A DNA stretch of 64,000 nt from Terriglobales bacterium. GTDB taxonomy: Bacteria > Acidobacteriota > Terriglobia > Terriglobales > Acidobacteriaceae. Location of the stretch: assembly GCA_035487355.1 (NCBI GenBank), contig DATHMF010000105.1, forward strand, positions 1 to 64,000. Reading direction: 5' to 3'. Shown here piece after piece: positions 1-64,000 of this stretch. How positions within the stretch are numbered: the first letter of the stretch is position 1; the number at the start of each line of letters is the position of its first letter. A model generated the notes under the pieces. It was not told the DNA's origin, made no database searches, and saw only the letters and a program-made list of their open reading frames with translations. The translations under genes and the position numbers were made by a program.

Positions 1-1094
<1,094 letters not shown>

Positions 1095-1195
1095 GTTCTC
1101 TCTCTTTGCTCCTGGCTCTTTGCTCTTACTTGCTTTAAATCTTTCGCGGAATTGATCCGCGCTTTCCGCGTTCATCCGCGGCAAAAAATTCTCTT

Positions 1196-1510
1196 TCAGT
1201 AATACGAGTACAACTTCTTAAACTTGCTGCGAATCGCGGGTTCCACCTGCTCCAGCTTGGTCAGATAATGTTCGCGCAACTGCGCCTGATCGGCCGTGCC
1301 CAGCGAGCTAAAAAGCTGCTCAGCCAGCGCTTGTGGCAAAAGCCCCTTTTGCAGCACACCGGCAAAATCGCGAATGCGGAGGTTGCTCTTTTCCATGCTG
1401 CGCAAAAACTTGTCGACCGCCTGGGGAGCAAAAACCGCGTCAATCGCCGCCTTCAACTCGCCAAAGACCTGCTGGTTATCAACTGCAATGCCTGCCTGCG
1501 TATATGTCAT
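1196..1510 (-). CDS. Small protein of unknown function between tRNA-Gly and tuf
   Basis: Encodes 104 residues starting [20 protein letters not shown]. No signal peptide or membrane segment is visible. The sequence is mixed-charge and probably mostly helical, with many Leu, Glu, Lys and Arg residues, and ends in an aromatic tail (KKLYSYY). I do not recognise a family. It lies co-directionally between tRNA-Gly (41 nt upstream) and tuf (about 100 nt downstream), so it is probably transcribed with the tRNA-tuf unit. Upstream there is only a weak purine-rich stretch, no strong Shine-Dalgarno. The coherent composition and conserved surroundings make it likely to be a real gene, but no function can be assigned. 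Confidence 0.65.
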
Positions 1511-1550
1511 CGCTCGCTACTTAACTTCTAATCCTGACTTCGGCTAATCC

Positions 1551-1625
1551 TGGAGCGGGAGACGGGAATCGAACCCGCGACCAACAGCTTGGAAGGCTGT
1601 GACTCTACCACTGAGTTACTCCCGC
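1551..1625 (-). tRNA. tRNA-Gly (anticodon TCC)
   Basis: On the minus strand a full cloverleaf can be drawn. The acceptor stem GCGGGAG pairs with CTCCCGC, a D-arm and a T-arm with GGTTCGATTCC are present, and the anticodon stem ACAGC/GCTGT encloses loop CTTCCAA, giving anticodon TCC. The 3' CCA is encoded. It is the fourth tRNA of the tuf cluster. Confidence 0.97.
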
Positions 1626-1742
1626 CAACTCCCGATTGTGTAATTGGGTAATTTAGTAATTGGGCAAATTGCACAACCACTCCGACTCACAGCTTTTCAC
1701 TTACTCAATTACAAAATTACCCACTTACCCAATTTGCATCTC

Positions 1743-1818
<76 letters not shown>

Positions 1819-1824
1819 AAATCT

Positions 1825-1995
1825 TTATTTGTCCTCAGCTTCGGCGCGCCTGCGAAACTCGTGGGTCACAGTTCGAATTGCGAACAGTCCCAGAATCGCA
1901 AGAGTAACCAACCGAATTCGCTGATCGCTCAACGTAAACCAGGCAAGAATTGCTATTCCAACATAAATCGTCAGCGCAATTCCTAGCTTGGTCAC
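1825..1995 (-). CDS. 56-aa membrane protein embedded in the tRNA cluster
   Basis: A short reading frame of 56 residues lies between tRNA-Tyr and tRNA-Thr(GGT). It begins at a GTG at 1995, with a GAGG Shine-Dalgarno about five bases upstream, and ends with TAA at 1825-1827, just before tRNA-Thr. The translation starts MTKLGIALTIYVGIAILAWF. A second hydrophobic stretch (VTLAILGLFAI) follows, then a strongly charged tail (HEFRRRAEAEDK). This suggests two membrane segments with the basic end in the cytoplasm. The good ribosome site, the clean hydrophobic/charged pattern and the tight fit between tRNAs support a real gene. I do not recognise a family. Confidence 0.7.
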   Translation of the reverse strand: MTKLGIALTIYVGIAILAWFTLSDQRIRLVTLAILGLFAIRTVTHEFRRRAEAEDK

Positions 1996-2011
1996 ACAAC
2001 CTCAAAGTAAA

Positions 2012-2049
2012 AAATCCTGGTGCACAGGGGAGGATTCGAACCTCCGTAG
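2012..2049 (-). pseudogene. tRNA-Tyr 3'-end fragment
   Basis: A 38-bp stretch is identical to the 3' end of the intact tRNA-Tyr (2151-2188). It covers the acceptor 3' strand with CCA, the whole T-arm and the edge of the variable arm, plus a few flanking bases. The 5' half of the tRNA is absent, so it cannot fold into a tRNA. It looks like the remains of a second tRNA-Tyr copy. Confidence 0.85.
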
Positions 2050-2156
2050 GGCTTTGCTCTAAGGGCTCCGCAACGCTTCGCTGCTGCGCCCTCGCGCTCT
2101 GCTCACGCCATCCAGCGCTCGCTCCGCGCTCACCCTTTTTACTGCTACTCAAATCC

Positions 2157-2244
2157 TGGTGCACAGGGGAGGATTCGAACCTCCGTAGCTCCAAGGAGCG
2201 GCAGATTTACAGTCTGCTGCCATTAACCACTCGGCCACCTGTGC
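2157..2244 (-). tRNA. tRNA-Tyr (anticodon GTA)
   Basis: Minus-strand class II tRNA of 88 nt with acceptor stem GCACAGG/CCTGTGC, a long variable arm (GCTCCTTGGAGC hairpin), anticodon loop CTGTAAA giving GTA, T-arm GGTTCGAATCC, and encoded CCA. Second tRNA of the cluster. Confidence 0.97.
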
Positions 2245-2452
2245 GCAGGGCCGGTCGTTAACTCTAATCACCCGGCTCTTAAAACCATCTCTAAGGACTC
2301 AGCAACACTTTTCTGCTGCGCCCTTTTTACAGGCATAGCTCCGCGTTTGCGAACCAAGCAGCTATAGACAAACCACGTTCCGGAAATTTTCCTCGAGTGG
2401 AGTGTTGCTGTTGCAGACCTGCACCGCGTCCCGTCTGCTGGCGGATCAAAAC

Positions 2453-2528
2453 TGGAGCTGGCGAAGGGATTTGAACCCCCGACCCTCTGATTACAAATCA
2501 GATGCTCTACCAGCTGAGCTACGCCAGC
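2453..2528 (-). tRNA. tRNA-Thr (anticodon TGT)
   Basis: Minus-strand cloverleaf with acceptor stem GCTGGCG/CGCCAGC, D-arm GTAGCTCAGCTGGTAGAGC, anticodon stem TCTGA/TCAGA around loop TTTGTAA (anticodon TGT), T-arm GGTTCAAATCC, and encoded CCA. First tRNA of the tuf cluster. Confidence 0.97.
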
Positions 2529-2741
2529 CTGATTCCTTCCGGGAACTGCCCTGAATGGAAACACAACGTCCCAAAGAGTTCTTCACACCAGGGACAAAGT
2601 TTAAAGGTTAGCACAGCGGCTATGATCCAGCAAGCCGCAGTGTTATTCAACAGTAACCATGCCGGCAAAACAGAATGCTATGATGCCGACTGAATAAATT
2701 TTAACGGAAACCAGCATATTCCGCCACTCTTGGATGCACGA

Positions 2742-3788
2742 ATGCGACTAAAAAAACGCTATTTTGCCCTCGCGCTGGCCCTGGTTGCGGCAATCGCCTC
2801 GGGAATTTACCTCTGGATGTGGATGCACGCCGCGCCGGAGTGCGTCCGTTTGCTGCCCGACTCTGATGCCGTGGTGTACGTGAACCTGGCGCCGCTGCGC
2901 GTGGCCAATGTTTTCACCAGCCTGAAAAAAGTCGCCCATGACCAGGACTACGAAAATTTTATCGAGCAAACCGGTTTTGACTTTGAACGCGATCTGGATG
3001 AAGTCGGCATTGCAGTCCATCTTCCTTCGCCTCCGGATGCAAATGCTCCGGCGGGAGCTGCACAGGAAACCAGATTTTCAGAAGTCTTTAAAGCGAACTT
3101 TGACCGCAACCGCGCAAGCATTTTTTTTCATAAAATCTCCCGCAGCACAGAGATCTATCGCGGGAAAGAAATCTATACCATTCCCGTGGAAAACCGGCTG
3201 GTACGTGTGGCAATCTTGAGCGCGAACCAGGTTGCGGTTTCCAATGTGGAGAGTCCCCAAATCATCCATCAAATGATTGACCGCGCGCCCGAGTCGGGCC
3301 TGCCGTTCATCGAGCCTGCGCTGGTACGCGAGCACTACAAAGATGTCACCTTCGGCAGTTTGGCGTGGGCCATCGGGAAATATTCTTCTTCCAGCAACAG
3401 CCAAAATCTTAGCCTACCAGGTGGGTTCGACCTGCCCCTTCCTGCCCAGACGACTTGGGTTGTCTCTCTCCGCTTTGCCGGCTCCATTGAACTGAAAGCG
3501 CAGGCCCTCACCTCCAACGAAGAAGATGCGCGCAAAGTTGCCGACACGCTGGGTACACTTTTGAGCCTCTTCCGCTCATTGCAGACAAATATTGGGACGC
3601 AAGGACCAGATGCGGACGTAAAAAGCTTTTTTGACAGCTTGCAGGTCACACAGGAAGAAAACCGCGCAACCTTTACGGCAACGGTTCCCATTGGATTTAT
3701 CAGGAAACTTGCACGCGATGCGCCTCAAGCGATGACAAATCAACCGGAAGCAACCCCGTCACCACAGGAAAAGAAGAAGAAGTTTTAA
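2742..3788 (+). CDS. Membrane-anchored or exported protein of unknown function
   Basis: Encodes about 348 residues from the ATG at 2742 (MRLKKRYFALALALVAAIAS); a TTG four codons upstream is possible. The N-terminus is a basic stretch followed by one hydrophobic segment (residues ~8-28), so the protein is probably tethered to the inner membrane or exported. The body begins CVRLLPDSDAVVYVNLAPLR, a pattern seen in DUF3352-like proteins that lack catalytic motifs. The tail is rich in Pro and Lys. It faces the M23 peptidase gene convergently, with about 24 bases between the stop codons. No enzymatic motif was recognised; the assignment to an acidobacterial exported family is an inference. Confidence 0.75.
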   Translation: MRLKKRYFALALALVAAIASGIYLWMWMHAAPECVRLLPDSDAVVYVNLAPLRVANVFTSLKKVAHDQDYENFIEQTGFDFERDLDEVGIAVHLPSPPDANAPAGAAQETRFSEVFKANFDRNRASIFFHKISRSTEIYRGKEIYTIPVENRLVRVAILSANQVAVSNVESPQIIHQMIDRAPESGLPFIEPALVREHYKDVTFGSLAWAIGKYSSSSNSQNLSLPGGFDLPLPAQTTWVVSLRFAGSIELKAQALTSNEEDARKVADTLGTLLSLFRSLQTNIGTQGPDADVKSFFDSLQVTQEENRATFTATVPIGFIRKLARDAPQAMTNQPEATPSPQEKKKKF

Positions 3789-3812
3789 AGAAAATAAAAT
3801 TAAGAAAATAAG

Positions 3813-4724
3813 TTACGAGCCGGCGGCGAGTACAACTGCCTGCGCCAGGGTCGTGCGCAGGTATTTGTAAGGATTGACGGGAGTGTTGTTGATGCGGACT
3901 TCGTAGTGCAGGTGCGGGCCGGTGCTGCGCCCGGTCAGGCCAACGTAACCAATTACGTCTCCACGTTGCACATGCTGGCCTGCGATAACAGCAAAGGCGG
4001 AAAGATGTCCGTAACGTGTGCTGATGCCGTGGTGATGGTCAATCTGGATCAAACGGCCGTAACCGCCTACTTCTTCAGCCATGGTAACAACACCGTCTGC
4101 GGGCGCGATGACCGGGTGGCCGTAACTGCTGGAAATATCTATTCCACTGTGGAATGCACCCTCGCCATTGAAGGGATCAATTCGTTCACCGAACGATCCG
4201 GTCACCATTCCTTCGACCGGCCACAAATTCGGGGCCTCAGCCATTCGCATCCAGTCGGCTGTGGTTGCATTCTTCACCAGAGGAGAGCTGAGTGCAATGG
4301 ATGTAACTCCCGTCAACGCAGAAGTGCGCAGAGCATAAAGCTGATCCAGAGAACTGTTGACCTGCTGGTGATTCAAAGAACCGGAAATGGCATTATCCAG
4401 AATGGGATCTGACTTAAGGCCGTACAAGGAAGAAACTTCGCTTGCCAGCGACCCTAGCGATGCCACCTGCGTATCTTTTTCCTGCGCTACCTGCTCCAAC
4501 TGGTTATAGCGGTTGGCAATAATTTCCTTTTCCGTCCGTAGCTGATTGAAGCGCGCCACCTTGGTCAGCATGCGGGTATAGGAGCCGGCGATGCCCGTAA
4601 TGGTAAACATCCCAATCAGGGCGCCGGCAAGAAATACATATAAGTAATGAATAGGAATGGGAATTTTGCGGATCTGCCCTTCGGCATCGCGGCAAACAAA
4701 AAAGATGTAGTAGCGCTTCCGCAA
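3813..4724 (-). CDS. M23-family metallopeptidase (LytM/peptidoglycan hydrolase)
   Basis: Predicted cell-wall endopeptidase anchored to the inner membrane. A TTG at 4724 is chosen because GGAGGG lies about nine bases upstream, giving MRKRYYIFFVCRD and 303 residues; a GTG at 4745 would add seven. Order: a short cytoplasmic stretch, one membrane segment (YLYVFLAGALIGMFTITGIA), a helical probably coiled-coil region (~60-110), and a C-terminal LytM domain. That domain carries the zinc-site patterns HSGIDIS and HLHYE, with GYGRLIQIDH between them. All expected metal ligands appear intact, so it is probably active. It has a long leader with strong hairpins (see 4797-4928). Confidence 0.93.
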   Translation of the reverse strand: MRKRYYIFFVCRDAEGQIRKIPIPIHYLYVFLAGALIGMFTITGIAGSYTRMLTKVARFNQLRTEKEIIANRYNQLEQVAQEKDTQVASLGSLASEVSSLYGLKSDPILDNAISGSLNHQQVNSSLDQLYALRTSALTGVTSIALSSPLVKNATTADWMRMAEAPNLWPVEGMVTGSFGERIDPFNGEGAFHSGIDISSSYGHPVIAPADGVVTMAEEVGGYGRLIQIDHHHGISTRYGHLSAFAVIAGQHVQRGDVIGYVGLTGRSTGPHLHYEVRINNTPVNPYKYLRTTLAQAVVLAAGS

Positions 4725-4796
4725 AATATAAATCCCTCCGCCCACTCTGGGGCGAGTGCTGTTTAATACCTACTGCGGTTGACCCACTGTTGGGTT

Positions 4797-4928
4797 ACCG
4801 ATTCAATGCTCCCTGGTTTTGAGCATTGAGGAAACTATCGGTGACGGTCTGTAAACCATCCAGGGGTCGTTGCGACAGAACCTATTATGGAAAACGGCCC
4901 CCTAAAGCTAACAAAGCGGTGGGGCCGT
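4797..4928 (-). promoter_or_regulatory. Structured leader and possible promoter of the M23 gene
   Basis: Two strong inverted repeats lie in the 340-bp space between the divergent M23 and thiL genes. One is a 15-bp stem in two parts (4797-4802 with 4837-4842, and 4803-4811 with 4821-4829) with a 9-nt loop and a 7-nt bulge. The other is an 8-bp GC-rich stem (4894-4901 with 4921-4928), followed in the minus direction by TTTTCC. Reading toward the peptidase, TTGACA-N17-TAGCTT (-35 at 4928-4933) could be a promoter, which would put the first hairpin in the transcript. It matches no riboswitch I know. Confidence 0.5.
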
Positions 4929-5094
4929 GTCAATTCATTCCATTAACAAGATAGTTACATCAGTCGCATTGACACCTTTGGTGAGGTGGCCCATAGGGAG
5001 GTGGCCTTTGGTAACAAAATATCGTTTCTCGCAGCCTGCTCTGAGTTGGTTCTGAGATGAATATCGTGCTGTTAAGTCTTGTATATTGAATCAA

Positions 5095-6135
5095 ATGCCA
5101 TTATCGGAGCTATTGCTGATTGAAAAAATCCGGGCTTTAGCGCGCCAGACTTCGGGCAGGCATCGGGGGGCAAAAGACGCTCTGGGGGCTATCCGCATCG
5201 GCATAGGAGACGATTGCGCTGTATTGGCTGGATCGAAAACCCACGACCTGCTGGTCACCACTGATCTGTGCATTCAAGATGTACACTTCCGGCTTGACTG
5301 GCATCCCGCCGAGTCGGTGGGCCATCGCTGCCTGACACGAGGGCTGAGTGATATTGCCGCCATGGGCGGAGAGCCAACCGCGGCATTTCTCTCGTTGAGT
5401 ATGCCGGCTCGTCTCCCTCAGAAATGGGTGGATGGATTTTTTAAGGGCTTTCAGCGATTGGCAACGCGATTTGGTGTCGCGTTAGCAGGAGGGGATATCG
5501 CCACCAGTCCCCAGGGCATTTCTGCAGATATCGTTGTGCTGGGCCGAGTGCCAAAAGGTAAAGCTATCTTACGTTCCGGAGCGCGTCCGGGCGATTTGAT
5601 CTATGTAACCGGAACTTTGGGCCGTTCGACGGAGGCGCTTGCTGGATTCAAGCTCGGGCAGCGACGCTCGCCATCCGTCACTTCCACTCATTACCTTCCT
5701 CAACCCCGCCTCAAAGCAGGCCAATGGCTGCAACATCAAGACGCGGCAACTGCAATGATTGATATCAGTGACGGGCTTTCGACTGATATGGCGCATATTT
5801 GCACTGAGAGCCGAGTGTCCGCATTATTGCTTCGCGAAGCCATTCCGTTCGATCGCTCTCGCAAACGCAGTTTTGGAGAACGCCTCGAAGAAGATACGCG
5901 CAGGTATGTTTTTGCCCTGCATGGCGGGGATGACTACGAACTGCTCTTCACCGCGCCCCGCAGAAAAAAACTCCCGCACACGCTCGGGGGAACGCGAATC
6001 ACCAACATCGGTGAGATCACGGCGCCCAAAAAAGGCGCCGCTCCGATCACCATTGTTCATGGAGATGGCCGGGTTGAGCCCCTGGATGTGCGCGGATGGG
6101 AACATTTTCCTTCGTCCGCGATGGGAGATAAATAG
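5095..6135 (+). CDS. thiL: Thiamine-monophosphate kinase
   Basis: ThiL phosphorylates thiamine monophosphate to the coenzyme thiamine diphosphate, using ATP and Mg2+. The ATG at 5095 is taken as start (346 residues); a TTG three codons upstream is also in frame. Recognisable pieces are GIGDDCAVL near residue 40 (metal-binding Asp pair), TTDLCIQDVHFR, GLSDIAAMGGEPTAAFLSL, AGGDIATSP, TGTLGRS, MIDISDGLSTDM and LHGGDDYELLF. These match the ThiL/PurM fold throughout, and length is normal. No thiamine riboswitch precedes it. It is followed on the same strand by a doubtful 32-codon frame and tilS. Confidence 0.95.
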   Translation: MPLSELLLIEKIRALARQTSGRHRGAKDALGAIRIGIGDDCAVLAGSKTHDLLVTTDLCIQDVHFRLDWHPAESVGHRCLTRGLSDIAAMGGEPTAAFLSLSMPARLPQKWVDGFFKGFQRLATRFGVALAGGDIATSPQGISADIVVLGRVPKGKAILRSGARPGDLIYVTGTLGRSTEALAGFKLGQRRSPSVTSTHYLPQPRLKAGQWLQHQDAATAMIDISDGLSTDMAHICTESRVSALLLREAIPFDRSRKRSFGERLEEDTRRYVFALHGGDDYELLFTAPRRKKLPHTLGGTRITNIGEITAPKKGAAPITIVHGDGRVEPLDVRGWEHFPSSAMGDK

Positions 6136-6139
6136 CCTG

Positions 6140-6238
6140 ATGGATAATCTCGATCTCTTGATGCGTCGTGTTCGTAGTTGGTTTACCGATGACTTTGAGC
6201 AAATATGGGCACGGTCGGATAATGAAGTGGTGCAGTAA
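6140..6238 (+). CDS. Possible 32-aa peptide between thiL and tilS
   Basis: An ATG at 6140, four bases after the thiL stop, opens 32 codons (MDNLDLLMRRVRSWFTDDFE...) and ends 52 bases before tilS. The sequence is amphipathic and rich in acidic, basic and Trp residues. GGGAG lies some 15 bases upstream, too far for a good ribosome site, so translation by coupling to thiL would be needed. I cannot exclude chance. Confidence 0.3.
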   Translation: MDNLDLLMRRVRSWFTDDFEQIWARSDNEVVQ

Positions 6239-6290
6239 TCGGCCAGTCTTATGTTCCCGATACCCATTTCTTTTTCTTTAAGGGTCTCGA

Positions 6291-7772
6291 ATGATTGAAA
6301 CTGTTGTCAAATTCATTCGCCAGCACTGCCTCCTTAAACCCGGTGAGCGTGCAGGCGTAGCGGTTTCCGGCGGCGCCGATTCGGTGGCATTGCTGCGTAT
6401 CCTGCTCGAATTGCGCAGTGAACTGGGAATCGTACTCGTGGTTGTGCACTTCAATCATAAAATTCGTGGTGTGGAATCGGATGATGATGAGCGATTTGTG
6501 CGCGAGCTGGCAGAGAAATTCGGGTTGAGTTTTTTGAGTGGCGAGGACGATGTGCCGGCATACTCTCGCGAACACGGATTGGGCATGGAAGCGGCTGCTC
6601 GCAAACTGCGTTATAAGTACTTCGGCACGTTGTTTCAACCGGAGGAAGGCGGTAGCGTGCCAATGCTCGACAAGATTGCCACAGCTCATACCCAGAACGA
6701 CCAGGCGGAAACCGTACTCATGCGCCTGCTCCGCGGAGCCGGTACGCGAGGGCTGAGCGGGATTCATACCAGCCTTGCAGATATGGACCCTGAGGATACT
6801 CACCACCAACTGAATTTAGGCGCTCCTCGCATCATTCGTCCTCTCCTTGCGATCACTCGCGGTGAGATTCTTGATTACCTGCGTTCTATCAACCAATCCT
6901 GGCGTGAAGATTCCAGCAATCGTCTGCTCGAACACACACGCAATCGCGTGCGGCATGAATTAATTCCCGCGTTGGAGCGGGAATTCAATCCGGCAATCAC
7001 GCGAGTGCTGGCGGAACATGCGGAAATCGCGCAAGCAGAAGAAGAATATTGGAATTCACAAGTGGAGCAGGTTTTGCCCGCAGTTTACGCTGCCGACCGC
7101 AATGTCTTGAAGGTTGACTCTTTATTGAAATTACCTTTGGCCCTCCAGCGCCGCGTGATTCGTATTGTGGCGGAGCGCAATGGACTCACTCTGGATTTTG
7201 AACATATCGAGGCCGTGCGGCGGCTGGCTCACGGCAAAGCCGGCCTTAGGCCGAGACAAGTAGCGCTTCCTGGAGGAGCGGCCGATCTGGCCGTACGTGA
7301 TGGGATTTTGGAACTTATGTTGCGGTTGGGTAGTCTAAGTAAAGTAGCGGCGAAGGACTATGAATACCGCCTTCCGGTACCGGGATCGGTTGCCGTGCCG
7401 GAGATCGGAAGGTATATCCGTGCACGGCTGGTAACGGTGCAAGAAGAGGGGAAAACACCGTTCCAGAGTTATAATCAGGCCCAGCTACTCAATCCAATGA
7501 CCCTTAGCGCCGGGCTGACTGTAAGAAACTGGCGTCCCGGAGACCGGTTTTGGCCAGCCCATACCAAGTCTCCAAAGAAAGTGAAGGAGTTGCTGCAGAA
7601 GATGGCGGAAACGGAACGCAGATCCTGGCCGGTGGTAATCAGCGGTAACCAGATTGTGTGGATGCGGGGATTTCCATCCCCTGCCTGCTTCAGTCTTCCA
7701 GCCAATGCGCCAGCTTCCACGCGCGGCCTCTTAATCGAAGAGGTCGGAGACAGAAAATCTGTGAGCGAGTAA
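6291..7772 (+). CDS. tilS: tRNA(Ile)-lysidine synthetase
   Basis: TilS attaches lysine to C34 of the CAU-anticodon tRNA-Ile so that it reads AUA; it is essential in most bacteria. The 493-residue product carries the PP-loop SGGADS (residues 26-31), the HFNHKIRG motif, the TAHTQNDQAETVLMRLLRG signature and RIIRPLL. A C-terminal TilS domain includes the NWRPGDRF and KSPKKVKELL patterns typical of the family. Length is near normal for TilS proteins with the extra C-terminal domain. It starts the tilS-hpt-ftsH order that is conserved in many bacteria, with a gap of about 100 bases before the phosphoribosyltransferase. Confidence 0.96.
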   Translation: MIETVVKFIRQHCLLKPGERAGVAVSGGADSVALLRILLELRSELGIVLVVVHFNHKIRGVESDDDERFVRELAEKFGLSFLSGEDDVPAYSREHGLGMEAAARKLRYKYFGTLFQPEEGGSVPMLDKIATAHTQNDQAETVLMRLLRGAGTRGLSGIHTSLADMDPEDTHHQLNLGAPRIIRPLLAITRGEILDYLRSINQSWREDSSNRLLEHTRNRVRHELIPALEREFNPAITRVLAEHAEIAQAEEEYWNSQVEQVLPAVYAADRNVLKVDSLLKLPLALQRRVIRIVAERNGLTLDFEHIEAVRRLAHGKAGLRPRQVALPGGAADLAVRDGILELMLRLGSLSKVAAKDYEYRLPVPGSVAVPEIGRYIRARLVTVQEEGKTPFQSYNQAQLLNPMTLSAGLTVRNWRPGDRFWPAHTKSPKKVKELLQKMAETERRSWPVVISGNQIVWMRGFPSPACFSLPANAPASTRGLLIEEVGDRKSVSE

Positions 7773-7874
7773 GTGAATTTTTGATGAGTGTTTGTCCCGA
7801 GCGAGCGGGTCGGGTTCCCAAAGCACCCGGGTTCGCAGAGCGCACCGGGTTTGTAGATAAACGAGGGTTATGGT

Positions 7875-8441
7875 TTGAGTAAGACAGTTGCCACTGAAGA
7901 ACGTGTTCTGCTGAGTCCAGAGCAGATCCAAAAGCGCATTCGCGAGTTGGCCCGGCAGATTTCAGATGACTACCGGGGCAGGACCTGCTGTGTTGTCGGA
8001 GTACTGGAAAATGGCTTTATGTTCATGTCTGATCTGGTGCGAAACTTGGAAGTGCCCGTGATCTGCCAGTTCATTAAGCCTCATATGCATGAACTTTCGG
8101 CGGGCGGCATTTCTCGAAAAGAAATCAATTACAGCCCCTCGGTGGATGTAAAGAACCAGCACGTGCTGCTGGTTGAAGGATTAGTGCAAAGCGGCATCAC
8201 CAGCGATTACCTGATGCACCATTTCAAGGCTCAGGGGGCGTCTTCGGTAAAACTGGCGGCCTTTCTGGATAAATCCTCGTCTCGTAGGGTTTCCCTGCGG
8301 CCCGACTATTACGGATTTGTTCTTGATGAATCGTTCGTGGCCGGCTATGGCCTCGGATCTCCCCATCTAAACCGCAATTTGCCCTATGTAAGGATTGAAA
8401 ACAGCCGTTTTTCAAACCCCCCGGACGAGACTGTTCGCTGA
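7875..8441 (+). CDS. hpt: Divergent hypoxanthine phosphoribosyltransferase-like protein
   Basis: Predicted Hpt-like protein of 188 residues starting at TTG 7875, with GAGGG about seven bases upstream. Hpt normally makes IMP or GMP from the base and PRPP. Fold markers are present: VGVLENGFMFMSDL in place of the usual LKGSxxFxADL, and a C-terminal PDYYGFVLDESFVAGYGL close to the family's FVVGYGLD. However, the PRPP-binding loop normally reads EDIxDTG, and here it is E101-G-L-V-Q-S-G107. The second acidic residue is Gly and the general-base Asp is Gln. Position between tilS and ftsH is that of true hpt. It may have lost catalysis or become regulatory; activity is uncertain. Confidence 0.8.
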   Translation: MSKTVATEERVLLSPEQIQKRIRELARQISDDYRGRTCCVVGVLENGFMFMSDLVRNLEVPVICQFIKPHMHELSAGGISRKEINYSPSVDVKNQHVLLVEGLVQSGITSDYLMHHFKAQGASSVKLAAFLDKSSSRRVSLRPDYYGFVLDESFVAGYGLGSPHLNRNLPYVRIENSRFSNPPDETVR

Positions 8442-8661
8442 AATCCGGGTTAGGGTAAATATCCCACGGGTTAGAAAGCTAATCCTTTAGTTACGTTAGT
8501 TATATCCATCTCTGGTTAAAAAGGGTTTAGAATCGTAGGAAGTGGTTTTTTGCGTCGGTCGAAAATGGTTACAACGCATCTAATCACCAAGCGTCATAAC
8601 AGTTATGAGGCTGTCTCAAGGTCCCAGTAAGGCTGTGACCTGCAGAAGTTAGGAGTACGTG

Positions 8662-10569
8662 GTGAATTCAACCGTAAAAACGATTGTGGTATGGGCGGTC
8701 ATCCTGTCGTCCATCATTGTGCTGTACCAGGTAATCAAATCAAATGGTCCCAACAAGGAAAAGGAACTCAACTTTTCTGACTTCATGAGCGAAGTGGACC
8801 AGGGAACTATTACAAAACTAACCATTTCTCTGGAAAATTATGAGGCTAAGGGTACGCTTCGCGACGGTAGCACCTTTCGTACCGCGGTTCCTCCCAATTA
8901 TCCGCACATGATTGACGTTCTGACCGAGAAGAAAGTCCCGTTCATATATCAACCTATAAGCTCGGGCAATTGGCAGACTGCTTTGATGTTCTTCGGGCCG
9001 GTGCTGCTGCTGGGAGCGTTCTGGTTCTTCATGATCCGCCAGATGCAGACCGGGGGCAACAAGGCCCTCAGCTTTGGCAAGAGCCGCGCCCGGCTGCTGA
9101 GTATGCAGCAAAAGAAGGTCACGTTTAAAGACGTTGCTGGCGTGGACGAAGCCAAAGAAGAGCTGCGTGAAATTATCGAATTCCTGCGCGAAGCGCAAAA
9201 ATTCCAGAAGCTGGGCGGACGCATTCCTAAAGGCGTGCTGCTGGTCGGCCCTCCAGGAACCGGCAAAACGCTGCTGGCCCGCGCCGTGGCCGGCGAGGCC
9301 AATGTGCCTTTCTTCTCGATCTCCGGTTCAGACTTCGTGGAAATGTTTGTAGGCGTGGGCGCAAGCCGCGTCCGCGACCTGTTTGAGCAGGGCAAAAAGA
9401 ATGCGCCTTGCATCATCTTCATTGATGAAATTGACGCCGTGGGCCGCCACCGTGGCGCTGGCCTCGGCGGTGGACATGACGAGCGCGAGCAAACCTTGAA
9501 CCAGTTGCTGGTCGAGATGGATGGCTTCGAGTCGAACGAAGGCGTCATCCTGGTGGCTGCCACCAACCGCCCTGATGTGCTTGATCCGGCGCTGCTGCGC
9601 CCCGGCCGCTTTGACCGGCGCGTAGTGGTAAGCCGTCCGGACGTGCGTGGACGCGAAGAGATTCTGCGCGTTCACACTCGCAAGATTCCTCTCTCCGACA
9701 ATGTGGAATTGAACATATTGGCCCGCGGCACACCTGGATTCTCAGGCGCTGATCTGGCCAATATGGTGAATGAAGCGGCACTGCTGGCGGCACGCAATAA
9801 CCGCAAGACCGTCACCATGTTCGACTTCGAGCTGGCCAAAGACAAAGTTCTCATGGGCGCGGAGCGCAAATCGCTGCTTCTTACGGATGAAGAGAAAAAG
9901 GTCACGGCCTATCATGAAGCAGGCCATGCCCTGGTTGCCTCCAAGCTGCCGTATGCCGATCCTTTGCACAAGGTCACGATTATTCCGCGCGGCATGGCGT
10001 TGGGTGTAACCATGCAGTTGCCTGAGACCGATAAGCATAACTACACCAAGGAATACCTGGACACCGAAATTGCTATCCTCATGGGTGGCCGCCTGGCGGA
10101 GGAGATCTTCCTCAACCAGATGAGCACGGGCGCCAGCAATGACATTGAGCGTGCCACCGAGATGGCGCGCAAGATGGTCTGCGAGTGGGGCATGAGCGAT
10201 CTGGGTCCGCTGACCTTCGGCAAGAAGGAAGAGCAGATCTTCCTGGGCCGCGAAATCGCCCAGCACCGCGACTTCAGCGAAGAAACCGCCATGAAGATTG
10301 ACGTTGAGGTCCGTAAGATCGTGGATGCCGCATATCAGCGGGCCAAGAACGTGCTGGAAACCGACCGTGAGGCCCTCATCCGCGTGGCCAAGGCGCTGCT
10401 AGAGCGTGAAGTGCTCGATGCCAACGAGTTGAAGCTGGTGATCGAAGGCAAAGACTTGCCTAAGCCACCAACTCCTAACGACAACGACGGCGCCCCTCAG
10501 CATGTGCTGAAGCCGGAACTCAAACCGGAACGCGCTCCGGGTATGGCTCCAGGACAGCAGCCGGCGTAA
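8662..10569 (+). CDS. ftsH: ATP-dependent zinc metalloprotease FtsH
   Basis: FtsH is the membrane-anchored AAA+ protease that extracts and degrades membrane proteins and some regulators. GTG 8662 is chosen because AGGAG (8651-8655) lies six bases upstream; the GTG at 8659 would be too close. The 635-residue product has two membrane segments (~7-25 and ~105-125) flanking a periplasmic domain. Walker A GPPGTGKT is at 196-203, Walker B is IIFIDEID, the second region of homology includes [19 protein letters not shown], and the zinc site HEAGH is at 418-422. The C-terminal tail is rich in Pro. It is third in tilS-hpt-ftsH and ends before a strong terminator. Confidence 0.98.
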
Positions 10570-10592
10570 TCGTTACAACTAAAATGTTCAAC

Positions 10593-10625
10593 AAGGGCGG
10601 CCTCAGTGCCGCCCTTATTTTTTTA
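10593..10625 (+). terminator. Rho-independent terminator after ftsH
   Basis: A perfect 9-bp GC-rich stem AAGGGCGGC/GCCGCCCTT (10593-10601 with 10608-10616) with a 6-nt loop is followed by ATTTTTTTT. It begins about 24 bases after the ftsH stop. Confidence 0.93.
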
Positions 10626-10634
10626 GGTCGTTAT

Positions 10635-11102
10635 CTAACTTCCGAGCGGCGGACTGCTGGCTAAAGCCGGTTGGTCGCTTTCCATATGTATGACTCCATC
10701 CTCTGAGCTGAAGAAATGCCAGCAGCCCGTGCAGCTGGGTTGGATAGGATCGGCATTGATGGTGAATGAATCCAGTTTGCCTTCGTGTTTCTTGTGGAAG
10801 GCCCGGTAGGTAAACACGTATCCATTTCTGCGGTGGTCCGCCCATGTTCCGTTTGTGAGCCACTCATAATTCTGCTTAGACGACGTGGTTCCCTTTAGTT
10901 GCGACATCTGTTCAAGGCTGTCGGGATAATAGCCATATTCGGTCTGATACGTCGTCGCAGCGTTAACGATAGTACGGACGCCGACAATTGCCGAATCTGT
11001 ATTGCCGAGCTGTATGAACCGCGGCACAACAAAGGCAATCGCAACAACCAAACAGATAGTCGCGACGGCAACTATTGTAAAGATCGTCTTGTTCAGCTTC
11101 AT
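10635..11102 (-). CDS. Pilin-like membrane protein (short paralogue, no zinc ribbon)
   Basis: Encodes 155 residues starting MKLNKTIFTIVAVATICLVV, with AAGGG just upstream of the ATG. A single hydrophobic helix (~6-28) is followed by a pilin-like region: AIVGVRTIVNAATTYQTEYG and YYPDSLEQM, and near the end NADPIQPSCTGCWHFF and SSEDGVIHME. The same blocks occur in the next gene, so the two are paralogues. No prepilin peptidase site (Gly before Phe-Thr-Leu-x-Glu) is present, so it is probably a permanently membrane-anchored protein. It ends close to the ftsH terminator on the opposite strand. Function is unknown. Confidence 0.8.
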   Translation of the reverse strand: MKLNKTIFTIVAVATICLVVAIAFVVPRFIQLGNTDSAIVGVRTIVNAATTYQTEYGYYPDSLEQMSQLKGTTSSKQNYEWLTNGTWADHRRNGYVFTYRAFHKKHEGKLDSFTINADPIQPSCTGCWHFFSSEDGVIHMESDQPALASSPPLGS

Positions 11103-11166
11103 GTTCCCTTGGATGCACTAGTCCGATTCATTGTGAACGAATTTCTGTATCTAGACTAACTGGCAG

Positions 11167-11784
11167 CTATTGCAATGGGGGGCTCTCGGCTGAGGCCTGG
11201 TGGTCGATTTCCATCCTCACAACTCCATCCTCTGAGCTGAAATAATACTTCATGCCTGTACGGCCGGGTTGAATGGGGTCGGCGTTGATCGTGAACGCAT
11301 CATATTTGCCGTCGTGGTGCGAGTCAGAGGCCTGGTAAGAAAACACATATCCGTTTTTGGCACGGCTGGCCAGCGTTGCATCAATGAAGCCGGCGTGGTT
11401 CTCATCGGGTGCAGCATTACCCGGAGGCTGGGAAAGCTGATCGAGCGTCTGCGGATAATGACCGTATTCAGCCTGATATTGTATGGCTGCGGTAACGATC
11501 GTACGCACACAGGCAATTGCCGAAGACTGGTTAGCAGAAATTCGGGCCCTCATCAAGTTGGGAATGGCAATGGCAGCAACAATAAGAATCAAAGGGATTG
11601 CAAGCACAAGAATCGCGACCACCACCACGGCAATGACGATGGTCTTATCACTCGATTTGGCCTTTGCCGCTGGCGGGTAATAGGGCGCGGCGGCCGTGGG
11701 TAAGACGCTGGTATCGGCTCCGCACTTCATGCAGAACTTCTGGCCGTCGGCCGCGGACTCTCCGCATTGCGGGCAAAATCTCAT
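11167..11784 (-). CDS. Zinc-ribbon protein with pilin-like C-terminal part (paralogue 2)
   Basis: The ATG at 11784 is preferred because AGGAG lies seven bases upstream; it gives 205 residues. An N-terminal zinc ribbon (C4, C7, C18, C21; MRFCPQCGESAADGQKFCMK) is followed by a Pro/Ala linker and a hydrophobic helix (~49-74). That helix runs straight into IPNLMRARISANQSSAIACV, the segment found after the leader cleavage site in acidobacterial type IV pilins. The rest (TAAIQYQAEYGHYPQTLDQL, then NADPIQPG and SSEDGVVRME) matches the neighbouring paralogue. The ribbon sits where a prepilin leader would be, so classical processing is not expected. Function is unknown. Confidence 0.85.
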   Translation of the reverse strand: MRFCPQCGESAADGQKFCMKCGADTSVLPTAAAPYYPPAAKAKSSDKTIVIAVVVVAILVLAIPLILIVAAIAIPNLMRARISANQSSAIACVRTIVTAAIQYQAEYGHYPQTLDQLSQPPGNAAPDENHAGFIDATLASRAKNGYVFSYQASDSHHDGKYDAFTINADPIQPGRTGMKYYFSSEDGVVRMEIDHQASAESPPLQ

Positions 11785-11890
11785 GGTCTCACTCCTGTTG
11801 ACTGCAAACCAGCATTCATTATGAACCCACTTTGCAAAATTTAGTGCTGCTCCCCAGCTTCGTTTTCGGGTTTCTTTTTCTGCAGGATCT

Positions 11891-12544
11891 TTACTGCTGC
11901 TTATCCTGGCTGTCTTCCGATCCCAGAGGAGGACTTCCTGCCCCCGCAACTCTCTTGGAAACGCGGATGATTCCCGTTTGATCTAAGTAAAAATGACGCT
12001 CTCCCTGGAAATTAGAGACCGGATCCACATACAGCACAAAGGCCGTGGCATGGCCGGCGACATCCAGCGCGCGGGCATCGTAGGAAAAGCGATACCCGGA
12101 TTGCTCGGGCAAGGTCTGGGACGAATCTACCAGCGCCGCGCCAAATTCATTGGGCTCTCCGCTGGCACGCGGGCCCAGGAGCGCGAGGTCGGTGGGATAT
12201 CCGTGCTGGTATGTGTCGTGGTACACGGTCAAAGCATGGTTCAGTTTCTGCAGACTCTGGACCGCGGCCGCCTCGTTGGCGCTTATCTGTTTGCTAATGA
12301 TGGTGGGAACAGCTACGGCTGCAACAATCGCCAGGACAGGAATGGCAACAACCACCAGGATTGCACCCACGACCAGCCAAATCGTCTTGGAGCTGGTTTT
12401 GGCAGGAGTGGGAGGAGGGAACAACGGCGCCGGAAAGTTGCTGCTGGGGCCAACAGCGGGAATTGCACTTACATCCGTGCCACATACCATGCAGAACCTT
12501 TGATGATCCTGCGCTGTCTGGCCGCATTGTGGACAAAACCGCAC
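11891..12544 (-). CDS. Zinc-ribbon protein with pilin-like C-terminal part (paralogue 3)
   Basis: Starts at GTG 12544, with GAGG about eight bases upstream, and encodes 217 residues. The architecture matches the neighbouring gene: zinc ribbon C4, C7, C18, C21 (MRFCPQCGQTAQDHQRFC), a Pro-rich linker, a hydrophobic helix (~53-80), then ISANEAAAVQSLQKLNHALT and TYQHGYPTDLALLG, which resembles a pilin core. The C-terminal half has diverged (YVDPVSNFQGERHFYLDQTG) but keeps the pattern of a final SPPLGS, found in all three genes. With the two following genes it forms a tandem family on the minus strand. The job of the family is unknown. Confidence 0.85.
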   Translation of the reverse strand: MRFCPQCGQTAQDHQRFCMVCGTDVSAIPAVGPSSNFPAPLFPPPTPAKTSSKTIWLVVGAILVVVAIPVLAIVAAVAVPTIISKQISANEAAAVQSLQKLNHALTVYHDTYQHGYPTDLALLGPRASGEPNEFGAALVDSSQTLPEQSGYRFSYDARALDVAGHATAFVLYVDPVSNFQGERHFYLDQTGIIRVSKRVAGAGSPPLGSEDSQDKQQ

Positions 12545-13608
12545 CCTCTTGTCCTCGCAAAGAAGGTTTTAGCACATTTTCGAATCGTTAGCTCTTAAGC
12601 TTTTGCCTTTAGCTCTTAGCTTTCAAAAACAAAACCGCCGCAGATGCACGCAGACTAACACTGCTTCGGGAAAATTACTCAAAAAGCCTCTGCGTAACTC
12701 CGCGATCTCTGCGGTTTCACTTGTTTGTTTTGGGAAGAAAAATCAAGAGGAGACGAGAATCAAAAAGCTGAGAGCCAAAAGCTACTAAGAGCTTCTTTCC
12801 AAAATAAAAGAATCCCGAGGGGGCGGTTCACCAATTCTCCTCTGCCAGCAGCTCGCGTTAGACCCTCGCTGACCTGCTCTCGCAGATTGTGCGGCTTTCA
12901 CCGCGGCAAACTGCGCGCGATCATGCTCGGGCTCCGGGCTAACCACCAACCGGGAAAATCCGGTTAACTTCCTCGGGACTCTATACTGCCTTCAACAAGA
13001 TTTCCGTTCTCCTCACCCAGCAGATTGCTATAGACCCTCACCGACCCTCCGCCTTTTTCTGACTACGCCTTGCGGCGCAGCCCCCACCAAGCTTGCGGGC
13101 TTGATGGTTTTCTGCTCCCGAGCGCCGCTACGCTGTGGAAGCATTTGGCGGTGATCTAAGCTTGAGCCCCGGACGCACTACCAACTGGGAAAACTTAGAA
13201 AAATGTCAAAGAACGATTATGTTTTTACGCCTCTCAGTTTTTATGTCAATGAAATTATCGAGCTTTTATCGCCTTTGTTTTCACTAAGCTGCAGCTCGTC
13301 CACAGGCCGGTGCCGCAGATTTTGTGCAGGTGATTTTTTATTTTCTCCAAACGGCACAAATTGACGCGAATTTTGCAGCGTATTTTATTTACGCAATCGA
13401 ATAACTGCTTTGCCTGCGTGGAAAAATCGTTGTGCAAAAACTGTGCTAAGACAATGTTAATGCGGGTTACCCGACAAAAGAGCAATCGAAGATTTAATAT
13501 TCGAGATGCCCCTGTTGTTGGAATTGCGTGATTTCTCGCTCACAAATTACGTCAAACGATCACCAGAAAACCAACCTGCTTCTATGGGAAATATCTTCAG
13601 CGCTGTGG
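12545..13608. other. Long gene-poor intergenic stretch with degenerate repeats
   Basis: About 1.1 kb without a convincing gene. The left part (12600-12800) contains a copy of the dispersed CCGCAGAT-type repeat. Between about 12845 and 13195 two loosely similar blocks follow each other: each has CAGCAG, then TAGACCCTC, and ends in ACCAACYGGGAAAA. The right part (13200-13560) is more AT-rich and shows no reading frame with protein-like composition. Nothing else could be supported. Confidence 0.5.
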
Positions 13609-13646
13609 AAATGCCCACCCCCGGGTAAAATCCGGGGCGGGCATTT
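13609..13646 (-). terminator. Strong hairpin downstream of the RHS gene
   Basis: A long GC-rich inverted repeat: AAATGCCC and CCCCGG pair with a near-perfect complement across a TTTTA loop. It lies about 30 bases beyond the RHS stop codon on the same strand and ends in ATTT. It probably terminates or stabilises the transcript. Confidence 0.75.
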
Positions 13647-13675
13647 TGAATGCTATGCAGTCCTGTACATACTCA

Positions 13676-16600
13676 TCATTTTCCACCCTTGACCACATTG
13701 ATGTATTGTTGCTTGTTTTTCAACAGACTCTTGAGTTCGTCTTGAACCTGGGTTTGAAACTGGCTATCCGCTGATGCGCGTTCGGCAATGGCAGAAAGCA
13801 TGTCCAGTTTCTTCAGATTTGTCTCTATGTCATTCTTCTTATTCAACTTTTCTAAGTTATCAAGCTCCTTGTCATTCATCTCTATGCGGATCGCTTTCGC
13901 GGCCTCAGCAGAAAGTGCGAGCCCATATTGCTTAGCGGCCTTCACCAACGCTTTGTCAATCTGATCACTGACGTCGACGCCAAGTACTTTTTTGGTCACG
14001 CCATCACCGATGGGCGTGCACGCACCAAATTCACATCCTTGGCTGTTTGGCAACAATCCGCCAAGCAGGCTTTGGGGCTGAAGGTGTATAAAGCCGGGAA
14101 GCCCCAGGTTCTCGCTCAACGGTGGACGCGGACGGGGGTTGACTGTGCCATGGAAGACAGGATGAGGATGTCCTCCGCCAAACAAGAAGTGGATCAGCTG
14201 TCCAATCCCGAGAATCAGATCGATGATGCAAATTTCCGGATTACCCGTGGCCACGCCGATTGCGCAGGGACCGCCTCCGTCCAAGCCGGAGGGATCTCTG
14301 AAGTTGGCTGGGTTGCCGTTGACATAACCGTAGCGATTGAAGCTTTGCGGATTGCTCGGATCCCCTTCCAGCAGATCCGCGCTCATAAAGCGTCCCAGAC
14401 GCGGGTTGTAATAACGAAGATTGGCATAATCGAGACCGGACTCGAAATCGTGTTGGTAGCCGGTGAAGTGGATGGCGCTGTAATCAGGCCCGGAGCAGGA
14501 CAAGCCATCGCCGTAGATCTGGCTGGAGCAAACCTCGACCACCGAACCGGTCCAATCGGTCGTCACCCGGTCCGTCTGCTCCCAGTCGTTATAGGAAAAA
14601 TATGCGGCCGAATTTCCAGGAGCGTTGTTGTAGGAACCAATATGGGAACCGTCAAAGTAGTTCTCCGCCTGGGTCCATGTCCCCGAAGGTCCGACGGTTG
14701 CAACCACATTGTTCGCAAGATCGTAGACGAACTCAGAGACGCCCCCTGGAAGTATCTTGTGGACTCGTCTTCCGTCGACATCGTAGGTATAGGTTGCGGT
14801 CGAGCCGCCGTCTATGGCAATGATCCTGTTTTCGGCGTCATAGGTGAAAGTATGAAATCCATCGTTCGTAACGTTACCCAGAACGTCGTAGGTCACTCCA
14901 CTGCCATGATTGTTGGCATCAAAGGACTGCTGTACGCTGAGTGCGCCATTCTGATGCCAGCGATTGGCGTAAGCGTCAAAGTCCCAGGTATATCCGGTAC
15001 CGCTGTTAAGGCGCTTGAGGTCATCGTAACCAAAACTCAGGTTCCCCATCACGGAATCATTGCTTGAGGTGATGAGGTTATCGAGTCTGAGAGCATTGTT
15101 AAATGAATATATCGTGTTAACTGGGTGACTATCGGTGCCACCACTTAGACTGCCACTGTTGGGACTGAGGGTATAAGGCGCAGGAAACATGCTGCCGTAA
15201 ACGGAACTGTAGGTGAAGCTGAAAGCAATTCCATTGCCTACTGTTCCTAAATGCTTAGCCGTAAGAGTAATTTGCCCATTGGAAGCGCTGGCGCTAACGT
15301 CGGGCGAGCTAAAATTATTCACCAGCGACTGTGCCATCTGTTGTGCAGTAAATCCGCAGATGTAAGTGATCTGCGGTGTGGAAGCTGAACCTACACTCAT
15401 GCTGACGTAGCCGATGTCGCAGTTTCCGCTGCTGTCGCTATAGGGCTGTCCACTCAGTGTGATCGTGGCCTGGGCTGGCGCAACTCCAACCGGCGGAGCC
15501 CCTATGGTCTCTCGTTTCGAGCTCACCGAACCTCGTGGAGAGTATCCAATGGCCTCCACGACTCCGTTGCCATACGAAGCCTGTGTGCGACCGAACGGTC
15601 CGTAGTGGATACCCGAGATCAAAGTGCCGGGATGAGTAGAATCTGCCAAATTGCTCGTCATTCCGATGGTGCGTCCGCCGGTCGTTCCTCCTGAGTGGTA
15701 AAGGTAAGAATACGTGACGCCGGCCGCGCCATTCGTAAAGCTGGTGCGCGAAGAAGCCAGATTATATTGATAGCCCATGGTGGTGTAGCTGCCTGTCGCA
15801 AAAAGCCGGGGAGTAGATTGGTAGTCATAAAGCACATTTCCCATGGCATCGTAGTAAAAACCAGAACCATTGCCCCTGGGGCCCCGGGCAATTTTCGAAG
15901 TAAGCCTGCCGATTCCCATCGAACCAGAATGTCCAGCCATCGTGGTTTCATCGTAGTAATAGTTCACGGGCGGAGTCACGCCATCGTCGTAGCCCGTGCT
16001 GAGTAACCGGCCCAACGGGTCATAAGTGTAGGTCGTTGTCAGCAATTGTGTGGGATCACTTTGGTTGGGTTTAGGTCTCTTTCGAGTCTGTAGATTGTCG
16101 TTATCGTCATAGCTGTAGGACACAACAGAGGACTGACCATCCATTTCAGGAATCGCATCAGCCACCAGGCGCCCCAGGCTGTCATAGGCCTTGGTCCGGA
16201 CCGTGCGATTCCCCTGGTTGACCTGAAGCAAATCATCGAGAACATCGTATTGATAGATAGTCAAATAACCCGTGGCGGCATAATCCTGCCCGCACGCTGC
16301 CGTCGAACTGCTGCCAATATAGCTGGTGGAACTGACCTCACAAACGGAGGCAGTCCGCCCAAAGGCATCATATTGCTTTACCTTGGTTACGATGCCGCGT
16401 TCGTCATAGAACACCTGCGCTGCGTTATCAAAACCAAAACCGATGAAACTTTGGTCTGAGTGGGTAATTGTGTCAAGTCTTCCGAATGTATCGTAGGTAT
16501 AGGAATCTCCATTCCCTGAGCAAACTTTCGGGGTTGCACCGTTCGTCTGGTATGGATAGGAATTGAATTGCAACTGGCCGCGCGTATCATAGCACTGGTC

Positions 16601-18829
16601 CTGCACATTGAAAGTGCCTTCCTCGTTGGTAACACCTTTGCGGTCAGGACGGCCCAGGGTATCGAAGTGTATGTACGTCACCTTGGTTGTTCCTGACCCG
16701 TCGATCTGTTCGGTCCTGGTGTTGTAGGTTGGATCAGGGTAAGCGAAAGTAGTGTTACCCCCGCCCGGAGGGTTCGTGAGAGAGGTAAGACGTCCGAGGT
16801 TGTCATATCCGTAGCCGGTGGTCTGTGAGTTTTCATCGGTTGTGCTGGCGATCAGGCCACTGCTGAGGTCATAGCTGGTTTTGACAATATGCTGGGTTGT
16901 CGTCGGCGGGTTTGTGGATGCTGTATTCGGGGACTGGACTTGCGTCAAATATGCGTAGCCGTAAGCGCTGGAATACGCAAACGTGGTTTGCGCACCCAAT
17001 GGATCTGTCTGGCTGACTGCATTCCCAAGCTGGTCATAAGCTGAATGGCTTGAAATCCACCGGTCACTCCCTCCGTTGGTTCCTTGCAGCCAGCGTTGTA
17101 CGGTAGTCACGTTGCCGCGAACTAGATCGGTATAAGGGAAGTTCTGGTCATCATGCTGGGGAACTCCGTCAATATGAACAAGCCCAGGCTGAGGTTCGTC
17201 ATAGCTGATTTGGATTTGTGACCCGGGCTTTCCGGAGCTGTCTTTGATGACGACGCCGGAAAGCCGGTCAAGCATATTCTTCTGGATATATGCAGTATCG
17301 GTTTTATAGGAATAGTCCGTTTCCCGGTAAGGAACCGCCGGTGGAGCGCCGGTTGGATAATAGTCCCATTCCTTGACCGATGTTAGATTGCCATAGGCAG
17401 GGTTGTCGTAAGTGTATTCAGTCTTACTGCTCTTCCCATTGGGCAGGGTGAGCGTATTGCGGAAAGCTTTTATATATTGCGCTCCAGCGCAGTTCATGCC
17501 ACAGGGATTGCTGAAATCATAGTCCGTCGTTGCTGTAGCCGACAAAGATCGACCCGGGCTCCCGGGAGCGTTTGACCCGGTGTAATAATCCACTTGAGAG
17601 TTCCATGCTCCGTTGTTGAGAACAAAAGTGTAGACAATATCGTCTGCAAGTCTTGTCGCCGTCGCTGGACGGGTAACCGTCACTTTTTCCTGGCACCCGG
17701 TGCCGTTGGCGGCGCATTGCGAGATCACCGAAGGCGTGAATTGCCACGTTCCGCCATCGACAGCCATAGATGTAATCCAACGATTTTGGTTTTGATAGGA
17801 ATCCAGGAAATTGGAATAACCGTAGTTGATCTGCCCTCCGTTGGGAAGCGTAATGCTGGTTAATTCGCCATAGGCCCCTGCATCGTAATTGAAGGTATAG
17901 GATCCTCCATCCGGAAGTTGAATGCTCTGAATGACGGTTATGTTATCTCGAAACTCCGCGACGGCAGATTGTTGAAAGTGTGTCTGTACGAGAATCGTGC
18001 CTGTCGTGACGGTGTAGCGCGCGCGATTCCCCTGCCAGGTAAGCACATCATAGTAAGTCTGGTTCCCATTTTGCGTGACATTGACCGGTGACCGCTGCAA
18101 CGTATCCGTCAACAAGCCGCCATTGGTTCCTGCCGACAAATAGTTACCGTTCGAATCAGTAGGGCGCGGATAAACCTGGCTGCCATCTCTTGCATAGATG
18201 GTTATGTTGTTGTAGTTGGTTACAAATGCGTGCAGGCTGGAGCTGTCTGCCGCCATGGCATCAGCGTTCGGTTTGTCCTGGGGGCCAACGCCATTGGGAC
18301 ATCCTCCGCTGGGTGCCTGGAACGTTTGCAGGCCGTTGAACCAGTGCGACGTACCGTCCGGATCGGTATAGACCCAGGAACTATAGGAAGTTGCGCCCGG
18401 ATTGTTATTGACTCCATTGCAATATATTCCTGACGTTATGTTCGTGACCTTTCCGCTCAAAGGAGTTACCACTCGCCATCCTCCTTGTGAGTTGGGTATG
18501 TTGTCCGGCCTGAAACTATAGGCGACTTGGGGGTTGGCGATATTCACGATGTGCCAGATCCGGCTGTCGTATACCAGTTTCACATCGGCGGAAATGTTGC
18601 CGCGCTGCGGCAGTGAGCTCAAAGGAATTTCCAAATGCAAATTGCCGTTGCCCACATTGATAAAGCCGTTCTCGACCGGAATCTCCGTGGCAAATGACGG
18701 ATGCCCCGTAGCATAAATGTAGTCCTGCCCGTAGGATCTGGATGTCATCCAGAGCAATAAAGTGCAGCAAGAGAAAAATAATACTTTCCCTCGCAATGAC
18801 CCCTGCAGTTTGCGCCATGTAATCTTCAT
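13676..18829 (-). CDS. Exported RHS/YD-repeat protein
   Basis: The start at 18829 is chosen because GGGAG precedes the ATG by seven bases and a signal peptide follows (MKITWRKLQGSLRGKVLFFS...SYG); this gives 1717 residues. The protein has many YD repeats (YDxxGRLxxxT) forming a shell like those of RHS and TcC toxins. A ~120-residue insert without YD repeats (coding 15130-15500) interrupts them. The core ends with the RHS-associated pattern YYNPRLGRFMSADLLEGDP and RYGYVNGNPANFRDPSGL. After it comes a variable tip of about 205 residues rich in Lys, Glu and Leu, with no recognised toxin motif. No candidate immunity gene follows. Confidence 0.92.
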   Translation of the reverse strand: MKITWRKLQGSLRGKVLFFSCCTLLLWMTSRSYGQDYIYATGHPSFATEIPVENGFINVGNGNLHLEIPLSSLPQRGNISADVKLVYDSRIWHIVNIANPQVAYSFRPDNIPNSQGGWRVVTPLSGKVTNITSGIYCNGVNNNPGATSYSSWVYTDPDGTSHWFNGLQTFQAPSGGCPNGVGPQDKPNADAMAADSSSLHAFVTNYNNITIYARDGSQVYPRPTDSNGNYLSAGTNGGLLTDTLQRSPVNVTQNGNQTYYDVLTWQGNRARYTVTTGTILVQTHFQQSAVAEFRDNITVIQSIQLPDGGSYTFNYDAGAYGELTSITLPNGGQINYGYSNFLDSYQNQNRWITSMAVDGGTWQFTPSVISQCAANGTGCQEKVTVTRPATATRLADDIVYTFVLNNGAWNSQVDYYTGSNAPGSPGRSLSATATTDYDFSNPCGMNCAGAQYIKAFRNTLTLPNGKSSKTEYTYDNPAYGNLTSVKEWDYYPTGAPPAVPYRETDYSYKTDTAYIQKNMLDRLSGVVIKDSSGKPGSQIQISYDEPQPGLVHIDGVPQHDDQNFPYTDLVRGNVTTVQRWLQGTNGGSDRWISSHSAYDQLGNAVSQTDPLGAQTTFAYSSAYGYAYLTQVQSPNTASTNPPTTTQHIVKTSYDLSSGLIASTTDENSQTTGYGYDNLGRLTSLTNPPGGGNTTFAYPDPTYNTRTEQIDGSGTTKVTYIHFDTLGRPDRKGVTNEEGTFNVQDQCYDTRGQLQFNSYPYQTNGATPKVCSGNGDSYTYDTFGRLDTITHSDQSFIGFGFDNAAQVFYDERGIVTKVKQYDAFGRTASVCEVSSTSYIGSSSTAACGQDYAATGYLTIYQYDVLDDLLQVNQGNRTVRTKAYDSLGRLVADAIPEMDGQSSVVSYSYDDNDNLQTRKRPKPNQSDPTQLLTTTYTYDPLGRLLSTGYDDGVTPPVNYYYDETTMAGHSGSMGIGRLTSKIARGPRGNGSGFYYDAMGNVLYDYQSTPRLFATGSYTTMGYQYNLASSRTSFTNGAAGVTYSYLYHSGGTTGGRTIGMTSNLADSTHPGTLISGIHYGPFGRTQASYGNGVVEAIGYSPRGSVSSKRETIGAPPVGVAPAQATITLSGQPYSDSSGNCDIGYVSMSVGSASTPQITYICGFTAQQMAQSLVNNFSSPDVSASASNGQITLTAKHLGTVGNGIAFSFTYSSVYGSMFPAPYTLSPNSGSLSGGTDSHPVNTIYSFNNALRLDNLITSSNDSVMGNLSFGYDDLKRLNSGTGYTWDFDAYANRWHQNGALSVQQSFDANNHGSGVTYDVLGNVTNDGFHTFTYDAENRIIAIDGGSTATYTYDVDGRRVHKILPGGVSEFVYDLANNVVATVGPSGTWTQAENYFDGSHIGSYNNAPGNSAAYFSYNDWEQTDRVTTDWTGSVVEVCSSQIYGDGLSCSGPDYSAIHFTGYQHDFESGLDYANLRYYNPRLGRFMSADLLEGDPSNPQSFNRYGYVNGNPANFRDPSGLDGGGPCAIGVATGNPEICIIDLILGIGQLIHFLFGGGHPHPVFHGTVNPRPRPPLSENLGLPGFIHLQPQSLLGGLLPNSQGCEFGACTPIGDGVTKKVLGVDVSDQIDKALVKAAKQYGLALSAEAAKAIRIEMNDKELDNLEKLNKKNDIETNLKKLDMLSAIAERASADSQFQTQVQDELKSLLKNKQQYINVVKGGK

Positions 18830-19761
18830 GATCTTCTCCCTACAATTCTGGTTCTTGGTGATGGAAAGAACGGCTTGTTTCACAGAGAGGAATCCCCTCC
18901 GCTTGCCTGTGACCCTTTTAAACAGGCAGAGCACAGCAGGATTCCCCTCTCTATTCATCAAGTGCTGGTTTTAAGAAAAGTATTGGAAATTTTTTTTAGC
19001 TAAGGTAAGAAATGGCGGTTGATTGGGAGTAAGTCTTTATTTTTCAGTTGTTTGCCAAAACAGTTTCCCCGTTCTCAGTAAAAGACAAGTCTAACCACAA
19101 AGGCACAAAGGAAAACTGGCAAACTGAATACTGCTTGATACCACCCTGGTATCAAATGATTGATTTCTTGGAAACTGCGGGCCATCATTGTGCCAGACGT
19201 GTGTCTACGTTAAGCATTCAAGTATGCCCAGGCTTAGGCCGGGTAAGCTTTTGGTGAGCGCTTGTCCCGCGCGAACTAAAAGCGAGGGCGTAGCGGTTTT
19301 ACCGCGGAGCCCTTAGAAAGAAAGTTCTTTGACAATTCGTTGTCGGTGAATCGAAGCGTGAGCTTTCGGCGTCCTTGGGGGCCTGGAGCTGTTTCTTAGA
19401 CTGCCGGGTCCATTACTCCATTCTTAGTCGTAAGAAATTGATTGCTAAGGATTTAGAGTGGCGTCCACTACTCTAAGTAATGGGGGGGTGAGGACCTACG
19501 GAACAAGGGATTTAAGAGCAGTACTCGGACTTTCTTATGTACTCTCACCCCATCCGGGCAGACTAGCAGCAAGTCCCCTCCCCTGGATCGCTCTTCGCCA
19601 ATAATAACGCGGGGCAGACGCGATTCAGGGCACTCCAAACACTTGCTAGCAAGTGGGTTGGCGGCCCCACACAATCTTCTAAAAATCTGCGTTGATCTGC
19701 GGCGAAGGTCCTTATGCTTTTCTCAGTTCGAGACCCCGTCCCCTGGGCATTCCGCAAATTT
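18830..19761. other. Intergenic region with repeat copies and a palindrome
   Basis: About 0.9 kb between the RHS gene and the phosphate-binding/OmpA gene. It contains an AACCACAAAGGCACAAAGG repeat copy (19093-19111), a perfect 9-bp inverted repeat (19135-19155) and a copy of the CTGCGTTGATCTGCGG repeat (around 19685). Short reading frames on both strands lack protein-like features. No gene is called here. Confidence 0.5.
19135..19155. repeat. Perfect 9-bp inverted repeat
   Basis: TTGATACCA (19135-19143) and TGGTATCAA (19147-19155) are exact reverse complements with a 3-bp CCC centre. It has no T-run, so an operator or REP-like element is more likely than a terminator. Confidence 0.6.
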
Positions 19762-21288
19762 TCATTTTTTCAACCAGATTTCGACGCGGCGGTTCTTGTC
19801 GCGTCCGTCTTCGGAGTCGTTGGATGCTACGGGAAGTTCAGAACAAAAGGCCGCGGTGGTTGACGGCCGCACTCCCCGCAAAATGAACTGCTCTTTCACA
19901 GATTCGGCGCGCTTCTTGGAGAGATCACAATTCACGCGCGCGCTTCCTTTATTGTCGGCAAATCCGAGAAGGAAGATGTTGTCGCCGGAATAATGCAGAT
20001 CGGTCAAAAAGGTGACGACGCGGTCGAGATCATCTACCGCTTTGTTGTCCAGGTCGGATTTCCCGGCACGGAAGCGAAAATTCAACGACAACCTCTGCGC
20101 GCCCTCGATAAGCCGGCGGTATTCAGTCGGCGCACCAGTCGGAACGGGACCGGCAACCGGCTGCACGTTTTGGCCGACGAAGCCGATCTTCTCGACGATG
20201 TTTTGTCCCTCGCTGGATAAAGCGAAATTTATGAACTTGAGAGTCAGATCGTTGGGCGGGCTGGCAGGGGTATAAAAGAATAGGCGGCGTGAGAGCGGAT
20301 AATCTTCCGTCGCAACCGTCATGCGATTCGGCATGAGCGAGCGGCTGCCACTGTCAGAGACGGCAATGGCCTTGGCCGATTGAACGTAGGGCAACCCGAT
20401 GAAGCCAATAGCACTGGGATCTTTGGCAACGGAATCGGAAAGTTCGCGGCTATCTTCCACTCTGTGAGCGGAGGCGACCAGAGGTTTGCTGCCCAGCACA
20501 AGAGTTTTGAAGGTGTCATAGGTCCCCGACTTATCATTGCGCGCGAACACGTTGACGGGCGCACTGGGGCCGCCGACTTGCGACCAATTGTTAATTTCCC
20601 CGGTAAACAACTGCGCAACCTGACTTTTACTGAGCGACTCTACGGGGTTGGTTTTGCTTACGATCACGGCGATGCCGTCGAGTCCTAAGACGTGCTCGGA
20701 CGCGGGTGAGGTCATGTCCCCAAAGCTTGCGAGCTGGCCGGCTTCGGCGGGCTTGATCTTGCGCGAGGCCATGCCGACATCACAGGCGTTCTTCTGCAGA
20801 TCTTCAAATGCAGTTGCCGAACCGTGAGCGTGAATCTCAATCACCCGGGGAGCGGAGTCGCCCGGCATGATGCCCTGGACGCGCACCTCGTCCTCTTTGT
20901 CACCGGGAACGGTTTTTACTTCGGTTGCCCCCTGCTGCCTGAGAAACCCTTCAGCCAGGGCCGGCGCCAAAGCAGCGCCGATGGTGTTCGAGCCGCTTAG
21001 CTTGAGAATCGCTCCGGTAGAGGAAGCAGCAGCGTTACCATGAAGCCGGGCAGAAATCTGTGGCCAGAAAAAGTAGATTGCTCCTCCTGCGAGCACGATC
21101 ACCAGCAAGGCAACCACGGCCTGGACGGGAGACTTCCTCTGCGACTGCGGAGCTTTCCAGATCGGGCCCAGGGCCCGATTGCATTCCGGACAGGCGAATG
21201 CTTTGCCTTCTGCTATGGTGATGAGTTCACGGCTGTCGGCTTTATTGCACATGCCGAAATTGGTGCACTTTCCGGTACGGGTTGGCAT
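19762..21288 (-). CDS. Zinc-ribbon, PstS-like and OmpA-domain membrane fusion protein
   Basis: A 508-residue protein. Order: a short Cys-rich N-terminal domain (C8, C14, C33, C36) that could bind zinc; one membrane segment (~56-75); a PstS-like substrate-binding domain (~95-370), with LKLSGSNTIGAALAPALAEG and NKSGTYDTFKTL-type blocks; and a C-terminal OmpA domain (NFRFRAGKSDL to GRDKNRRVEIWL) expected to contact peptidoglycan. With the N-terminus in the cytoplasm, the binding and OmpA domains would lie in the periplasm. The gene begins 29 bases after the tubulin-like gene and is probably co-transcribed. No PstCAB genes are near, so a role in phosphate uptake is unlikely. Confidence 0.9.
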   Translation of the reverse strand: MPTRTGKCTNFGMCNKADSRELITIAEGKAFACPECNRALGPIWKAPQSQRKSPVQAVVALLVIVLAGGAIYFFWPQISARLHGNAAASSTGAILKLSGSNTIGAALAPALAEGFLRQQGATEVKTVPGDKEDEVRVQGIMPGDSAPRVIEIHAHGSATAFEDLQKNACDVGMASRKIKPAEAGQLASFGDMTSPASEHVLGLDGIAVIVSKTNPVESLSKSQVAQLFTGEINNWSQVGGPSAPVNVFARNDKSGTYDTFKTLVLGSKPLVASAHRVEDSRELSDSVAKDPSAIGFIGLPYVQSAKAIAVSDSGSRSLMPNRMTVATEDYPLSRRLFFYTPASPPNDLTLKFINFALSSEGQNIVEKIGFVGQNVQPVAGPVPTGAPTEYRRLIEGAQRLSLNFRFRAGKSDLDNKAVDDLDRVVTFLTDLHYSGDNIFLLGFADNKGSARVNCDLSKKRAESVKEQFILRGVRPSTTAAFCSELPVASNDSEDGRDKNRRVEIWLKK

Positions 21289-21317
21289 AGTCGTTTCTCT
21301 ATCTTTAAATTGTTTAT

Positions 21318-24317
21318 TTATTGTCTGGTTCCCAGGAGGACTACAGCAGCTTCTCCCGCGTTATAAAACATGCGATAGACCTTATCCGACGGATTCTTGC
21401 GCCTGGCCTTGATCTCTTCCACCTGCGACTGCACCGAGGCGCTCAAAGCCTCTCTCTTCTGCACGTGCAGATACTCTTTTTTCAGCAGCGGCTGAATGGT
21501 CGCCACCAGCGCGTCGAAGGTGAGCTTGTTGGATTCACTGATGGCCTCGTTGATATCACGTCCCAGAGAGACCGGAGGATTGTCTGCTCCTGCCTCGCCC
21601 TGATTGACCAGGTAGAGATTTTTGAGGCCGGTCGAGGGGTCCTCCAGGGTCTGCACCACGTGCATGGCTTTGCCGATCATCAGGTAGGCCAGGAACTTTC
21701 TGGGTTCAACGTCCTCCACGTAGAGGTTCGGCAGGGCCGGGCCTTCGCTTTCCAGGTGCAGCTCCATTCTGGCCTGCTCGGAGTTGCTGGCCCTGATGCG
21801 CTGCTCATATTTCTCGCGCAGGAATTCGGCTTGCTGGATGAAGCGAACCGGGAACAGATTGGTGATGTTCACCAGGGTGATTTCCCGGGCTTTGGCGTTG
21901 CTGATCACCTCGACCTTGGCTCCGGCCGCCGCCTTCTCAAATTCACTGCGCAGCGCCCCGAGAAATCCCGCAGCGTGGGCAGCCTCGGGGAGGATGATGG
22001 AAAGGCAGGAGACGAATCCCTCGCCCGGAAACGTGCCGGGGCCCTGGCGCGTGATCTCGGCCTGACTGAAGCGCAGATAAGGCCTAGCGCGGGAAACAAC
22101 ATCGGCGAGATACGCCCGCAGCGCCTGGGGATCTTCCTGATACTGGTGCTGCAGTCGCTCTAAGACGCTCAACTGCAAAATCCGCGCATCAGGAGAGGTG
22201 GCGGCAACATAGTTGTTGTGCGCCGCGACCACGTTTTTCAGGCTGGTGATTTCCAGAATGTCCGCAAACTTTTCTTTGGGAACGCGAAGATTGAAGCTGG
22301 CGAAGCCGTGATTCGCTCCCAGCAGCCGGGCCAGTGCGGCGCGCACGGTGGTGCTGTGCTTCTGCTGCTCGGCGCGGTCACGGACCACGGCTTTGACAAA
22401 GTTTTTGACCGCCTCGGGTTGATAGAAGCGGATGACCGGTTTCTGCACGCCGGCCTGGCCGGCATCGGAGCAGCGCTCGGCGACGCGTGCGGTGAAGTCT
22501 TTGATGACCTCAACCATCATGGCCGCGCAGTGATCAGCCTCTGAGGCCAGCATGGCCACCTCGCTGATGAGCGCCGGCAACAGCTTCACGGCAAATCCCA
22601 GGCCTTCGATGCGCGTGCGATAGATATACAACTGCTGCAGGGATTCGATCTGCGCATTCAGCAGGGTCTCGCGTTTCCCCTTGCCGGCAATCACGCCCAG
22701 GCGAGACCACTCGGCGGCATGGGAGGCGACGCGGGCTGCGGCCTCCTCTTCCATTTGCCGGTGTTTGGCGAGCTTGCCTTCCATCTGCTGCTCGCGCTCT
22801 TCGAGCGAGGCCAGAAGCGCTGCCAGAATGCGTGAGATATCATGCATAGACCGCAGGCCCGCGATCCATTCCTGGAAAAGCTCTTTTTCAATGCGTACGC
22901 AGAGTTCGCGGACGTAGCCGCCGATCTTCTCGCGCGGGGTCTCGTAAAAACTTTGCACGCCGACGTCGCGATAGTTCTGGGAAAAGGCGGCCTCGCAAAG
23001 CTTCGACAACTCCTCCAGCCAGACGCGCTCGTTTCTGTCGAACGACTCGTGGACGTGCGACATCAGGTTGGGCACCAGGTTGAGCCAGAAGGCGTTGATG
23101 GGCTTCCAGCGCTTGTTCTTGACCTCATCGGGCAAAATACCTTCGGAGAGGACCAGGTGCTCGTCTGACAGACACCAGCGCTGCAGTGTTTCCTTCAGGC
23201 GAACGAACTCGGTGAAATTCCGGGTGCCGGGACCTTCGGAATATCCGCGGGATTCGATCCAGTGATTGAATTGCAGTTGCAGGGCTGCCTGACGTGCGAA
23301 GGTGTAGGTCAGATACTCCTGGATCTCTTCTTCCGGATAGATAATCTGCTTGATGCCAAAGGTGAAGAACTGGCGGGAGCGCTCGGCATTGCGGGTGAAG
23401 GGAGATTCTTCGGCGCGGCTATCCATGTTCTCGAAGGTCTCCTGCTGTCGCAGAGAATCCCAGACCATGTCTTTTACGGCGACGATCTTCTGATATAGAA
23501 ATGCAGAAACCAGCTCAGGAATTTCCTTGTCCACATCAAGTTTGTTCTGGTCTTCGTTCTCGTCGGAAAACAGGTAACAGCAGTTGAATGGGTCCTGCTG
23601 CACGAGCCGGTCTTTCCTCTCGCCTGACAAGTCGTGCGGCTTGAAAGCGCCGACACTGAGCGCGTTCAGCTCCATCAGTGCTGCATAACCGTTGGCGTGG
23701 TAGTTGGCACCGGCACGGCTTGCGCCCGGATTTCGTTCCGGCAGCAAAGCATAAACCAGGATGCGGTAATGCTTGTCGGGATACAGCGCCCGGATCTGGG
23801 AAACAGCATCCACAACGCATCCGCTGCCGATGCCGCCCGCCAGACCACAGCAGACGTGAAACGTCACCGGGGCCGGACTGCCAGCTTCCATTTCCTTGAC
23901 CAGTGTCTCCACTTGCCAGCGGAACCAGGTCACGCCACCAGCAAACAACAGCCTTCCCAGACGCCGCTTCTGACCGCCAGTGATACCTCCGGCAGCAGCG
24001 GAGTTGAATACACTGCGAAACATTTCGCGGTCGCCGATCCAGGGGCTGATCCCCGGATAAACCTCAGGATTTTCCAATACCGAAGTCAGGTCCTCGCCTG
24101 AGATCTTGCTGAGCTGTACGTTATGGTCCACGACCTTCCATGGGCTGGTGGGATCTTCAGGAACCATACTCTCGTCGCTGGAGTCTACGTAGAGATAGCG
24201 GACATTCACCCCCACAGGGCCTTCACTGCGGAAGTTCTGACAGACCGTCTTGCGTAAATAGCGCAAGACCTTTCCGCCGGTTCCACCGAGTCCTATGACG
24301 AGGTGATTATTGATCAT
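21318..24317 (-). CDS. Tubulin-like GTPase (Tubulin_2 family)
   Basis: A 999-residue predicted cytoplasmic protein starting MINNHLVIGLGGTGGKVLRY. The N-terminal domain has a glycine-rich nucleotide loop (G11-G15) and a tubulin/FtsZ-type signature AGGIGSG (161-166), with GGITGG nearby. These are hallmarks of the Tubulin_2 family, a divergent group of FtsZ/tubulin relatives. The middle and C-terminal parts are long and mostly helical, including a Glu/Gln/Arg-rich stretch that may form a coiled coil. The gene is first of a two-gene unit with the PstS/OmpA fusion. The tail and mode of polymerisation cannot be judged from sequence. Family assignment is good; biological role is open. Confidence 0.88.
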   Translation of the reverse strand: MINNHLVIGLGGTGGKVLRYLRKTVCQNFRSEGPVGVNVRYLYVDSSDESMVPEDPTSPWKVVDHNVQLSKISGEDLTSVLENPEVYPGISPWIGDREMFRSVFNSAAAGGITGGQKRRLGRLLFAGGVTWFRWQVETLVKEMEAGSPAPVTFHVCCGLAGGIGSGCVVDAVSQIRALYPDKHYRILVYALLPERNPGASRAGANYHANGYAALMELNALSVGAFKPHDLSGERKDRLVQQDPFNCCYLFSDENEDQNKLDVDKEIPELVSAFLYQKIVAVKDMVWDSLRQQETFENMDSRAEESPFTRNAERSRQFFTFGIKQIIYPEEEIQEYLTYTFARQAALQLQFNHWIESRGYSEGPGTRNFTEFVRLKETLQRWCLSDEHLVLSEGILPDEVKNKRWKPINAFWLNLVPNLMSHVHESFDRNERVWLEELSKLCEAAFSQNYRDVGVQSFYETPREKIGGYVRELCVRIEKELFQEWIAGLRSMHDISRILAALLASLEEREQQMEGKLAKHRQMEEEAAARVASHAAEWSRLGVIAGKGKRETLLNAQIESLQQLYIYRTRIEGLGFAVKLLPALISEVAMLASEADHCAAMMVEVIKDFTARVAERCSDAGQAGVQKPVIRFYQPEAVKNFVKAVVRDRAEQQKHSTTVRAALARLLGANHGFASFNLRVPKEKFADILEITSLKNVVAAHNNYVAATSPDARILQLSVLERLQHQYQEDPQALRAYLADVVSRARPYLRFSQAEITRQGPGTFPGEGFVSCLSIILPEAAHAAGFLGALRSEFEKAAAGAKVEVISNAKAREITLVNITNLFPVRFIQQAEFLREKYEQRIRASNSEQARMELHLESEGPALPNLYVEDVEPRKFLAYLMIGKAMHVVQTLEDPSTGLKNLYLVNQGEAGADNPPVSLGRDINEAISESNKLTFDALVATIQPLLKKEYLHVQKREALSASVQSQVEEIKARRKNPSDKVYRMFYNAGEAAVVLLGTRQ

Positions 24318-24726
24318 GGTAATGGCCGCCCATCATAAATAATCTTAATAACGATAGAAATGGAATGAGACGCTGACTCAGAAAATTCATCGTCTCTTAA
24401 CAAATCCGCCATGCACAGAAACGAGTGCAACTGTGAGGGTCACAAATTATGAGTTGCGAGGATTGCGAGCATTATATCCAAAGGATGCACAGATAAAAAT
24501 ACAGTTTGTTGCATGGCCGGTTACTGATTTGCCTGGTGATTTCCAATCTCGGGAAAATCCCAAAATGGTTCGGCCAAAGACCCCGGCAGTTCCATGGCTT
24601 GGAGTTTCTGCGCCTAAAAGCCATGGCCATGATTCCGCTCAATTACCGTTGACATCGCAAAGATTCCAAAACGCTATTCATTCTGTTTGCTACGCTGAGA
24701 TGAGACAATAAATTCAAGCTGAAACC
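24318..24726. other. Intergenic region between tubulin-like gene and ABC ATPase
   Basis: Divergent promoter space of about 410 bp. For the minus strand, TATAAT at 24471-24476 could be a -10 box, though the -35 is weak. An inverted repeat GAGACG/CGTCTC (24367-24372 with 24391-24396) lies between it and the tubulin-like start. For the plus strand, TTGACA at 24649-24654 is a candidate -35. A 92-codon frame on the plus strand looks non-coding. Confidence 0.4.
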
Positions 24727-25707
24727 ATGCTTTCGGTTGAGAACCTTAACGTCTTTTTTCGGGCCGCTGACGGCAAACAGCCACCTGCCGTGCGGGATGT
24801 TTCTTTCTCGCTGCAGCCGGGTGAGGTGCTGGGACTGGTGGGAGAATCCGGTTCAGGTAAATCGGTAACCAGCCTGGCGATTATGCGGCTGCTGCCACCA
24901 CAGGCGAGCATCGAAGGAAAAATTTTGTTTCAGGGCGAGAACCTGCTGCGGATCCCGGAAGAAAAGATGCGCGACCTGCGGGGCGCGCAGATTTCCATGA
25001 TCTTCCAGGAGCCCATGACTGCGCTCAACCCGGTCATGCGGGTCGGCGACCAGGTTGCCGAGGCGGCGAGGGCGCACGGAAAAACTTCCAGGAAAGAAGC
25101 TTACGCTCAGGCGGTGCAAGCGCTCAACGATGTTGCTATTACGGATGCCGCGCGGCGGGCACGGGATTTTCCGCATCAACTTTCGGGAGGCATGCGCCAG
25201 CGGGTAATGGTTGCTATGGCGATTGTGAACCGGCCGCGGCTGCTGATTGCCGACGAGCCAACCACCGCACTCGACGTAACCGTGCAAGCCCAGGTGCTGG
25301 AGTTACTGGCAGAGCTGCGCCGCAAGTTCGGGTTGGCCATGCTGTTGATCTCGCACGACTTGGCAGTGGTCTCACAGGTGGCCGACCGGGTTGCGGTCAT
25401 GTATGGCGGCAGCATAGTCGAGATGGGGACCGTGGAGGCCATCTTCCGGCGCGCGGTGCATCCTTATACAGCCGGGCTGTTGCAGGCGGCACCTACTCTG
25501 CACTCGAATCGGAGCGCGCCTTTAGCTACAATTGAAGGTTCGGTGCCCTCTCCCGATAGATTCCCCCCAGGATGCGCATTTGAGCCACGCTGCGCAATAC
25601 GAATTCCGCAGTGTCGGGTGAGCTTGCCGCCGCTGCTTGAGGCGGAACCGGGACATTGGGCGCGTTGCCCGGTTGGGGTGCAGCATATGGAGATAAAGAC
25701 CGGTTAG
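24727..25707 (+). CDS. Oligopeptide/dipeptide-type ABC transporter ATP-binding protein
   Basis: ATPase of the OppD/DppD type, 326 residues, for peptide (or nickel/glutathione-like) uptake. Motifs: Walker A GLVGESGSGKSVTS, Q-loop IFQEPMTALNPV, ABC signature LSGGMRQR, Walker B LLIADEPTTALD, and the switch His in LLISHD. A C-terminal oligo-binding tail has the Cys pattern CAFEPRC, C and C, as in OppD proteins that carry an iron-sulfur site. No permease, partner ATPase or binding protein gene is adjacent, so it is an orphan here; partners may be elsewhere in the genome. It is complete and of normal length. Confidence 0.94.
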   Translation: MLSVENLNVFFRAADGKQPPAVRDVSFSLQPGEVLGLVGESGSGKSVTSLAIMRLLPPQASIEGKILFQGENLLRIPEEKMRDLRGAQISMIFQEPMTALNPVMRVGDQVAEAARAHGKTSRKEAYAQAVQALNDVAITDAARRARDFPHQLSGGMRQRVMVAMAIVNRPRLLIADEPTTALDVTVQAQVLELLAELRRKFGLAMLLISHDLAVVSQVADRVAVMYGGSIVEMGTVEAIFRRAVHPYTAGLLQAAPTLHSNRSAPLATIEGSVPSPDRFPPGCAFEPRCAIRIPQCRVSLPPLLEAEPGHWARCPVGVQHMEIKTG

Positions 25708-25757
25708 GGGGCATTACTGGAAAAACCACTTATGAGATGGCTTCTGGTAACGGAATG

Positions 25758-25785
25758 TTGCGGAGCGCTAACATGTTGATATAAT
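25758..25785 (+). promoter_or_regulatory. Sigma-70-like promoter for the metallophosphoesterase
   Basis: TTGCGG (25758-25763), 16-bp spacer, then a perfect TATAAT (25780-25785). It lies 75 bases before the phosphoesterase start, in a 150-bp gap, pointing the right way. Confidence 0.7.
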
Positions 25786-25859
25786 CAGCGCCCGCGAATC
25801 AGCCGTAACATTTTTTTAAGAGATACATTCAAGACTTTAATAGTACTGAGAGCTCCAGT

Positions 25860-26645
25860 TTGCGAATTCTGTTTCTCACCGACATACATGCCAACCTGGA
25901 AGGGATGGAGGCATGCGTAGCCAGCGTACCGGGGCACGATATGATCGTCAATTTAGGCGACATCGTGGGCTATGGTGCTTCGCCCAATGAGGTCAGCGAC
26001 CGCTCGCGCGAGTTGTGCCACGTCTTTGTACGCGGTAACCACGATAAAGCTTGCACGGGCCTCGCCGGCATTGACGACTTTAATCCGATTGCGGGCATGG
26101 CGGCCATATGGACCCAGCAAACCCTCACGGTAGAAAACCTGGAGTGGTTGCGCGCCCTGCCCCAGGGGCCGATTGAGCTGGAAAATATCTGGCCAGCAAA
26201 TAATGATCCGCTCCATGCAGTGAAGGTACAGTGCGTACATGGGTCGCCTTTAGACGAAGATGAATACATCATCGTCATGCGCGATGCCTATCAACCGTTG
26301 CTGGCCACCGACGCTACCATTACCTTCTTCGGACACACGCATATCCAAGGCGGCTTCTGCAATCATGGAGAAGAATGGGAGACACTGCGTCCGATGTATC
26401 GCACCAAGCGCGAGCTGGAATCCTGTGACCTGGCCATTATGCCTGAGGCCAAATACCTCATTAATCCGGGATCGGCGGGACAGCCCCGCGACGGCGACTG
26501 GCGCGCAGCCTGCGCTCTGCTCGACACCAACGAAAACCGCGTCACGTTTTATCGCGTGCCTTACGACGTGAAAAAAGCGCAGGACCGGATCTTTTCGGCT
26601 AAGTTGCCGGACAGGTTGGCGTTGAGGTTGGGGGAAGGAAGATAG
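25860..26645 (+). CDS. Calcineurin-like metallophosphoesterase (YfcE/MJ0936 type)
   Basis: A predicted soluble phosphodiesterase of 261 residues, starting at TTG 25860 with GAGAG upstream. All five metal-site motifs of the family are visible: FLTDIHAN (D8, H10), NLGDIVGYG (D34), RGNHD (N60-D62), a CVHGSP histidine near residue 125, and FFGHTHIQG near 160. The order and spacing are normal, so it is likely active. Substrate cannot be told from sequence; relatives act on cyclic nucleotides or phosphodiesters. It is preceded by a good promoter and stands as a single gene. Confidence 0.92.
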   Translation: MRILFLTDIHANLEGMEACVASVPGHDMIVNLGDIVGYGASPNEVSDRSRELCHVFVRGNHDKACTGLAGIDDFNPIAGMAAIWTQQTLTVENLEWLRALPQGPIELENIWPANNDPLHAVKVQCVHGSPLDEDEYIIVMRDAYQPLLATDATITFFGHTHIQGGFCNHGEEWETLRPMYRTKRELESCDLAIMPEAKYLINPGSAGQPRDGDWRAACALLDTNENRVTFYRVPYDVKKAQDRIFSAKLPDRLALRLGEGR

Positions 26646-26719
26646 AAATACAGTTTCAAGTTTCGAGAGAGTAGTGAATCGGCTTCCTGTCTGCCTTGTG
26701 AGTGGGAACATTGGAGCTT

Positions 26720-27148
26720 ATGCCGAAGAGAAAAAGATTCACATGCGGCTTGCTGTGGATGGCGATATTGATTGCAACAGGCCTGCCGGCAAGTTGGGTG
26801 TCTGAACTGCGGGCACAGGCGACGCAGCAACCCGAGAGCGTTAGCGTGGTGGACGGAGCAGCAGGCCCATGTTCCGTTGAATTCACAGTGGCCGATGCCA
26901 GCGGAAAGCCGGCGTACGCAGCTCTCATCAATGTCCATATGGCTTACGGCTTCATGGGCCTTCGCAAGCTCGATCTCAGCGTGTACACAAATACTGCCGG
27001 TAAAGCGAGATTTACCGGCCTTCCGGAGAAGGTCCAGAAGCCCCCTCTTGTATTCCGCGCTTCAAAAGAGAAGGAAACGGGTGGTGCGATTTATAATCCT
27101 GCAACCGAGTGCCAGGCAAAGCATGACATCATGCTGAAAAAGCCATGA
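26720..27148 (+). CDS. Small exported protein of unknown function
   Basis: The ATG at 26720 (MPKRKRFTCGLLWMAILIAT) is preceded by GGAG at three bases' distance and gives 142 residues; a GTG upstream would extend it. The N-terminus is a signal peptide ending near LRAQA. The mature part (CSVEFTVADASGKPAYAALI, then TNTAGKARFTGLP) resembles carboxypeptidase-regulatory-like beta-sandwiches, with a Cys pair that may form a disulfide. It runs almost into the convergent recQ gene. Function is unknown. Confidence 0.7.
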   Translation: MPKRKRFTCGLLWMAILIATGLPASWVSELRAQATQQPESVSVVDGAAGPCSVEFTVADASGKPAYAALINVHMAYGFMGLRKLDLSVYTNTAGKARFTGLPEKVQKPPLVFRASKEKETGGAIYNPATECQAKHDIMLKKP

Positions 27149-29089
27149 CTACGCGTGCTGTCCTTCAGTCCTGCGCAGACGCGCGATGACAAGTCTGATT
27201 TCTTCGAAGGTTATTTCCGGGGGCAAAGCATCTTTGAGCAGCTTGAGGCGCTGCATTCCGTGCTGGGCGCAGGCTGCTTCAATCTGCGCGCATTTTCCGG
27301 CATCAACCCAGGCGGGTTGAAACTCCAACTCTCCACGTTCCACCATCGCCGCCACCAGAGACACAACGCTGCCGAGTTGGCGGCCACGAAGGTTTGCGAT
27401 CTGCTCAAGGCTGTGTCCCTTCCCGATCAACAAGACTGTTTCTTCCGCGGGGGCCAACTTCTTTTCAGACGCTTGCCGTGCCCGCGCGCCATCGCTAAAC
27501 TGCTTGATTGCGTTCAATATCTGCCGGCCATACAGCTCGGTCTTGCGTTCCCCGAATCCGTAAACGCCCCGCAGGCCGGCCAGCGAATCGGGCTGCACGC
27601 GGCACAATTCTTCCAGCGAGGTGTCGTGCATTACGACAAAAGCGGGGACCCCCTGCTCCTTGGCGGCAGCGCGGCGCCATTCGCGAAGATATTCGCGCAG
27701 GTCGTTATTTATATCTGCGTTTGGATCTGCGTTTTGGTTTATGTCCTGATTTATGTCTGAACTCCGATGCCGTGCGCCGCGTTCTGCCCGCATTGAAGGC
27801 CCGCTGCCAACAATCGGCGAGACAAATTTTTGCCGCGGTAGACGGGGCACGAAAACAGGACCGGACAGCCACTCGATTGCGGGACCGCATATATCACAAG
27901 CCCCGCACGATTCCCATTTCGGGGTCTCGCCAAAGTGGGAACAAATCTGACGATGGCGGCAAGTAGTGGATGCGGCATAGCGGCGAATCTGGTGATAGCG
28001 TTGCCAGGCGCGCTCTTTTTCCGCCGGATCAGCAATCTGCTCGACGAAATAAGTCAGCAACCCCACATCGCGCTTCTGCCAGAGCAGAATGCAATCGGCC
28101 GGCTGTCCGTCGCGCCCCGCGCGTCCGGCCTCCTGGTAATACTGCTCGACTGATTTCGGCAGCGCAAGATGGACCACGGCGCGTACGGCCGCTTTGTTGA
28201 TGCCTAACCCGAACGCGATCGTTCCCACGAGCACGCGAACTTCGTCGGACATCCAGCGTTCCTGGTTGCGCCGGCGCATGTCATTTTCCATCTTTCCGTG
28301 ATACGCAACCGCGGCAATTCCCTGCTCTTCCAGGAAGTCCACCGTTTCCTCGACTTTATTGATCGTGGGCGCGTAAACAATGATATTGCTGCCTGAATAT
28401 TGTTTGAGTGTTCGCACAAGAAGATCGGGTTGCGTACCCGGCTCGCACTCCTTCGTCACATAGCGAAGGTTGGTCCGATGAAAGCTGGCAATATATTTAT
28501 GAGGATTGCGCAGCCGGAGCTGATCAATGATGTCGTGACGCACCTGCCGGGTGGCGCTGGCGGTAAACGCGGCGATAGGAAGGCCGGGAAAACGATCGCG
28601 CAGCGAGCTGAGCTGCCGGTACTCCGGACGGAATTCGTGGCCCCACTCCGAGATGCAATGCGCCTCATCAATGGCAAACAGCGCGATGGGCACACGCTTC
28701 AGCCAAGCGATCGTATCCGCGCGCGCGAGCCGTTCCGGGGAGAGATACAGAAGACGGTAGTGCCCCTCCGACGCCTTGCGTGTGATCCTGGATTGTTCTT
28801 CAGTGGCGAGCGAACTGTTTAACATTCCGGCAGCGATTCCCATCTGGGTGAGTTGCGCGATTTGGTCCTGCATCAGGGCGATCAGAGGAGAAATCACAAT
28901 CACAGTCTGCTGCGGCAACATCGCGGCCGGCAATTGATAACACAACGACTTTCCGCCGCCCGTAGGCATGACTACACAGGTGTCATGGCCTGCCACCAGA
29001 CTGGCGATGACTTTTTCCTGCAGTGGACGGAACGAGTCGTAACCCCAATAGCGACGCAGTGCCGCCAAAGATTCGACCTCTAAAGTCAT
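27149..29089 (-). CDS. recQ: ATP-dependent DNA helicase RecQ
   Basis: RecQ is a 3'-5' DNA helicase of recombination and repair. Motifs in the 646-residue protein are Walker A TGGGKS (43-48), DEAH (AIDEAHCISEWGHEF), the RQC zinc site with four Cys (CRHRQIC...CGACDIC, ~377-401), and a C-terminal HRDC domain (~465-540). Between the zinc site and HRDC there is an unusual Asn/Asp-rich stretch (about 443-464; SDINQDINQNADPNADINND) made of 12-bp tandem units. All helicase motifs are intact, so it should be functional; the insert lies in a linker. It faces the small exported protein gene convergently and is divergent from RNase H. Confidence 0.95.
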   Translation of the reverse strand: MTLEVESLAALRRYWGYDSFRPLQEKVIASLVAGHDTCVVMPTGGGKSLCYQLPAAMLPQQTVIVISPLIALMQDQIAQLTQMGIAAGMLNSSLATEEQSRITRKASEGHYRLLYLSPERLARADTIAWLKRVPIALFAIDEAHCISEWGHEFRPEYRQLSSLRDRFPGLPIAAFTASATRQVRHDIIDQLRLRNPHKYIASFHRTNLRYVTKECEPGTQPDLLVRTLKQYSGSNIIVYAPTINKVEETVDFLEEQGIAAVAYHGKMENDMRRRNQERWMSDEVRVLVGTIAFGLGINKAAVRAVVHLALPKSVEQYYQEAGRAGRDGQPADCILLWQKRDVGLLTYFVEQIADPAEKERAWQRYHQIRRYAASTTCRHRQICSHFGETPKWESCGACDICGPAIEWLSGPVFVPRLPRQKFVSPIVGSGPSMRAERGARHRSSDINQDINQNADPNADINNDLREYLREWRRAAAKEQGVPAFVVMHDTSLEELCRVQPDSLAGLRGVYGFGERKTELYGRQILNAIKQFSDGARARQASEKKLAPAEETVLLIGKGHSLEQIANLRGRQLGSVVSLVAAMVERGELEFQPAWVDAGKCAQIEAACAQHGMQRLKLLKDALPPEITFEEIRLVIARLRRTEGQHA

Positions 29090-29199
29090 GCAGCTAGTAT
29101 AAAGCGCTGGAAATGCTCAGGGGCCAAATCGGAGGCGTTCGAAGCATCATTCTTCTCTAAGCCTGCATTCATTATAAAAATGCAATAAGATTGAAGCTC

Positions 29200-29670
29200 A
29201 TGGCCCCTCGTCCTAAAACCACCTCTCAATCGGCGCTTTTTAAGAGCAGCGAACCTTCTTCCAAATTGCCTGTGGTAACCGTGAACATTGACGGCGGTGC
29301 ACGCGGAAATCCGGGGCTGGCCGGCTACGGGGTAGTTTTCAAAGACGCCTCGGGGAAAAAGATCGCTGAGCTAAGCCGTTACCTCGGGATCCAGACCAAT
29401 AATTTTGCCGAATATTCCGGGCTGGTTGCGGCGCTGGAGTTTGCGGTAGAGCAAGGTTACAAGGCGCTGAAGGTCTTCAGCGATTCGGAGTTGATGGTCA
29501 GACAGATCACCGGCGTTTACAAGGTCAAAAGCCCGGAGCTGCGCGAATTGTATGACAAAGCCCAGGCGTTGATACGCAAGCTGGAATCGTTTCGCATTGA
29601 GCACGTGCGACGCGAGTTCAACCGCGAAGCGGACAGGCTGGCGAACCATGCGATGGATGAAGGGAAATAG
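29200..29670 (+). CDS. RNase H-fold protein (RNase HI-like)
   Basis: A 156-residue RNase HI homologue from ATG 29200 (MAPRPKTTSQ); a TTG three codons upstream is in frame. Acidic catalytic residues appear intact: D31 in NIDGGARGNPG, E71 in NNFAEYSGL, D95 in FSDSELM, and the final Asp in NREADRLAN. A short Ser/Thr-rich N-terminal extension precedes the fold. It would degrade RNA in RNA-DNA hybrids. The sequence resembles the RnhA type without the basic protrusion (handle), common in Firmicutes, archaea and Acidobacteriota. Divergently transcribed from recQ. Confidence 0.9.
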   Translation: MAPRPKTTSQSALFKSSEPSSKLPVVTVNIDGGARGNPGLAGYGVVFKDASGKKIAELSRYLGIQTNNFAEYSGLVAALEFAVEQGYKALKVFSDSELMVRQITGVYKVKSPELRELYDKAQALIRKLESFRIEHVRREFNREADRLANHAMDEGK

Positions 29671-29678
29671 GAAGGGCG

Positions 29679-32237
29679 CTATTTCACGCCATCAACGATG
29701 AAAAGATGCGAGAGGGTACGTTGATAGCTGTAGGCATACGATTTGCCATCGGGCGTCAGGAGAACGGAATTCATGTTATTAATGCCCGCCAAATCCGACG
29801 GTTTCAGTTCTTTATATAAAGTGCCTTTGCCGGTGGCGATGTCGTGGCGGTAGATCTGGAACTGGCGGTCGCCTTCACGGTAAAGAAAAAGAGCGTGGCC
29901 GTCGGCGCTCCATTGAATGGGTACGTCGCCGGGTGTATTTCCCGTCAATTTCTGGGGCGTGCCGCCTTCGATGGGATAAATGAAAATATCGTCGTGGGCG
30001 CCCATGAGGGCTACGGATTTGCCGTCGGGCGAGACCGTAAATCCGCCTCCAATATCGGAGACGTCAATGCCTTCGGGCGTTATCGGGCGAGGTTTGCCGC
30101 CATCAACATCCTGCACATAGAGCCGGGCAGCATGATCGGTTGCATTGCCGGCAAAGATGAAGTGCTTGTCATCGGGAAGCCATGAAGCAAACTGATAAGA
30201 GCTTATTTCATCGTTAACGATCTCTTTCGGCTGACCGACACCGGTTGACTGTACGAGTAATTTAGGAGGGGAGCCCGCCATGAAAGACAGCGCCCAATTT
30301 CCATCGGGAGAGAGGGCGGCGGCCTGGCCTTCTCCAAGCTGAACGGGAACGGAGCCGTCAGATTTGCTTAGATAAGTGGCGGCGTTCTTGCCTCCTGCTT
30401 CCCCGGATTCATTCATCAATAGCATGGTGCCATCGGTTGACAGGTCAGTTGCGGTGGAAAGGTCAAGCCAGGAAAAATCATGCTCTTTTTGACTGCCCGA
30501 GAGCATTCCGATCACTTCAGCATGTACGTCGTCTTCGGCCAGCAGGACCCTGCCGTGAGAAATATCCTGCAGGGTAAGAATGTCGGGTGTGCTGAGCAGA
30601 ATGCGCTGATGCTGGGAAAGATCAACCGCCCACAATTGCCGGTCATTGCCGGTTTTCGACGCGGTAAACCAGATTTCATCTCCCGTGGGCGACCAGGCAA
30701 GGCCCAGGGCGCTGGCCCAGTCGCTGGATAATACCGTCCGCTTTCCGGATAAATCCATGATGACGACGGATCCGCTGTCATCGCGATGGCTAGGATGATC
30801 TATGAAAGCGATCAGCTTTCCATCCGGAGAAAAACGCGGGTTGGTGACATAGCCTGCGGTGGAATACAACACCTTGCCGACGGGAAACTCCAACTGGTTT
30901 TTTACGCCGGCATCGCGAACCACGGCCATGCTGCTGCCATCGGGCGTCCAATCGGCAAACTGGATGTTGGCTTCCCTTTTTCGGGGCGCACCACCCGACA
31001 AGGGAACCTCGGCCAGCGTGTTATTTTCATCGGGCAACAAGATCGCCATGTTCTCAGTAGACGAAATGGAAAGAATTTCTGCTTTGGGAATCTCCAAGGA
31101 ACGCGATTCCAGGCTGCCCGGCCGGGTGGTGAAGATGGCCAGGTCTTCTCCATTTAATTTTGCGCCGTAGATGACCGTGTTGCCATCGGGAGTGAAACGC
31201 GCAAAGGGAATGGAACCGCGGCGAAATGTCAGTTGCTGAAATGAGGGCGGCAGCGAATAACTCAAACGCTTGCCCAGCCAGAGACCGAAGACAACCGCAA
31301 TGACGGCAAGAAGACCGGCATAGAGCGGCAGCTTCCAGCGGGCGAAGCGGATGGCGGTATCCTGCTGCGCCATTCGGGCCTGGGTGGAGGTCCCCGAAAG
31401 TCCTCGCAGGGCAAAAGCCAGATCATGCGCGGAGTGGAAGCGTTCGTCCGGGCTCTTTTCCAGACAATGCCGCACGATTTGTTCCAAACCGGGAGGAATG
31501 GTGGGATCAGTCTGTGAGATTTCCGGTGGGTCGTCTCTTAAGATCGCGGCGTTGATATCGGTGATGGTTTCTCCGCTAAAAGCGCGGTTGCCGCAGAGCA
31601 TTTCATACAAAATTGTTCCGAAGGCGAAAATATCAGAGCTGGGTTCCGCACTCTTGCCCCTGATTTGTTCCGGAGACATGTAGCCGGGCGTGCCCATCAC
31701 CACTCCAGCCATCGTAGCCATGTTGGAATCGTAGAGCCGGGTTTCTTCTAATAGTTCAGGTTTGGTTAGCTTGGCGATACCGAAATCGAGGATCTTGGCG
31801 CGTCCATCTTTGGTGATGTAAATATTTTCCGGTTTCAGGTCGCGGTGCACGATTCCTTTTTCATGCGCAGCAGCCAGGCCACTGGCGATCTGAATGGCAT
31901 ATTCCACGGTCTTGCGATAAGGCGGCCGGCCACTCCGCAGAAGATCGCGCAAGGATTGCCCTTCGAGCAGCTCGGTGACAATGTAGGGCGCACCCTCAAA
32001 CAGGCCAAAATCAAAAACGGCAAGAATGTTGGGATGGTTGAGCATCCCGATGGATTTGGCTTCCTGTTCGAAGCGGTGCAGCCGCTCAGCATCTTCTGCC
32101 ATGGCGGCAGGCATCACTTTGATGGCTACATCACGGCTGAGCCGGGTGTCGCGCGCGCGGTAGACCTCACCCATACCTCCGCTGCCAATCATCCCGATGA
32201 TGTTGTAAGGCCCTAATTGTGTGCCTGTTTTCAGCAT
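29679..32237 (-). CDS. Ser/Thr protein kinase with TolB-like beta-propeller
   Basis: An 852-residue receptor-like kinase. The N-terminal Hanks-type kinase (1-280) has GSGGMGEV (18-25), the ATP Lys K40, HRDLKPEN (131-138), DFG (151-153) and GTPGYMSPEQ. One membrane segment follows (~302-322). The C-terminal ~500 residues contain repeated motifs of the form FTPDGxxVIY and SPDGKxIAF, typical of PD40/TolB propellers, and would lie outside. Such kinase-propeller fusions are numerous in Acidobacteriota. Motifs are complete, so an active kinase is likely; the ligand is unknown. No Shine-Dalgarno precedes the ATG. Confidence 0.93.
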   Translation of the reverse strand: MLKTGTQLGPYNIIGMIGSGGMGEVYRARDTRLSRDVAIKVMPAAMAEDAERLHRFEQEAKSIGMLNHPNILAVFDFGLFEGAPYIVTELLEGQSLRDLLRSGRPPYRKTVEYAIQIASGLAAAHEKGIVHRDLKPENIYITKDGRAKILDFGIAKLTKPELLEETRLYDSNMATMAGVVMGTPGYMSPEQIRGKSAEPSSDIFAFGTILYEMLCGNRAFSGETITDINAAILRDDPPEISQTDPTIPPGLEQIVRHCLEKSPDERFHSAHDLAFALRGLSGTSTQARMAQQDTAIRFARWKLPLYAGLLAVIAVVFGLWLGKRLSYSLPPSFQQLTFRRGSIPFARFTPDGNTVIYGAKLNGEDLAIFTTRPGSLESRSLEIPKAEILSISSTENMAILLPDENNTLAEVPLSGGAPRKREANIQFADWTPDGSSMAVVRDAGVKNQLEFPVGKVLYSTAGYVTNPRFSPDGKLIAFIDHPSHRDDSGSVVIMDLSGKRTVLSSDWASALGLAWSPTGDEIWFTASKTGNDRQLWAVDLSQHQRILLSTPDILTLQDISHGRVLLAEDDVHAEVIGMLSGSQKEHDFSWLDLSTATDLSTDGTMLLMNESGEAGGKNAATYLSKSDGSVPVQLGEGQAAALSPDGNWALSFMAGSPPKLLVQSTGVGQPKEIVNDEISSYQFASWLPDDKHFIFAGNATDHAARLYVQDVDGGKPRPITPEGIDVSDIGGGFTVSPDGKSVALMGAHDDIFIYPIEGGTPQKLTGNTPGDVPIQWSADGHALFLYREGDRQFQIYRHDIATGKGTLYKELKPSDLAGINNMNSVLLTPDGKSYAYSYQRTLSHLFIVDGVK

Positions 32238-32554
32238 GCAAAGTGGAAGTGCTGGTGAACTCTCCTGAGCCGGTCTTGCTGAGTGCTATGGTTATAGCTG
32301 ATTACGGTAATTGCTACAAGATTGTTACAAGGGCCCGCGCATCGTTTCAGATAGAGTACGCGCCGAACCAGGTTTTAGTTTTTACCGCAACGAAGCTTTA
32401 GTTTTTACCACATAGACACAGCGGCACGGAGAAAAGCAAAGGCAAGACCCGCCGCAGATCAACGCTGATTTTTACGCAATGCCACTTCCAACGCTTTTCC
32501 TCTGCGCTTCCTTAGCGCCCTCAGCGGTTAGATTTGTGGTAAACCTAATGACTT
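32238..32554. other. Intergenic region with repeat copies
   Basis: 317 bp between the divergent kinase and lyase genes. It holds an ACCACATAGACACAGCGGCA repeat copy (about 32407-32430) and a CCGCAGATCAACGCTGATTT repeat copy (about 32450-32470). No gene is seen. Confidence 0.5.
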
Positions 32555-34294
32555 ATGCTCCGAATTTGTGTGGTTCTTGCCCTAGTCACCTGTAGCTTTG
32601 CCGCGTCCATATCTACGCCCGAGCATCCGCTGGCGACACTGCGGCCGCATCCGAGAATCATTGCCACCGATGCCGATTTCGCCCGCCTGCGCGAACTAGT
32701 ACGCAAAGATGCATTCGCAGCAAAGCTCTATGCCGACCTCAAGCATCAGGCCGACCAGATGCTCGACCAGCCGACCGTGGTGCATCGTTTGATTGGCCCG
32801 CGGCTGCTCGACCAGAGCCGCCTGTGCCTGGAGCGCGTCTACACACTGGCGCTGGTATATCGTATCAGCGGTGAAACTAAGTACCTGAACCGCACGGTAA
32901 AAGAGCTGCGCGCCGCCGCAGCGTTCCCAGATTGGAACCCATCGCATTTTCTCGACGTGGCCGAGATGACCCATGCACTCGCCATCGGCTACGACTGGCT
33001 CTATCAGGACCTCAGCGCCGAAGACCGCGCCCTGTTTCGCCGGGCCATCACAGAAAAAGGACTGGACGAGGCCATCAAGATCTATCAGCACCACAACTGG
33101 TGGACCGTAGTCGTGCACAACTGGAACCAGGTGTGCAATGGCGGTATCACGCTGGGCGCATTGGCAATCGCCGATGAAGACCCGGAGCGCGCGGAGTACA
33201 TCGTGAAGCAGTCGGTGGAATCTATCCAGCTCGCCATGGCGTCCTACGCACCTGAAGGCGGATGGGCTGAGGGCCCCGGCTACTGGCAGTATGCTACGTC
33301 GTACAACGTCTACTACCTGGCGGGACTCGAGAGCGCGCTGGGCACCGATTTTGGGCTCTCATCACTCCCCGGCTTCGAGCATGCCGGCGATTTTCGTCTC
33401 TATTTCCAGGGCCCGGGCGGCACCTTCAACTACGCAGACGCGCACTCGCCCGCGGGTACCGCGCCTGAAATGTTCTGGCTTGCGCACCGGTTTTCGGAGC
33501 CGGTCTTCGCGTGGGACGAATTGCGGCATCTGACTGCGGGTGACAAGCCGCAAGCTCTCGACCTGGTTTGGTATCAGACAGTAGGGCGAAGCCCGGACGC
33601 GGCGCACTGGACGCGGCGCAGAATGTTTGCAGGCGTCAACGTAGCTTTTCTGCGCAGCGGTTGGGAGTCACCGGATGCTTTCTGGATCGGCGTCAAGGGC
33701 GGTGACAATCAGGCCAACCACAGCCACCTCGACCTGGGCAGCTTCGTGCTCGATGCACGCGGCGTGCGCTGGGGGCTCGACCTGGGCAGCGATGATTACA
33801 ACATGCCCGGATATTTCGGCAAGCAGCGGTACACGTACTATCGCTTGCGCACGGAATCACACAACACGGTGTTGATTGACGGCGAGAACCAGGACGCGAA
33901 AGCCAAGGCCCCTATGACTATGAAGAACGGAGTAGCGACCATTGATTTGGCAGAAGCCTATCCGGGGAAGGTCACGAAATTCGTGCGCACCGTCGAGCTT
34001 ACGCCGCAGAACACTGTAACGGTGCGCGACGAGATTGAGGCACCTCACCCCGTGGAAGCCTTGTGGGGCATGGTCACCGATGCGCAGGTGACGATTGACC
34101 ACAACCACGCCCGACTGGAAAAAGGAAATACCGCGCTGCAGGCCGAGATCGTCTCGCCCAAAGGTGCGGTCTTTGAGACGGTTTCTACCACTCCTCTGCT
34201 GACGATAGAAGATCCCAATAAGGGGACTCAGAAATTAGTGGTCCGGCTCAAGGGCAAGGTGACCCGCACGCGGATCGAGGTGGAGTTCCGGTAG
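32555..34294 (+). CDS. Heparinase II/III-like polysaccharide lyase, exported
   Basis: A 579-residue protein with a signal peptide (MLRICVVLALVTCSFA). It has the heparinase II/III organisation: an alpha/alpha toroid with HPRIIATDADFARLRELVRK, DWLYQDLSAEDRALFRRAI, HHNWWTVVVHNWNQVCNGG (likely active-site Asn/His/Tyr region) and EGPGYWQYATSYNVYYL, then a beta-sandwich with NQANHSHLDLGSFVLDARG (metal-site His). It probably cleaves an acidic polysaccharide in the periplasm or outside. It stands alone without neighbouring sulfatases or transporters. A perfect 108-bp duplication begins in its last codons (see 34277-34492). Confidence 0.88.
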   Translation: MLRICVVLALVTCSFAASISTPEHPLATLRPHPRIIATDADFARLRELVRKDAFAAKLYADLKHQADQMLDQPTVVHRLIGPRLLDQSRLCLERVYTLALVYRISGETKYLNRTVKELRAAAAFPDWNPSHFLDVAEMTHALAIGYDWLYQDLSAEDRALFRRAITEKGLDEAIKIYQHHNWWTVVVHNWNQVCNGGITLGALAIADEDPERAEYIVKQSVESIQLAMASYAPEGGWAEGPGYWQYATSYNVYYLAGLESALGTDFGLSSLPGFEHAGDFRLYFQGPGGTFNYADAHSPAGTAPEMFWLAHRFSEPVFAWDELRHLTAGDKPQALDLVWYQTVGRSPDAAHWTRRRMFAGVNVAFLRSGWESPDAFWIGVKGGDNQANHSHLDLGSFVLDARGVRWGLDLGSDDYNMPGYFGKQRYTYYRLRTESHNTVLIDGENQDAKAKAPMTMKNGVATIDLAEAYPGKVTKFVRTVELTPQNTVTVRDEIEAPHPVEALWGMVTDAQVTIDHNHARLEKGNTALQAEIVSPKGAVFETVSTTPLLTIEDPNKGTQKLVVRLKGKVTRTRIEVEFR

Positions 34295-34492
34295 AGAAAA
34301 GCGATCAGCACTCAGCCTAGGAGCGATGACATGAATAGATTCGATGATTTGTTCGCAAACGATGTGACTCTCACTCTGAAAAAAGAGGTGGAGTTCCGGT
34401 AGAGAAAAGCGATCAGCACTCAGCCTAGGAGCGATGACATGAATAGATTCGATGATTTGTTCGCAAACGATGTGACTCTCACTCTGAAAAAA
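34277..34492. repeat. Perfect 108-bp tandem duplication
   Basis: 34277-34384 and 34385-34492 are identical in my reading. The unit spans the last codons and stop of the heparinase gene, the spacer with its AGGAG site, and the first 18 codons of the next gene. The first copy therefore encodes a dead-end 23-codon frame (34331-34402), and the second copy leads into the intact gene. Confidence 0.95.
34331..34402 (+). pseudogene. Truncated duplicate start of the small acidic protein gene
   Basis: The first copy of the 108-bp unit carries AGGAG and ATG and the first 18 codons of the downstream gene, then runs into the duplicated end of the heparinase gene and stops at its TAG after 23 codons. It is a by-product of the tandem duplication, though it could be translated. 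Confidence 0.7.
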
Positions 34493-34693
34493 GAGGAGGC
34501 TCTCGTTCTCTTTGAGTTGCTCGCTAACATCAAAGAGGAAGCCGCCATACCTATCCGAGATGGAGCCGAACGCAGGGCAATCTGGAATCTCGCAGTACTC
34601 TTTGAAAGCAAGCTGGCAGAACCATTCATGCACGATTACGCTGCGATCATTCAAGACGCCAAGAGCCGCCCGGTAGCGGGCCATCCAAACTGA
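34439..34693 (+). CDS. Small acidic protein of unknown function
   Basis: Encodes 84 residues (MNRFDDLFANDVTLTLKKEE...), with AGGAG eight bases before the ATG. It is rich in Glu, Leu and Ala, probably helical, without signal or membrane segments. Its 5' end is the second copy of the 108-bp repeat. The copy at 34331 has the same start and ribosome site but stops after 23 codons, so ribosomes may also start there unproductively. No family was recognised; the good start and composition support a real gene. Confidence 0.65.
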   Translation: MNRFDDLFANDVTLTLKKEEALVLFELLANIKEEAAIPIRDGAERRAIWNLAVLFESKLAEPFMHDYAAIIQDAKSRPVAGHPN

Positions 34694-34764
34694 CTTCAAC
34701 GATTGAAACGGCTCAATCTTGAAAATCCGTTCTCATCAAGCCCCGGCCGTGCGATACTGACCAA

Positions 34765-35040
34765 GTGATTCGCCGAACAACCATAGGCGTTTTGACCGCA
34801 GTGATCTCGTTCTTCGCGCTGCCGTCTCAGTTCGCCTATGCGAAAAGCGAAACCGACGTTTGCACCATTGCTTGCCTGGCGGAAGCCCGCACGCAGCAGC
34901 CAGTCAAGCTGCGAACTGAAGTCGCGCGTTTCCCCCGCTATGCGGAAGCAAACTTTTCTCCACTGCCCTCCCTGGCGGTCGAGTTCGCCGGCACAACCCG
35001 GCAGCAACGTGCCCCGCCTCTCATTCCAGCGACAAACTGA
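34765..35040 (+). CDS. Small exported protein upstream of the SecA-like gene
   Basis: A GTG at 34765 opens 91 codons with a clear signal peptide (MIRRTTIGVLTAVISFFALPSQFAYA) followed by a short mature part with two Cys (VCTIACLAEA), which may form a disulfide. It ends 37 bases before the ATG of the SecA-like gene on the same strand, so the two are probably one transcript. Function is unknown; the pairing suggests it may be cargo or a helper of the translocase, which is inference. Confidence 0.6.
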   Translation: MIRRTTIGVLTAVISFFALPSQFAYAKSETDVCTIACLAEARTQQPVKLRTEVARFPRYAEANFSPLPSLAVEFAGTTRQQRAPPLIPATN

Positions 35041-35077
35041 AATTAACAAAATCACCGGAATAGTAAGGAGGACGGCC

Positions 35078-37195
35078 ATGCGCCAGTTTCTGCGTTCACT
35101 TTTTGCAAAGCGAGCTTCCACGCAATTCAATATTCAACGGATCAACTCGATCCGCTCCAACCTGGCCCAACAAAGCGACGAGCAGTTGCGGGCGTACGCG
35201 CGCGGCGCGACCGGCAAGATGGAAATCATTGCGGCCGCCGCGGTCGTGGCTTCGCGCATTCTGGGACTGGAGATGTTCGATGTGCAACTGCAAGGCGCGC
35301 TGGCCCTGACCGAGGGCAAGATTGCGGAGATGCAGACAGGGGAGGGTAAGACCCTGGCGGCGGCGCCGGCCGTGGTCTGGTATGCCAAGCAGCGAGAGGG
35401 CGTTCACGTGATGACGGTGAACGATTACCTGGCCCGGCGCGATGCCAAGTGGATGGGAGGAATCTACGAATTCTTTGGCTTTTCCGTGGGCTACATCCAA
35501 AGAGACATGAGCACGGAAGAGCGCAAGCGGGCCTATCACTGTGACATCACTTATGCCACGGCCAATGAAGTTGGTTTCGATTATCTGCGCGACCAGATGG
35601 CGCTATATCCCGGGGAGCAGGTACACCGAGGCTTTACAGCGGCGGTCATTGATGAAGCTGATTCCATCTTGATCGATGAGGCGCGCATTCCCCTGGTGAT
35701 CGCAGGCGGGGAAGCAAACGCCGAAAGCCTTCCTTACCGGGTGGACCGCCTGACCCGCCAGTTCCGGTCCCTTGTTCATTACACGACGGATGAATACGCA
35801 AGGAATGTTGCCCTGACCAACGAGGGGATTCGGGCTGCGGAAGCGGAGTTCGGCTGCGACAATCTGTTCGCTGAAGAGAACCTCAACCTGCTTTCAGCGA
35901 TTCAGGATTCCATTCATGCGCACGCGCTGCTTCATCGCGACATGGACTACCTGGTGAAAGACGGCACGATTAAATCCGTCGACGAATTTAAGGGACGCAT
36001 CATTCAAGACCGCCGCTGGCCCGCCGGCCTACACAGCGCGATTGAAGCCAAAGAAGGTGTGGCCCTCAAGAAACAGGGCGGAATTCTAGGTTCGATTACT
36101 TTGCAAAACCTGGTGGCGCTGTATCCTCAGGTATGCGGAATGACGGGCACGGCCGCCACACAAGTGGAGGAGTTTCGCGCAATCTATAATCTTGCGGTCG
36201 AGGTAATCCCTACCAATCGTCCCGTGATTCGCAGCGATCATCCGGATGTAATATTTCCGACCAAGCAAGCCAAAGAAGACGCTGTGATACAAGAGGCCGG
36301 GCGCGTACATCAGACCGGGCAGCCGGTGCTGGTGGGGACAAGCAGCGTAGAAGAATCGGAACGGCTCAGCCGCCGCCTGCAGCTCGAGGGGATCGAGCAC
36401 CAGGTCCTGAATGCGCGCAACGAAGAACAGGAGGCTACGATTATCGCGCGCGCGGGCGAACTGGATGCAGTAACGATCTCCACAAATATGGCAGGACGCG
36501 GTACTGACATCAAACTGGGGCGCGGTGTGGCGGAACTTGGCGGCCTTCACGTCATTGGCACCAACCGGCATGAAAGCCGCCGGATCGACAACCAACTGCG
36601 TGGGCGGGCGGGGCGACAGGGTGATCCCGGCAGCTCTCGCTTTTTTATCTCTTTGCAAGACGACCTGCTGGTGCGCTTCGGCATTGATGATCCGCTGGCG
36701 CTGAATGATGTGGACCACATTCAGCGGCGGATGGAGGGCCAGAACCTGGAAATTCGACGGTTCCTGGAGAAGTATGAGTCTGTCATTGAAGGGCAGCGGC
36801 TGGCAATTCAAAGCCGCCGCCAGGACCTTCTCACCGGCGCTCTCCCCTGTTTTTCGGAAACGGAGAGATTGGTAAGACTGACCACCATCGACGATCTCTG
36901 GGCGGAGTATCTGGAAGCCCTTACAGAGTTGCGCTCAAGCATCCATTGGGTCTCATGGGGCGGACGCGACCCGCTTCATGAATACCTGAAGACTGTCGAT
37001 TCTTTGTATCAACAACTTGAACCGCAGATCGAGGAAGAGACGCCGAAACGCCTGGCGAAAACTCAAGCCGGCGGCTTTGATGCTTCGCAACGGGGAGCAA
37101 CCTGGACTTATCTGACGACCGACCGGCCCTTTGGCAGCATCTCGGAACGAATTCTCCGAGGTTTGGTGCACAAGGCGAAACAATATGTGCACTGA
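35078..37195 (+). CDS. Short SecA-like preprotein translocase ATPase (SecA2-type)
   Basis: SecA drives protein export through SecYEG. The ATG at 35078 is preceded by AAGGAGG, excluding the longer frame upstream; the product is 705 residues against 830-900 for canonical SecA. Walker A MQTGEGKT is at 85-92, the Walker B region reads VIDEADSILIDEARIPLVI, and motif VI is GRAGRQGDPGSS. The preprotein crosslinking region is visible (residues ~215-370). The C-terminus lacks the Cys-rich zinc-binding tail that binds SecB and lipids. The scaffold helix is probably shortened. This pattern fits an accessory SecA2 that exports a limited set of proteins. Confidence 0.9.
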   Translation: MRQFLRSLFAKRASTQFNIQRINSIRSNLAQQSDEQLRAYARGATGKMEIIAAAAVVASRILGLEMFDVQLQGALALTEGKIAEMQTGEGKTLAAAPAVVWYAKQREGVHVMTVNDYLARRDAKWMGGIYEFFGFSVGYIQRDMSTEERKRAYHCDITYATANEVGFDYLRDQMALYPGEQVHRGFTAAVIDEADSILIDEARIPLVIAGGEANAESLPYRVDRLTRQFRSLVHYTTDEYARNVALTNEGIRAAEAEFGCDNLFAEENLNLLSAIQDSIHAHALLHRDMDYLVKDGTIKSVDEFKGRIIQDRRWPAGLHSAIEAKEGVALKKQGGILGSITLQNLVALYPQVCGMTGTAATQVEEFRAIYNLAVEVIPTNRPVIRSDHPDVIFPTKQAKEDAVIQEAGRVHQTGQPVLVGTSSVEESERLSRRLQLEGIEHQVLNARNEEQEATIIARAGELDAVTISTNMAGRGTDIKLGRGVAELGGLHVIGTNRHESRRIDNQLRGRAGRQGDPGSSRFFISLQDDLLVRFGIDDPLALNDVDHIQRRMEGQNLEIRRFLEKYESVIEGQRLAIQSRRQDLLTGALPCFSETERLVRLTTIDDLWAEYLEALTELRSSIHWVSWGGRDPLHEYLKTVDSLYQQLEPQIEEETPKRLAKTQAGGFDASQRGATWTYLTTDRPFGSISERILRGLVHKAKQYVH

Positions 37196-37250
37196 GCCAG
37201 CCGTGTAGTGACAAGGTCTAAACTGCAAAGGGAGACGGGACAGGGCCTGA

Positions 37251-37727
37251 TCATTGCCAGGCACCAAGCAGACGCCGCAATAATACAAATTCTCCCAAGT
37301 GATAAGCGTTGTGATCCGCGAGGAGCAGCACCTCACGCAACACGGTTTGTCCGTCACCGTGTGGGATTTTGGCGAACAAATCTGTGGATTCGTTCGCTGC
37401 CAGATCGGCCATGGCTTTCAGGTCGGCGCGAAAGGCGTTGACGCTCTTCTCCCAGGCTTTGTCGTTCGGAGGAGTTGGCGTGCCCGGCCAATACCCTTTT
37501 GGGAATTCGGGAGATTTATGCTTGGGGTTGCGGGTAAACTCGAGGATATCCCACTGGGTGATGCACAGGTGTTCGAGCACCTCCCAGGGCGAGTGCTCAG
37601 CGCCCTTCGGCCTTTGGCCGCGAAGAGCCGCCGGGAAATCTTTGACCGCCGCGTCAAGATTCAGGTGCGCTCCACCATCATTGAGCAGATAGAGCAGATG
37701 TTCGCGTAGAGATTTGTCGTTGGGCAT
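37251..37727 (-). CDS. DinB-family protein
   Basis: A 158-residue four-helix-bundle protein of the DinB/YfiT type. Characteristic are an early His (HSPWEVLEHLCITQWDI) and a late HxxxH-like pair (ADHNAYHLGEF), which together form the metal site of the superfamily. Members act as metal-dependent thiol-transferases or have unknown roles. Length fits. It stands alone; no regulatory sequence was recognised. Confidence 0.85.
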   Translation of the reverse strand: MPNDKSLREHLLYLLNDGGAHLNLDAAVKDFPAALRGQRPKGAEHSPWEVLEHLCITQWDILEFTRNPKHKSPEFPKGYWPGTPTPPNDKAWEKSVNAFRADLKAMADLAANESTDLFAKIPHGDGQTVLREVLLLADHNAYHLGEFVLLRRLLGAWQ

Positions 37728-37797
37728 GGTTGTTGCTCCTTTAAGCGTAGTTTTCGTTTTAGATGATCTTTAGAGCGGATGTATTTTTTTATTTGCG

Positions 37798-38349
37798 CTA
37801 CGAACGCAGGCGCCTAGCGCAGAACTCGCCTTCGAGCTTCCAGGTGGTGCCATCGGGTTGCAGCGCTTCTCCCGTCCAACGGAACGAGTTGGGCGTGATC
37901 TCGCTGAAGATCCAGCGGATGGGCGTGCCGTTGGCGTGAGTGCCGATCTGCACGACGTCTTTGCCGCTCCAGCGGCCGATCAGCTCGTCGCGGTTCCCGG
38001 TTACACCGTTGATCCAAGTCACACGCCAGGCTTGAAGTGATGCGTCCCAGACGCGCAGCGTCGTGCCGTACATGTTGCAGGTCTTGTCTGGCGGCCCGGT
38101 GCGCTCGAAACGCGGCGGCATGATCCAGACATCCTGCACGGCGCGGCCTTCGAGCACCCATGCGAAATGGACCTCGCCTTTAAGGTGGCGCGCGGAAACG
38201 TCAACGCCGTAGTGGAGGATGTCGAGTTCCCAGCTACCGATCAGCCATCCGTAGGCATCGGCGGATTCGAGGATTTCGGGTGAGCGGCCGGGAGCCGCTA
38301 ATACAGCATGAAAACCCTCTTCTTTTTTTAGGGCTTCAATTGTTGTCAT
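37798..38349 (-). CDS. Cytoplasmic lipocalin-like protein (paralogue A)
   Basis: The ATG at 38349 has a textbook AGGAGG seven bases upstream and gives 183 residues; a longer upstream frame has no site. The sequence (LIGSWELDILHYGVD, then GEVHFAWVLEGRAVQDVWIM and NGTPIRWIFSEITPNSFRWT) shares its pattern with the next gene and resembles small beta-barrel proteins. It lacks a signal peptide, so it should be cytoplasmic, unlike its exported partner. Conserved Trp and Asp positions suggest a ligand-binding pocket, but the ligand is not known. Confidence 0.78.
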   Translation of the reverse strand: MTTIEALKKEEGFHAVLAAPGRSPEILESADAYGWLIGSWELDILHYGVDVSARHLKGEVHFAWVLEGRAVQDVWIMPPRFERTGPPDKTCNMYGTTLRVWDASLQAWRVTWINGVTGNRDELIGRWSGKDVVQIGTHANGTPIRWIFSEITPNSFRWTGEALQPDGTTWKLEGEFCARRLRS

Positions 38350-38431
38350 GGTTCGACCTCCTGGAGTCAAAAAGAATTCAGTTGATTTCCGCAATATGGT
38401 GCGGGCACTTCCAAACGGCGCGCCATCGTGT

Positions 38432-38986
38432 TCAGACGCGATGGGCCCATAGCTCTTCATAGGTACGCCATTTTTTCCCGGTAAGTTTCTCTGCGTACCA
38501 GTGGAAGGAGCTCGGCTGGATGTCAGAAAAGATCCAGCGAATGGGCGAGCCATCGGATAGCTCTCCTTGCATGACGATCTCAGTTCCGATCTTTCGTCCT
38601 GTCAGTGTACGAACAACACCAAAAATCGGATCAATATACGTAACCCGCCATGAGTCACTCTTGGGATCGTAGAACCGCACCGTACTGCCGTAGATCTTGG
38701 GATCTGAATCACTCCGCTCAGTTTCCAGAAACACGTCTTGAATCGCCCTTCCCTGAAGCACCCAATGAAAGTAAATTTCGCCTTTGTCGGTGCGACGGCT
38801 GCCGTCGTCGCGGTACTCGACGCCATCAAAGATCCATGACCCCACAAATTGGCCAAATAGCATCAGTTTGTCTTGATGTTCAGGCGCCGGTTTTTCCGCC
38901 AGCAATGCCGGGAAGCTGCTCTGCGCAGCAACGGAAGCAAAGACCAGCGCGACAAAAACAACAACTGTGAGTGAGCGCACGACCAT
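38432..38986 (-). CDS. Exported lipocalin-like protein (paralogue B)
   Basis: Encodes 184 residues with GGAGG before the ATG. The N-terminus is a signal peptide (MVVRSLTVVVFVALVFASVA). The mature part (FVGSWIFDGVEYRDDG, GEIYFHWVLQGRAIQDVFLE, GSPIRWIFSDIQPSSFHWYA) aligns block by block with the cytoplasmic paralogue. The two genes are tandem on the minus strand, 82 bases apart. They look like a gene duplication with a change of location. The divergent AraC gene begins 55 bases away. Function is unknown. Confidence 0.8.
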   Translation of the reverse strand: MVVRSLTVVVFVALVFASVAAQSSFPALLAEKPAPEHQDKLMLFGQFVGSWIFDGVEYRDDGSRRTDKGEIYFHWVLQGRAIQDVFLETERSDSDPKIYGSTVRFYDPKSDSWRVTYIDPIFGVVRTLTGRKIGTEIVMQGELSDGSPIRWIFSDIQPSSFHWYAEKLTGKKWRTYEELWAHRV

Positions 38987-39040
38987 AATCCTCCGGACAA
39001 GAGATCGCTTTACGCAACCAAAAGATTACTTTCTTCCGGT

Positions 39041-40030
39041 ATGCTAGAAGTGTTATACGGCGGCACGGGAGACGGATTCTTGGCAAAAATTGCGGTCGAA
39101 TTAGAGCAGGCTGTGGCACGGCGAGCCGTGAACGGAACCCGGGGCGATTTGACGCAGCGCGTGCTGGCCCAGGGCAACGGCTGGAGCGTGGTGGATGTAA
39201 TGTGTACATCAGGTCCGCAAGATCGCTCTTTTGAAGAGCAGCACTCACGCGTTTCCATCGTCATTGTTTTGGCGGGCAGCTTTCAGTACCGAGGCCAATC
39301 CCGATTCGGGCCGGGACGCGAGTTGATGACCCCGGCTTCGCTTTTGCTGGGCAACGCCGGCGAATGTTTCGAGTGCAGCCATGAACATGGCGCGGGAGAC
39401 CGCTGTCTTTCGTTTTCTTACGCCCCAGATTATTTCGAGCGTCTCGTGGCCGATGCCGGAGGCCGCGGCGCTCACGCGAAATTCCGTGTGCTTCGCCTGC
39501 CGCCGTTGCGTGTATTGTCGCCGCTGGTGGCGCGGGCCTGCGCCGGCTTGGATGGGTGCGACGTACCGTGGGAGGAACTTAGTCTGCACCTGGCGGCGCA
39601 GACGGTACAGCTCGCGAAGGGTGACAATCATTTCTCCGATACGAACGACGCTCCACCGAGTACGGTGGCTCGGGTGACACGAAGTGTGCGGATGATTGAG
39701 CGACATCCGGATTCCGGGCTCGAGGTCGGAAGCCTGGCGCGAGAAGCAGGGTTGAGCCCGTATCACTTTCTGCGTACGTTTGAACGCCTGACAGGCTTGA
39801 CACCGCATCAATACGTTCGGCGTGCGCGCCTGCGGGAGGCGGCAACGCGGCTGGCGGCGGAGCCGGGAAAGATTCTCGATATCGCTTTCGATTGCGGCTT
39901 CGGCGATGTATCAAATTTTAATCGGGCCTTTCGTACGGAGTTTGGCGTGAGCCCGCGGGGATTCCGCCGGGAGCTCGGTTTTAACCACAGAGACCCCGAA
40001 GCGCAGAGATTTCCAAATCTCCTTACGTAG
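39041..40030 (+). CDS. AraC-family transcriptional regulator with repeat-derived tail
   Basis: A 329-residue regulator. An N-terminal cupin-like sensor domain (~50-200) is followed by a double helix-turn-helix DNA-binding domain (~215-315) with LAREAGLSPYHFLRTFERLT and the GFGDVSNFNRAFRTEFGVSP signature. The last ~17 codons (GFNHRDPEAQRFPNLLT) coincide with an intergenic repeat copy (AACCACAGAGACCCCGAAGC), so the original stop seems to have been lost there. It is divergent from the lipocalin-like pair and may control it. Confidence 0.9.
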   Translation: MLEVLYGGTGDGFLAKIAVELEQAVARRAVNGTRGDLTQRVLAQGNGWSVVDVMCTSGPQDRSFEEQHSRVSIVIVLAGSFQYRGQSRFGPGRELMTPASLLLGNAGECFECSHEHGAGDRCLSFSYAPDYFERLVADAGGRGAHAKFRVLRLPPLRVLSPLVARACAGLDGCDVPWEELSLHLAAQTVQLAKGDNHFSDTNDAPPSTVARVTRSVRMIERHPDSGLEVGSLAREAGLSPYHFLRTFERLTGLTPHQYVRRARLREAATRLAAEPGKILDIAFDCGFGDVSNFNRAFRTEFGVSPRGFRRELGFNHRDPEAQRFPNLLT

Positions 40031-40050
40031 AGTAAAAAATCCTCGTTGGT

Positions 40051-40117
40051 CCGATTTAAGCCCGCGGGTGGTTTCAATCTCCATCGGAGGTCCTTCGCCT
40101 ACGGCTCAGGATGACAC
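40051..40117. repeat. Dispersed CCGAT...ATCGG repeat, copy 1
   Basis: Copy of an element that begins CCGATttAAGCC and contains ATCGGAGGTCCTTCGCC...CTCAGGATGACA. Copies 2 and 3 lie at 51261 and 53123. Confidence 0.75.
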
Positions 40118-40173
40118 CTTATAAAAAGTGACATGTTTTAAGGATGACAACAAAGCCAACAGCTTCTAGATAG

Positions 40174-40998
40174 CTACGGTCGCTTGGGAAGTTGCCGGAG
40201 ATATCCGGTGGGAGTGTGGCCGACAATTGATTTGAAGTCCTTTACAAAGTGTGCCTGGTCGAAATAGCCAAGGTCTTGCGACAGGGCGGCGAAATCCACA
40301 TCTTTCCCCGAATTTAGCCGTTCGACGATTTCGTGAATGCGGTAGACCCTGATCACCCACTTGGGCGCTACACCGACATACTGATCAAACATCCGCTGCA
40401 GCATTCTCTTGCCGAGATGGAAGTGGGCGACGACATGCTCTACGGTCATGACCTCGCGATTGATACATATTTCATCCACAATCTGGCCGGCGAGCACCGC
40501 GGTTTCGTCGCGCTCCGGCACTCGCCGGCGGAGAAAATTTTCTGCAGCATTGACTCTCATGTCGCCATCTTCGAAGCTGAGCACGGATTGCTCGAACTCC
40601 TGAGCACTCGAGCCGAAGACATCATTGAGAGGGATGGAGCGGTTGGTCAATCGGGAGAGCGGCGACTTCAGGAAAGGATAGAACCCTCCCGGCCTGAATT
40701 TCACGCCGAAGATTTCGCCCAGACCTTCAAGAACGTGCGACGACCTGCCTTTTACGACACCGTAAATCCGCGAGTTTCCTTTTCTCAGCCCGAGCTGAAC
40801 CGAGGGATGAGAAACGGTCTGCGCATCGTAGGGAGCAACGCCGCGCAGGTCCCAACTGACCATCCAAAAATGCTCGATGAACACACCCAGATCGGCTGAC
40901 GGAAGGCGCCGGAAGTAGCGGAACCTCTTTTCGTCTGCGCCAAGGTTAAGTACGCCTCTTGGTTTGAGTCCGTAGGTTTGAGCGATGCGTGATGCCAC
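40174..40998 (-). CDS. AraC-family transcriptional regulator
   Basis: A 274-residue regulator starting at GTG 40998 with GGA nine bases upstream. The N-terminal part (FRRLPSADLGVFIEHFWMVS) resembles the DUF6597 sensor domain of AraC-type regulators. The C-terminal AraC domain carries the first helix-turn-helix around VEHVVAHFHLGKRMLQRMF and the second as LSQDLGYFDQAHFVKDFKSI, ending in GHTPTGYLRQLP. It lies in a different orientation from the first AraC gene, tail to tail with it. The target is unknown. Confidence 0.9.
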   Translation of the reverse strand: MASRIAQTYGLKPRGVLNLGADEKRFRYFRRLPSADLGVFIEHFWMVSWDLRGVAPYDAQTVSHPSVQLGLRKGNSRIYGVVKGRSSHVLEGLGEIFGVKFRPGGFYPFLKSPLSRLTNRSIPLNDVFGSSAQEFEQSVLSFEDGDMRVNAAENFLRRRVPERDETAVLAGQIVDEICINREVMTVEHVVAHFHLGKRMLQRMFDQYVGVAPKWVIRVYRIHEIVERLNSGKDVDFAALSQDLGYFDQAHFVKDFKSIVGHTPTGYLRQLPKRP

Positions 40999-41123
40999 GT
41001 TAGCTGATCCAGTTCCGGATATTGTCTCACGTCAGAATATTGAAGCAGATTTGGCCCGCGGGTCGCGTTTTTACAATACTTGGCGGCGATCCATCGTTAT
41101 CTTGTCTCAAGAGAGTGATATTT

Positions 41124-41663
41124 ATGAAGCATCACGAAGCAAGTATGAAACACAGATTACCCGGCGGAGCTAGAGTCATCGCGATTATCTGGTTTGGCCT
41201 TGGCTTTGTCTCATTGGCATATGCACAAACCAATTTACAAACTTTGAGTAAAAACCAGAAGGGGATGATCATGACAACCCATGCAAGTGGAACGTTCGAA
41301 GTAAAGTTGAACCCGCAGACGGCGTATGAAGCATCGCTCGGCAGGATGTCCATTGATAAACAGTTTCACGGCGACCTGGAAGCGACCAGCAAGGGCGAGA
41401 TGCTGAGCGCCATGGGGAGCGTCAAAGGCTCGGCCGGTTACGTGGCGATGGAGCAGGTCAGCGGAACGCTGCATGGCCGCAGCGGCACATTCGTGCTCCA
41501 GCACCGCGGCGTCATGACGCGCGGGGAGCCGCAACTGAGTGTCACCGTGGTACCGGATTCAGGCACCGGCCAGCTCGTGGGGCTTACAGGCACGATGATG
41601 ATCAAGATCACCGACGGAAACCATTCGTATGAGTTCGATTACACGCTCGCCGAAACACCCTGA
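41124..41663 (+). CDS. DUF3224-family protein, exported
   Basis: The start is placed at ATG 41124 with GAGAG about eight bases before; another ATG lies 21 bases downstream. A hydrophobic stretch (RVIAIIWFGLGFVSLAYAQ) is probably a signal peptide. The mature part (ASGTFEVKLNPQTAYEASLG, then GSVKGSAGYVAMEQVSGTLH, GRSGTFVLQHRGVM and VVPDSGTGQLVGLTG) matches the DUF3224 family of small beta-barrels, which are mostly uncharacterised. It is on the opposite strand to the preceding AraC gene, with 125 bases between the starts. Confidence 0.87.
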   Translation: MKHHEASMKHRLPGGARVIAIIWFGLGFVSLAYAQTNLQTLSKNQKGMIMTTHASGTFEVKLNPQTAYEASLGRMSIDKQFHGDLEATSKGEMLSAMGSVKGSAGYVAMEQVSGTLHGRSGTFVLQHRGVMTRGEPQLSVTVVPDSGTGQLVGLTGTMMIKITDGNHSYEFDYTLAETP

Positions 41664-41698
41664 AACCCCATCTGTGTGCCATAACAGCGGGTGATCGA

Positions 41699-41718
41699 AT
41701 ATCAAATCATTTTGATAT
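41699..41718. promoter_or_regulatory. Perfect 8-bp palindrome upstream of an exported protein gene
   Basis: ATATCAAA (41699-41706) and TTTGATAT (41711-41718) are exact inverted repeats around TCAT, 65 bases before the ATG at 41783. It has no T-run and could be an operator; no regulator family was matched. Confidence 0.5.
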
Positions 41719-41782
41719 ACTGCCAGCCATTCAAGGCCAAAATGAAACTGCCGGGCAGCTCGCTGCCGGTGAAGGAGCCAGG

Positions 41783-42898
41783 ATGGCGAAGCGACGAATT
41801 GTGTTGTGGTTTGTGAGTTTGATATTGCTGGCGGGTTTCGCAGTGCCGGCGTTGTGGGCGCAATATCCCAAAGCGCCGGAGACGTACTCGATAACGGAGA
41901 CCAATTCGATGATGGGCTTCGATATAACCATGCAAATCTATCGTGACGGCTCCAAGGCCGTGGTTGATCAGAGCTACGGCCCGCGGGAGGGAAGTCCCAA
42001 AGGGGTTCACACGCGCACCCTGTACGATTTGCACACCCAGCAGAACTATACCTGGAATTTGATGGATGCTTCCGCTCTCTGCGGAGGGGGCACTTTCTCG
42101 GGGGATTGGGGCGACCCGTTCGCTGCTTCCGCTGCGATGAATGCCGATATGGCTAAACGGCAACCAAAAGAAATAGGTACGGAGACGCTCAACGGAATCG
42201 CGACCAAAATTCTGGAAGTCGCTGTTCCTGACAACCAGGCGAAACTTTGGGTGGATGAAAAATACGGTCTCATCATCAAGGGGCAGATGACCGGGATCAG
42301 CGGCCAGCCGCAGACGATTCTCGAAGTGAAGCAGCTCAGCTTCGCCAAGCCACCGGCTTCAGTGTTCGTTCTGCCCGCAGCCTGCGCTCAGGCTGCGGCC
42401 GCTCCGCGTGTGCCGACTGAGGCAGAGCGTATTGCGGCAGAAACCGGTGGCCATGCGGAAGACTTTTCGAATGCCATCATGCCTCCGCCGTCGCAGAGTT
42501 CGTGTACGGTCTTGTTCAGAATTCTTCGTGCCGACACCATGGAGCCCATGACCAGCGGATTTCAAGTCGCGCTGGATACACAGGTGGACCTCGATCACCC
42601 GGCCAGCTACTCTACCGGATTGGGCGCTGACGGACGCGCTACGTTTTCAGGAGGAGGCCTGCACGAGGTCACAGGGCAATTGCGCAATGGCGTTCTTCGC
42701 GTCGAGAACACCCCGCCGCACTTCAACGTGGATATTTATTTCGGTAAGGGTGGCGACAGCTCGGCGCTCATCTACCGGCAGTGCTTCGGGCCGCAGACCA
42801 CACTGCTGTTCGTAGTTAAGAACCCTGAAAAACTCTCCGACGGAGGCGACTGGCTCTGGGTCAAGTCGGGTAAGTTCGCGGCCAAGGGCGTGAAGTAG
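41783..42898 (+). CDS. Exported protein of unknown function
   Basis: A 371-residue protein with an evident signal peptide (MAKRRIVLWFVSLILLAGFA, cut near LWA-Q). Two parts are visible. The first (~30-205) has GSKAVVDQSYGPREG and the block LWVDEKYGLIIKGQM, a pattern of DUF4412-like beta-rich proteins. The second (~235-371) begins CTVLFRILRADTMEPMTSGF and resembles a carboxypeptidase-regulatory-like domain. Cys residues are few (~5), possibly disulfide-bonded. It has a palindrome in its promoter region. I do not recognise a catalytic motif. Confidence 0.8.
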   Translation: MAKRRIVLWFVSLILLAGFAVPALWAQYPKAPETYSITETNSMMGFDITMQIYRDGSKAVVDQSYGPREGSPKGVHTRTLYDLHTQQNYTWNLMDASALCGGGTFSGDWGDPFAASAAMNADMAKRQPKEIGTETLNGIATKILEVAVPDNQAKLWVDEKYGLIIKGQMTGISGQPQTILEVKQLSFAKPPASVFVLPAACAQAAAAPRVPTEAERIAAETGGHAEDFSNAIMPPPSQSSCTVLFRILRADTMEPMTSGFQVALDTQVDLDHPASYSTGLGADGRATFSGGGLHEVTGQLRNGVLRVENTPPHFNVDIYFGKGGDSSALIYRQCFGPQTTLLFVVKNPEKLSDGGDWLWVKSGKFAAKGVK

Positions 42899-42994
42899 CG
42901 CCGAAATGTGTAAGCCAAAAGGTCACGCTCCCGAACCCGCGAAACAGCTAAAAACCTTTGCTCAAGGGGAATAAATGGGGTAGTGTTAACCCTC

Positions 42995-44887
42995 ATGGCT
43001 CCCACCCAAGATGAGATGGATGCGCTGCGAGCGCAGGTGGCGTCACTTACGACGCGGATTTTCCGGTTAGAGCAAAGACTGGGGATTGCTGCCGAGGCTC
43101 CGCAGCCGGCAGTGGCTGCGCCGATGGTTCAGCCTTCGACAGCAGTACCGGCAGCTTCTGCGCCGCTTCCCACTTCGGGACCAGCGGTAACTCCGCCTTC
43201 CTTTGCGCAAGTGAACGCAGGCACCGTCGACAAAGCCAGCCTGGAATCGAAGATCGGCAAGCTATGGCTTAACTGGATTGGCATTATTGCCATCCTGGGC
43301 GGCGTCTCTTACTTCCTAAAATATGCCTTCGATAACAACTGGATTGGGCCGGCAGGCCGAGTTGCCATTGGGCTGATCCTCGGCATCTCGGTTGTGCTAT
43401 GGAGCGAACTCTTCCGCCGCAAAAAACAGGCATTTTTTTCATATTCCCTCAAAGCCGTCGGGATCGGGATACTGTATTTATCGCTGTGGGGAGCACGCCA
43501 GTTCGATCCGCCTCTGATACCGGTGGAAGTCGCATTCGCGGCCATGATTGTGGTTACGGCAGCCACAGCTGTCATGGCATTTGCCCAGGATGCACAGATC
43601 CTGGCTTTGTATGCGCTGATTGGCGGGTTCCTCAGCCCGTTGCTGGTTTCCACGCACCATAACGAAGAAATTGTTCTGTTCACTTATGTCGCCATTCTTG
43701 ATCTGGGAGTGCTGGCGCTCGCCGTCCTCAAGCCCTGGCGACGGCTGCTGTGGGGCGGTTTTATTGGAACCATCATTCTTTATGCGGGCTGGGGCGAGCA
43801 GTATTACTCGATCAGCCAGCGCTCGATCACGGTATTGTTTACGGCGATCTTTGCCGCGATCTTTGCCGCCATCCCGTTGGTCACGCCGTACTACCGCTCC
43901 AGTAAGTTTCCTGGACCTTCCATCACACTAACCTTGCTGCCTTTCTTCAATGCCGCCGGGTTCTTTCTTGCGCTCTACGGCATGTACGAAGACGAGAAGA
44001 CGAAGCTCACCTGGTTCGCCCTGGGACTGGCGGCGGTCTACCTGGCCATCAGCAACGTATTCATGCGGCGCTTTGCGGAAAAAGATACGCGCAAGGTCGT
44101 GGCCCTGCTGCACGTTGCGATTGCCATTGCGTTTATCACGATTGCCATCCCGCTCAGACTCAATGCGCATTGGATCACCATCGGCTGGCTGATTGAATCG
44201 GCGGTGCTGTTATGGATTTCAGAGCAAACCAAGACCGCCGTGCTGCGTTACCTGGCGATCACGACGCTGGTGCTGGCTATTTTCCGCGTGTTCGTCTTCG
44301 ACAGCTCGGAGATGGCGGCACGATTGGTCTTCAATGCGCGCTTTGCCACGTATGCGATCGCGATTGCGGTGCTGGGCGGAATCATCATTCTGGGGAGCCG
44401 CGAGACCGTCTCTGCCGAGACCGGCAAGTCTGTGCCCAGAACAGGAACATGGGCGATCCGGCTGTCGGGTATCGTATTGAGCGTGCTCATCCTGGTTGGT
44501 TTGACGCTGGAAGCGCATGATTACTTTGGCCGCCAGTACGCGCAGGTGGACATTTACAACCCCAATAACCCAGAAATCTATTCGCGGCTCGAGATTGCCG
44601 AACGCTTCAGCTTCTCCGTGATCTGGCTGGTGGTGGGCGCGGGGCTGATGGTGACCGGATTCTGGAAGCGGTCCGCGTTTGTGCGCTGGCAGGCGCTGGT
44701 GCTGATTGCGTTTACCATCGCCAAGGTCCTTATTTATGACTCGTCGGAACTCGACCGCGGATACCGCATCCTGAGCTTCATCGGTTTGGGGGTTGTGCTG
44801 CTCGGCATCTCGTATGCCTATCAAAAAGACTGGCTGAAGCTTTCGCCGCGCGGGGCGGGGAAAGCTGATTCGGGGAGCTCGGCATGA
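42995..44887 (+). CDS. DUF2339-family multi-spanning membrane protein
   Basis: A protein of 630 residues from ATG 42995 (MAPTQDEMDALRAQVASLTT); a GTG four codons upstream is in frame. The N-terminal coiled-coil-like stretch (RLEQRL) is followed by an Ala/Pro-rich linker and then many hydrophobic helices (at least 14), starting IGKLWLNWIGIIAILGG, characteristic of DUF2339. The family is inner-membrane and of unknown function, though a role in polysaccharide or stress handling has been suggested. Its downstream neighbour is DUF3999, the usual partner. Confidence 0.92.
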   Translation: MAPTQDEMDALRAQVASLTTRIFRLEQRLGIAAEAPQPAVAAPMVQPSTAVPAASAPLPTSGPAVTPPSFAQVNAGTVDKASLESKIGKLWLNWIGIIAILGGVSYFLKYAFDNNWIGPAGRVAIGLILGISVVLWSELFRRKKQAFFSYSLKAVGIGILYLSLWGARQFDPPLIPVEVAFAAMIVVTAATAVMAFAQDAQILALYALIGGFLSPLLVSTHHNEEIVLFTYVAILDLGVLALAVLKPWRRLLWGGFIGTIILYAGWGEQYYSISQRSITVLFTAIFAAIFAAIPLVTPYYRSSKFPGPSITLTLLPFFNAAGFFLALYGMYEDEKTKLTWFALGLAAVYLAISNVFMRRFAEKDTRKVVALLHVAIAIAFITIAIPLRLNAHWITIGWLIESAVLLWISEQTKTAVLRYLAITTLVLAIFRVFVFDSSEMAARLVFNARFATYAIAIAVLGGIIILGSRETVSAETGKSVPRTGTWAIRLSGIVLSVLILVGLTLEAHDYFGRQYAQVDIYNPNNPEIYSRLEIAERFSFSVIWLVVGAGLMVTGFWKRSAFVRWQALVLIAFTIAKVLIYDSSELDRGYRILSFIGLGVVLLGISYAYQKDWLKLSPRGAGKADSGSSA

Positions 44888-44974
44888 GTATTCCCGCGAG
44901 AGTTCTTTTTTATGAGCGCTTCGCTACGCCACGCGCCTGCCTTCGGCAGAGCGGAAGTGATTTTTTATCCGCTT

Positions 44975-45024
44975 ACCCAGGGCTTACGCCCTGGGCTACA
45001 TTCTGCCGCCCCTTCCGGGGCTGG
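44975..45024. repeat. Dispersed REP-like repeat, copy 1 (CCCAGGGCT type)
   Basis: Contains a palindrome CCCAGGGCTTACGCCCTGGG followed by CTACATTCTGCCGCCCC and TTCCGGGGCTGG. A second copy lies at 48660-48707. It sits between the DUF2339 and DUF3999 genes. Confidence 0.75.
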
Positions 45025-45122
45025 AATTCCGACGGTGCGAGCATCCTGTTTTTTCTCTACCAGCTTATAGGACGTCATTCCAGAAGAGGACCTGCATTCA
45101 CGATCCTTTTGCAATATTCAAT

Positions 45123-46340
45123 ATGAACATGAAGAGCTTAGTCGCAGTCACTATTTTTGCAGTTCTCGTAAGCGCCTCCATTCCTTACTTCAAGTATTCG
45201 CGCGACGTTCAGGGCGGCGGGGCTGGTCATCAGTATTACTTCGTCGTGGACGAAACCGTTTGGCAACATGCCCGCCCGGACTTGAGCGATCTGCGTCTCT
45301 ATGCGAGTGACAACAGCGAAGTGCCGTACGCATTGACCATCGCACGAGGCAGCTCGGAGACGGACCAGAAAGAGGTGAAGGTGCTGCAACCGGGAACGGT
45401 CGGCGACAAGACCCAATTCTTTCTGGAGATGGCGGGCCTCACCGAGTACGACCGAATCACGCTGAAGCTGAAGGCAACAAACTTTGTGGCCAAGGTGCGG
45501 GTGGAAGGCCAGGACGACCTGCACGGCGCGCGTTGGGCCACGCTCGGGAACACCATTGTTTACGACCTCTCAGACGACAACCTGGGAAACAACACCACGC
45601 TGCGGCTTCCGGTCACGCGCTATAAATATTTGCGCGTCACCATGGAAGGAGCCGTGAAACCCGCAGACGTGGAAGGCGCCAGCGCCAACATCAGAGAAGA
45701 AGAAAAGGCAGTTTGGCGAAAAATCAGCAGCGAACCAACCAGGGAAGAAAAGAACAAAGAAACCGTCTTTACTTTTTCGCTGCCGCCGAATGTTCCCCTG
45801 GAGCAGATCGAGTTCACCATTGATGCGGCGCAGCCCAACTTCAAGCGCGAGGTCGAGGTGCAAAGCGGCAAGAACGAATGGCCCAGTTCAACCGGCGAAC
45901 TCACCCGGGTGCACATGGTGCGTCACGGACAGAAGATTGATTTCGAGCAATCCACGCTCGATCTGGGTGGAATCAGGCCAGAGACGCTGAAGGTGATCAT
46001 CCATAATGGGGATGATCCGCCACTGAAGATCACCGGCGTACGGCTGCAACAATACGAGCGGCGGGTTTACTTCAACTCTGCTGGGCCGCCCCACCTCTAC
46101 TATGGCGACGAAAAGCTCGACGAACCGGTTTACGATTACGCCAAGCTTTTTCAGCAGGACACGAATGCCGCTGAAGTCAAACTGGGCGGAGAGCAGACCA
46201 ATGCGGCGTACACGGGGCGTCCGGATGAAAGGCCGTGGTCGGACAAGCACCCGGCGGTGCTGTGGATTGCGATTGGGGCAGCCGTGCTGGTGCTGGGCGT
46301 CATGGCGTTGCGCTCGATGAAGAACGTGAGTGCAGCGTAA
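45123..46340 (+). CDS. DUF3999-family membrane-anchored protein
   Basis: A 405-residue protein that starts with a signal or anchor segment (MNMKSLVAVTIFAVLVSASI) and ends with a C-terminal transmembrane helix (HPAVLWIAIGAAVLVLGVMA, ~375-395) plus a short cytoplasmic tail. The large body would lie in the periplasm. It shows the DUF3999 pattern: FVVDETVWQHARPDLSDLRL, followed by beta-rich repeats. It follows the DUF2339 gene by 235 bases, which contain a dispersed repeat, so co-transcription is likely but not proven. Function of the pair is unknown. Confidence 0.9.
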   Translation: MNMKSLVAVTIFAVLVSASIPYFKYSRDVQGGGAGHQYYFVVDETVWQHARPDLSDLRLYASDNSEVPYALTIARGSSETDQKEVKVLQPGTVGDKTQFFLEMAGLTEYDRITLKLKATNFVAKVRVEGQDDLHGARWATLGNTIVYDLSDDNLGNNTTLRLPVTRYKYLRVTMEGAVKPADVEGASANIREEEKAVWRKISSEPTREEKNKETVFTFSLPPNVPLEQIEFTIDAAQPNFKREVEVQSGKNEWPSSTGELTRVHMVRHGQKIDFEQSTLDLGGIRPETLKVIIHNGDDPPLKITGVRLQQYERRVYFNSAGPPHLYYGDEKLDEPVYDYAKLFQQDTNAAEVKLGGEQTNAAYTGRPDERPWSDKHPAVLWIAIGAAVLVLGVMALRSMKNVSAA

Positions 46341-46990
46341 AAAGCAGTACTCAGTACTCGGTCCTCAGTACTCAGAAAGAGCTCGCCTCGGATTTTCGCG
46401 GATTGGATTCCAGCGTCCCCCCTTTGCCGGCTTGGGTCGAGAGGAAAGCTATTAGCTGTTAACCTTTTAGTTAAAAACGCGAGCTCACGCGGAACGAAAA
46501 AAACGACCCAGAGGGGGACCCTACTTAAAGTAGGCGTCTTCTGCTATAGGTCATTTGGTTTCAATCTTTTGCAGAGTGTGTTCAAGTAGCCCTATTGCGC
46601 CTTGTGTACTTGCGTCACGTATTAACGCATGAGTAAACAAAGCGTGAGTTGGAACAAGGATTGATAGCGGTCGAGAAACCTCACGGCCGGCGTTTGGGGT
46701 AAGTTTTCAAATAACTTCATGGGGCTTACTAACCCTAGCCCCCGCGCTCCTGGGAGCGCTGGATACACTTTCAGAGCTGATGATAGTCCACGCTTCCCCA
46801 GAAGTTAAGAATTTGATACCACAATGGGACCATGGGGCAAGACAGTTGCCAGTAACCGGTTGCCAGTTTCAGAAAGGCAATTCGTGCCCTGACCCAAACC
46901 TGTCTAAGAAACAAGCTCTGGAGCGATTCCAGAGTTGGTGTATGCGCGAGTACCGGAGCTAAAGCCCGCATTTTTCTATGATCCTTAACG

Positions 46991-47011
46991 CACGGCTGAA
47001 AGCCGTGCTCT
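46991..47011. repeat. GCTGAAAGCCGTGCTC repeat, copy 1
   Basis: CACGGCTGAAAGCCGTGCTC contains the inverted repeat ACGGCT/AGCCGT. A near copy (CACGACTGAAAGCCGTGCTC) lies at 47083-47103. Confidence 0.7.
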
Positions 47012-47082
47012 TCCACGGTGATCCACGCATTCGCGAGTTTTTTCGCAACTCTAATGCCCAGGATTTTATTGAGCTTTTACGA

Positions 47083-47103
47083 CACGACTGAAAGCCGTGC
47101 TCT
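47083..47103. repeat. GCTGAAAGCCGTGCTC repeat, copy 2
   Basis: Same as the copy at 46991 except one base (CACGACT instead of CACGGCT). The spacing of about 92 bp and the similarity suggest a local duplication of a REP-like unit. Confidence 0.65.
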
Positions 47104-47110
47104 GACAACT

Positions 47111-47566
47111 TTATTTCGAGAGTTCTCGCTTGACGATTTCACTCACCAGCTTGCCGTCTACGCGCGTGCCTGTGGCGGCGAACTTGGCCATGGCGTTCTT
47201 CATCACCGTGCCCATATCTTTCATGGTGGGTGTTCCCATTTCGGTAATGGCGGCGCGCACGGTGACGGCAACTTCTTCCTCACCGGCGGCTTTGGGCATG
47301 TAAGATTCGATGATCACGATCTCGGCGGCTTCTTTGTCGGCCAGTTCCTGGCGGCCGCCCTTGGTGAACTGCTCGACGGAATCCTTGCGCTGCTTGATGA
47401 GCGTGCTGAGAATGGCCAGCGCCTCTTTTTCATCGAGCGGAGCGCGCTTGTCTATTTCTTTGCTCCTGAGGGCGGATTTCACCATGCGCAGGGTGGAAAG
47501 GCGATGCTCCTGGCGGGCGCGCATGGCTTCGACGATGTCTTTTTGAATCTGTTCGGGGATGCTCAT
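47111..47566 (-). CDS. GatB/YqeY domain protein
   Basis: A 151-residue soluble protein of the YqeY family, related to the tail of the amidotransferase GatB that binds tRNA. Typical are MSIPEQIQKDIVEAMRARQE, TLRMVKSALRSKEIDKR, and the C-terminal region (VMKNAMAKFAATGTRVDGKL). Its exact role is not established; some members help tRNA handling. It is complete and of normal length. A repeat copy (CCACAAGAGACACAGAGGCA, ~47611) lies just upstream. Confidence 0.93.
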   Translation of the reverse strand: MSIPEQIQKDIVEAMRARQEHRLSTLRMVKSALRSKEIDKRAPLDEKEALAILSTLIKQRKDSVEQFTKGGRQELADKEAAEIVIIESYMPKAAGEEEVAVTVRAAITEMGTPTMKDMGTVMKNAMAKFAATGTRVDGKLVSEIVKRELSK

Positions 47567-47820
47567 AAATGGTAGCGTTTACGATTTTCTCATAAAGGGG
47601 CAGATTGATTCACCACAAGAGACACAGAGGCACAGGGAATTGAATCATTTGGGTCATCGGGTCATTGATTCATTGGGTTGGGCACTTAGATCGTGGAAGT
47701 GACGCCACCATCGATGGCAGTGCACGCACTGTTCTCAGATTCTTCGCTAACGCTCAGAATGACATTTCTAATAACAGAGGCTTTTTAGACAGATGGCGTC
47801 CATCCCTATTCGCGGGCGTC

Positions 47821-48522
47821 TTAATCGCGGGCGCTTTGGCCTGCCGGTATCTCCGTCAGCGCGTCACTATCCTCGAGTTCTGGTAGAGGGGTAAAGTCCA
47901 ACGCTTTCAGATCGGAGTGCAGTTGGGTCACGGAGTCGAAGCGGAGGGCGTGGATACCGAGCTTTTTCGCTCCTTCAACATTCACTTCCCGATCATCAAT
48001 GAACAGGGCCTGGACAGGCGCAACCTCGAGGCACTCGAGGCAGTGCTGATAGATTGCCGGATCGGGTTTGACCAAGCGAAGTTCGGAAGAGAAGATCGGG
48101 CATGATATATGCGCCATCCAGGCAAAGTGCCGGCGCACATGAGCGGCCATTTCTGCGGGCATATTCGACAGAATTGCGGTTTTCAATCCCCTGGACTGAA
48201 GCGCGGCCATCCACTCGATCATGGGTTGGTTGAACCGGCTCCACATCTCAATATCGCGCTTGCGGAGAGCTTCGATCTGCGCCGGCGCGAGAACCACGCC
48301 AGCCTGCTCGGCGAGCCAGAACCAGTAGGCAGTGGGCGTGAAATCACCGCGATCGTAGGCCAGACGGCTGCTGTCGTATAGGGGGCGAAACTGATCGGGA
48401 GTGAGATGAAAGAACCCCGACATCTGCTCGACGGCTTCAGGGGTGGGCTCAAGACAGAGGACTTGGCCGTAGTCGAAGATTACGGCCTTGATATCGAGCG
48501 GGGTGTGTTTAGGATCAAGCAT
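47821..48522 (-). CDS. HAD-superfamily hydrolase
   Basis: A 233-residue HAD phosphatase. The nucleophile motif is FDYGQVL (D-x-G form, common in the epoxide-hydrolase/DhlB-like subgroup), the Thr/Ser motif is AILSNMP, and the Lys plus the acidic pair are in VKPDPAIYQ and ALFIDDREVNVEGA. All four HAD motifs are thus present. Substrate is not predictable. Stand-alone gene; the reading frame continues well beyond a normal C-terminus with a few acidic residues. Confidence 0.9.
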   Translation of the reverse strand: MLDPKHTPLDIKAVIFDYGQVLCLEPTPEAVEQMSGFFHLTPDQFRPLYDSSRLAYDRGDFTPTAYWFWLAEQAGVVLAPAQIEALRKRDIEMWSRFNQPMIEWMAALQSRGLKTAILSNMPAEMAAHVRRHFAWMAHISCPIFSSELRLVKPDPAIYQHCLECLEVAPVQALFIDDREVNVEGAKKLGIHALRFDSVTQLHSDLKALDFTPLPELEDSDALTEIPAGQSARD

Positions 48523-48977
48523 TTGTTTATCTTTCCAGAGATTGTTTCAAAAATGTATTTGGTTGTTGATCGTTAAATTGCAAAACGCTAAAGAGTCTGT
48601 GTGAGAACTCAAAGGCATAGCACCGTCCCTTGCGGGACTACGAATGGTTTGTTACCGATACCCAGCGCTGAAGCGCTGGGCTATAACACATCACCCCTTC
48701 GGGGTTGTTCGTCTTCAAAATTCTTAAGAATTCAAAAACAACCGAACGTTAAGGTTTCTCGGCACAAAAGGGATTCCTCGTCGCTACGCTCCTCGGAATG
48801 ACAATTCAATCATTCATCTTGATGCTCGACCATTCCGTACCTACAGGCTTTTTCCGCAAGCTCTAAAGTCGGCTCTGATACAAAGCTTATTCTTAAACAA
48901 GCTCCTAATGGTCATAGTGCAGGGGGAAGATAGTTTCGTCCAATGAATTGTAGAGTGCTATTTGATAACTTATAGGA
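48523..48977. other. Intergenic region with dispersed repeat
   Basis: 455 bp upstream of the LysR gene, containing a CCCAGCGCT-type repeat copy (48660-48707) and a GATTCCTCGTCGCTACGCTC-type string near 48775. Apart from a possible weak start site (ATAGGA before the ATG at 48978), no gene or clear promoter is seen. Confidence 0.4.
48660..48707. repeat. Dispersed REP-like repeat, copy 2 (CCCAGCGCT type)
   Basis: CCCAGCGCTGAAGCGCTGGG then CTATAACACATCACCCCTTC and GGGGTTG. The layout (perfect palindrome, GGGCTA, CCCC-TTC-GGGG stem) matches the copy at 44975. Confidence 0.75.
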
Positions 48978-49901
48978 ATGAGTGTTTCTTTTAGTATTGA
49001 CGAGATGCGATCTTTTTTCGTCCTGGCTGGGGAGCTGCACTTTCGCAAGGCTTCCGAGCGGCTGTTCATGTCGCAGCCCGCTCTCAGCAAGCAGATTCGC
49101 AAGCTGGAAGAGAAAGTAGGAGGGGCGCTGTTCACGCGCACTCGCCGCCGCGTGCTCTTAACGGAAGCCGGCAACGTACTGCTTCCGTTGGCGAAGAGGC
49201 TGGTACAGGATTCGGAGGCGGCGTTGGGACGGGCGCGCGAGGCGGCTGAGGGACGGGCGGGCACCTTACGGATCGGATTCGGCATCGCTTCAGCGGCCGA
49301 GATATTGCCGCGAACGCTTCTGCGGTTTCGGCGCAGCAATCCACACGTGGAGCTGCAGATGCGCGACATGTCCACGCCGGGACAGACGGCGGCATTGCTG
49401 GATGGACGAATTGACGTAGGGATCTTGCGCATGCCGATTGTCGAGACCGAATTCGAGAGCTTCCCGCTCTCCCGCGAGCGGCTGGTGGCGGTTGCGCCCG
49501 AATCGGTTGCGTACAGCCGGAAACAGGGCTTGGCTTCGCTGCGCGACCAACCTTTTATATGCTTCCCAAAATCGGCCTCGGCTACGCTTTATCAGCACGT
49601 GCAGACGGTTTGCCGGCGCGCGGGGTTCAGTCCCAATCTGGTGCAGGAGGCCAATGAGCTGTTCACGATCCTGAATCTGGTTCGAGCCGGGCTAGGCGTC
49701 TCGCTGGTGCCCAGCGCGGCGATAAGAATGAATGTTCGCGGAGTGCGCTTCTACGAATTGCACATGGCTGAAGCAGAATGGCAGACTGGCCTGGCGTGGA
49801 AGCGGCTGTCGGAGAAGCGTCCGCTAATTCTCAGGTTCGCGGAGGCCATGCGTGCCGCGGTTCGAGAGCCCGGCGCGGGCGGGGCGTCACGCAACAAATA
49901 A
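48978..49901 (+). CDS. LysR-family transcriptional regulator
   Basis: A 307-residue regulator. The N-terminal winged helix-turn-helix covers ~1-60 (LAGELHFRKASERLFMSQPA and LSKQIRKLEEKVG), followed by the LysR substrate domain (~90-295; RIGFGIASAAEILPRTLLRF, then LDGRIDVGILRMP). AGGA stands right before the ATG. No divergent gene adjoins it, so its target is unclear. The final stretch is Ala/Gly-rich. Confidence 0.94.
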   Translation: MSVSFSIDEMRSFFVLAGELHFRKASERLFMSQPALSKQIRKLEEKVGGALFTRTRRRVLLTEAGNVLLPLAKRLVQDSEAALGRAREAAEGRAGTLRIGFGIASAAEILPRTLLRFRRSNPHVELQMRDMSTPGQTAALLDGRIDVGILRMPIVETEFESFPLSRERLVAVAPESVAYSRKQGLASLRDQPFICFPKSASATLYQHVQTVCRRAGFSPNLVQEANELFTILNLVRAGLGVSLVPSAAIRMNVRGVRFYELHMAEAEWQTGLAWKRLSEKRPLILRFAEAMRAAVREPGAGGASRNK

Positions 49902-50005
49902 AACGATTATTTTATATAGTAAAACAGAGTGCGCCGTCGCTGGTCACAGCAAGAGGCATGCTGTATCATTGAGATTAATTCTTCTCCTAAGGACCTCAAA
50001 TCATC

Positions 50006-51223
50006 ATGATACGTAAAAACAGGCTTTTTACCCCGGGCCCAACTCCGCTTCTGCCCTCGGCGCAGAATGCGATGGCGGCTTTTGGGATGCACCACCGCAC
50101 TGCGGACTTCCGCACGCTCTACACGCGCACCTTGGCCGACCTGAAGGCGTTTATCGGCACTAAGAACGACTGCCTGCTGCTGGCCTCTTCCGGCTCGGGG
50201 GCGATGGAAGCTTCAATTTCGAACCTGACCTCACCCGGAGACACTATCCTGGTGCTGACCGCCGGTAAATTCGGCGAGCGCTGGGCAGACTTGGGCAAGG
50301 CCTACGGCTGCAAAGTGGAAGTGGTGAAAGCGGAATATGGACAGACTTTTCCGCTGGAGGCCGTGCGGCAGAAGCTGAGCGCGGATGTGCGCGTGGTCTA
50401 TATGCAATCGACCGAGAGCTCGACCGGCGCGCGACACGATGTGCATGGCGTGGCCAAACTGCTGCGCGATGCCAAACATGAGGCGCTGCTCGTAGTAGAC
50501 GCCATCACTGGCCTCGGCACCACCACTTTCGACGTGGATGGTTGGGGTCTCGATATCGTAATCGGGGGATCGCAAAAGGCGGTCATGATTCCGCCTGGGC
50601 TGGCATTTCTTTCGGTCAGCGAGCGCGCATGGCAGCGTATGGAGACCACGAAATCTCCGCGCTATTACTTTGATCTGCGCAAAGAGCGCAAAGCGGCCTC
50701 GAAAGGTGAATCGGCTTTCACGCCCGCTACCTCACTCATTGCCGGATTGGGTGCGGCGTTTGATTTTATCCGCACCGCCGGAAACGGCGACCTGGCAGCC
50801 GGACGCGATGCGCTGATTGCCAATGCCGAACTGGCTGCGGCCATGACGCGCGCCGCTGCAGCAGCCCTCGATTTGGAGCTCTATGCTCCGACGGCCCCGG
50901 CAGCAGCGCTAACCGCCATTATCCCGCCAGCGGGAATTGATTCCGGAGTGTTCGTGAAGGGCTTCCGCGAGATGTTTGACGCGGTCATCGCCAACGGACA
51001 AGGCGACATGAAGGGCAAGCTGTTTCGCATTGCTCATCTGGGATATTTCGACTACCTGGATACGATCGCCATCATCGGCGGATTGGAGCTGGTGACAGCA
51101 AAGGTTACCCAGCGCAAGAACTTCGAGTTTGGCGTGGCCTTGCGCGCGGCGCAGCAGGTTTACGCTGACGCAAACGGCATCGCTTACGAGACACAGGCTG
51201 CGCTGGCTTCGGTGAAGGCGTAG
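50006..51223 (+). CDS. Class V aminotransferase (serine/alanine-glyoxylate type)
   Basis: A PLP-dependent aminotransferase of 405 residues, fold type I. The N-terminal FTPGPTPLLPSAQNAM is typical of the SPT/AGT group. Cofactor residues are D165 (VVDAITGL) and the Schiff-base Lys K191 (GGSQKAVMIPPG). SerA follows 157 bases downstream on the same strand, so it probably acts as the phosphoserine or serine-producing aminotransferase, partnering with SerA. That is inference; serC-like enzymes and serine-glyoxylate aminotransferases are hard to tell apart by sequence. A dispersed repeat lies between the two genes. Confidence 0.9.
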   Translation: MIRKNRLFTPGPTPLLPSAQNAMAAFGMHHRTADFRTLYTRTLADLKAFIGTKNDCLLLASSGSGAMEASISNLTSPGDTILVLTAGKFGERWADLGKAYGCKVEVVKAEYGQTFPLEAVRQKLSADVRVVYMQSTESSTGARHDVHGVAKLLRDAKHEALLVVDAITGLGTTTFDVDGWGLDIVIGGSQKAVMIPPGLAFLSVSERAWQRMETTKSPRYYFDLRKERKAASKGESAFTPATSLIAGLGAAFDFIRTAGNGDLAAGRDALIANAELAAAMTRAAAAALDLELYAPTAPAAALTAIIPPAGIDSGVFVKGFREMFDAVIANGQGDMKGKLFRIAHLGYFDYLDTIAIIGGLELVTAKVTQRKNFEFGVALRAAQQVYADANGIAYETQAALASVKA

Positions 51224-51260
51224 AGGCATCGAGCATCGAGAACGAAACTTCTCAGGTTAT

Positions 51261-51337
51261 CCGATGGAAGCCGTGGGTGGCGCCCATCTCCATCGGAGGT
51301 CCTTCGTCCCGCACAAAACGCGGGACTCAGGATGACA
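51261..51337. repeat. Dispersed CCGAT...ATCGG repeat, copy 2
   Basis: Contains CCGATggAAGCC and CATCGGAGGTCCTTCGTCC...CTCAGGATGACA. Between the aminotransferase and serA. See copies at 40051 and 53123. Confidence 0.75.
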
Positions 51338-51379
51338 CTTAGAAAAACATAGACAAAGTCTTAAGGAATAACACGAAAC

Positions 51380-52966
51380 ATGAAAATTGTACTTGCTGAA
51401 AAGACTTCGTCTGCCGCGGTGACTCTGTTTAAAGAAGAGTCCGGGTGGACGGTGATTACTGCCGACCAGATCAACGGCGACCTGCCCAAGCAGATTTCCG
51501 ATGCCGATGCTCTGCTGGTGCGCTCGGCGGTGGACGTGAATGCCGGGTTGCTGGAACACGCGCAAAAACTCAAAGTCATCGGCCGCGCCGGCGTAGGCGT
51601 GGACAACATTGACCTGGAAGCAGCCACGCGCCTGGGGATTGCAGTCATGAATACCCCCGGGGCAAATGCGGTAGCTGTGGCCGAGCATACTTTTGCCCTG
51701 ATGCTGGCCCTGGCGCGGCATATTACGCGCGCCGACGTTACTACGCGCGCCGGCAAGTGGGAGAAGAAATCACTGCAAGGTAGCGAACTGCGCGGCAAGA
51801 CGCTGGGCATTGTGGGACTGGGCCGCGTGGGTCTGGAAGTCGCAAAGCGGGCGCGCGCATTCAGTATGGAGATGATTGCGCATGATCCGTTCGTCTCGGC
51901 GAGCGTTGCCCGCGAGCTCGGCATCCGACTGGCTTCGCTGGATGAAGTTTATGCCGCGGCCGACTACCTCTCTTTACACGTAGGTCTTACTCCGCAAACT
52001 AACGGCATGATCAACGCCGACTCGCTGAAGAAGATGAAGAAGGGTGTGCGGCTGGTGAACTGCGCCCGCGGTGAGCTGATTGATGACGCAGCTCTGGCGG
52101 CAGCGCTGCAATCGGGACATGTGGCCGGGGCCGCGCTGGACGTGTTTACGGAAGAGCCGCCCAAGGGTTCGCCGCTGCTGGCGCTGGAGAACGTGGTGGC
52201 TACGCCCCACATTGCCGGTTCCACCGGCGAAGCGCAAGACGCCGTGGGCATGCAGATCGCCCGTCAGGTCAAAGATTACCTGAAAGACGGAGTCATCCAG
52301 AATGCCGTCAACGTGCCTTCGGTCTCGCACGATGAATATGTAGAGATGGAACCTTATATCCTTCTGGCCGAGCGGCTGGGCGCCTTCCTGGCGCAGGCGA
52401 CTACAGGCAATCTGGAAGAGATCTCAATTCGTTACAGCGGGCGCATTGCTGAGTGGAAGACAGACCTGATCCGCAATGGAGCTATTAAAGGCATCCTGAA
52501 TCTGATGCTCTCGGAGCGCGCCAACCTGGTCAATGCAGCATCGCTCGCCCAGGAGCGCGGTCTGCAAGTGCATGAGACCAAGAATACCGAAACCCTCGGG
52601 GGATGGACCGGCAATGTGCTTTCGCTGCTGGTCAAGACCAATCAAAAAGAGATGCTGGTGAAGGGCGCGATCTTGCATGGAAGATCTCCGCGCTTGCTGG
52701 CGGTGGATGACATTGACGTTGAGGCGCCGCTGGAGCACGATATCGTTTACCTGGAAAATCGCGACGTCCCCGGTGTGATCGGAAAAGTGGGAACCGTCTT
52801 AGGCAGCCATAAGGTCAACATCGCCAATTTTGCACTGGGACGCCGTGCCGGTGAAGGCAGCGATGCCATTGCCGTGGTGCAGGTAGACACCAAAGTTCCG
52901 GAAGCGGCCCTGGCGGAGCTGCGCAAGATTGATGCGGTGAAGCTGGCAAAGACGATGAGGTTTTAG
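51380..52966 (+). CDS. serA: D-3-phosphoglycerate dehydrogenase
   Basis: SerA oxidises 3-phosphoglycerate, the first step of serine synthesis. The 528-residue long form (with ASB and ACT domains) is typical of type I enzymes. NAD-binding GIVGLGRVGLEVAKRA (~145) is followed by the catalytic His/Glu region (RLVNCARGELIDDAALAAAL; TPHIAGSTGEAQ). The C-terminal regulatory ACT domain starts near LENRDVPGVIGKVGTVLGSH. The start gives MKIVLAEKTSS; upstream ribosome site is weak. Follows the aminotransferase in an apparent operon. Confidence 0.95.
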   Translation: MKIVLAEKTSSAAVTLFKEESGWTVITADQINGDLPKQISDADALLVRSAVDVNAGLLEHAQKLKVIGRAGVGVDNIDLEAATRLGIAVMNTPGANAVAVAEHTFALMLALARHITRADVTTRAGKWEKKSLQGSELRGKTLGIVGLGRVGLEVAKRARAFSMEMIAHDPFVSASVARELGIRLASLDEVYAAADYLSLHVGLTPQTNGMINADSLKKMKKGVRLVNCARGELIDDAALAAALQSGHVAGAALDVFTEEPPKGSPLLALENVVATPHIAGSTGEAQDAVGMQIARQVKDYLKDGVIQNAVNVPSVSHDEYVEMEPYILLAERLGAFLAQATTGNLEEISIRYSGRIAEWKTDLIRNGAIKGILNLMLSERANLVNAASLAQERGLQVHETKNTETLGGWTGNVLSLLVKTNQKEMLVKGAILHGRSPRLLAVDDIDVEAPLEHDIVYLENRDVPGVIGKVGTVLGSHKVNIANFALGRRAGEGSDAIAVVQVDTKVPEAALAELRKIDAVKLAKTMRF

Positions 52967-53122
52967 AACTGCTTACCGCGGATTGCGCGGATTTTTTTAG
53001 AGTGCCTTTTCCTATTTCTGTGCCGCAGCACAAGACACAGCTAAAACACTCTCGAGTTCGGAGCCATCGTCGTGATTCCGGTCGTGATTCCGTCAGCGTG
53101 AGGGAAAAATCCAGGCGAAAAT

Positions 53123-53188
53123 CCGATTGAAGCCGTACATGGTTCCCATCGCCATCGGAGGTCCTTCGCCACGTGGCTCAGGATGACA
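53123..53188. repeat. Dispersed CCGAT...ATCGG repeat, copy 3
   Basis: Contains CCGATtgAAGCC and CCATCGGAGGTCCTTCGCCA...CTCAGGATGACA. Between serA and the site-2 protease gene. See copies at 40051 and 51261. Confidence 0.75.
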
Positions 53189-53209
53189 GCTCACCAGCTT
53201 CTAAGTGGA

Positions 53210-54352
53210 TTACTCTTCTTCTTCCTGGCTGCGGCGGAGTTTCTTGCTTTCTGCCAGCACGCTCATGCTGTGCATCAGGTTTTGCAGGGTCACGATTCCT
53301 ACCAGACGCTCCTGGTCCACGACTGGGATAATCGTCAAGCCGCGCGAGGTGATTTTGCGGAAGGCGCTGGCCAGGGTGTCATTCTTGCCGGCAATTTCGT
53401 AAGCGCGGTTCATGATGGATTGCACGTAGGCATTGCCTTCTTCTCGCAATGCCTGAAGAATTTTTTGCCGCGAAACAACCCCCACCATATCGGTGCCGCG
53501 CACCACGGGAAAATCATCCTGCAGGGTGTGGACGGCCTTGCTGAGCGCGTCTTCGAGCGTATCGGCGGGTGAGAGAGTGGAAAACTCCGTCAGCATGACT
53601 TCTTCCATGCGCACGTTCTCCAGCACGGATTGAAATAGAACGGTGCGCTCCTCAAGCTGTGCCCCTATAAAAAGAAAAAAGCCAGTCAGCATCAGCCAGG
53701 GATTCCATATCCCGGCAGACATGAGGAGAAGCACGAACACATTGCCCAGGTTCACCGCGCGGCGGGTAGCGAGCCCGAATTCCATGTGGCGCGAGAGCAG
53801 GGCGCGGAAGACCCGGCCGCCATCCAGGGGAAAGGCCGGCAACAGGTTGAGCGCGGCGATCAGGAGGTTAATCCACACGGCTGAGCGCGGCAGATTGCTC
53901 AAAAGCAACAAAGGGGTTTGGCGCAGGGCCGACTGCGGTGAATATTCCAAAGTGACCGCCGTAAGCACACCGGCAAGGACAATATTGACGATAGGGCCAG
54001 CCAGGGCAATGCGAATCTCACGCTGCGGGTCAATATGCTGGTGCGCGAGATGCGAAGTTTCTTCGCGGGCGCTCTCCATCAGCGAGAGGCCGCCGATAGG
54101 AAGCAGAATAATGGCGCGAGGCAGGGGGCCTCCGCGCAGGGCAACGGCGAGGTGTCCTAGCTCATGCGCCAGCACGGCGCCCATAACAATTCCGGTGAAT
54201 GCCAGACTGCGCAGGAAGGTGGAAGGGTCAACCGTCTTAGACTGAGACTGAGTGATCCAAACGAAAAGCAACAAAAAGAAAAATGTGAGGTGCACCCTCA
54301 CATTAATGCCAAACCACTGACCCGCCGGAATCGACCAACTTCGCATACCCAT
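53210..54352 (-). CDS. Site-2 protease-type M50 metallopeptidase with CBS domains
   Basis: Inner-membrane zinc protease of the M50 family, 380 residues from ATG 54352; TTG and another ATG are close. HELGH (63-67) and the third ligand region LDGGRVF (~179) form the active site. Six hydrophobic segments are visible. A pair of CBS domains (~245-370; VMLTEFSTLSPADTLEDAL and SRGLTIIPVVDQERLVGIVT) should lie in the cytoplasm and may sense nucleotides. It is complete. Substrates are typically membrane-anchored regulators, but none adjoins. Neighbours are unrelated. Confidence 0.92.
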   Translation of the reverse strand: MGMRSWSIPAGQWFGINVRVHLTFFFLLLFVWITQSQSKTVDPSTFLRSLAFTGIVMGAVLAHELGHLAVALRGGPLPRAIILLPIGGLSLMESAREETSHLAHQHIDPQREIRIALAGPIVNIVLAGVLTAVTLEYSPQSALRQTPLLLLSNLPRSAVWINLLIAALNLLPAFPLDGGRVFRALLSRHMEFGLATRRAVNLGNVFVLLLMSAGIWNPWLMLTGFFLFIGAQLEERTVLFQSVLENVRMEEVMLTEFSTLSPADTLEDALSKAVHTLQDDFPVVRGTDMVGVVSRQKILQALREEGNAYVQSIMNRAYEIAGKNDTLASAFRKITSRGLTIIPVVDQERLVGIVTLQNLMHSMSVLAESKKLRRSQEEEE

Positions 54353-54457
54353 AATCAACGCCTACAGACCGCAAATGCGGCCTATAGACATTGTACAGAG
54401 GATTAGACGCGAAATTGAGTGCGCAGGTTCCAGAGAAGCGGCTTTCAGCAACCAAGT

Positions 54458-55567
54458 CTATTTAAACAGTTCCTCGAAAAGGTTCTCATATTGCCGGGTG
54501 ACTTCGCCCCAGCCGTAGCGTTCGCGGGCGCGTTGCGCGCCTTTGAGGGCGAGATCTGCGAGCAGTTTGGGATCATGAAACAGGTTCTGCAGCTTTGCGG
54601 CGAGATCATCTTCGCTGTGCTCGAAGACGACTCCGCAGTCGGCAGCGGTTTCGCGGTTGGATTCGATATTCAGGTAGAGCACAGGATTGCCGGCAGACAT
54701 GGCCTCCACCAGCGCGGGATGGATGCCGCCAACTTCGCAGGCAAAAACGAAACAGGCAGCGTTGAGCTGGAATTCCCAGTATCCGTTACCGTAGATTGAG
54801 CCGGTGAAGATCACGCGCTCGCTGGCCAACGAGCGCAGACGCTGCTCATAGGCTGGATCGTAAGCGTTGCTGCCCACCATCACCAGGGGCCACGGAATCT
54901 TGGTCTTCTCGTAAGCCCGAATCACCAGCTCGGGATTATTCTCGGGTTCAAGGCGGCTGACGTATAGAACATATTTCTTTGGCTCCAGACCAAAACGCTT
55001 TAAAACAGAGTTTTCGGGGCTGGTTTGCAGGCGCTCTGGCGGCTCGGCGCCGTATCCGATCATGACGGAAGATTTGCGGTAGCGGCTGCGATAGTAGCCT
55101 TGCATGGTCAGCGAGTCGGTCACCACTTTGCTGGGTGTAAAGACAGAAAAAAACTCACAGATTGAGAGAACAATCCGCGCCAGCGGGCCCCACTTTTTTC
55201 GCTGGCGGTCGAGGCCGTCAACGTTCAAAACCACGGGCTTGCCAAACAGGCGGGGAATCCAGGCGACGGGGCTGTTGGCCACGTTGCACATGAGCACGAT
55301 ATCAGCGCGGGTAAAAATAACGTGTAGGACCGAGAGAAAAGTGTGCACGGGCGTGTCTAAATGCTTAGCCGAGATGCTGGGCAGGATGACGCGGCGAATC
55401 CGGGAATCAACGAGGGTGTCATCCTCGGGACGAGTAAAGGCGTGGCGGCAATACACGGTGACTTCATGACCATCGTTCACCAGATACTGAGAGAGCTTTT
55501 CGTAAAAGGCCTCAAAGCCGCCATAGCGGTTAGGGATGCCGCGAGTGCCTAAAAGAGCAATCTTCAT
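54458..55567 (-). CDS. Glycosyltransferase (DUF1972 / GT4-type)
   Basis: A 369-residue glycosyltransferase. The ATG at 55567 is preferred since MKIALLGTRGIPNRYGGFEA is the usual start of the DUF1972-type group (rhamnosyl/galactosyl transferases); a much longer upstream frame is not. The GT4-like C-terminal domain has KKYVLYVSRLEPENNPELVI and PALVEAMSAGNPVL near the nucleotide-sugar site. Probably builds exopolysaccharide or O-antigen. It is divergent from the second transferase, with 57 bases between starts. Confidence 0.92.
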   Translation of the reverse strand: MKIALLGTRGIPNRYGGFEAFYEKLSQYLVNDGHEVTVYCRHAFTRPEDDTLVDSRIRRVILPSISAKHLDTPVHTFLSVLHVIFTRADIVLMCNVANSPVAWIPRLFGKPVVLNVDGLDRQRKKWGPLARIVLSICEFFSVFTPSKVVTDSLTMQGYYRSRYRKSSVMIGYGAEPPERLQTSPENSVLKRFGLEPKKYVLYVSRLEPENNPELVIRAYEKTKIPWPLVMVGSNAYDPAYEQRLRSLASERVIFTGSIYGNGYWEFQLNAACFVFACEVGGIHPALVEAMSAGNPVLYLNIESNRETAADCGVVFEHSEDDLAAKLQNLFHDPKLLADLALKGAQRARERYGWGEVTRQYENLFEELFK

Positions 55568-55624
55568 GAAAAATGCTTTTCCGGTAAGACTCATCAACAT
55601 ATAACATTTGCAAAGAGAACGCTC

Positions 55625-56893
55625 ATGAAGGTGCTGTTTGTCACAAACGATGCTTTGGCGGCCCAAATGGCGGGTCCGGCGGTGCGCTGCCTGGAGCTGG
55701 CCAAGGTGCTCAGCAAGCACCACGAGGTGACCATTGCCACCGGGCTGCCCAGCAAGCTGGCGCCTGAAGGGATACGCATCCTGGAGGATGCTGCCCATCA
55801 AACCGGCGAATTAAAGGCCGCGGCCAAGGCGAGCGACATCGTAATTTCCCAGGGCCTGGTGCTGGCCCGCTTCCCCTTCCTGAGCAAATTGGCCAAGCAC
55901 CTGGTGATTGATCTTTATGATGCCTATCTTCTGGAATATCTGGCGCATACGCACCCGGAGCATCCGCAGTGGGGATATCTGCGGCAGTGGTATCGCCTGA
56001 ACGAACAGATGCTGGAGGGAGACTATTTCCTTTGCTCGAGCGAGCAACAGTGGGACTACTGGCTGGGGCGCTTGTGCGCCCTGGGGCGGCTCAATCCAGA
56101 GGAGCATAAGCGCGATGCCAGCTTCCGCAGCCTGCTGGGGATCGTTCCCTTTGGGCTGCCGGCCCAGCCGCCGGTACGCACGGAAAACGTTCTGCGCGGG
56201 ATTGTGCCCGGTGTGGGTTCAAAAGACTTTCTGCTTCTGTGGGCGGGGGGGCTGTGGCAGTGGCTCGATCCTCTCACGGTGATTCGCGCGGTCTATGAAG
56301 TTGCCAAACAGCGGCCCAACGTCAGGCTTGTGTTCCTGGGCGCGCATGATCCCAACCCGAACAACCGGCCCATGTCGAAGGCGGATGAGAGTCTCTCATT
56401 GGCGCGAGAGCTGCATTTGCTCGACAAATACGTGTTTTTTTATCCGGTCTGGGCGCCCTATGAACAGCGTCATAATTTTTTGCTGGAGGCGGATATTGGC
56501 ATCTCGGCGCATCCCGCGTCAGTGGAAAGCCGTTTTGCCTTCCGCACCCGCGTGCTGGATTACATTTGGGCAGGACTGCCGATGATCCTCTCGCAAGGAG
56601 ATTACTTCGGTGATTTCGTTGTGCGCGAGCGCGTGGGCCCGGCGCTGCCGCCGGGAGATGTCATGGCGTGGAAAGACGCCATCCTGGCCCTGGTGGAAAA
56701 TCCTGATTTGCGGCAGGAGATGCACACCCGCCTGCAAGCGCTGGCTCCGCGTTTTCAGTGGGAGAAAGTTGCGGCCCCGCTGCTCGAATATTGCAACCAA
56801 CCCTACAACACGCAACGCGCGTCGAAGCTCCGGCACAAAATTGTGCCGTTTCTCAGTTCGGGGTATGACATTACGAAGAGATTCAGGAAGTAA
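55625..56893 (+). CDS. Glycosyltransferase (GT4-type)
   Basis: A 422-residue transferase starting MKVLFVTNDALAAQMAGPAV, the start of a Rossmann-like N-terminal domain. The C-terminal half (LLLWAGGLWQWLDPLTVIRA, NPNNRPMSKADESL, EADIGISAHPASVESRFAFR) carries the sugar-donor region. Family GT4 or similar. It is divergent from the DUF1972-type gene and probably acts in the same cell-surface polysaccharide pathway. The putative acceptor is unknown. Confidence 0.88.
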   Translation: MKVLFVTNDALAAQMAGPAVRCLELAKVLSKHHEVTIATGLPSKLAPEGIRILEDAAHQTGELKAAAKASDIVISQGLVLARFPFLSKLAKHLVIDLYDAYLLEYLAHTHPEHPQWGYLRQWYRLNEQMLEGDYFLCSSEQQWDYWLGRLCALGRLNPEEHKRDASFRSLLGIVPFGLPAQPPVRTENVLRGIVPGVGSKDFLLLWAGGLWQWLDPLTVIRAVYEVAKQRPNVRLVFLGAHDPNPNNRPMSKADESLSLARELHLLDKYVFFYPVWAPYEQRHNFLLEADIGISAHPASVESRFAFRTRVLDYIWAGLPMILSQGDYFGDFVVRERVGPALPPGDVMAWKDAILALVENPDLRQEMHTRLQALAPRFQWEKVAAPLLEYCNQPYNTQRASKLRHKIVPFLSSGYDITKRFRK

Positions 56894-57087
56894 ATACCAA
56901 TCCCATTGTGGGAAACAGGAGACGTAGCAAGCTACGTCTCTACCCATCTTTATCTACTCATCCACAACACCAGACGCAGCAATGGCCATAGCCATTGTTG
57001 CGCCAAGTGTAGTGGGATTCTGGGAGTTTTGGTTGCTCTTAGTCTTTATGTTTACTCGTTAATTGCTTCTTAACGTTAATCCTTTAA

Positions 57088-57489
57088 TTAATTGCTGGAC
57101 GTGTTCGACTTACCGTCTTTCTGCGCACTAGCCGCCTCATCGCCGAAAGCCAGCGAGTACTTCTTGCCGGCGAAATGAATTTCGGTCAAAGACAGGCCGC
57201 CATCGCTGCTCTTGCTCGTCCGGTAGGTGTCGTTAGCACCAGCGCGATCCTGCTGGACCACGCGGGCCGGCACAGTGGCCACTACCTTACCCTTCGACAG
57301 GATGTTGAGGTCAATGTTAGGACCCGCGCCCTCCCACTTAATCTGGTATTGCCCGGGGGCCAGTTGATGTCCGCTCACGGTCACCGGATCACTGAGCTCC
57401 AACGAACTTTTGGTTGCAGCAAATGCGGCCGTCGCCAGCAACAGGGCCAGCGCAGGAAGTAGCTTCTTTGAAATCAGGGACAGCTTCAT
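57088..57489 (-). CDS. Small exported protein of unknown function
   Basis: A 133-residue protein with signal peptide MKLSLISKKLLPALALLLATAAFAA. The mature part (SLELSDPVTVSGHQLAPGQY, QIKWEGAGPNIDLNI, YRTSKSSDGGLSLTEIHFAG) is beta-rich and ends in a Ser/Asn-rich tail. The pattern is a common acidobacterial family of small secreted proteins with no known role. No Cys in the mature part. Confidence 0.75.
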   Translation of the reverse strand: MKLSLISKKLLPALALLLATAAFAATKSSLELSDPVTVSGHQLAPGQYQIKWEGAGPNIDLNILSKGKVVATVPARVVQQDRAGANDTYRTSKSSDGGLSLTEIHFAGKKYSLAFGDEAASAQKDGKSNTSSN

Positions 57490-58057
57490 ATCACTCCTTT
57501 TTCTTCTTTCCCGAACGCCGGGATGCGGTTTTGAACGACTTAAATTTGCCTTGCAGACACACTTGCGTTGTCACGCCAGGATGCCCTTGCGACGTCAGCT
57601 TCGACATCTTCACGCCTGTCGGCTAGTAGCCATGCGAACAGTGGACGCAACTAACTTCGTCTCTATTCTCGTGACTGATTAGACGCGTCAGATCAAGATA
57701 CGTAACTTGTGAATGCTTAGTTCCGACAACTTGATAGAGAGTTGTAAAAAAAAATTAGGTGAAACCTTTTGCGGGGGTACGAGTCGAGAAACTACAAATC
57801 ATGGAAGATGCAAAATCCCATTTTTGGAATTCAGGATTAAATCGGATTGGCAACGCTATGAACATAATGGGTATATAAGGGGGGTGAGCTTTCCGAATCC
57901 ATGAGTCACATTGTGCTCATTGTGACAAGCACAACAATATAAACAACGCGATAAATTCCTGAAGTAGGAATTTATCTAACGCGTATAGATGCAGAGCAGA
58001 ACAGCCCGATTCATTTTTTGAATAAATTCACGGTTCAGAGGTATACAAGCTGAATGT
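57490..58057. other. Intergenic region with palindromes
   Basis: About 570 bp, AT-rich on the right. It holds a perfect 10-bp inverted repeat (57951-57960 with 57966-57975) and a GTCACA/TGTGAC inverted repeat (57905-57910 with 57921-57926). A short run of As (57747-57755) is seen. No gene is supported. Confidence 0.5.
57951..57975. repeat. Perfect AT-rich 10-bp inverted repeat
   Basis: ATAAATTCCT and AGGAATTTAT flank a 5-bp GAAGT. It lies 83 bases after the end of the GGDEF gene. It lacks a T-run; it may be an operator-like site or a bidirectional transcript end. Confidence 0.55.
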
Positions 58058-58954
58058 TCATTCAGTGGAGGAGCGCTTTTTGCGGCGTTCACGGGCAGGA
58101 GTGCGCTGGCCTGCGCGTACGGAGTAGAGATTTTCATCAGCGCGGCCCATAGTCTTTTCCAATTTTTCATTCTTCCGGCGCGCGGCCCAGCCCATGGAAA
58201 AAGCGGGTTGCCCTTCTTCGTGAGCAGCAGCTTCAATGCGCCGGGCGGCGGCTTGCGTGTGCTGCTCGTCAGCGTGGCCCAGCAAGACAAGGAATTCGTC
58301 CCCTCCGAGGCGAATCACGGCTTCTTCAGCCCGCACCTGGCGCATGAGAAAACGCGCAAGCTTGACCAGCACTTCATCGCCGGCCTGATGGCCGTAGCGG
58401 TCGTTGTATTGCTTGAAATGGTCCATATCCAGGAGAATGCAACCCCATGAGCCCGGCAGACTCTCGCTGGCAACTTCAAACATGGAAAGATAGCGGCGAT
58501 TGAAAGACCCAGTCAGGGGATCGCGAATGCTTTGCTCACGAAGTTTATTTTCCAGCTCCTTGTGAACGGTGATATCCACCAGAATGCCGTAGTAGAGGGT
58601 TTCGCCGGTTTCCGGGTCTTTGCGGGAATAGGCGGTATCCAGGGCCGTACGCATGCTGCCATCCGCTCGCTTAATTTTCAGCTCAAATTCGCGGATGTAA
58701 CCGTCGCGCTCAAAGATCCTCGTCTGCCACGCGCGGATTTCTGCTTCCACAAAATCGGTGACGCGATGCTTACGTAATTTCTCCACGGATGAAACCCCGA
58801 GGATATCGAGCAACGCCTGATTGCCGTCCACAAAACCGCCGTGCGCATTGGTGATGTAGATCCCCTCCTTGAGGTTCTTGACCAATTCGCGCAGGATCTC
58901 AGGGTCGCTTAGGCTTCGCATAGGAGTTCTTACGAATTCTCGTACTGCCGGCAT
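58058..58954 (-). CDS. PAS-GGDEF diguanylate cyclase
   Basis: Makes the second messenger cyclic di-GMP from two GTP. The 298-residue protein has a PAS sensor (~20-130) joined by a short helix to a GGDEF domain (~140-285). The active site GGDEF is intact (217-221), and the metal-site Asp in LLDMDHFKQYND fits. The inhibitory I-site, normally RxxD, reads RAEE (208-211), with Glu for Asp, so feedback inhibition may be weaker. No membrane segment is seen; a cytoplasmic sensor is likely. Confidence 0.93.
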   Translation of the reverse strand: MPAVREFVRTPMRSLSDPEILRELVKNLKEGIYITNAHGGFVDGNQALLDILGVSSVEKLRKHRVTDFVEAEIRAWQTRIFERDGYIREFELKIKRADGSMRTALDTAYSRKDPETGETLYYGILVDITVHKELENKLREQSIRDPLTGSFNRRYLSMFEVASESLPGSWGCILLDMDHFKQYNDRYGHQAGDEVLVKLARFLMRQVRAEEAVIRLGGDEFLVLLGHADEQHTQAAARRIEAAAHEEGQPAFSMGWAARRKNEKLEKTMGRADENLYSVRAGQRTPARERRKKRSSTE

Positions 58955-59306
58955 AGATCACTCAAGGTAATGAAATGGCTCTCGGTTACTAAAGCTGTTT
59001 CTTCTCCTTAACCATTGTGACACCGTGAGCGGGTTTTGCAGCCTGCCAAAGCAGGCATTTTTTATAGCAGGCAGGTGAACAAATTTACCCGCTTTGCTCA
59101 TGAGCTTAGAACGTAAATGCGAGTGCTTCTTGCAAGTCTGTGAAACTAAACCTCTTATACCTTGCCTGTTTCCTGGGAAGTTTGGCCCTAAAGTTGTACT
59201 AAGTAGCTGTGAGAGCTGTTGTGCGCTCCCCTTCGCAAGTCACGGGATCAAGCAGCTCCCGGTAACTCCCAGTTAAGCTGAGACCCACGTAGTTTGGAGG
59301 ATTTTC
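58955..59306. other. Leader region of the OmpA-like gene
   Basis: 352 bp upstream of the OmpA-like gene, divergent from the cyclase. It contains a terminator-like hairpin (59041-59063) 244 bases before the ATG, and further downstream a good ribosome site (GGAGG at 59296-59300). Apart from these nothing could be supported. Confidence 0.45.
59041..59063 (+). terminator. Terminator-like hairpin in a gene leader
   Basis: A 6-bp stem GCCTGC/GCAGGC (59041-59046 with 59051-59056) with a 4-nt loop is followed by ATTTTTT. No plus-strand gene lies before it, so it could end a small RNA or act as an attenuator for the OmpA-like gene. Confidence 0.6.
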
Positions 59307-60266
59307 ATGAATCATCGTATCTTGATGGCGTTAGCACTGGCAGGAGTATTGACTCTTCCCGCTATGGCGCAGAGTAGCTCTTCGCAGCCGCAATCTACCA
59401 CCCCGGCCGCAACTGACCAGCAAAACAGTTCTTCGCAGCCCCAGGCCGCTCCCGCAGACCAGCAGTCGTCTAAAGACAATCCTGAGAGCGCGACCCAGAA
59501 ACAGCCTCTGACGTATGAGCGCCATGAGGGCTTCTGGGGGCATTTGATGCCCTTTGCCCGGAAGAAATATGTCCAGCGGCAAGTACAGCCGGTGCGTGAC
59601 CGGGTCAACGAACTGGATGAGCTCACGGCTGCCAACAGCCGCGCGATCAAAGACGTGGATAAGCGCGCAAGCGAAGGTATCCGGCTGGCATCGCTCAAGG
59701 CCAATGAAGCCGATCAGCACGCCGTTGATGCCGGTAACCGCGCACGGCTTGCGCAAGATACCGCAACCCAGGCGAGCACGCATCTGCAGAGCGTAGAAAA
59801 AGTGGTGGGAAATATTGACCAATTCCAACCGGTTTCCCAGACCGAAATTCTCTTCCGTCCCGGACAGAAGGCTTTAAACAAGAAAGCCAAGGACGCGCTC
59901 GATGACATGGCCACGCCGCTGAAAGACCAGAAGGGCTACATCATTGAGGTCCAGGCCTTCAGCTCAGGACACGGCCAGACAGCTCTGGTTAACTCCCAAG
60001 CTATGGCACAGAGTGTGGCGCGCTACCTGGTTATAAACCACGAGATCCCGGTGTACCGCATTTATACCGTCGGCATGGGAAATGCCCCGGTACCAGATGA
60101 GACCGCTGCCGATGGCAGCAAGCCGCGTCACGTTAGCGGCGGACGGGTCGAGATCAGCTTACTGAAGAACGGCATCGGTGACTTGAGCGCTGAGCCGGCT
60201 TCAGCCCCAACTGCAACAAATCAACAACCCGATCAACAACCCCAAGAAAGCAGTACTCCACGATAA
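59307..60266 (+). CDS. OmpA-family outer-membrane/peptidoglycan-binding protein
   Basis: A 319-residue protein with signal peptide MNHRILMALALAGVLTLPAMA and a strong GGAGG site. After a Ser/Gln/Pro-rich low-complexity segment (22-65) a coiled-coil-like helical region (~95-170) leads to a C-terminal OmpA-like domain (~180-290). Peptidoglycan-binding motifs resemble ILFRPGQKALNKKAKDALDD and NSQAMAQSVARYLV, though the usual acid is partly changed. Ends in a Gln/Pro-rich tail. A strong terminator follows. Confidence 0.88.
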   Translation: MNHRILMALALAGVLTLPAMAQSSSSQPQSTTPAATDQQNSSSQPQAAPADQQSSKDNPESATQKQPLTYERHEGFWGHLMPFARKKYVQRQVQPVRDRVNELDELTAANSRAIKDVDKRASEGIRLASLKANEADQHAVDAGNRARLAQDTATQASTHLQSVEKVVGNIDQFQPVSQTEILFRPGQKALNKKAKDALDDMATPLKDQKGYIIEVQAFSSGHGQTALVNSQAMAQSVARYLVINHEIPVYRIYTVGMGNAPVPDETAADGSKPRHVSGGRVEISLLKNGIGDLSAEPASAPTATNQQPDQQPQESSTPR

Positions 60267-60306
60267 CTCCCCCAAAGAGGTGTAACGGACACACCTCAGT
60301 TTTTTG

Positions 60307-60343
60307 AAGCCCCTTGCATCCCCCTGCAAGGGGCTTGGTTTTT
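60307..60343 (+). terminator. Rho-independent terminator after the OmpA-like gene
   Basis: A 12-bp stem AAGCCCCTTGCA/TGCAAGGGGCTT with a TCCCCC loop is followed by GGTTTTT. It begins 41 bases after the stop. Confidence 0.93.
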
Positions 60344-60397
60344 GTATGAGCTTCGACGTAACCCGCAGCTATGGCACTATAATTAGCGCTTCACTGT

Positions 60398-62212
60398 ATG
60401 CACGGAGTGATACGCCCTTTTAATTTCTGTTCTGTTATTGTGTTTGTCCTAGCCTGGAGTTCTTTCTTGGTTCAGCAGGCAAAGGCACAGGCCAGCCCCA
60501 GTGATTTGGTATCTGATCGTGACGCTCACACTCTTACTGGCACAGTGGTCAATTCAGTCACAGGAGAGACGATTAGCCGGGCGCTTGTAAAGATCTATCA
60601 ATTTCCCGACCACCCGCAATCGGTAAGGAATAATGGCAGCGGAGTAATTGTTGGTGGTGGCGTTACAGCCAACTGGCAACGCGCAATGCTTACCGACCGA
60701 GATGGTCATTTTAAGTTTGAGGGGGTGCCGCAGGGAAATACCTTTCTGAACGCAACCAAGCCTGGATTCATGCCTGAGAAAGGCGAGTCTTTTTCTGTGC
60801 TCGGTCAAAGGGTCCGAGCCGGTCCGGATGCTCTTCCAGTGTTTGTAAGACTTATGTCAACAGCAGTCATTGCTGGACGGGTTATGGATACCAACGGCGA
60901 GCCCGTGGAAGGAATCGAAATAATGATTTACCGGCTGGGGCTGGAAAACGGGCGGAAGCACCTGGACGACTCAATAAAGCTGGAAAAAGGTAACCCGCCA
61001 ACGCTGACAACCGATGAAGACGGAAAATTCCGTGTCTTCGGCCTCGCTCCAGGCACATATTACGTTGCCGCTATTCCACTCTGGGCCAGTGACGCCGCTT
61101 TTGACCCTGAAGGACCGGGCCCAAATGGCATAGACCTGGCAAGCAAGGTAAATGGATCTGACGATCCCCCCGATGCAGGCTATCCGCTCACTTACTATCC
61201 CGAAGCGGCAGATCTTTCTCAATCCACACCCATTCAGCTCTCTGCAGGCGAGGAGGCGAGGATAGATCTTACGCTTGGACGAACGCCTGTAGTTTCGATT
61301 GCTGGCACGATCACCGGTTCTCCACTCGGGGGAGATCCGGATCTGCGGTTTATCAACCAATCAGGAGACAGGATTGCATTCGCTTATGACTTTGACCCGC
61401 AAACCGGGAGATTTGACGCAAGTTTGATCTCAAGAGGTTTTTGCACCATCAGGGCCGCTGGCAATGATGCCCTCGGAAACCCTTTGCATGCCGAGCTGAC
61501 CTTGAAAGCAGAAGCAAATGCAAAAAACATTCATCTTACTCTTTTGCCATCCCCATCCATTCCTATTGTGGTACGTGTCGAAACCAGTAAGTCTCAGTCT
61601 GACGTGGACCGTCAGGACGTTACAAACCCCAAAAGCGATGCGTCCCTGGTAAACGTGGTTCTTCATCCTGTTGAGCTTTTACGTACTGACATTCCGCCAG
61701 ACAAAGACGAGAAGGACCCGAACAACACATCGCTGGCGCTGCGCAATATTGACGCGGGCAGATACAGAGTAGGAGTGACATCCGTCAACACCTCTTTATG
61801 TGTGAAATCGGTCTCATACGCTGGCATTGACCTTCTACGGGAAGAGCTTACCGTAACGCAAGGAAATCATTCGAGCATAGAGGTTGTGCTTCGCGATGAT
61901 TGCGCGGCACTCGAGGTAAGCACAAATCCGGATGACTCTGCAGTTGTCTTTGTAGTGGTTGTTCCTGATTATGCGCCCCAGAATCCGATAACTGGCGCAG
62001 TCTCTACTGTTATGAATTCCACACATATAAAACTCAACTTCAACCGACTCGCTCCTGGCACGTACAATGTGTTTGCCTTTGACAGGCTGGATGGCCTGGA
62101 GTACACCAACCCAGACGCTCTGCGTGAGTATGCTTCCAAAGCCACGCAAGTCAGCCTTCAGCCCAATGAGAGTAGAAGCATCAAAGTTGATGTGATTCAA
62201 CGAGGAGACTAA
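60398..62212 (+). CDS. Exported carboxypeptidase-regulatory-like protein
   Basis: A 604-residue protein with a long signal peptide (~31 residues). It contains several beta-sandwich repeats of the carboxypeptidase-regulatory/CarboxypepD_reg type: LTGTVVNSVTGETISRALVK, IAGRVMDTNGEPVEGIEIMI and IAGTITGSPLGGDPDLRF. No catalytic domain is joined. TATAAT at 60378-60383 lies 15 bases before the ATG, so the leader is very short. Such proteins are abundant in Acidobacteriota and are probably surface or periplasmic; function is unknown. Confidence 0.83.
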   Translation: MHGVIRPFNFCSVIVFVLAWSSFLVQQAKAQASPSDLVSDRDAHTLTGTVVNSVTGETISRALVKIYQFPDHPQSVRNNGSGVIVGGGVTANWQRAMLTDRDGHFKFEGVPQGNTFLNATKPGFMPEKGESFSVLGQRVRAGPDALPVFVRLMSTAVIAGRVMDTNGEPVEGIEIMIYRLGLENGRKHLDDSIKLEKGNPPTLTTDEDGKFRVFGLAPGTYYVAAIPLWASDAAFDPEGPGPNGIDLASKVNGSDDPPDAGYPLTYYPEAADLSQSTPIQLSAGEEARIDLTLGRTPVVSIAGTITGSPLGGDPDLRFINQSGDRIAFAYDFDPQTGRFDASLISRGFCTIRAAGNDALGNPLHAELTLKAEANAKNIHLTLLPSPSIPIVVRVETSKSQSDVDRQDVTNPKSDASLVNVVLHPVELLRTDIPPDKDEKDPNNTSLALRNIDAGRYRVGVTSVNTSLCVKSVSYAGIDLLREELTVTQGNHSSIEVVLRDDCAALEVSTNPDDSAVVFVVVVPDYAPQNPITGAVSTVMNSTHIKLNFNRLAPGTYNVFAFDRLDGLEYTNPDALREYASKATQVSLQPNESRSIKVDVIQRGD

Positions 62213-62766
62213 ACCCAGCCACTCATAACATATATAGCCATCATGATTGGCCCGTAAGCCATTGCTCCCAGCACGATGGAAAAGATCAGTGGGCGGACCG
62301 CGACAAAATCACACTTCAGGATCCGGCGGAACCAGAAGATGGAAAATGGAATGACAACGAAGACGGCCGTGATGACTCCCGGAGTGTATGCACGCAGCAA
62401 GATTGTGGCAATGAGATGGGGAACAATCGCGTTTGTCAGCATAACGCTTTGAATTCCGGCAAGAAGGTACAGCCCAAAGCTGCGAGGACCTGCCATAGCT
62501 GCAAAAAAAGTAATCAAGAACGGCACAGCCGTGCCCATCGCCAAGGCGAGATAAAGCTCTCCCGGAGAAGGAATATGCGTCAGGGGAAGGCCGTATTGTT
62601 GTGCCACAGCCGGCATGTGTTCGTGCAACCATCGTGGCATGGTAAGCGCCTCTTCGCTGTTGTGAATCATAATGAAGAGCGGCACGGCCCAGACCAGCCG
62701 TGAAAATTCCTCCTTTTGCGCCAGCACCACCTCAGCGTCTGTAATCGGCTTTAGCTTTTGAGCCAT
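62209..62766 (-). CDS. HXXEE-domain membrane protein
   Basis: The ATG at 62766 gives 185 residues and avoids a clash with the divergent gene at 62843. The defining HNSEE motif (residues ~40) precedes about five hydrophobic helices, including AVPFLITFFAAMAG and SFGLYLLAGIQSVML. The HXXEE family is of unknown function; the motif suggests a metal site. Its 3' end overlaps the preceding convergent gene by four bases. Confidence 0.87.
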   Translation of the reverse strand: MAQKLKPITDAEVVLAQKEEFSRLVWAVPLFIMIHNSEEALTMPRWLHEHMPAVAQQYGLPLTHIPSPGELYLALAMGTAVPFLITFFAAMAGPRSFGLYLLAGIQSVMLTNAIVPHLIATILLRAYTPGVITAVFVVIPFSIFWFRRILKCDFVAVRPLIFSIVLGAMAYGPIMMAIYVMSGWV

Positions 62767-62842
62767 TTGCGTTTCTGAATACGCCACTTGGATTTCTACG
62801 CTAACAACATAGTCCACATCCCGCCTGTGCGATACTGAAATC

Positions 62843-63244
62843 ATGAGTGGCGCGGAAGCTGCCAATTTGGCTGCCAGGTCTGACCCGAAATCGGTGCAGG
62901 TCAACGTGACGACGGGGACTGGGATGGAAATTCTCTGGAAAGACGGACACGCCAGCAGCTATAGCTTCACCTGGCTGCGCGATGCTTGTCCGTGCGCCAT
63001 GTGCGATGAAGAGCGCGCCGGCTCAGGACGTGCGATTGGCGCGCCGGCTAAGCCTGCGCCCGGAGCGCTGCCGATGTACCATCCGCCGGTCAGGCCGAAC
63101 GATGTCACGGCCGTGGGCAAGTATGCCATCAGCTTTCAGTGGAACGATGGTCATCAGCACGGCATCTATTCCTGGGAGTTTTTGCGCAACCATTGCCCAT
63201 GCGCAGAGTGCAAAGCGGCGCGTGAAAAAGAGGAGGTTGGTTAA
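62843..63244 (+). CDS. DUF971 domain protein
   Basis: A 133-residue protein with two CPC-xxC clusters: C49, C51, C54 (CPCAMC) and C118, C120, C123 (CPCAEC), with WLRDACPC and WEFLRNHCPC in matching context. This is the DUF971 fold, which also forms the N-terminal part of gamma-butyrobetaine hydroxylase and is thought to bind a metal or iron-sulfur cluster. Its stop overlaps the start of the helicase gene (TAATG), so translation may be coupled. Confidence 0.93.
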   Translation: MSGAEAANLAARSDPKSVQVNVTTGTGMEILWKDGHASSYSFTWLRDACPCAMCDEERAGSGRAIGAPAKPAPGALPMYHPPVRPNDVTAVGKYAISFQWNDGHQHGIYSWEFLRNHCPCAECKAAREKEEVG

Positions 63245-64000
63245 TGGGCGGCAATCAGCCGCCTGAGAATGAAATCGGCGTTCATCAACGTCGGTTCGCA
63301 GCGAAATCATATTCTGTGAAATTATTAGACGAACTCAATCCCCAACAACGCGAGGCGGCAGAGACCATTGAAGGGCCGGTGCTGATCCTGGCCGGTGCAG
63401 GCAGCGGCAAGACGCGCGCCATTACCTACCGCATTGCCCACATGATAGAAAATGCAGGCATCTCGCCGGATTCCATCCTGGCGGTCACCTTCACGAACAA
63501 GGCATCGCGCGAGATGGCAGAGCGCGTGGAAAAGCTGGTGGGCGGGCGCACGCTGCTGCAACCCCTGATTTCTACCTTTCACTCGTTTTGCGTGCGCGTG
63601 CTGCGCCGCGACATTGAGGCGCTGGGCTCGGGCCTGAAAAAAGACTTTGCCATTTACGACGAGAGCGACCAGCAGCAACTGGTCAAAGCGGCGATGCGGC
63701 GCCTGGGTCTGGATGACAAACAGCTCACGCCTCGCATGGTGCTGGGGCGCATCTCGTGGGCGAAGAACCACATGCTTGATCCGCAGGAAGTTTACCTGCA
63801 ATCGGCCGATCCCAAAACGGAACGCGTGGCCCACATCTACGAAATTTACCGGCAGGAGCTGCGCAAGGCCAATGCGCTGGATTTTGACGATCTGCTGCTT
63901 GAGACGGTGAGGCTGTTGAAGGTCTCAGGAGAAGTCCGTGAGCGCTATAACCGGCGCTTCCAATACGTGATGATCGACGAATACCAGGACACCAACCGCC
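63244..64000 (+). CDS. pcrA: UvrD/PcrA-type DNA helicase (3' end outside window)
   Basis: Superfamily I helicase, 3'-5', acting in nucleotide-excision repair and in removing proteins from DNA. The start overlaps the DUF971 stop (TAATG at 63242-63246); GTG at 63316 is an alternative that would remove a 24-residue extension not usual in PcrA. Visible motifs are Q-motif NPQQREAAE, Walker A GAGSGKT (51-57), motif Ia FTNKASREMAERV, FHSFCVRVLRRD and motif II VMIDEYQDTNR, where the window ends. About 252 residues of the ~700-800 expected are present. Confidence 0.95.
   Translation, partial: MGGNQPPENEIGVHQRRFAAKSYSVKLLDELNPQQREAAETIEGPVLILAGAGSGKTRAITYRIAHMIENAGISPDSILAVTFTNKASREMAERVEKLVGGRTLLQPLISTFHSFCVRVLRRDIEALGSGLKKDFAIYDESDQQQLVKAAMRRLGLDDKQLTPRMVLGRISWAKNHMLDPQEVYLQSADPKTERVAHIYEIYRQELRKANALDFDDLLLETVRLLKVSGEVRERYNRRFQYVMIDEYQDTNR

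Follow-up and report, generated by a model that had tools for sequence, protein, structure and literature searches.

A Tubulin_2-type gene paired with a predicted C4-ribbon membrane anchor in a Terriglobales bacterium

The gene pair and its predicted proteins

The window, which is the whole 64,000-nucleotide stretch of DNA analysed here, carries on its minus strand a gene for a Tubulin_2 (FtsZl1-type) protein, followed by a gene for a predicted membrane anchor (Table 1). The sequence-only reading had described two close-packed minus-strand genes of 999 and then 508 aa, and the ORF coordinates agree with this arrangement. The positions it gave for the two glycine-rich motifs of the tubulin and for four anchor cysteines (8, 14, 33 and 36) are likewise correct. 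Upstream, the pair is bordered by a divergent gene for an oligopeptide-ABC ATPase; on the other side, the gene of an RHS-repeat protein follows after some 800 bp that hold no convincing gene. No other nearby gene is clearly part of the pair. A promoter and terminator scan returned no more matches than shuffled sequences did. The downstream RHS/YD-repeat protein (13676-18961, minus strand; up to 1,761 aa) has a signal-peptide-like stretch and was not seen at the other loci of the window's tubulin clade that were inspected.

Table 1. Features of the two-gene unit, in positions of the window.
Feature	Position	Strand	Basis or remark
Tubulin_2 / FtsZl1-type protein	21318..24317	-	999 aa, ATG start; PF13809 E=2e-57
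Tubulin_2 nucleotide-binding domain, residues 1-345	23283..24317	-	Pfam stretch 6-344
T1-type motif GGTGG, residues 11-15	24273..24287	-	sequence
T4-type motif GGIGSG (consensus GGTGSG), residues 161-166	23820..23837	-	sequence
Tubulin middle part, mostly helical, residues 346-760	22038..23282	-	DSSP on model
Tubulin C-terminal domain, residues 868-999, candidate ribbon-docking domain	21321..21716	-	present/absent pattern in clade
Intergenic gap of the two-gene unit, 29 bp	21289..21317	-	
Ribbon-TM-PstS-OmpA anchor protein	19762..21288	-	508 aa, ATG start
C4 ribbon (CTNFGxCxxAD...CPEC), residues 1-42, predicted cytoplasmic	21163..21288	-	conservation, HMM
Single transmembrane helix, residues 55-82	21043..21126	-	model helix, hydrophobicity
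PstS-like phosphate-binding-protein domain, residues 88-370	20179..21027	-	PBP_like_2, Foldseek
OmpA peptidoglycan-binding-type domain, residues 398-507	19768..20097	-	PF00691

The larger protein matches the Pfam family Tubulin_2 (PF13809) over residues 6-344 with 195.5 bits, against a curated cut-off of 27. Among 20 clade members, G11, G12, G14 and G15 of the first motif are conserved in at least 90%, and G161, G162, G164, S165 and G166 of the second are invariant. The tubulin was modelled with AlphaFold2 on alignments of clade relatives. Its model (mean pLDDT 82.8, pTM 0.65) finds its best PDB matches by Foldseek in CetZ, eukaryotic tubulins and TubZ (E 2.6e-5 to about 1e-4, probability 1.00), and a phage tubulin is the one viral structure that it matches below 1e-3; the tubulin fold is thereby supported by structure prediction. 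DSSP assigns long helices to residues 491-539 and 546-614 and a helical C-terminus, in line with the extended coiled coil and helical C-terminal domain that mark the FtsZl1 family. Residues 1-345 are essentially the only region held in common with Tubulin_2 proteins outside the clade, and residues 1-867 are common to its complete members. The protein, with its predicted tubulin fold, would use GTP and may polymerise. A normal ftsZ gene is present elsewhere in the genome, and the Tubulin_2 protein is therefore not the division FtsZ.

The model of the smaller protein (pLDDT 77.8) consists of the ribbon (residues 1-42), a helix (55-82), a binding-protein domain (94-370) and an OmpA domain (about 398-507). 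In 21 aligned ribbons, C8, G12, C14, C33 and C36 are invariant, and the motif reads [KR]C-x-[NT]-[FL]-G-x-C-x-x-A-[DN] ... C-P-x-C; a single hydrophobic helix comes after it. The CPxC knuckle is similar to zinc sites in solved structures; the first cysteine pair is C-x5-C, not C-x2-C. Judged by its cysteines, the ribbon would bind zinc. The helix at about 55-82 is the single hydrophobic one, in keeping with the one membrane helix read earlier, and the charge balance around it favours an N-in orientation in 20 of 27 relatives. The anchor is thus predicted to be an N-inside single-pass protein, crossing the inner membrane once.

Both outer domains named by the sequence-only reading are recovered by Pfam, the phosphate-binding-like domain as PBP_like_2 (3.5e-35, residues 88-360) and the C-terminal one as OmpA (PF00691, 1.6e-14, residues 406-500). 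The top Foldseek match of the binding domain is the phosphate-bound PstS 4gd5, with a TM score of 0.88 by target length. Invariant in five relatives are S100, T102, R250, S254 and T256, which we take to be the residues expected to contact phosphate, as well as D445 and R460, presumably the diaminopimelate contacts. The PstS-like domain may bind a ligand and the OmpA domain peptidoglycan. The predicted structure agrees with the layout of ribbon, helix, binding domain and OmpA domain from which a trans-envelope geometry had been proposed; the polymer-to-peptidoglycan coupling in that proposal is conjectural.

A PstS-type binding domain is also a part of PstSCAB, but the absence of the transport genes, pointed out beforehand, holds for the annotated surrounding ORFs, none of which is PstC, PstA or PstB. 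Phosphate transport by the pair was rejected for want of a nearby pstCAB. At another place in the genome (G000:C9) there are two further PstS-type genes, with no obvious pstCAB among the ORFs inspected.

A ribbon-helix partner with exchangeable outer heads

Tubulin_2 scores above the cut-off in 23 of 396 Acidobacteriota genomes. Among the Tubulin_2 loci fetched from the phylum and class, only the window, the same-genus genome G574 and G233 show a ribbon, and neither PstS-OmpA nor a ribbon adjoins the tubulin in any Acidobacteriota locus fetched from beyond the window's clade. PstS/OmpA as a universal partner of Tubulin_2 was rejected on account of its absence from those loci. Relatives lacking the PstS/OmpA partner, which would speak against the pairing first described, are thus found across the family, but within the clade the partner recurs at six loci: the window, L055, L087, L088, L091 and L114, the last from Sulfurovum.

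When an alignment of three tubulins was used to scan GTDB genomes, 28 loci of the subfamily to which the window's tubulin belongs were obtained. They come from Acidobacteriota, Gamma- and Betaproteobacteria, Bacteroidota and Campylobacterota, with one from a Desulfocapsa MAG. The downstream flank is readable in 32 clade loci, and in 30 of these a partner with ribbon and membrane helix adjoins the tubulin. Included in the 32 are a second copy from Methylovulum (L185), one locus from a Burkholderiales genome (L188), that of the same-genus G574 and one on a Paraburkholderia plasmid (L085). L066 and L097 are one and the same locus, and L107, where the sequence breaks off shortly behind the tubulin, is left out of the count. 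The ribbons of L066, L089, L096, L098, L104, L105 and L108 escaped the initial pattern and were recovered by HMM or by eye; the divergent ribbon of L108, read by eye, is counted among the 30. The partner is encoded on the tubulin's strand in 27 of the 30 loci, and within 80 bp in 24 of those (a tally of 29 listed loci to which L105, at 42 bp, was added by hand). Since PstS/OmpA occurs at six clade loci and the ribbon-helix part in nearly all, the constant element of the partner is ribbon plus helix, not PstS/OmpA.

A ribbon HMM made from gammaproteobacterial proteins only, whose outer domains are wholly different from those of the window's anchor, matched the anchor's N-terminus at E=3.7e-17 among 9,681 ORFs. 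Because such a model finds the window's ribbon, the likeness is not an artefact of including the window in the model. At the level of sequence, the pairing with a ribbon protein is not a product of chance.

In the two sets of genomes searched, every confident ribbon also adjoins one of these tubulins. With E below 1e-10 defining a confident match in the profile search, ribbons occur among the 396 Acidobacteriota genomes only in the two that carry clade tubulins, G000 and G233; the next-best match (3e-4) is partial. Among 300 Burkholderiales genomes, seven of which carry some Tubulin_2, only G645 and G917 have ribbons, both adjoining Tubulin_2. Ribbon matches were found in 17 of 19 carrier genomes, usually a single one; two acidobacterial MAGs have expanded sets of four and five. 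Two ribbon proteins of G636 (L183, L184) have no tubulin within reach, which counts against reading the ribbon as a tether.

That a phosphate-scavenging binding protein merely came to lie beside a Tubulin_2 gene is close to refuted. Ribbon-less PstS-OmpA proteins without a tubulin do exist, as a tandem pair in G619 (L056:185-3445), a relative from the same family as the window's genome, and on a Pseudoalteromonas plasmid. The ribbon-fused form, however, tracks the tubulin clade across four phyla, and pstCAB genes are not nearby.

Beyond the helix, the partner varies. Besides the PstS-OmpA head, a SBP_bac_3-LysM head is fused to the ribbon in G233/L066, and in Chromatiaceae SBP_bac_3-LysM is encoded by a gene adjoining that of a ribbon protein with an FGE-sulfatase-like head. 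An NMT1-OmpA head occurs in L183, which does not adjoin a tubulin, but the genome carries one. TPR heads are found in Burkholderiales and L185, a vWA-like head in L093, heads without family assignment in L093 and L099, and glycine-zipper or proline-rich parts in L088 and L181. Short ribbon-helix proteins without any outer domain also exist (L089, L108, L184), and an outer head is therefore not always needed. Because PBP_like_2-OmpA, NMT1-OmpA, fused SBP_bac_3-LysM and SBP_bac_3-LysM from an adjoining gene all occur, the combination of a solute-binding with a wall-binding domain has arisen repeatedly, each time from other families. In L087, the ribbon gene is directly followed by one (L087:4706-6325) for a 539-aa protein that ends in a papain-fold toxin domain of the glutamine-deamidase type (Gln_amidase 2.9e-11); relatives of this protein in L087 and L088 are without the toxin domain.

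Some clade loci have further recurring neighbours. One is a membrane protein of about 260 aa with three helices and no Pfam family, encoded directly upstream of clade tubulins in three phyla (L088:8459-9217, L096:9144-9920, L185:12743-13534). It was considered as a part of the window's system and rejected, there being no convincing homologue in the window's genome. Caspase-like, DUF4384 and glycine-zipper neighbours recur at the Burkholderiales and Methylovulum loci; in the Burkholderiales operons (L111:6326-9350 and equivalents), all three are encoded with the tubulin, the caspase-like one as a lipoprotein. No accessory gene of this kind, including the three-helix protein of Acidobacteriota, Gammaproteobacteria and Bacteroidota, is present in the window. 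Because they are absent there, and the genome holds no clear homologue of the three-helix protein, the pair is a minimal two-gene version of the system.

The contig of L113, assigned to a Chitinophaga pinensis MAG, has a typical Burkholderiales version of the locus, which probably reflects a binning error or a recent transfer. Tubulin reading frames are split in L055:1-2018, L098:9977-12993 and L110:8823-11839, probably by frameshifts or assembly errors.

Loss of the ribbon and the conflict-system contexts

A maximum-likelihood tree of 54 Tubulin_2 domains, in which some outside branches are long and their order is not trustworthy, places all ribbon-paired tubulins in one group of 29 (support 94/97), a clade with members in Acidobacteriota, Pseudomonadota, Bacteroidota and Campylobacterota. 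The only non-paired members of this group are L094 and L095, together with the unscorable L107. Three label changes suffice on the tree, which is consistent with one gain of the ribbon pairing and two losses.

L094 and L095 are the only ribbon-less clade members and fall into different starred subclades; no ribbon is found anywhere in their genomes. Among clade members, tubulin residues 868-999 are missing in exactly these two, and the joint absence of ribbon and C-terminal domain in two cases suggests residues 868-999 as a candidate ribbon docking site. A partial Mantel test gave no excess co-divergence between ribbon and tubulin residues 868-999 (0.017); only residues 481-600 stand out (0.41), a value confounded by relatedness. 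In L094 (9941-14086), a STAND-type AAA domain takes the place of the tail, and the neighbours are TIR-AAA and TPR-S genes. The L095 protein (8264-12556) has about 560 extra N-terminal residues and PNP-VMAP-C and MoxR-like AAA neighbours.

These STAND/TIR and VMAP/MoxR contexts bear on the idea that the pair is a variant of NTPase-centred biological-conflict systems, in which the tubulin would be a platform or effector of anti-invader or cell-suicide defence and the exchangeable heads would be sensors or effectors. The GAP1-N2 GTPase-centric conflict systems of Kaur et al. (2020; PMC7159879) resemble the clade in having tubulin domains together with zinc ribbons, TM segments and extracellular wall- or ligand-binding domains. 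Secreted caspase-like peptidases in the Burkholderiales operons and the patchy spread over phyla, with few genomes per order, point the same way. The ribbons of the GAP1-N2 systems, however, sit on a TRAFAC GTPase, whereas the window's ribbon belongs to an anchor with one membrane pass. Neither DO-GTPase, GAP1 and FNIII-repeat proteins nor MoxR, vWA and nuclease genes occur among the annotated ORFs that surround the pair. The acidobacterial tubulin loci have no caspase-like genes, and the conflict-type contexts are exactly those without a ribbon. The tubulin itself has no PADLOC match, and the anchor matches ZorB in its OmpA part only. A conflict system is therefore an unlikely explanation, though not a negligible one.

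With MotB and ZorB, the anchor would share, by analogy, a single inner-membrane helix and a C-terminal OmpA domain. It differs from them in the additional PstS-like domain and ribbon, and the pair is without a MotA/ZorA-type stator gene. WP_152441739.1, named by NCBI as a phosphate ABC transporter substrate-binding/OmpA family protein, is 44.5% identical over residues 95-506 and shares TM helix, PBP_like_2 and OmpA domain with the anchor; unlike in the window, its N-terminal part is not a C4 ribbon and no tubulin adjoins it.

A proposed membrane-tethered tubulin and the known FtsZl1 family

The reading we favour, and hold to be slightly more likely than not, is that of a membrane-tethered tubulin-like GTPase whose anchor spans the inner membrane and carries ligand- and peptidoglycan-binding heads. 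The inner component would be the cytoplasmic tubulin-fold GTPase with its helical tail, and a dedicated partner would cross the inner membrane once. Because the pairing is exclusive and conserved, the C4 ribbon on the cytoplasmic side may recruit the tubulin to the membrane, where the C-terminal domain of the tubulin might perhaps contact it. The exchangeable outer head, here PstS-like and presumably oxyanion-binding, with an OmpA domain, could read a periplasmic ligand and clamp the assembly to peptidoglycan. The tubulin would then assemble on the inner membrane at places or times set by the occupancy of the head or by wall attachment. On the other side, even the paper that founded the family (PMC2875224) does not decide whether its members form filaments.

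A broader reading has slightly less than an even chance in our judgement. It sees a hitherto undescribed, cross-phylum, horizontally mobile trans-envelope system in which the tubulin-like GTPase assembles at the inner membrane by way of the C4-ribbon adaptor, and in which one cytoskeletal protein is connected to different envelope signals by exchange of the head, which may be a phosphate-, amino-acid- or NMT1-type binding domain with OmpA or LysM, or a TPR, FGE-like or vWA domain.

FtsZl1/Tubulin_2 was described in 2010 by Makarova and Koonin (PMC2875224), with frequent vWA, GTPase and kinase neighbours. The initial assessment of the family as known but poorly characterised stands in its first part; its genomic context is less unknown than that assessment implied, since OmpA-domain neighbours in several genomes were published in the same paper. 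According to its text, FtsZl1 and the window's tubulin are alike in family, motifs, an N-terminal tubulin domain with a long helical tail and coexistence with a normal FtsZ. The OmpA-domain neighbour of the 2010 operon is shared too, being part of the next gene in the window; the vWA protein, P-loop GTPase and kinase of that operon are not among the annotated ORFs around the pair.

Remodelling of membranes or formation of vesicles by a tubulin-like filament, with the anchor acting only as a tether, seems improbable for the window's pair. It was proposed for the whole family by Makarova and Koonin (PMC2875224), and it agrees with the predicted tubulin fold and with the presence of a normal ftsZ, by which the protein is not that of division. 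Their paper, however, gives no confident identification of filament-contact elements. No remodelling partner is found in the window, and the recurring solute-binding and wall-binding heads would be left unexplained.

The tethered tubulin speaks to a question raised at the time. A reviewer in the 2010 paper (PMC2875224) objected that a cytoplasmic FtsZ-like protein cannot meet periplasmic proteins and, given the binding-protein neighbours, suggested transport or signalling; the fused anchor of the window fits both remarks. The main text of that paper makes no mention of a C4 ribbon-helix anchor with swappable heads. A literature search, with most subscription journals outside its reach, found no paper combining Tubulin_2 with a zinc ribbon. 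Known from earlier work, then, are the tubulin family, its OmpA neighbours and ribbon-containing tubulin conflict systems; the ribbon anchor with exchangeable heads was not found in the literature searched and appears to be new here. If the tethered reading is true, a cytoskeleton-type protein would be controlled directly by a ligand in the periplasm or by attachment to the wall, and a dedicated anchor that crosses the membrane once, with its ribbon inside and its binding head outside, would be a testable answer to the cytoplasm-periplasm question on FtsZl1. Culturable hosts for such tests are found in Massilia, Janthinobacterium, Paraburkholderia and Spirosoma.

A minor observation concerns the T6 element, which, according to the 2010 paper (PMC2875224), could not be identified for the FtsZl1 family. 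Residues 246-256 of the window's tubulin (23550-23582) include CCYLFSDENE, which resembles the S6-T6 stretch of tubulin (YCIDNE); within the clade, N254 is invariant and E255 nearly so.

Follow-up and report, generated by a model that had tools for sequence, protein, structure and literature searches.

An exact 108-bp tandem duplication across the junction of a heparinase-like gene and a small downstream gene in a Terriglobales genome

The window analyzed in this study is a 64,000-nt stretch of contig C105 from the draft genome of a Terriglobales bacterium. It carries on the plus strand an intact gene for a heparinase II/III-like protein of 579 aa (32555–34294; Pfam Hepar_II_III_C, E = 5.9e-12), whose stop codon, TAG, is placed as in a 73% identical relative (locus L037). 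On the same strand follows an intact gene for an 84-aa protein (34439–34693) belonging to a family without a name, which was recognized from its open reading frame and its relatives. No Pfam or NCBIfam entry matched this protein; relatives with E below 1e-6 were found in 4 of 395 other genomes of the phylum, and a relative with 43.7% identity is encoded on a plasmid of Vitreoscilla filiformis. In the alignment with five relatives, conservation sets in at residue 12 for four of them and at residue 7 for the fifth, and judging from the sequences we regard the 84-aa gene as real. These two genes, a leader-like open reading frame and a secA paralog sit between a kinase gene and a DinB gene (32555–37195).

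Two copies of a 108-bp unit, at 34277–34384 and 34385–34492 on the plus strand, lie across the junction of the heparinase-like gene and the 84-aa gene; they are identical at 108 of 108 positions and abut head to tail at 34384/34385. The identity does not extend to the left by a single base and extends to the right by 4 bases (GAGG, 34493–34496), and the run with a period of 108 covers 34277–34496, with 2.04 copies, 100% matches and a TRF score of 440. The unit begins with the final five codons and the stop of the heparinase-like frame (18 nt), continues through a 36-nt gap containing TAGGAG, and closes with codons 1 to 18 of the 84-aa frame (54 nt). In copy 1 the 3' end of the heparinase-like gene is the real one and the 5' end of the 84-aa gene is a copy; in copy 2 the heparinase tail is copied and the 84-aa gene has its real 5' end. 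At the unit-to-unit junction ...CTGAAAAAA is joined directly to GAGGTGGAG..., and in a single-copy arrangement the unit, preceded by the upstream flank, would be followed directly by GAGGAGGCTCTCG. The two copies are the only matches to the unit in the genome (118 contigs; 5,428,838 bases, approximately 5.43 Mb), and the duplication consists of two directly adjacent copies of an otherwise unique sequence. We rate it an ordinary case of a known mutation class.

The ribosome-site-like TAGGAG of copy 1 (34318–34323, plus strand) precedes an ATG at 34331, which opens a chimeric frame of 23 codons (34331–34402, plus strand; MNRFDDLFANDVTLTLKKEVEFR, stop TAG), and that of copy 2 (34426–34431, plus strand) precedes the real ATG of the 84-aa gene at 34439. 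The chimeric frame consists of 18 codons of the 84-aa gene followed by EVEFR and the stop, the two frames meeting in register. The original prediction had described identical 108-bp units in tandem over this gene junction, a duplicated ribosome site and a 23-codon decoy frame closing on the copied TAG, and each of these was found again here at the positions given above. Because the conserved part of the 84-aa family begins at residue 12, or 7 in one relative, the decoy holds only the edge of this part, and the frame looks like a by-product of the breakpoint positions, without sign of function. Since the unit starts inside one gene and ends inside a co-oriented downstream gene, a complete copy of each gene survives. 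Ribosome site and start have similar predicted exposures in the joined single-copy sequence (0.435), at the decoy (0.424) and at the real gene (0.451), and little change would therefore be expected. A consensus scan of 34200–34900 found no promoter or terminator near the unit, and Rfam gave nothing at gathering scores at the duplication locus.

We searched for relatives of the duplicated junction in several ways. At the DNA level, no relative of the junction, in single-copy or two-copy form, was present in 99 other genomes; among 396 genomes of the phylum, no relative of the 84-aa protein had the junction in either form; in 149 other genomes the 84-aa protein had no match at E ≤ 0.001; and a pattern search of contigs gave 96 stretches, none of which was a relative. 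In the 73% identical relative of the heparinase-like gene (L037), the gene end is present in one copy with the same final codon and is followed by a different gene, with no duplication. As no single-copy relative was found, the view that a copy was gained rather than lost rests on parsimony. A genome of the same genus (G001) shows 72–81% identity in its four longest matches, and its syntenic interval between the kinase and DinB genes lacks the heparinase-like gene, the 84-aa gene and the secA paralog. The kinase and DinB genes lie approximately 0.8 kb apart there (locus L179), with a different gene between them, and the comparison of 32555–37195 with G001 reads as a replacement of gene content at this place. 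The contig that carries the secA paralog of G001 is 3 kb long and starts only a short distance before the leader-like frame, and it therefore cannot show the duplication junction.

The two breakpoints have exactly four bases in common, GAGG, lying within GAGGtGG upstream (GAGG at 34277–34280, plus strand) and within GAGGaGG downstream (GAGG at 34493–34496, plus strand); the two heptamers agree at 6 of 7 positions with one mismatch. Such a few bases of homology are too little for homologous recombination. Among 198,462 random pairs of breakpoints taken 50–200 bp apart in the window, 1.9% had at least 4 common bases, and for so short a homology this frequency is modest evidence. Unequal crossing-over needs longer prior homology. 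The breakpoints have none, and unequal crossing-over was rejected as the origin; with GAGG as the only breakpoint homology, duplication by slipped-strand synthesis or template switching is favored. Of the slippage or unequal exchange proposed originally, the former thus gains support from the 4-bp microhomology, and the latter is disfavored. The length of 36 codons, which had been offered as a pointer to the mechanism, does not serve as such, because the unit spans a non-coding gap and any length is a multiple of three with a chance of 1/3. Hairpin-assisted slippage was also considered and received no folding support, since no stable hairpin bringing the breakpoints together was found (z = +1.12, with equally good or better folds in 179 of 200 shuffles). 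No transposase was present among the 9 neighboring proteins scanned. Published accounts describe E. coli amplification junctions with microhomology (PMC3161906), and junctions in bacteria tend to be richer in it than those of eukaryotes (PMC5053440).

The most probable course of events would be slipped-strand synthesis or template switching between GAGGtGG and GAGGaGG, which lay 108 bp apart before the duplication, with GAGG as the exact common part of both sites, in a single and fairly recent event. The duplication would persist since it is harmless: with one breakpoint in the final codons of the upstream gene and the other in the opening codons of the downstream gene, each gene, and the 36-nt gap with the ribosome site, is still there as a whole copy. 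We consider it very likely that the duplication is real, single, fairly recent and harmless, that it arose by slippage or template switching and that the 23-codon frame is its by-product. More generally, a duplication running from one gene into the next can leave both whole, and such duplications can survive and seed chimeric small frames.

An artefact, in which the genome has one copy and the second arose during assembly or from a chimeric library molecule, deserved attention because the genome is a draft of 118 contigs, many of them small, and is probably derived from a metagenome. Of the 236 contig ends, 101 were compared. Exact overlaps of 141 bases occur in three pairs, including the one between C22 and the start of C105, the contig of the window; a fourth pair has its first 141 bases in common and then diverges (C105/C22, C70/C21, C14/C118 and C35/C53 of genome G000). 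The exact overlaps are the signature of de Bruijn assembly at k = 141 and link C105 to C22. Other overlaps at contig ends do not fit this k (two of 93 bases, one of 26 and one of 21) and may be ordinary repeats. According to passages of PMC10914622, contigs of metaSPAdes and MEGAHIT end in common sequence of the maximum k, and the k lists given there end with 119 and 141 for MEGAHIT and with 127 for metaSPAdes. Repeated words in the array reach 112 bases at most, and each 113-mer across the duplication is unique; a graph built with k = 119 or 141 therefore runs through the array as a simple path. A single-copy genome has no word containing the unit-to-unit junction and would yield no two-copy path at these k values, so two copies should arise only from reads that cross the junction. 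Furthermore, the window has no N, and neither 108 nor 112 is a k in the cited lists. From the contig-end overlaps and the unique 113-mers, the assembly artefact suspected originally is now unlikely; a chimeric library molecule or a mixture of strains is a possible source of the second copy, and overall we assign a low probability to an artefact of either assembly or library. This use of the contig-end overlap length can serve as a gauge of whether short tandem repeats are likely to be real in draft genomes for which reads are lacking.

Another reading is an old duplication whose copies were kept identical by gene conversion or recombination: zero differences at 108 sites do no more than bound the divergence between the copies at 2.7% (95% upper limit). 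Tandem repeats can homogenise. The original prediction had called the event probably very recent or homogenised; the absence of differences loosely supports recency, within this bound, and homogenisation is possible. Nothing requires it, however, and no relative searched carries both copies, which makes an old, homogenised duplication very improbable. We judge as similarly improbable a maintained regulatory leader, in which the 23-codon frame is translated and ribosomes terminating at its stop are passed on to the 84-aa gene, or in which changes of copy number tune the expression of this gene (phase variation). The decoy does have a ribosome site identical to that of the real gene, and its stop lies 36 nt before the real start, the same distance that the heparinase stop had; but such spacing is the automatic outcome of duplicating the unit, given a 1-in-3 coincidence of frame, the arrangement is absent from all relatives searched and has only 2.04 copies, and the predicted exposure of the start site is little altered. 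Hardly credible to us, and slightly less so than these two, is that the duplication has become fixed and useful, as a translated 23-codon leader for the 84-aa gene or as a switch collapsing to one copy by recombination; if it were useful, a leader effect might perhaps also reach the downstream leader-like frame and the secA paralog.

Perfect tandem duplications were scanned for at unit lengths of 20–1499 bp, and the 108-bp duplication, far beyond chance expectation, is the only one in the window with a unit of at least 20 bp. Elsewhere in the genome (60 stretches; 977,039 bases, 15,823 of which are N) one 24-bp duplication and one 7-bp microsatellite were found, and other genomes (154 loci; 942,194 bases with overlaps counted, a total that includes L144, which is from the source genome and was left out of the scan) gave one 28-bp repeat, this census being informative for short units only because an assembly at k = 141 would tend to drop longer repeats.

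Variable-number tandem repeats and contingency loci are tandem arrays whose copy number recombination could change. The present locus is likewise a tandem array, but it has two copies only (2.04 in this genome, against the more than two of such loci), a 108-bp unit over two genes and no sign of repeated expansion. Transposon target-site duplications are direct repeats, usually far shorter than 108 bp, that flank an inserted element, whereas the copies here have nothing between them and abut at 34384/34385. The closest likeness is to bacterial tandem duplications at microhomologies, as described in parts of PMC3161906 and PMC5053440, with which it has in common an exact head-to-tail copy, a few bp of breakpoint homology and no mobile element found; unlike the events described there, which are mostly of kilobase scale, the unit here is just 108 bp and under no known selection.

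A separate observation, which may be more interesting than the duplication, concerns a 91-aa frame with a signal-peptide-like start (34765–35040, plus strand; assigned by eye), directly upstream of the secA paralog (start at approximately 35078). The paralog has Pfam SecA domains, and a second SecA-like match is on contig C66. Counterparts of the frame are present in G001 (L136, 58–336; RAPP) and in genome G036 (L180, 2105–2374; RPPP), and the C-terminal ends are ...RAPPLIPATN in the window, ...RAPPRILTAD in G001 and ...RPPPVPSFFS in G036. In each of them the motif starts at the tenth residue from the end, as counted back from the C-terminus, because a MAFFT alignment of the three misplaces RAPP. 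A class of arrest peptides with RAPP-like motifs near the C-terminus, in small secreted proteins encoded upstream of secA, secDF or yidC, is described in parts of PMC10987492 and PMC12992588; words starting with Acidobacter- occur zero times in the main text of the former and once in that of the latter. By its sequence, the 91-aa frame is a candidate translation-arrest leader of the SecM-like or RAPP type. Fold predictions for all three show base pairing between the region of the secA ribosome site and a segment that coincides with the motif codons or directly follows them, but the energies are no better than those of shuffles (76, 38 and 95 of 200 shuffles as low).

Other features were noted elsewhere in the window. 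A perfect 38-nt repeat (2012–2049 and 2151–2188, 139 bp apart) covers the 3' end of a tRNA-Tyr gene (2157–2244, minus strand), and its copy at 2012–2049 is a stray tRNA 3' fragment downstream of that gene. Two Acido-Lenti-1 RNA motifs (Rfam RF01687) are present at 44976–45022 and 48661–48706, and a similar stretch occurs in G001 (L179, 1051–1103). Lastly, a dispersed family of 53-nt repeats has three copies, at 40050–40102, 51259–51311 and 53121–53173, with 66% and 83% identity to the reference copy.
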